Under the pieces are notes generated by a model. It was not told the DNA's origin and made no database searches. It worked only from the letters and a program-made list of their open reading frames with translations. A DNA stretch of 16,519 nucleotides from Polyrhizophydium stewartii (Eukaryota; Chytridiomycota; Chytridiomycetes; Rhizophydiales), in assembly GCA_027604665.1 (NCBI GenBank), contig JADGIZ010000299.1, positions 1 to 16,519 of the forward strand, given 5' to 3'. Each line of letters begins with the position of its first letter. Position 1 is the first letter of the stretch. Below are positions 1-16,519 of the stretch, one piece after another. The translations under genes were made by a program, and so were the position numbers.

Positions 1-15
1 CCCCCCCCCCCCCCC
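1..15. repeat. Poly-C run at window edge
   Basis: Fifteen consecutive C residues, followed by C-rich DNA up to the KCH start codon. It lies in the expected 5' leader or promoter of that gene. It may be genuine, or it may mark where an assembly stopped. Confidence 0.9.
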
Positions 16-58
16 ACCACCGCCGCCCACGTAGCTCCACAAGCCCCGCCCGCCAGCC

Positions 59-1796
59 ATGGCCTGCTGCGAGCCCGCAAAGTGGAAGCGCGAGGAGATC
101 CCCGACCACAAGTTCGACTATGTCGACGTCGACGACTTCATCGACAACTCGCTCAGCCGCCAGTTCTCGTACCTGTTTGTCTTTGTCGTGACCCTCAAGT
201 CTATCCTGGTCTACATGGCCGACTTGGGCGTCCTGTCGCTGCTCATCGCCAGCGGCTCCGTCACGAGTCTGTTCGACGGCAGCACCCCAAACACAACAAG
301 GACCGCTGACAGCCCGCCCATCGGATCCACCTCGTTCACATGCAACGCCACGCGTGGCCCCAGGAGCGAGGTCGGCAAGTGGCTCAAGAACCAGGGCTCC
401 ACATTCTCCGTCATCGTCATCGCCGTCTCCATCGCCATCTCCTTCATCCTGCTCATCTTCGAGTGGAAGAAGGCCATGAAGATTGTCCGCTCGCGCGACA
501 TCTCATATGCCTTCACCTCGACGGTCGCCTACCGCTACTACACCATCCGCTCCTACCCGCACTACTGCTTCTTCTCGCAGATCCAGAACTCGCGCAAGAC
601 CACGGACCTCGTTGCGTTCTTTGTCTTCTTCCGCTTCAAAGGTGCGCGGCGGCCCTGGCACCGGCCTGCGGCTCCAGCCCCGCAACGAATAGCTGACCCT
701 CTTGCACCCCCTGCTGCCTTCGCCGCGCCGCGCTCTCTCTCTGTGCTGCGCCTTCGTATCGCGCAGGCTGGAAGCGTCTCCTCTTGGCTGAATTCCCGCG
801 CCAGTTTCTCAACGCCATCAACATCTGGACCATGCTCGACACCTGCGACAGCCCAAAGTTTGCAAACGACTTTGTACTCGTGCGCTACGTCAAGTCATAC
901 GGCGAGGCCATGTCGTCAGGCGCAGATCCCGCAAAGAAGGCCACGCTCGTGCTGTCGACGGTCACGGTCGCCATCTGGATCTTCAGCGCCTTGTTCCTGC
1001 TCATCGCCTTCTTCATGTACATCCCGCTGCTCTGCACCATCCGCGGCAACCTCAAGGAGTACTGTGTGCACAAGATTGACAAGCGCATCGGCGAGCTGCT
1101 GCGCCGCAAGTCGCGCAAGCGCATCCAGGAGGCCCGCAAGGCCGAGATGCGCGAGATCGAGGAGAGCCGCAGACGCCAGGCCCAGGGCGCAGAGGCTGTC
1201 GATGGCAAGGCTGCCCCTCCCGTCGGCATGTCCCAGCGCCCAACTCTGCCGGACGTCGACGTCGACCTCGACAGCAACTACGCGCCGAGTCAGGGACATA
1301 CGGCGTCGGCGCGATCATACACGCCGCTGCATCCGCAGCAGCCGATACAGATGGCCGTGATGCCCCAGATGCCCATGCCGCAGCAGTTCGGCGCATACGC
1401 GCCGTCGCCATACGCCGCGGCGCCAAGCGGCTATGCGCCGTCGCAGGCGCCGTCGCAGTATGGAGCGCGGTCCGTGCGGCCCACGTCCGAGTACGCCTAC
1501 CAGCCCGCCCCGTCGGCCGGCCCGTACGGCGGCGCCATGGGCGGCCCCCAGCCCTATCCGGTGCACAGCGAGTACACGGGCAGCGAGTACGGCGACGCCG
1601 TCGGCTCAGAGTACTCGTACGATCACCGCGCCGCCCCGCCCGCGGGCTCCTTCCCGGCCGTGCCGCCCATGCCGTCGCAGTACGCCCCGGCGCCGTACCC
1701 GCCATCGCAGTACCCGCCGTCGCAGTACCAGCCGTCGACCTACGCGCCGTCCAACTACGCCCCGTCGCGCTTCGCGTCTCCCGCGCCTCAGATGCC

Positions 1797-1849
<53 letters not shown>

Positions 1850-1968
1850 CGTCGCAGTACTATCCATCGAGCAGCCGCAGCGCGTCCAGCCACGGCGATG
1901 CCCCGAGCACGGCGCCGCTCCAGCAGCAGCCGCAGGCTCAGCGCATGCCCCCGCCGCGCAGATATTAA
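59..1968 (+). CDS. KCH1: KCH-family fungal potassium channel with Q/P/Y-rich tail
   Basis: Predicted plasma-membrane protein of the fungal KCH family (yeast Kch1/Prm6), which mediates low-affinity K+ influx tied to calcium signalling. Exons are 59-641 and 767-1968, giving 594 aa; the intron (642-766) starts GTGCGC, contains CTGAC and ends GCAG. Hydrophobic segments lie at about aa 36-66, 116-135, 183-194 and 254-284. Family-like blocks are ISYAFTSTVAYRYYTIRSY (aa 148-166), the aromatic run before the intron, and GWKRLLLAEFPRQFLNAI just after it, which the splice joins cleanly. After the last membrane segment comes a charged stretch (about aa 288-340), then a long disordered tail rich in P, S, Q and Y, with pentapeptide repeats and 17 consecutive Gln (aa 539-555). 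ATG at 59 is the first in frame and sits after a C-rich leader. The family call rests on remembered similarity; the function of the tail is unknown. Confidence 0.85.
1699..1773 (+). repeat. Five tandem 15-bp units coding PPSQY-like pentapeptides
   Basis: Inside the KCH tail, five in-frame 15-bp units encode PPSQY, PPSQY, QPSTY, APSNY and APSRF. Looser PSQ/PSY units continue upstream to about 1400. Pro, Ser and Tyr positions are kept while codons vary, so the protein repeat is older than a recent DNA slippage event. Confidence 0.85.
1798..1848 (+). repeat. CAG trinucleotide tract (17 Gln codons)
   Basis: One CAA followed by sixteen uninterrupted CAG codons in the KCH tail, coding 17 Gln. A nearly pure CAG run of this kind is prone to length change between strains. 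Confidence 0.95.
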
Positions 1969-4006
<2,038 letters not shown>

Positions 4007-4201
4007 TGCCCGGCGCCACTGCCCGATCTATCCGCCCACCGCTCTTCTGTCACACTTTCTCTCGGAACAACTAAACAGCGCATGCGGCCGCAGTCCGCCA
4101 ACAACACCATGCCCGATGTGGAGCAATGAAAGAAAAAAAGTGCATCGTTTGTTGTGTGCTCTGCATAGAGTGGGGCACTCTGCACGGCCTTGCCCGGCCC
4201 A
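4007..4201. other. Convergent 3' intergenic region
   Basis: This 195-bp gap separates the stop codons of COQ5 (+) and the bromodomain gene (-). It must hold both 3' ends. An A-rich run at 4132-4139 is visible, but there is no canonical AATAAA on either strand. Confidence 0.6.
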
Positions 4202-5002
4202 CTACGGCCGCACAAACGTCAAAAGCACCTCCTGCGACAGGTCATCGAGAACATAGGCCGACGGGTCGAGCGACGAAACCGCCGACGCAATGACATTGAT
4301 CTCGACCGCGTTGACGCCATCGCGCAGCTGGAACGTAAAGTCGTGGATCTCGTGCATGACGGGGAACCCGGACCCCGCGACCACAGCCTCGTTGCCGGGC
4401 GTCACGGAGCTCAGGATCACGGTGCTCTTGCGCGGCGTGAGGGCCTCGAACCGCGGCGTGAACACGAGCGGCACGGGTGCACCGGGCGGCGTCGGCGTCG
4501 GCATCATGAACGAGTGGTGCGCGCCGGCCGAGAAGCGCACGTGCGGGTGCGTCGACTTGCCGCCCGCCGCCGCTGCCGTCGGCGGCACCGGTGCGCCACC
4601 AGGCGTGACGGCCGCCATGCCCTGTGCGTCCGTGTTGGCCAGGTACGCCATTGCCGCGCTCGACAGAACAACGCGCATCGTGATCGTGCGGACCTTGGAA
4701 TCCACCACAACAGAGCTCGCCACAAACCCCTTGACCACGTCCTCGCCCGAGAACGGGATCGTCATCTGCAGCAGATTGTCGTTGGCGATGATGCCCACGC
4801 TGCTGACAATCGACGCCGGCGGCAGCTGCTCGCGGCACTTTTGGTTGTGCTGCTGGATCTGCAGGATCTGGTGCGGCTGCAGCTGCGGCGTCGGCGCGTG
4901 CGGCGTCGCTGTCTGCAGGGCGCCAGGCCCCGTGAGAGTCGGCGGCCGCCCCTGCTGTGCAGCGAGTCCAGGGGTCGCGAGGCCCTTGGCTGCGGGAGTC
5001 TG

Positions 5003-5050
<48 letters not shown>

Positions 5051-7658
5051 GATCTTCTGCGATGCCGCATACGTCGTGAACGCGTTGTCGGCCACAACGG
5101 CGGACGCGCCAGTGGGCGTCATGGTGCCGGGCGTGCCTGGCTTGCCACCTAAGCGCGGCGTGCGCGCGCGGTTGCCGCCCGCAGCCAGTGCGCCAGCGGG
5201 CGACCCGGGCGTCTGGAACCCGGCCATGGGCGATCCAAACTGCGCCATCATCTGCTGCTGCTGCAGCGGCGTCATCTGCGCCAGCTGCGCGCGCTGCGCG
5301 GGCGTCGGCGTCTGCATCTGCCCGGGCGACATGCCCGCGTGCATCATGTGCATGCCCGCCTTGGCCTGCATCTGCATCTGCAGCGCCGCTTCGTTGGGTG
5401 GCAGCTTGATCTTGAGATTGCTCACCGAGCCGGGATCGCCGCCGGGCTTGCTTATCTTGACCGTGAGCGAGCGCTGCTGCTGCTGAAGGAGCTGTTGTTG
5501 CTGCAGCTTGGCCTGCTGCTGCGCTCGCGCGCGCGCAGACTCTTCGGCTCGGGCCTTGGCGGCGGCCTCTTCCGCCTTGGCCTTGCGCGCCATCTCGACC
5601 TTGAACTTGGCCTTGTGCTCGTCCTGCACCACGCCGCAGCACAGTTTCGTCAGCATCCAAGCCGGCAACACGAGCAGCACTAGCATGTTCTGGCACCCAC
5701 GTTGCCGAGGAGCGCAACCCACGCGGGGTTGTCCTGGTTCTCGCCGACCAGATCAAACGCAATCTGCCCGTACACGTTCTGCGCAAACTTGTCCACGCGG
5801 TAGTTCTCCAGCAGCGTTTTGCACAGCTTGAGGTTGCCTCCAAACGCGGCCCAGGCAAGCGGACGCTGCATTTGGCGCATGCAACAGTCAGCCAGCCGGC
5901 CTGCGCATGACAGTCGCCGAGCAGAGCGCACACAAACTTACGCCTTCGTACCACGTGTCCGCCAGCTCAACGTTGGCGCCGAGCTCAATCAGCATGTCGA
6001 CCATCCTCGCGCTGCCGTGGTAGCACGCCGCGTGGATCGGAGCCCACGTGAAGCTCGCATCAAACATGTTGGCCTGCTCCAGGTTGTTGATGGTTGTGGC
6101 GTCGTAGTTCTTGATCAGGCGCTCGAACCGCTTCATGTCGTTCTTTGCGATCGCATCAAACAGATTGTTCTTTTGCTCGGCTGCAAAGGCACCGTCGGAA
6201 CAGTCAGCGCGCAAAAGGCCTCCATCTCAAGCAACCGGACCAAGAACGCGGCCACGCACAAGTCTCGCGCTCGCGCTCGGGCTTGGGCTCAGACTTGCGC
6301 TTGAGCGCCTTGAGCACCGTCGGGTTGGGCAGGTCCGCGGCCGAGCTGTCGGCAAGTTCGATAAAGTACTCTTGCAGTTCGACCGAGTCCTTGTAGATCT
6401 GCGACTCGGGCTTGTTGTACGTCTGGCAGTTCTTGAAGATCAAAAGCACCTCTTTCTTGAACGCATCGAGGTTGCTGTAGCGACTGCCGTCAATCTTTTT
6501 CTGCAGACGAGCAGAGTATGTCGCCGCGGCGAGCGAGCGTCAGCATGCCGAGGCGGCATCGGTCCAGACGCAGGCGTGTGGCCAAACCTTGATGCGATCA
6601 AACGCAATTGGCCGCTCGATGGTGGTATAGTAGTCGGGGAAGGCGTCTTTATCGGGAGGCACCATGAAGTGGTCGGCCAGGACGCGGGTCGACGTCCTGA
6701 AGCGGCAATGAGCAACACCGAACAAGCGTCAGCGAGCAATGCGCGGCACGGCTCGCCCAGATCCAAGTCGCACTCACTCCTTGTCCTTGTACTCGAGCAG
6801 CCGTGTGTACAGACCCCAAAAATGCGCCTTGAGCGTGCCGGGAATGGGCATACCGGGCGTCTTCTTGACCGATGACGGGTCTGCGGGCGTCTGCGACCCT
6901 CCAGCAGGGGTTTGAGCAGCTGCAGCGCTGTCGTTGCCGCGCCTTGCCGGCGTCTGCGCGCCGGCCATGGGCTCGTCCGTGTGTGCCGCTTTCTGCTGGG
7001 ACGACGCACAGCGCCAGCGCCGTGCCGTCAGCACCCTCGCTGGCAGCTCAACCGCAGGCCGCCCGGTCGCTCGACCATGGCAATGTGCGGGCAACTCCGC
7101 ACTCGATCCGCGACATCCAGGTTGAATGCGGACAAACGGCCAAGACACACCTCATTCAGGCTCTTGCCGGTGATGCGCAGCTTCTTGAGCCTTGGCTGCG
7201 ATGCGCTGCCGGCGTCGCCGGCGTCGCCGGCATCCTCCTGCTCGTCGCCCTCGTCCATGGTGTCATCGCCGTCCTCGGCCTGCTCGCCGACGACGGGCGT
7301 CTTGATGTCGCTGTGCGGCCGCTTGACCGGCGCCGGCGTCGCGGGAACTGCAGCGTGCTCAGGGTCAGCGGCGCTAGCCTCCACGCGCCGCGCATGGCCG
7401 CGTGCGCCCGTATGCCGCACCAGCGTCGCCATGGGCTCCTCCCGCAGCGGCCAAGGCTGCTGTCGCCGCCGCTGCCGCCTCGTCCTTGCTTGGGTCGCGC
7501 AGCGAGAGCGACAGCCGCAGGCCCCTGGCGGGCGCGTAGGCAGGCGCACCGGATGCGGCGTCTGCGCCGCCGTGGTCGCCGTGGTGTGCGGGCTGCTGCG
7601 TGGCGTCGGCGGCCGCCTGCGCCGCCGCGGCCTCGTCGGCGCCCGGGTGTCCGGCCAT
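4202..7658 (-). CDS. Bromodomain and ankyrin-repeat protein, RSC4-like chromatin-remodelling subunit
   Basis: Likely nuclear acetyl-lysine reader of an RSC/SWI-SNF type remodeller. Exons in transcript order are 7658-7421, 7347-7151, 6992-6778, 6696-6588, 6500-6260, 6180-5942, 5865-5701 and 5623-4202, giving 941 aa. An Ala/acidic N-terminus leads to one bromodomain (about aa 195-310), with LADHFMVPPDKDAFPDYYTT, RPIAFDRIK and FKNCQTYNKPESQIYKDS; the acetyl-lysine-binding Asn position falls in the TYN block. Three ankyrin-like repeats follow (about aa 334-468: NNLFDAIAKND, WAPIHAACYHGSARMVDMLI, RPLAWAAFGGNLKLCKTLL). A basic Ala/Glu/Gln coil comes next, then a Q/M/P-rich region with 17 Gln, and a conserved-looking beta-rich end (FTFQLRDGVNAVEINVIAS). 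All eight exons join in frame. It shares a 29-bp divergent start region with the TFIIIC gene. The exact complex and orthology to yeast Rsc4 are inference; the start and first intron are the least sure parts. Confidence 0.8.
5000..5050 (-). repeat. Interrupted CAG/CAA tract (17 Gln codons)
   Basis: On the minus strand, 17 consecutive Gln codons of the bromodomain gene (about aa 660-676), with CAA at three places among the CAG codons. The interruptions should make it more stable than the purer tract in the KCH gene. Confidence 0.95.
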
Positions 7659-7687
7659 TGGTGTTTGCGCAAGATCGAGGAAACCAA
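7659..7687. promoter_or_regulatory. 29-bp divergent (bidirectional) start region
   Basis: Only 29 bp separate the predicted ATG of the bromodomain gene (minus, 7658) from that of the TFIIIC gene (plus, 7688). Both starts have matching contexts (ACCAATG on the minus strand, CCAAATG on the plus strand), giving the gap near mirror-image ends. Either both 5' leaders overlap inside the opposite coding sequence, or one true start lies further in. Confidence 0.55.
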
Positions 7688-10267
7688 ATGTCGGCTGCCG
7701 GCGACGTGCATGCGGGCGTCGGGACGGACGCCGGCGGGGGTGCCGGCAGCAGCAGCAGCCACGGCGGCGGCGGCCCACATACTGCAGCGGAGAAGCTTCA
7801 CGCAGAGTCGTACCCGCTGCCGGACGCCACCTACTACGCCATCGAGCACCCCGGATATGCCGCAACAGCCGAGAAGCTCATCCTCACTCTCGGCGGGATG
7901 CAGCGGGTGCAGCAGGTGGGCCGGGCCTGTCCGTCGCTCGGAATGGCGCCGATCGTCAGCAGCGCCGGCGCAGCTGCGCTTTGTGCGTCTGTAACCCATG
8001 CGAGCGTGCTGACGCTCTGCTCCTCCAAGGCGTTCGCCCAGGAGCGCGGTTATATCGACCTCAACTTCTGTCCGTCCGACCCTTTCATGCACTCAATTGC
8101 GGGCGATATCCTCCCGACGGCCAACCTGCTGCTGCGGGTCGTGCGCCGCACCAACAAGCGCACGGGCGAAACCACGATCGAGCATCGTGTGGCTGGCGTC
8201 GTCTCCAAGACTTGCCGCTTCCGCGGTGAGCCGGCGCGGCTGACCCATCCTCTGGTAGGACACTGCGCCGTATCACATGCTGACTGGGAGTCCATATGCG
8301 CCGCTGTGCAGCCCTGGCCGACTTTCAGTTTGAGACGGATCCCACAGACCCGATCGTGCAGCTGCGGCATCAAATGCAGGACCTTGATGGTGCGCTGTTT
8401 GGCCATTTGCGAGACACAAGTGTCTGTCGTCCAACTGACTTGATGCTGCCCCTCAGTCGAGGCCTTCCGCAAGCCCATCTTCGACACCAAGACGCAGGGA
8501 ATCTCTGACCAGCTCAATCAGCTTCCGCCGCCGAGCTTCTCGCGCTCCGAGTGGCCGCAAGAGTACAAGTTGCGTTGCGCCAACGGTTGAAACCCTATCT
8601 CTCAGATTCGCGGGCTGACAGGCTCCGCCGCAGGTACACAGAGAACCCCGCCGTGAAGCTCAAGTTGGAGGGCACAGACCCGGCCGGCAGGCCAATTTTC
8701 AGACACGTCAACGAATCGAGGGTCAAGCGCACGCAAGCACCCATATTCGATCCGACCGCGCCGAGCGTGCCCATGCACGCGCCGTCGTGGGTCTCCAAGA
8801 AGAGCGCTCTGGAGCCGACCCTGCGCGAGCTTTTTGAGCAGCGGCCCGTCTGGACGCGCATTGCGCTCATCAACAACATCGAAATCGCGGACTACAGCAC
8901 CGACATGCTCAAGGATGCTCTGCCTATGGTAGCCTACTTCTGCGCCACCGGCGCGTGGCGCAGCACATGGGTGCGGTACGGGTTCGACCCACGCGCGGAC
9001 CGCAGCTCGCGCGTGTTCCAGACGCTAGATCTGCGCGCCGTCAAGCAGGCCCAGTACACTCGCGCCAAGCGTGTCCTGACCAAAAAGGACGCTGCGGCTG
9101 CAACCGCCATCGCCTCTACCCGCGAGCCGGACCCGAGCGAGCGATCAAGGTGAAGTAGCATGGCTCTCTTTGTGCTCTCGCCTGCGTTTGTGGCTTGGAC
9201 GGTGCGTGCTGACTGGCGTGGTGCAGAACGTCGCACATCTTTGACGGCCAGACGTACAATGCGCTGGCGCTCTTTCAGATGTGCGATGTGACCGACCCGG
9301 ACATGCGCAATCTCATCCACTCGGCGCGGTACTGCCGCGCAGAGCCAGACGTGAGCGCCGCACGCCTTGATGGGTGCACAATCTGCTGAGGTGCATGCTG
9401 ACGAGCGGGCTCAAGGTGCGCGACGGCTGGTACATCGAGGGCCACTTGGAGAAGATCCGCATGGCCGTCAAGACCCGCATCAACGCGCTCATTGGGCGCA
9501 AGTTCATTTCGCAGAGGAAACGCGAGCGGCAGCGACGGTTCACCACCAAAATCATGGACGTGGACGGGCCGCTGTCGGGAGACGCATTGGCAACGTCGCG
9601 GGCCGATATGAGCGGCGTCGAGTCGTCGGCAGAAACCCGCGGCCGGCGCTCAAGCGGCAAGGGTAAATCTGCTGCTTCCGCCACCTCCTCTGCCGTTGCT
9701 GCGAGCCGAGCCTCTGAGCTCGCTGCGGCCCTTGGTGCTCCATCGGATATGGATTCGACTGCAGCAGCGCTCGCGCCAGGTGCAAGCTCTGGCGAAGCGA
9801 TGCCCGACTTTCTCGACCAGTTGTGGCACGACATCAAGCACGCGGGCAAGGCCAGCCAAAACATGGGCTTGGGCATTGCGCCGGATGAGATCTTTTTGGA
9901 AGACGACGACGGCGCGGATGACTTTTACAAGATCTACGAGGCCGAGGACGATGACGGCGAAGCCGATCACGCCTACGACACTGCCGACGATGAAGGCGGC
10001 GACGGCGATGGCGGCGATGAAGGCGATGCGGCGCCGACTTCCCGTGTGCGCGCCGCACTTCCATCTTCCCAGAAGCAAGCCGCTGGCGAGGATATGCTTT
10101 CTGAAGACGGCGAGGAGAACATGGAGCAAGAGGAAGGAGACGAGTACGACGAAGACGATTACGGCCAAGATGAGGAGGACGGCAACGGCGACGACGACGA
10201 AGAGTACGCCTACGACGACTACGATGATGAGGAGTATTATGCAGAGGAGCCACCCGAGTTGGAATAG
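7688..10267 (+). CDS. TFC1: TFIIIC subunit 5 (tau95/Tfc1, GTF3C5 homologue)
   Basis: Subunit of RNA polymerase III factor TFIIIC, contacting the A box of tRNA gene promoters. Exons are 7688-7915, 8030-8225, 8312-8389, 8457-8568, 8634-9149, 9227-9350 and 9416-10267, giving 701 aa. The N-terminal dimerisation region (about aa 46-150) has AIEHPGY, LTLGG, YIDLNFCPSDPFMHS and NLLLRVVRRT. The LGG to DPF spacing matches human GTF3C5 and fixes the acceptor at 8029. The central winged-helix-like domain (about aa 264-335) reads LRELFEQRPVWTRIAL, MVAYFCATGAWRSTWVRYGFDPR. Then come FQMCDVTDPDMRNLIHSA and DGWYIEGHLEKIRMAVKTRI. The last 125 residues are extremely rich in Asp and Glu, as in animal and yeast relatives. 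Every intron contains CTGAC. The donor at 8569 (GTTGCG) is the least certain border. Confidence 0.9.
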
Positions 10268-10642
10268 TCGGCGATTTGAACGTGTCCGTGTTGGCATGCT
10301 CGGCCGAGGTAGCAGCCCGAGCTGCCTTTGGCCTATGGCGCCACACCGGGCACCAGGATGGGCGAATGAATGCATATGGTTTCTGTGCGAGGGCGGTGCA
10401 GTCGAGTGAACTTCTCGAGCGGCTGAACACCTGCGGCGCTTTCTGATTCAACATCGATCAGCCAGCTGCGCGGCTGCTCACTCATAGCGAGGCAGCAAGT
10501 GCCTGCCTCTGATGAATGCCGCATGCCTCTCAGGCGCATCGGCATTGCGCGATCAGCGTGCAGCGCTGAAGAGAGATGGCTCAGCCGCCGACATCGCCGC
10601 CCCAAAATCTTGCCCCCACCACCACCACCACACTCGGCCGGG
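10268..10642. other. Intergenic: TFIIIC 3' end and dehydrogenase promoter
   Basis: This 375-bp gap has no supportable gene. The frame of the dehydrogenase start is open upstream to about 10499, but that stretch has no family similarity and ends in a run of Pro codons from a C-rich leader like the one before the KCH gene. I find no clear TATA box and no Gcn4 site (TGASTCA), which is often expected at amino-acid biosynthesis genes. Confidence 0.6.
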
Positions 10643-12706
10643 ATGTTCAGCCCATTCGGAAGCAAGGAGACCAAGGTCCTGCTGCTGGACCCGCTTCCGC
10701 TCGAGGCAACGAATGCGTTCGACCGCGCCAGCTACCAGGTGCGGCGCACGGCCCCCCGCCTGGCCCCGCGCGCGGCCTGGAGGCGGTCCTGCTCACGCCG
10801 ACCCGGCGCATCTGACTGCAGGTCGACGAGTGCTTTGGCGAGCTGTCCGAGGCCGAGCTCGTCAAGCGCATCGCCGGCTACAACATCGTGTGCCTCAGGT
10901 GCGCCCGGATGCTCGCCAGCCCTCCCCACCCCTCGGCCGCGGCGGCGGCGACGGCGGCGGCGTGGTCTGACGCACGCGACGTTCACATGCTAACCGTGTG
11001 CGGTGAACCTGTCCCACCTGCCTCGGATGGCGCGCGGGCCACCAGCGGCGAGCGTGACAGCGAGTACCTGACCGAGGAGGTGCTGCGCTCGGCGCACCGG
11101 CTGCTAGCCGTTGGCATCTTTGGCCCGCAGTCCAACCAGGTCGACCTCAAGGCCGCGCAGCTGATGGGCGTGAGTTGTTGTTGCTGTTGCTGGCGACACA
11201 CACACACACACACGCGAGACCTGGCCGCCGCAGCTGGGCCGCCCGCCCGCATACGGGTCCGGACGCATGCATGCACTCCCGTGCGGTGCGGCCGGCAGGG
11301 CCTGCCGGGGCCCACCGCGGCGCTGGCCCCTCCCACGGCGCGATCGCTCGCCCATCGCCCATCGCATCGCATCGGCGCGTGCCGAGTTCGGCACGCCATC
11401 GGGGCACCGGCCGCTGACAAATATTCCGGCCGCCGCCTGCCTCTGCCACCACCACCGCCGCCCCCGCTGGCGCCGCCCTCGCCGGGGGCCACTGTCACCA
11501 CCGCTGTAAAGATCCCCGTCTTCACGGCGCCGTACCAGTTCCAGCACAGCGTCGCGGAGCTCACGCTCTCCAACATCATCCTCCTCTCGCGCCAGATCGG
11601 CGACCGCAGCCGCGAGATCCACACGGGCGAGTGGAACAAGGTGTGTGTTTGTGTGTGCTACTCGCGGCTCTGCTGCTGCTGCTGCTCGCGCGGCCATACG
11701 GCCCCAAGCGCGCGCTGATGCCCGACCGATCGCATCCAGACGTCCAACAACTGTGTCGAGGTGCGCGGCAAGACGCTGGGCATCGTCGGATACGGCCACG
11801 CGGGCTCGCAGCTCGGCATCATGGCCGAGGCGCTGTCGCTGCGGGTCATCTTTTACGACGAGGCGAGCATCATGCCCATTGGCCGCGCCGAGCCCGTGGA
11901 CTCGCTCGACCAGCTGCTCGCCCAGTCGGACTATGTGGCCATCAACATCTCGTCGTCGCCCGAGAACGTCAACTTTTTCAACAAGGAGCGGATCGCCAAG
12001 ATGAAGAAGGGCAGCTATCTTGTCAACCCGTCGAGCGATGCGGTGCGTTGCCGGAGGCGTGCCGGGATGGCAGGGTGGTTTGAGTGCGTGGGGTGCTGAC
12101 AGGTGCTGGCGATGCTGCTCAGGTCGACCACCAAGCGCTTGCCGACGCCATCAAGTCGGGCCACATTGCCGGCGCGGCCATTGATGTCTTCCCACAGTCG
12201 GCGGTGAACGGCAAGACGGTCACGACGCCGCTACAGGGCGTGCGCAACGTGATCCTCACTCCCGCCATTGGTGCGTCGCTGTTGCTGGATGTTGCGCAGC
12301 CCCGCGGCGTGAGCTGACCCTTCTCATCGTCTCAACGACGACGACGGCGACGATTGCAGCGCGCGACACGATCGAGACCCGCCGCCGCATCGTGGCCGAA
12401 GTCACCGAGCACATTGTGCGCTTCATCTCCGAGGGCACGACGACGGGCGCGGTCAACTTCCCGAGCGTGGCCGCGTGGCCGCTCAAGCCGGGCATGCGGC
12501 GCATCCTGTGCATGCATCGCAACGTGCGCGGCGTGCTGCGGGAAATCGACTATATTCTTTCCGCGTACAATGTCGGCAAGCAGGTCCTGGACACCAAGGA
12601 CGTGCTTGGATACCTCGTTGCGGACGTGGCGACGGATCAGGTCACGACCGAGATTGTCAGCCAGCTGGCCATGCTGGCCAACACGATCCGCACTCGCATC
12701 GTTTGA
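10643..12706 (+). CDS. Diverged 3-phosphoglycerate dehydrogenase homologue lacking catalytic residues
   Basis: Homologue of Ser3/Ser33/SerA, the NAD-dependent first step of serine synthesis. Exons are 10643-10738, 10822-10898, 11061-11169, 11512-11640, 11740-12042, 12123-12270 and 12360-12706, giving 402 aa (E. coli SerA 410, yeast about 469). Family blocks are SNQVDLKAAQLMG, SVAELTLSNIILLSRQIGDRS, EVRGKTLGIVGYGHAGSQLG (Rossmann GxGxxG, aa 154-159), GHIAGAAIDVF, and an ACT-like end (about aa 330-402: NVRGVLREID, YLVADVATD). The catalytic Arg of NASRG is Ser236 (NPSSDA), the Glu of the TEPA loop is Ser264, and the His of TPHIGGST is Ala286 (TPAIARDT). The substrate loop RSR/RSK is reduced to LSEY and SNTRS is QFQHS. 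No stop or frameshift breaks it, so it looks like an intact pseudoenzyme, perhaps a partner or NAD/serine sensor. An altered substrate is possible. Confidence 0.85.
11196..11213. repeat. (AC)9 microsatellite
   Basis: Nine perfect AC units in the unusually long intron 3 of the dehydrogenase gene, preceded by a short TTG/TGC-rich run after the donor. Confidence 0.95.
11377..11396. repeat. Perfect inverted repeat in intron 3 of the dehydrogenase gene
   Basis: GCGTGCCGA and TCGGCACGC are perfect reverse complements separated by GT. As RNA this would more likely close as an 8-bp stem with a four-base loop. CATCGC-like short repeats lie just upstream (about 11350-11375). Confidence 0.75.
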
Positions 12707-12815
12707 ATTAAGCACCATTCGCATCCTGGCTTGGCCTGTGTGTGTGTGTGTGTGTGGTCGAGTCGGCGATTCGAGACTTGTGGCGAGCTTCCGCCAAGAT
12801 CACCAGCGAGCGACA
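12707..12815. promoter_or_regulatory. Short tandem intergenic gap with TG repeat
   Basis: The 109 bp between the dehydrogenase stop and the UBX start must hold both the 3' end of one gene and the leader or promoter of the next. A (TG)10 tract fills 12737-12756. No TATA box or poly(A) signal is evident. Confidence 0.55.
12737..12756. repeat. (TG)10 microsatellite
   Basis: Ten perfect TG units in the gap between the dehydrogenase and UBX genes; likely length-variable. Confidence 0.95.
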
Positions 12816-14335
12816 ATGGGCCAGAGCGACAAGGAGGCGCTTCTTGGTGCGCGCCTGCGAGGGGGCGCGGGGTGGCGACCCGCAGACGACTCGGCACACG
12901 GCTGACCAACGCCCATCGGCGCTGCGGGCTGCGTGCGCTGCCGGCCCCACCCCGCAGACATGGGCTTCTCGCCCGCCAAGGTGGAGCGTGCGCTGCGCGT
13001 CACCAAGAACGCCGGGCTGCAGGTCGCCATGGACTGGTGCGTGGGCTCGTTGACCCCGGCGGAGGGGCTCTCAGCTCGTGGGGAGACTGTAGCCGCACGA
13101 CTGCTCGGCCGAGCTGGCGGCCCCTGCTGGGCCGCGGCTCACAGGCGCGGGGTGCACCTGTCGACGAGCTTGCGCTGACCCTGGTTGGCCCGCGCTCGGC
13201 GACCCTGCCGACGGCCTCGGCTGGCGGGACCGGCCGACTGGCAGGCTGTTTGCGCACGCGGACGAGCCGGACGACATGCCCGAGCCCGCCGCGGGCGGAT
13301 CTGACGCCGCGGCGGGCGGCGCGGACGACGAGGGCGAGATCTCGCAGGAGCAGGCGACGGCGCAGTCGCTCAAGTGCGACGACTGCGGGCGGCTGTTCCG
13401 CGATTGTGAGTCTCGGCCGATCAGAGGATGAACGCAGCTTGCCACCCCCCAGTCTCGGCCGATCAGAGGCCTGAGCGGGAGATGTGGAGCTCCGGAGACT
13501 GCCGCTGCCACCGCCGCTGCCGTTTCTGGATCAACACGCTTACAAGCTCATCTCATCTTCTTGCACGACCGTGCACAGCGTCGGCTGCTGAGCGCCATGC
13601 GATGCGCACGCAGCACGTCAACTTCTCCGAGTCGACAACGGCCATCAAGCCGCTGACGCCCGAGGAGAAGGCGGAGCGGCTCAAGGAGCTGCAGGCGCGG
13701 CTTGCGGCGCGACGCGAGGAGAAGCGGCAGCTGGAGATCCAGGAGACCAAGGAGCGCGAGAAGGTGCGCCGCCGCACGGGCCAGGAGATCACGGCGGCCA
13801 AGGAGAAGATGGAGGAGGTGGAGCTCAAGAAGGCGTTTGAGGCCAAGAAGCGCGAGAAGGAGGAGGAGCGGCTTGCGCGCGAGCGGGTGCGCGCGCAGCT
13901 CGAGGCCGACAAGCGCGAGCGCCAGCGCAAGGCCGAGGAGAAGAAGATGCTTGCGCAAGGCATCGCGCCGCCGGCTGCCGCTGCTCCGGCTGCGTCGCCG
14001 GCTGCCGCTGCGGCTGGTCCCGCCAAGACATACAACGAAGCCCGCATCCAGGTGCGCAGTCCCGCATGCTTGCTCCAGCGCCTTTCCGCACAGCGCGATG
14101 TTGACCGCATGCGGCTCTTTACTCCCAGATCCGCGCCAACGGCCAATCATTCGTGCACGTCTTCCAGGCAGACGACACGCTCGAAAAGGTGTACGAGTTC
14201 CTGGTCGAGCAGACGCACTCGCGCGAACTCAAGCTGTCGCAGACGTTCCCGCGCAAAGTGCTCGACGGCGCCGACCGCGCCAAGACGCTCAAGGAGCTGA
14301 ACCTGGTGCCCAGCGCCGCGCTGATGGCCCAGTGA
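12816..14335 (+). CDS. UBXN1: UBA-zinc finger-coiled coil-UBX protein, Cdc48/p97 cofactor
   Basis: Predicted adaptor joining ubiquitinated proteins to the Cdc48/p97 ATPase in cytosol or nucleus. Exons are 12816-12846, 12958-13036, 13245-13405, 13579-14051 and 14129-14335, giving 316 aa. The UBA domain (about aa 2-40) has DMGFSPAKVERAL and AMDWLF. A C-x2-C-x12-H-x5-H finger (Cys81, Cys84, His97, His103) straddles the 13405/13579 splice; relatives in fungi and plants carry the same element, followed as here by FSEST..IKPLTPEEK. A long, highly charged coiled coil covers about aa 116-217, then an Ala/Pro linker, then a UBX domain (about aa 245-316) with the p97-contacting FPR loop (aa 288-290) and LVPSAALM at the end. 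All exons join in frame. Introns 2 (208 nt) and 3 (173 nt) are long for the locus. The orthologue name follows domain order and is less certain than the family. Confidence 0.9.
13409..13469. repeat. Direct repeat of 19 bp in UBX intron 3
   Basis: A 19-bp sequence beginning AGTCTCGGCC occurs identically at 13409-13427 and 13451-13469, with 23 bp between. The first copy begins just after the donor GTGAGT. Confidence 0.9.
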
Positions 14336-14727
14336 CATTTGAAACCCAGAGTGAACGAGCCGAAATATAAGCAACCGCCAGGATGGACTGGCTACTGGTC
14401 GACTGGCTGTCGGAGCGAGCACAGGGCTCTTGGTGTTTTGGGTTGGCTTCTGTTTTTTTAAAAAGCGTGTTGGCAAAGCAGTCGTGATCCGCTGTGTGCA
14501 AATGCGACACAGCGTTTTCGGCTCGAGCCGAGATAGAGAGAAGCGGAAAGCGAAATGGAGACATTTGGGGGGTGATGTGGCTTAGATGGCAAAGGTAGGG
14601 GTGGAGAGGATCAAGGGACAGGAATCGGTGGTTTTTGTGGATGACAAGCGTCCGGTGCGCGAACAAAAACAAAGAAGAGGGGACGGCAACAAGCAACGAA
14701 CAAGATGTGCGTGCTTGTTGACCGTGC
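14336..14727. other. Convergent 3' intergenic region, AT-richer
   Basis: These 392 bp separate the stop codons of the UBX gene (+) and the zinc-finger gene (-), with visibly lower GC than the rest. AATATA at 14364-14369, about 30 nt after the UBX stop, is a plausible poly(A) signal. A T7A5 run at 14453-14464 could serve termination on either strand. The open frames here are not supported as genes. Confidence 0.6.
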
Positions 14728-16497
14728 TCAGAAGAAGGTGGCCGGCTCGCGCATGCCTGATCCATCCGATTCGAACGGATGCAGCAGCTCGTTGGGCTCG
14801 AGGCCGAGTAAGTTGCCGCTGAGGCCCATCGAGGGGTTCTCTGGCTCGTGCAGGATGGACGATGTGGTTGCGAGTGTTGTGGGCGTCTGGTTGGCGATCA
14901 TCATGTCGACGCCGCTGAGCGCCTTGCCCATCGCCAGCGGGGTCCGCATGCCAGGCGTCTGCTGGACGTGGGCCGCCAGCTTTTCGACGGAGCGGCGGTG
15001 CGTGTCCTGCTGCGCGCCGGGGGCGTGGTCGGAGGTCTTTTGGTTGCCGGCCGAGTGCTTTTGGTGCAAATTGCGCTCCATGGGTGATGCCGTCGAGCCG
15101 GAGGAACCGGGCAGGGCGTTCGCGGCCATGCCCGTGTCGGCGGACAGGCCTAGCTGCGCCTGCTGCTCTTGCTGCGCCGCGGCGATGCCAGATGCTGCCG
15201 AAGCAGCGGTGGCTGCCTTTGGCGATGTTTGTGGTCCGGTGCCTGACTTGAATGAGCTCGCAAGCGGCGACTTGCCCGAGGCATTGGTGCCTGCGCCTGC
15301 CCGCGGGACGGGCTCGAGTGTCAGGTCTGCTGTGTCCGGCTCCGAATGTGCGCTGGTTGGCGCCTGGTTGCGGTTGGCGCTGGCTGGGCTCGAGTGCGAG
15401 CGTGCGTGGCGGCGCAGCTGGTCAGATCGTCTGAACTGGCGGCCGCACGTTGCGACGGGACAGGTGTAGTTGCGCGGCTCTGCGGAAGTCGGCCGCGCGG
15501 GCGGCGTGACCGGCTGGGCTGGCGCGAGCATCTCGCGGGGAACGACTTCAAAGGTGGACTCTGGACCGGCCGCGGGATCGGGAAGGTGCGCCATTGGCTC
15601 GGTTAGGATGGGGGTGCCCGCGGCAGAGGCCGATCCGGCGGCCAGCGCGGCGGCAGCGGCGAGATTCGAGTGCGACTCGCTGCGGGAATCGTCGGGCACC
15701 TTGATGAATGTCGAGTCGTCTGTGCCCTGGTCAAAGGGGCTGATGGTCGCCACAAAGGCCGTCGTGTTGAAGCGCTGCGCGTCCGGCGCGATCTCGACGT
15801 CGCCAAAGGGCGGGCTTGGGGTCGCGAGCTCTGGCGAGGTGTGGTTGTCGCTGTCGACCTTGACGTCGTTTGGCGAGAGCGAGGGTATGGCGTTGCCCGC
15901 GCGCACGGCCTGGGCGGGCGACAGCATGCCAAAGGCGGTGACGCCGGACACGAGGGCACTGGCAGCGGTGTAGTTGTGCATCTGGGGCGAGCGGTGCTGC
16001 ATGTTGGGCGAGTGGTACTGGAGATGCGGTGAGTGGTGCTGCATGTGGGGCGAGTACTGCATGGGGCTTTGCTGCATGTGCATCTGGAGGCCGCCGACGG
16101 CGCGCAGGTGCGGGCTGCCCATGATGGGCATCGAGCCCGCGAAGGCGTGCGCCATGCCGAGGTGGCCGTGGGCGAGCGGCATGAGGGCCGGGGCGAGGGT
16201 CGAGGGCGGCATGCTCGGGGTCATGACGGGCGTGAGGTTCGGGGTCATGACGGGGGTCATGCCCGGGGTGACTGCGCGCAGGGGCAGCTGCATGTGCACC
16301 GTGCGGTTTGCGACGGCGAGGGCCGCGGCGCCGCGGGAGGCGAGGGCCATGCTGTGCGGGCCGCCCGGGTTGAACGGCGACGTGGCGACGTGCTCGAGGG
16401 CGAGGCGCAAGGAGGTCTGTGGGTCCATGGGCACGGCGGACGCGGTGCACGGCTCCTGCTTGGCGCGCTCGCGCTTGAGGTCGCGCTCGAGCGCGTC
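14728..16497 (-). CDS. Single C2H2 zinc-finger protein, putative transcription factor (5' end missing)
   Basis: Minus-strand coding exon of about 590 aa ending at the stop 14728-14730. The first in-frame ATG is at 16428, but the frame stays open upstream with a charged, protein-like segment (DALERDLKRERAKQEP). A good 3' splice site (pyrimidine/CA tract then CAG, 16500-16498) suggests that the exon starts at 16497 and earlier exons lie outside the window. One C2H2 finger is seen at 15468-15394 (CPVATCGRQFRRSDQLRRHARSH; C-x4-C-x12-H-x3-H, helix RSDQLRR). The N-terminal part is Met/Pro/His-rich with TP repeats of period 4 (about 16270-16211) and SP repeats of period 7 (about 16077-15979). The rest is Ser/Thr/Ala-rich and looks disordered. 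The finger resembles those of fungal regulators, but with only one it cannot be assigned to a named factor. Confidence 0.75.
   Translation of the reverse strand, partial: DALERDLKRERAKQEPCTASAVPMDPQTSLRLALEHVATSPFNPGGPHSMALASRGAAALAVANRTVHMQLPLRAVTPGMTPVMTPNLTPVMTPSMPPSTLAPALMPLAHGHLGMAHAFAGSMPIMGSPHLRAVGGLQMHMQQSPMQYSPHMQHHSPHLQYHSPNMQHRSPQMHNYTAASALVSGVTAFGMLSPAQAVRAGNAIPSLSPNDVKVDSDNHTSPELATPSPPFGDVEIAPDAQRFNTTAFVATISPFDQGTDDSTFIKVPDDSRSESHSNLAAAAALAAGSASAAGTPILTEPMAHLPDPAAGPESTFEVVPREMLAPAQPVTPPARPTSAEPRNYTCPVATCGRQFRRSDQLRRHARSHSSPASANRNQAPTSAHSEPDTADLTLEPVPRAGAGTNASGKSPLASSFKSGTGPQTSPKAATAASAASGIAAAQQEQQAQLGLSADTGMAANALPGSSGSTASPMERNLHQKHSAGNQKTSDHAPGAQQDTHRRSVEKLAAHVQQTPGMRTPLAMGKALSGVDMMIANQTPTTLATTSSILHEPENPSMGLSGNLLGLEPNELLHPFESDGSGMREPATFF
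15394..15468 (-). other. C2H2 zinc finger coding segment
   Basis: Encodes C-x4-C-x12-H-x3-H with the conserved Phe and Leu of the fold. The helix RSDQLRR has Arg at -1 and +6 and Asp at +2, the arrangement known in Zif268-type fingers to prefer G-containing triplets. No second finger is visible within the window. Confidence 0.85.
15979..16077 (-). repeat. Heptad SP repeats in the zinc-finger protein
   Basis: Read on the minus strand, five Ser-Pro pairs fall at spacings of 5, 7, 7 and 7 residues in a Met/Gln/His-rich context (units such as YSPHMQ, HSPHLQ, HSPNMQ, RSPQMH). Confidence 0.85.
16211..16270 (-). repeat. Tetrapeptide TP repeats in the zinc-finger protein
   Basis: Read on the minus strand, TPGM, TPVM, TPNL, TPVM and TPSM are five consecutive four-residue units. 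Confidence 0.9.
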
Positions 16498-16519
16498 CTG
16501 CGGGTGGTGTGTGTGGGGG

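Follow-up and report, generated by a model that had tools for sequence, protein, structure and literature searches.

A seven-exon gene on the forward strand of the Polyrhizophydium stewartii window (the whole 16,519-bp stretch of DNA analysed), at positions 10643-12706, encodes a 407-aa product of the SerA/Ser33 type. Judged by its residues, this protein is very probably not an ordinary 3-phosphoglycerate dehydrogenase (PGDH), ordinary PGDH catalysis having been lost. Comparison with its relatives indicates that the gene is a member of a kept clade and not a lone decaying copy. The reading ranked first, which is given about an even chance, is that it represents a conserved pseudoenzyme of type II PGDH acting as a non-catalytic, ligand-sensing partner of PGDH.

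The exons of the gene are as follows.

10643..10738, forward strand: exon 1, with the start codon and beta1 of the substrate domain
10822..10898, forward strand: exon 2
11046..11169, forward strand: exon 3; splicing to acceptor 11046 yields P0001, the deposited protein, and splicing to 11061 a model shorter by 5 aa
11512..11640, forward strand: exon 4, whose 3' end encodes W140-N141-K142, in which W140 and K142 correspond to E. coli Trp139 and Lys141
11740..12042, forward strand: exon 5, with the Rossmann core and NPSSDA replacing NASRGT
12123..12270, forward strand: exon 6, with PQSA replacing the xEP motif and TPAI replacing TPHI
12360..12706, forward strand: exon 7, which covers the ACT domain and includes the stop codon

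Each of the six introns is bordered by GT..AG, and intron 3 terminates in TAAAG. With the exon-3 acceptor at 11046, which adds GERDS, the spliced product has zero mismatches to P0001, the 407-aa NCBI protein of P. stewartii (Chytridiomycota, Rhizophydiales) annotated as 'D-3-phosphoglycerate dehydrogenase 2'; the deposited model therefore restores neither Arg, Glu nor His. This bears out the frame, open over seven exons, given in a preliminary description of the locus. The residue positions named there were also right, but their numbers lie 5 below those of P0001 because that model took the shorter exon 3. With its spliced frame open and its ACT domain evolving more slowly than that of the canonical enzyme, the gene does not behave as a pseudogene.

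The product belongs to the 2-Hacid_dh/2-Hacid_dh_C proteins, since the 402-aa model scores above cut-off with PF02826 (126.1 bits) and PF00389 (67 bits); its NCBIfam equivalog score of 393.4 is below the cut-off of 404. The layout is that of type II PGDH, with one C-terminal ACT domain carrying serine-ligand residues and no ASB domain. The ACT part scores 20 with the Pfam ACT model, below that model's own cut-off of 27, and aligns with the E. coli, Brucella and yeast PGDH chains. An AlphaFold2 model, computed from an alignment of 34 among the 58 clade rows, reached a mean pLDDT of 79.5 and a pTM of 0.68, with lower values in the ACT part (about 63-78 by block, 34 in the final block). Its top PDB matches are yeast Ser33 chains, both serine-bound and serine-free, at whole-chain rmsd values of 6-7 that leave the domain placement uncertain. 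Type II PGDH is the best PDB match of the protein by fold and among the best by sequence, and the likeness to E. coli SerA and yeast Ser3/Ser33 extends to domain order, GxGxxG, Asp181, Trp139/Lys141 and the serine-ligand residues of the ACT domain. Unlike type II PGDH, the clade lacks the Arg/Glu/His triad, its Arg-Ser motif and Gln301 are broken, and Pro348 is fixed as Arg.

The triad of active SerA enzymes, Arg240/Glu269/His292, is wholly absent from the window protein, where the three positions fall in the following motifs.

12025..12042, forward strand: NPSSDA, at the position of catalytic Arg240, which is lost
12192..12203, forward strand: PQSA, with Ser at the catalytic Glu269 position
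12258..12269, forward strand: TPAI, with Ala at the catalytic His292 position

These motifs, including TPAIARDT (12258-12370, split by the last intron), are all found where the preliminary description had placed them. Its claim that all three catalytic residues are replaced stands as regards their loss; the substitution of Ser for Arg is less certain, as the P. stewartii alignment is one residue short here (NPS-SD against NASRGT) and can equally be read as a deletion.

Across the 58 aligned clade rows Arg is kept in none of the 56 with a letter at the Arg240 position (two have gaps), the residues there being Tyr (27), Phe (15), Ala (7), Cys (4), Ser (1), His (1) and Trp (1). Glu269 is kept in 5 of 55 rows with a letter and His292 in 7 of 56; both persist in five of the 58 (P0005, P0011, P0023, P0035 and P0083), or in six in a looser alignment. 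None of the three positions is occupied by a single conserved residue. The preliminary description had suggested looking for a clade that shares a Ser/Ser/Ala pattern; the clade itself exists, with Arg lost throughout, but its members differ in the residues at the Glu269 and His292 positions. In the accessible part of PMC6303947, Arg is called the most conserved active-site residue, on the grounds that it binds the substrate and orients it. The Arg-Ser phosphate-binding motif of the beta3-alpha3 loop is likewise missing, with Ser61 in 0 of 17 clade rows that have a letter. The old Arg60-Ser61 loop carries an insert, and an Arg of uncertain placement aligns there in 13 of 17 rows, which may leave the loop able to bind an anion. 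Gln301 is kept in 1 of 22 clade rows, and overall just 44 of 167 canonical-invariant columns are retained. As an enzyme-family homologue without conserved catalytic residues that is itself conserved, the protein qualifies as a pseudoenzyme.

Other parts of the protein are kept, or have become fixed in a new form.

11788..11805, forward strand: GYGHAG, the retained NAD-binding GxGxxG motif
12386..12388, forward strand: Arg302, present in 57 of 57 clade rows with a letter, where 22 canonical rows have Ala, Ser or Gly
12497..12703, forward strand: ACT domain (residues 339-407), which varies less within the clade than it does in the active-type paralogue
12515..12523, forward strand: His345 to Asn347, including the retained equivalents of the E. 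coli serine ligands His344 and Asn346
12527..12529, forward strand: Arg349, a clade signature replacing canonical Pro (E. coli Pro348)
12569..12571, forward strand: Asn363, the retained equivalent of the E. coli serine ligand Asn364

Each Gly of GxGxxG is found in 56 or 57 of 57 clade rows and Asp181 in 58 of 58, which extends to the clade what had been noted for the single protein, namely that GxGxxG and the Asp after the Rossmann strand remain. At the positions that we take to be the serine ligands of the E. coli enzyme, His344 is present in 51 of 55 rows, Asn346 in 53 of 54 and Asn364 in 50 of 51; the E. coli numbering and ligand assignment derive in part from the alignment and from mutant names in PDB titles. 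Trp139, a subunit-contact residue in E. coli SerA, and Lys141 are kept in 55 of 55 rows. Lys141 is described as part of the E. coli active site in the text available to us (PMC3986399), and an Arg or Lys contributed by the other subunit is mentioned in the accessible part of PMC6303947. Clade-specific states include Arg for Pro348 (53 of 54 rows), Glu354 (50 of 51), Asp356 (48 of 50) and Asn218 (57 of 58), and the ACT domain holds 6 of the 14 fixed differences between pseudo and canonical forms.

The clade was delimited in a set of 283 proteins pooled from the best 120 matches of each of three protein searches, and its count of 58 refers to members among the matches listed. In the alignment Arg, Glu and His are all present in 224 of the 283 proteins, which leaves 59: the 58 clade members and P0145. 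The latter, reading 'SEH' in the looser alignment, was rejected as a member, its gene model skipping the NASRG segment. Members come from Chytridiomycota, Monoblepharomycota and metagenomes; six named ones were checked in the taxonomy, four of them being Chytridiomycota, and the remaining named members we assume to be Chytridiomycota as well. In a 71-row tree of 32 of the 58 clade rows, 32 canonical rows (mostly fungal) and 7 labelled bacterial, including some metagenome proteins, the branch dividing the clade from canonical PGDHs has an SH-aLRT value of 100. The clade received 100/100 support in a more careful 44-row tree with 16 clade rows, to which P0083 had been added. Just three groups join at the centre of the tree, and therefore an origin from the fungal canonical gene is not separated from an earlier entry.

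Within the clade the tree largely tracks fungal orders. The earliest split among named rows sets off Gonapodya and Hyaloraphidium (Monoblepharomycota), followed by Chytridiomycota, and the metagenome proteins P0242 and P0083 branch deeper than these. P0083, at the base, has Trp at the Arg position and keeps Glu and His, as if Arg went first. Both P0083 and P0242 already carry NVRGV in the ACT domain. No clade member was seen among the best 120 of 8000 scored candidates for six Spizellomycetales genera and for Phlyctochytrium arcticum (Chytridiales in the taxonomy), in all of which the canonical enzyme was found; as the match list comprises the best 120 of 8000, absence from these taxa is likely rather than proven. 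Two Globomyces clade proteins, P0006 and P0027, have by eye a cysteine-rich membrane-type tail, probably a gene-model fusion with a neighbour.

The second, canonical gene that had been proposed as a check was found in the same genome, on contig C135, with Arg, Glu and His in the motifs NASRGTVVD, DVFPVEP and TPHIGGST. A search of the P. stewartii genome with P0001 listed only the window contig and C135. A Pfam search added a gene on C434, which was rejected as a second PGDH, being D-lactate-dehydrogenase-like by eye with NTSR kept. By eye, four early intron sites appear common to the C135 and window genes; the C135 gene has one extra intron in its first part, and the intron pattern differs after the NAD domain. 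Both forms could be paired in 22 lineages, some pairs combining sequences of separate isolates or of closely related species (Boothiomyces, B. salamandrivorans, Chytriomyces).

Over the 22 pairs, identity in the substrate domain was 0.537 for the pseudo form versus 0.725 for the canonical one, and in the NAD domain 0.616 versus 0.718, whereas in the ACT domain the order was reversed (0.711 versus 0.598), ACT identity being greater in the pseudo form for 180 of 210 species pairs. Tree lengths were compared on a single common topology for the 16 pairs complete in every part, which dropped Bd, Blyttiomyces, Gonapodya, Gorgonomyces, Hyaloraphidium and Polychytrium. Pseudo and canonical lengths were 6.19 and 3.33 for the N part (ratio 1.86), 4.32 and 2.73 for NAD (1.58), 6.38 and 2.29 for the C-linker (2.78), and 2.87 and 4.87 for ACT (0.59). 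Relative to the active paralogue, the pseudo form thus evolves 1.6-2.8 times faster in its catalytic parts and more slowly in its ACT domain. The ACT p-distance ratio was 0.72 (column bootstrap 0.57-0.91), or 0.75 after trimming (0.58-0.97), and column-bootstrap distance ratios exceeded 1 for the N, NAD and C-linker parts. The pseudo ACT domain is more strongly constrained than the canonical one. Loose catalytic parts together with a tight ACT domain would not be expected of mere decay or of mere retention of the cleft.

These rates, the 58-member clade and the canonical gene in the same genome uphold, at the level of sequence, the initial proposal of a conserved pseudoenzyme that keeps the NAD fold and ACT end beside an active-type paralogue; binding of NAD and of serine, association with the active paralogue and control of serine synthesis, which it also put forward, are putative functions. 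A role as a partner of PGDH is favoured because the contact residues are kept and the ACT domain is tight, and by analogy with trypanosome prozymes. The pseudo-PGDH would fold like Ser33, bind NAD(H) and form dimers or tetramers together with the active paralogue. In these its ACT domain would act as a sensor of serine or a related amino acid, and its Lys141 could be contributed to the active site of the partner; PGDH activity would then be tuned by the pseudo subunit, as trypanosome prozymes tune their active partners. A more specific proposal, advanced tentatively and with less confidence than the partnership itself, is that a dedicated PGDH prozyme evolved in Chytridiomyceta before Chytridiomycota and Monoblepharomycota split, a dead subunit whose ACT domain, with Pro348 changed to Arg, may read serine or another metabolite and complete or gate the neighbouring canonical active site through Lys141.

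Several points count against such a partnership. No matching constraint is seen in the ACT domain of the canonical enzyme, the structure of a homodimer may be what preserves Trp139 and Lys141, and the change of Pro348 to Arg may shift the domain to another ligand or prevent it from binding serine. Confidence in the ACT part of the AlphaFold2 model is only moderate, and 5-6 of the 58 rows keep Glu and His. An ACT domain alone does not make a PGDH serine-sensitive, as reported for the Aphanothece enzyme in the available text of PMC5471267. A regulatory hand-over, in which the pseudoenzyme takes on sensing and the canonical ACT domain relaxes, was not supported: at equal catalytic identity the canonical ACT domain was no faster in 20 of the 22 carriers (P0121, with an odd insert, and P0138, a truncated model, being left out) than in 31 fungi and relatives with no clade member among the best 120 matches. 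As it is about equally fast in fungi where no pseudoenzyme was seen, there is no sign of the active enzyme adapting to a partner.

Ranked next after the partner model, and rather unlikely, is a stand-alone sensor or scaffold that forms homo-oligomers, binds NAD(H) and, through its ACT domain, an amino acid, and acts on a target other than PGDH, in the manner of ANGUSTIFOLIA. It would account for a hyper-conserved ACT domain beside a canonical one under no matching constraint, for the 6 of 14 fixed differences lying in the pseudo ACT domain, and for invariant Asp181 and near-invariant GxGxxG, but it does not demand the retention of Trp139 and Lys141 in all 55 rows. More doubtful still is a re-specialised enzyme performing other chemistry in the old cleft with Arg302, Asn218 and the residue, aromatic in most rows, that stands where Arg240 was. 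The conservation of Arg302 (57 of 57) and Asn218 (57 of 58), the Arg aligned in the old Arg60-Ser61 loop and the kept NAD motifs suit it, and a substituted active site still works in the related type IIIK SerA, according to the accessible part of PMC6303947. However, no catalytic position holds a single conserved residue, and fast catalytic parts with a slower ACT domain are the reverse of what is expected of an enzyme. A decaying duplicate or gene-model artefact is scarcely credible and largely refuted at the sequence level, for although lineage-specific loss is plausible in the six Spizellomycetales genera and P. arcticum, one loss pattern recurs across many lineages in two phyla, the tree largely follows fungal orders and the product matches the deposited model throughout.

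To our knowledge, dead paralogues that control active partners are known for few biosynthetic pathways, and neither ANGUSTIFOLIA nor CtBP has an ACT domain or descends from PGDH. The putative PGDH partner would be an old, clade-wide candidate for such control at the entry step of serine synthesis. Arabidopsis ANGUSTIFOLIA and CtBP are members of the same dehydrogenase superfamily with non-enzymatic roles, and the accessible text describes ANGUSTIFOLIA as lacking the catalytic residues and CtBP as having Arg, Glu and His in most animals (PMC9907507). The trypanosomatid prozymes (the AdoMetDC prozyme and a dead deoxyhypusine synthase) are, in the parts of the sources available, likewise dead paralogues beside active ones (PMC6221367, PMC5201418, PMC3663545); their folds and pathways are unrelated, and heteromers and activation, putative for the pseudo-PGDH, are reported there. 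Members with the catalytic His replaced also occur in SERA type IIIK and subfamily X4 of the 2HADH family, but type IIIK, as described in the available text, is active through Lys with Arg kept (PMC6303947), and no row of the window clade that has a letter at this position keeps Arg. Searches on PGDH pseudoenzymes, chytrid serine biosynthesis, inactive paralogues, Ser3/Ser33 structures and chytrid pseudoenzymes gave nothing on a pseudo-PGDH family in the titles and abstract openings of the matches listed, those on chytrid pseudoenzymes dealing with other families. As far as this literature shows, a PGDH paralogue that has lost catalysis and controls serine synthesis would, if true, be a first case. 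The split in rates, loose in the catalytic parts and tight in ACT, separates an ACT sensing role from catalysis and makes a direct test with two proteins possible. Several deposited annotations of clade proteins read D-3-phosphoglycerate dehydrogenase, a label that leaves them open to mis-assignment in chytrid metabolic models.

No serine-pathway gene was recognised among the scanned neighbours in the window, which include the following.

697-1968: fungal KCH potassium channel
2616-3695: UbiE/COQ5 methyltransferase
6204-6539: bromodomain protein
8509-9153: TFIIIC subunit Tau95

Immediately downstream, at 12816-14335, lies a gene for a UBA/UBX-domain protein, of which the piece at 13410-14300 gave no match in a Pfam scan. 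P0241 of Batrachochytrium salamandrivorans, a 722-aa gene model, joins a pseudo-PGDH and a UBX protein in one frame, probably because two adjacent genes, arranged as in the window, were wrongly merged. Pieces of the window match its tail (51% over 53 residues and 60% over 70), which suggests a conserved gene order.
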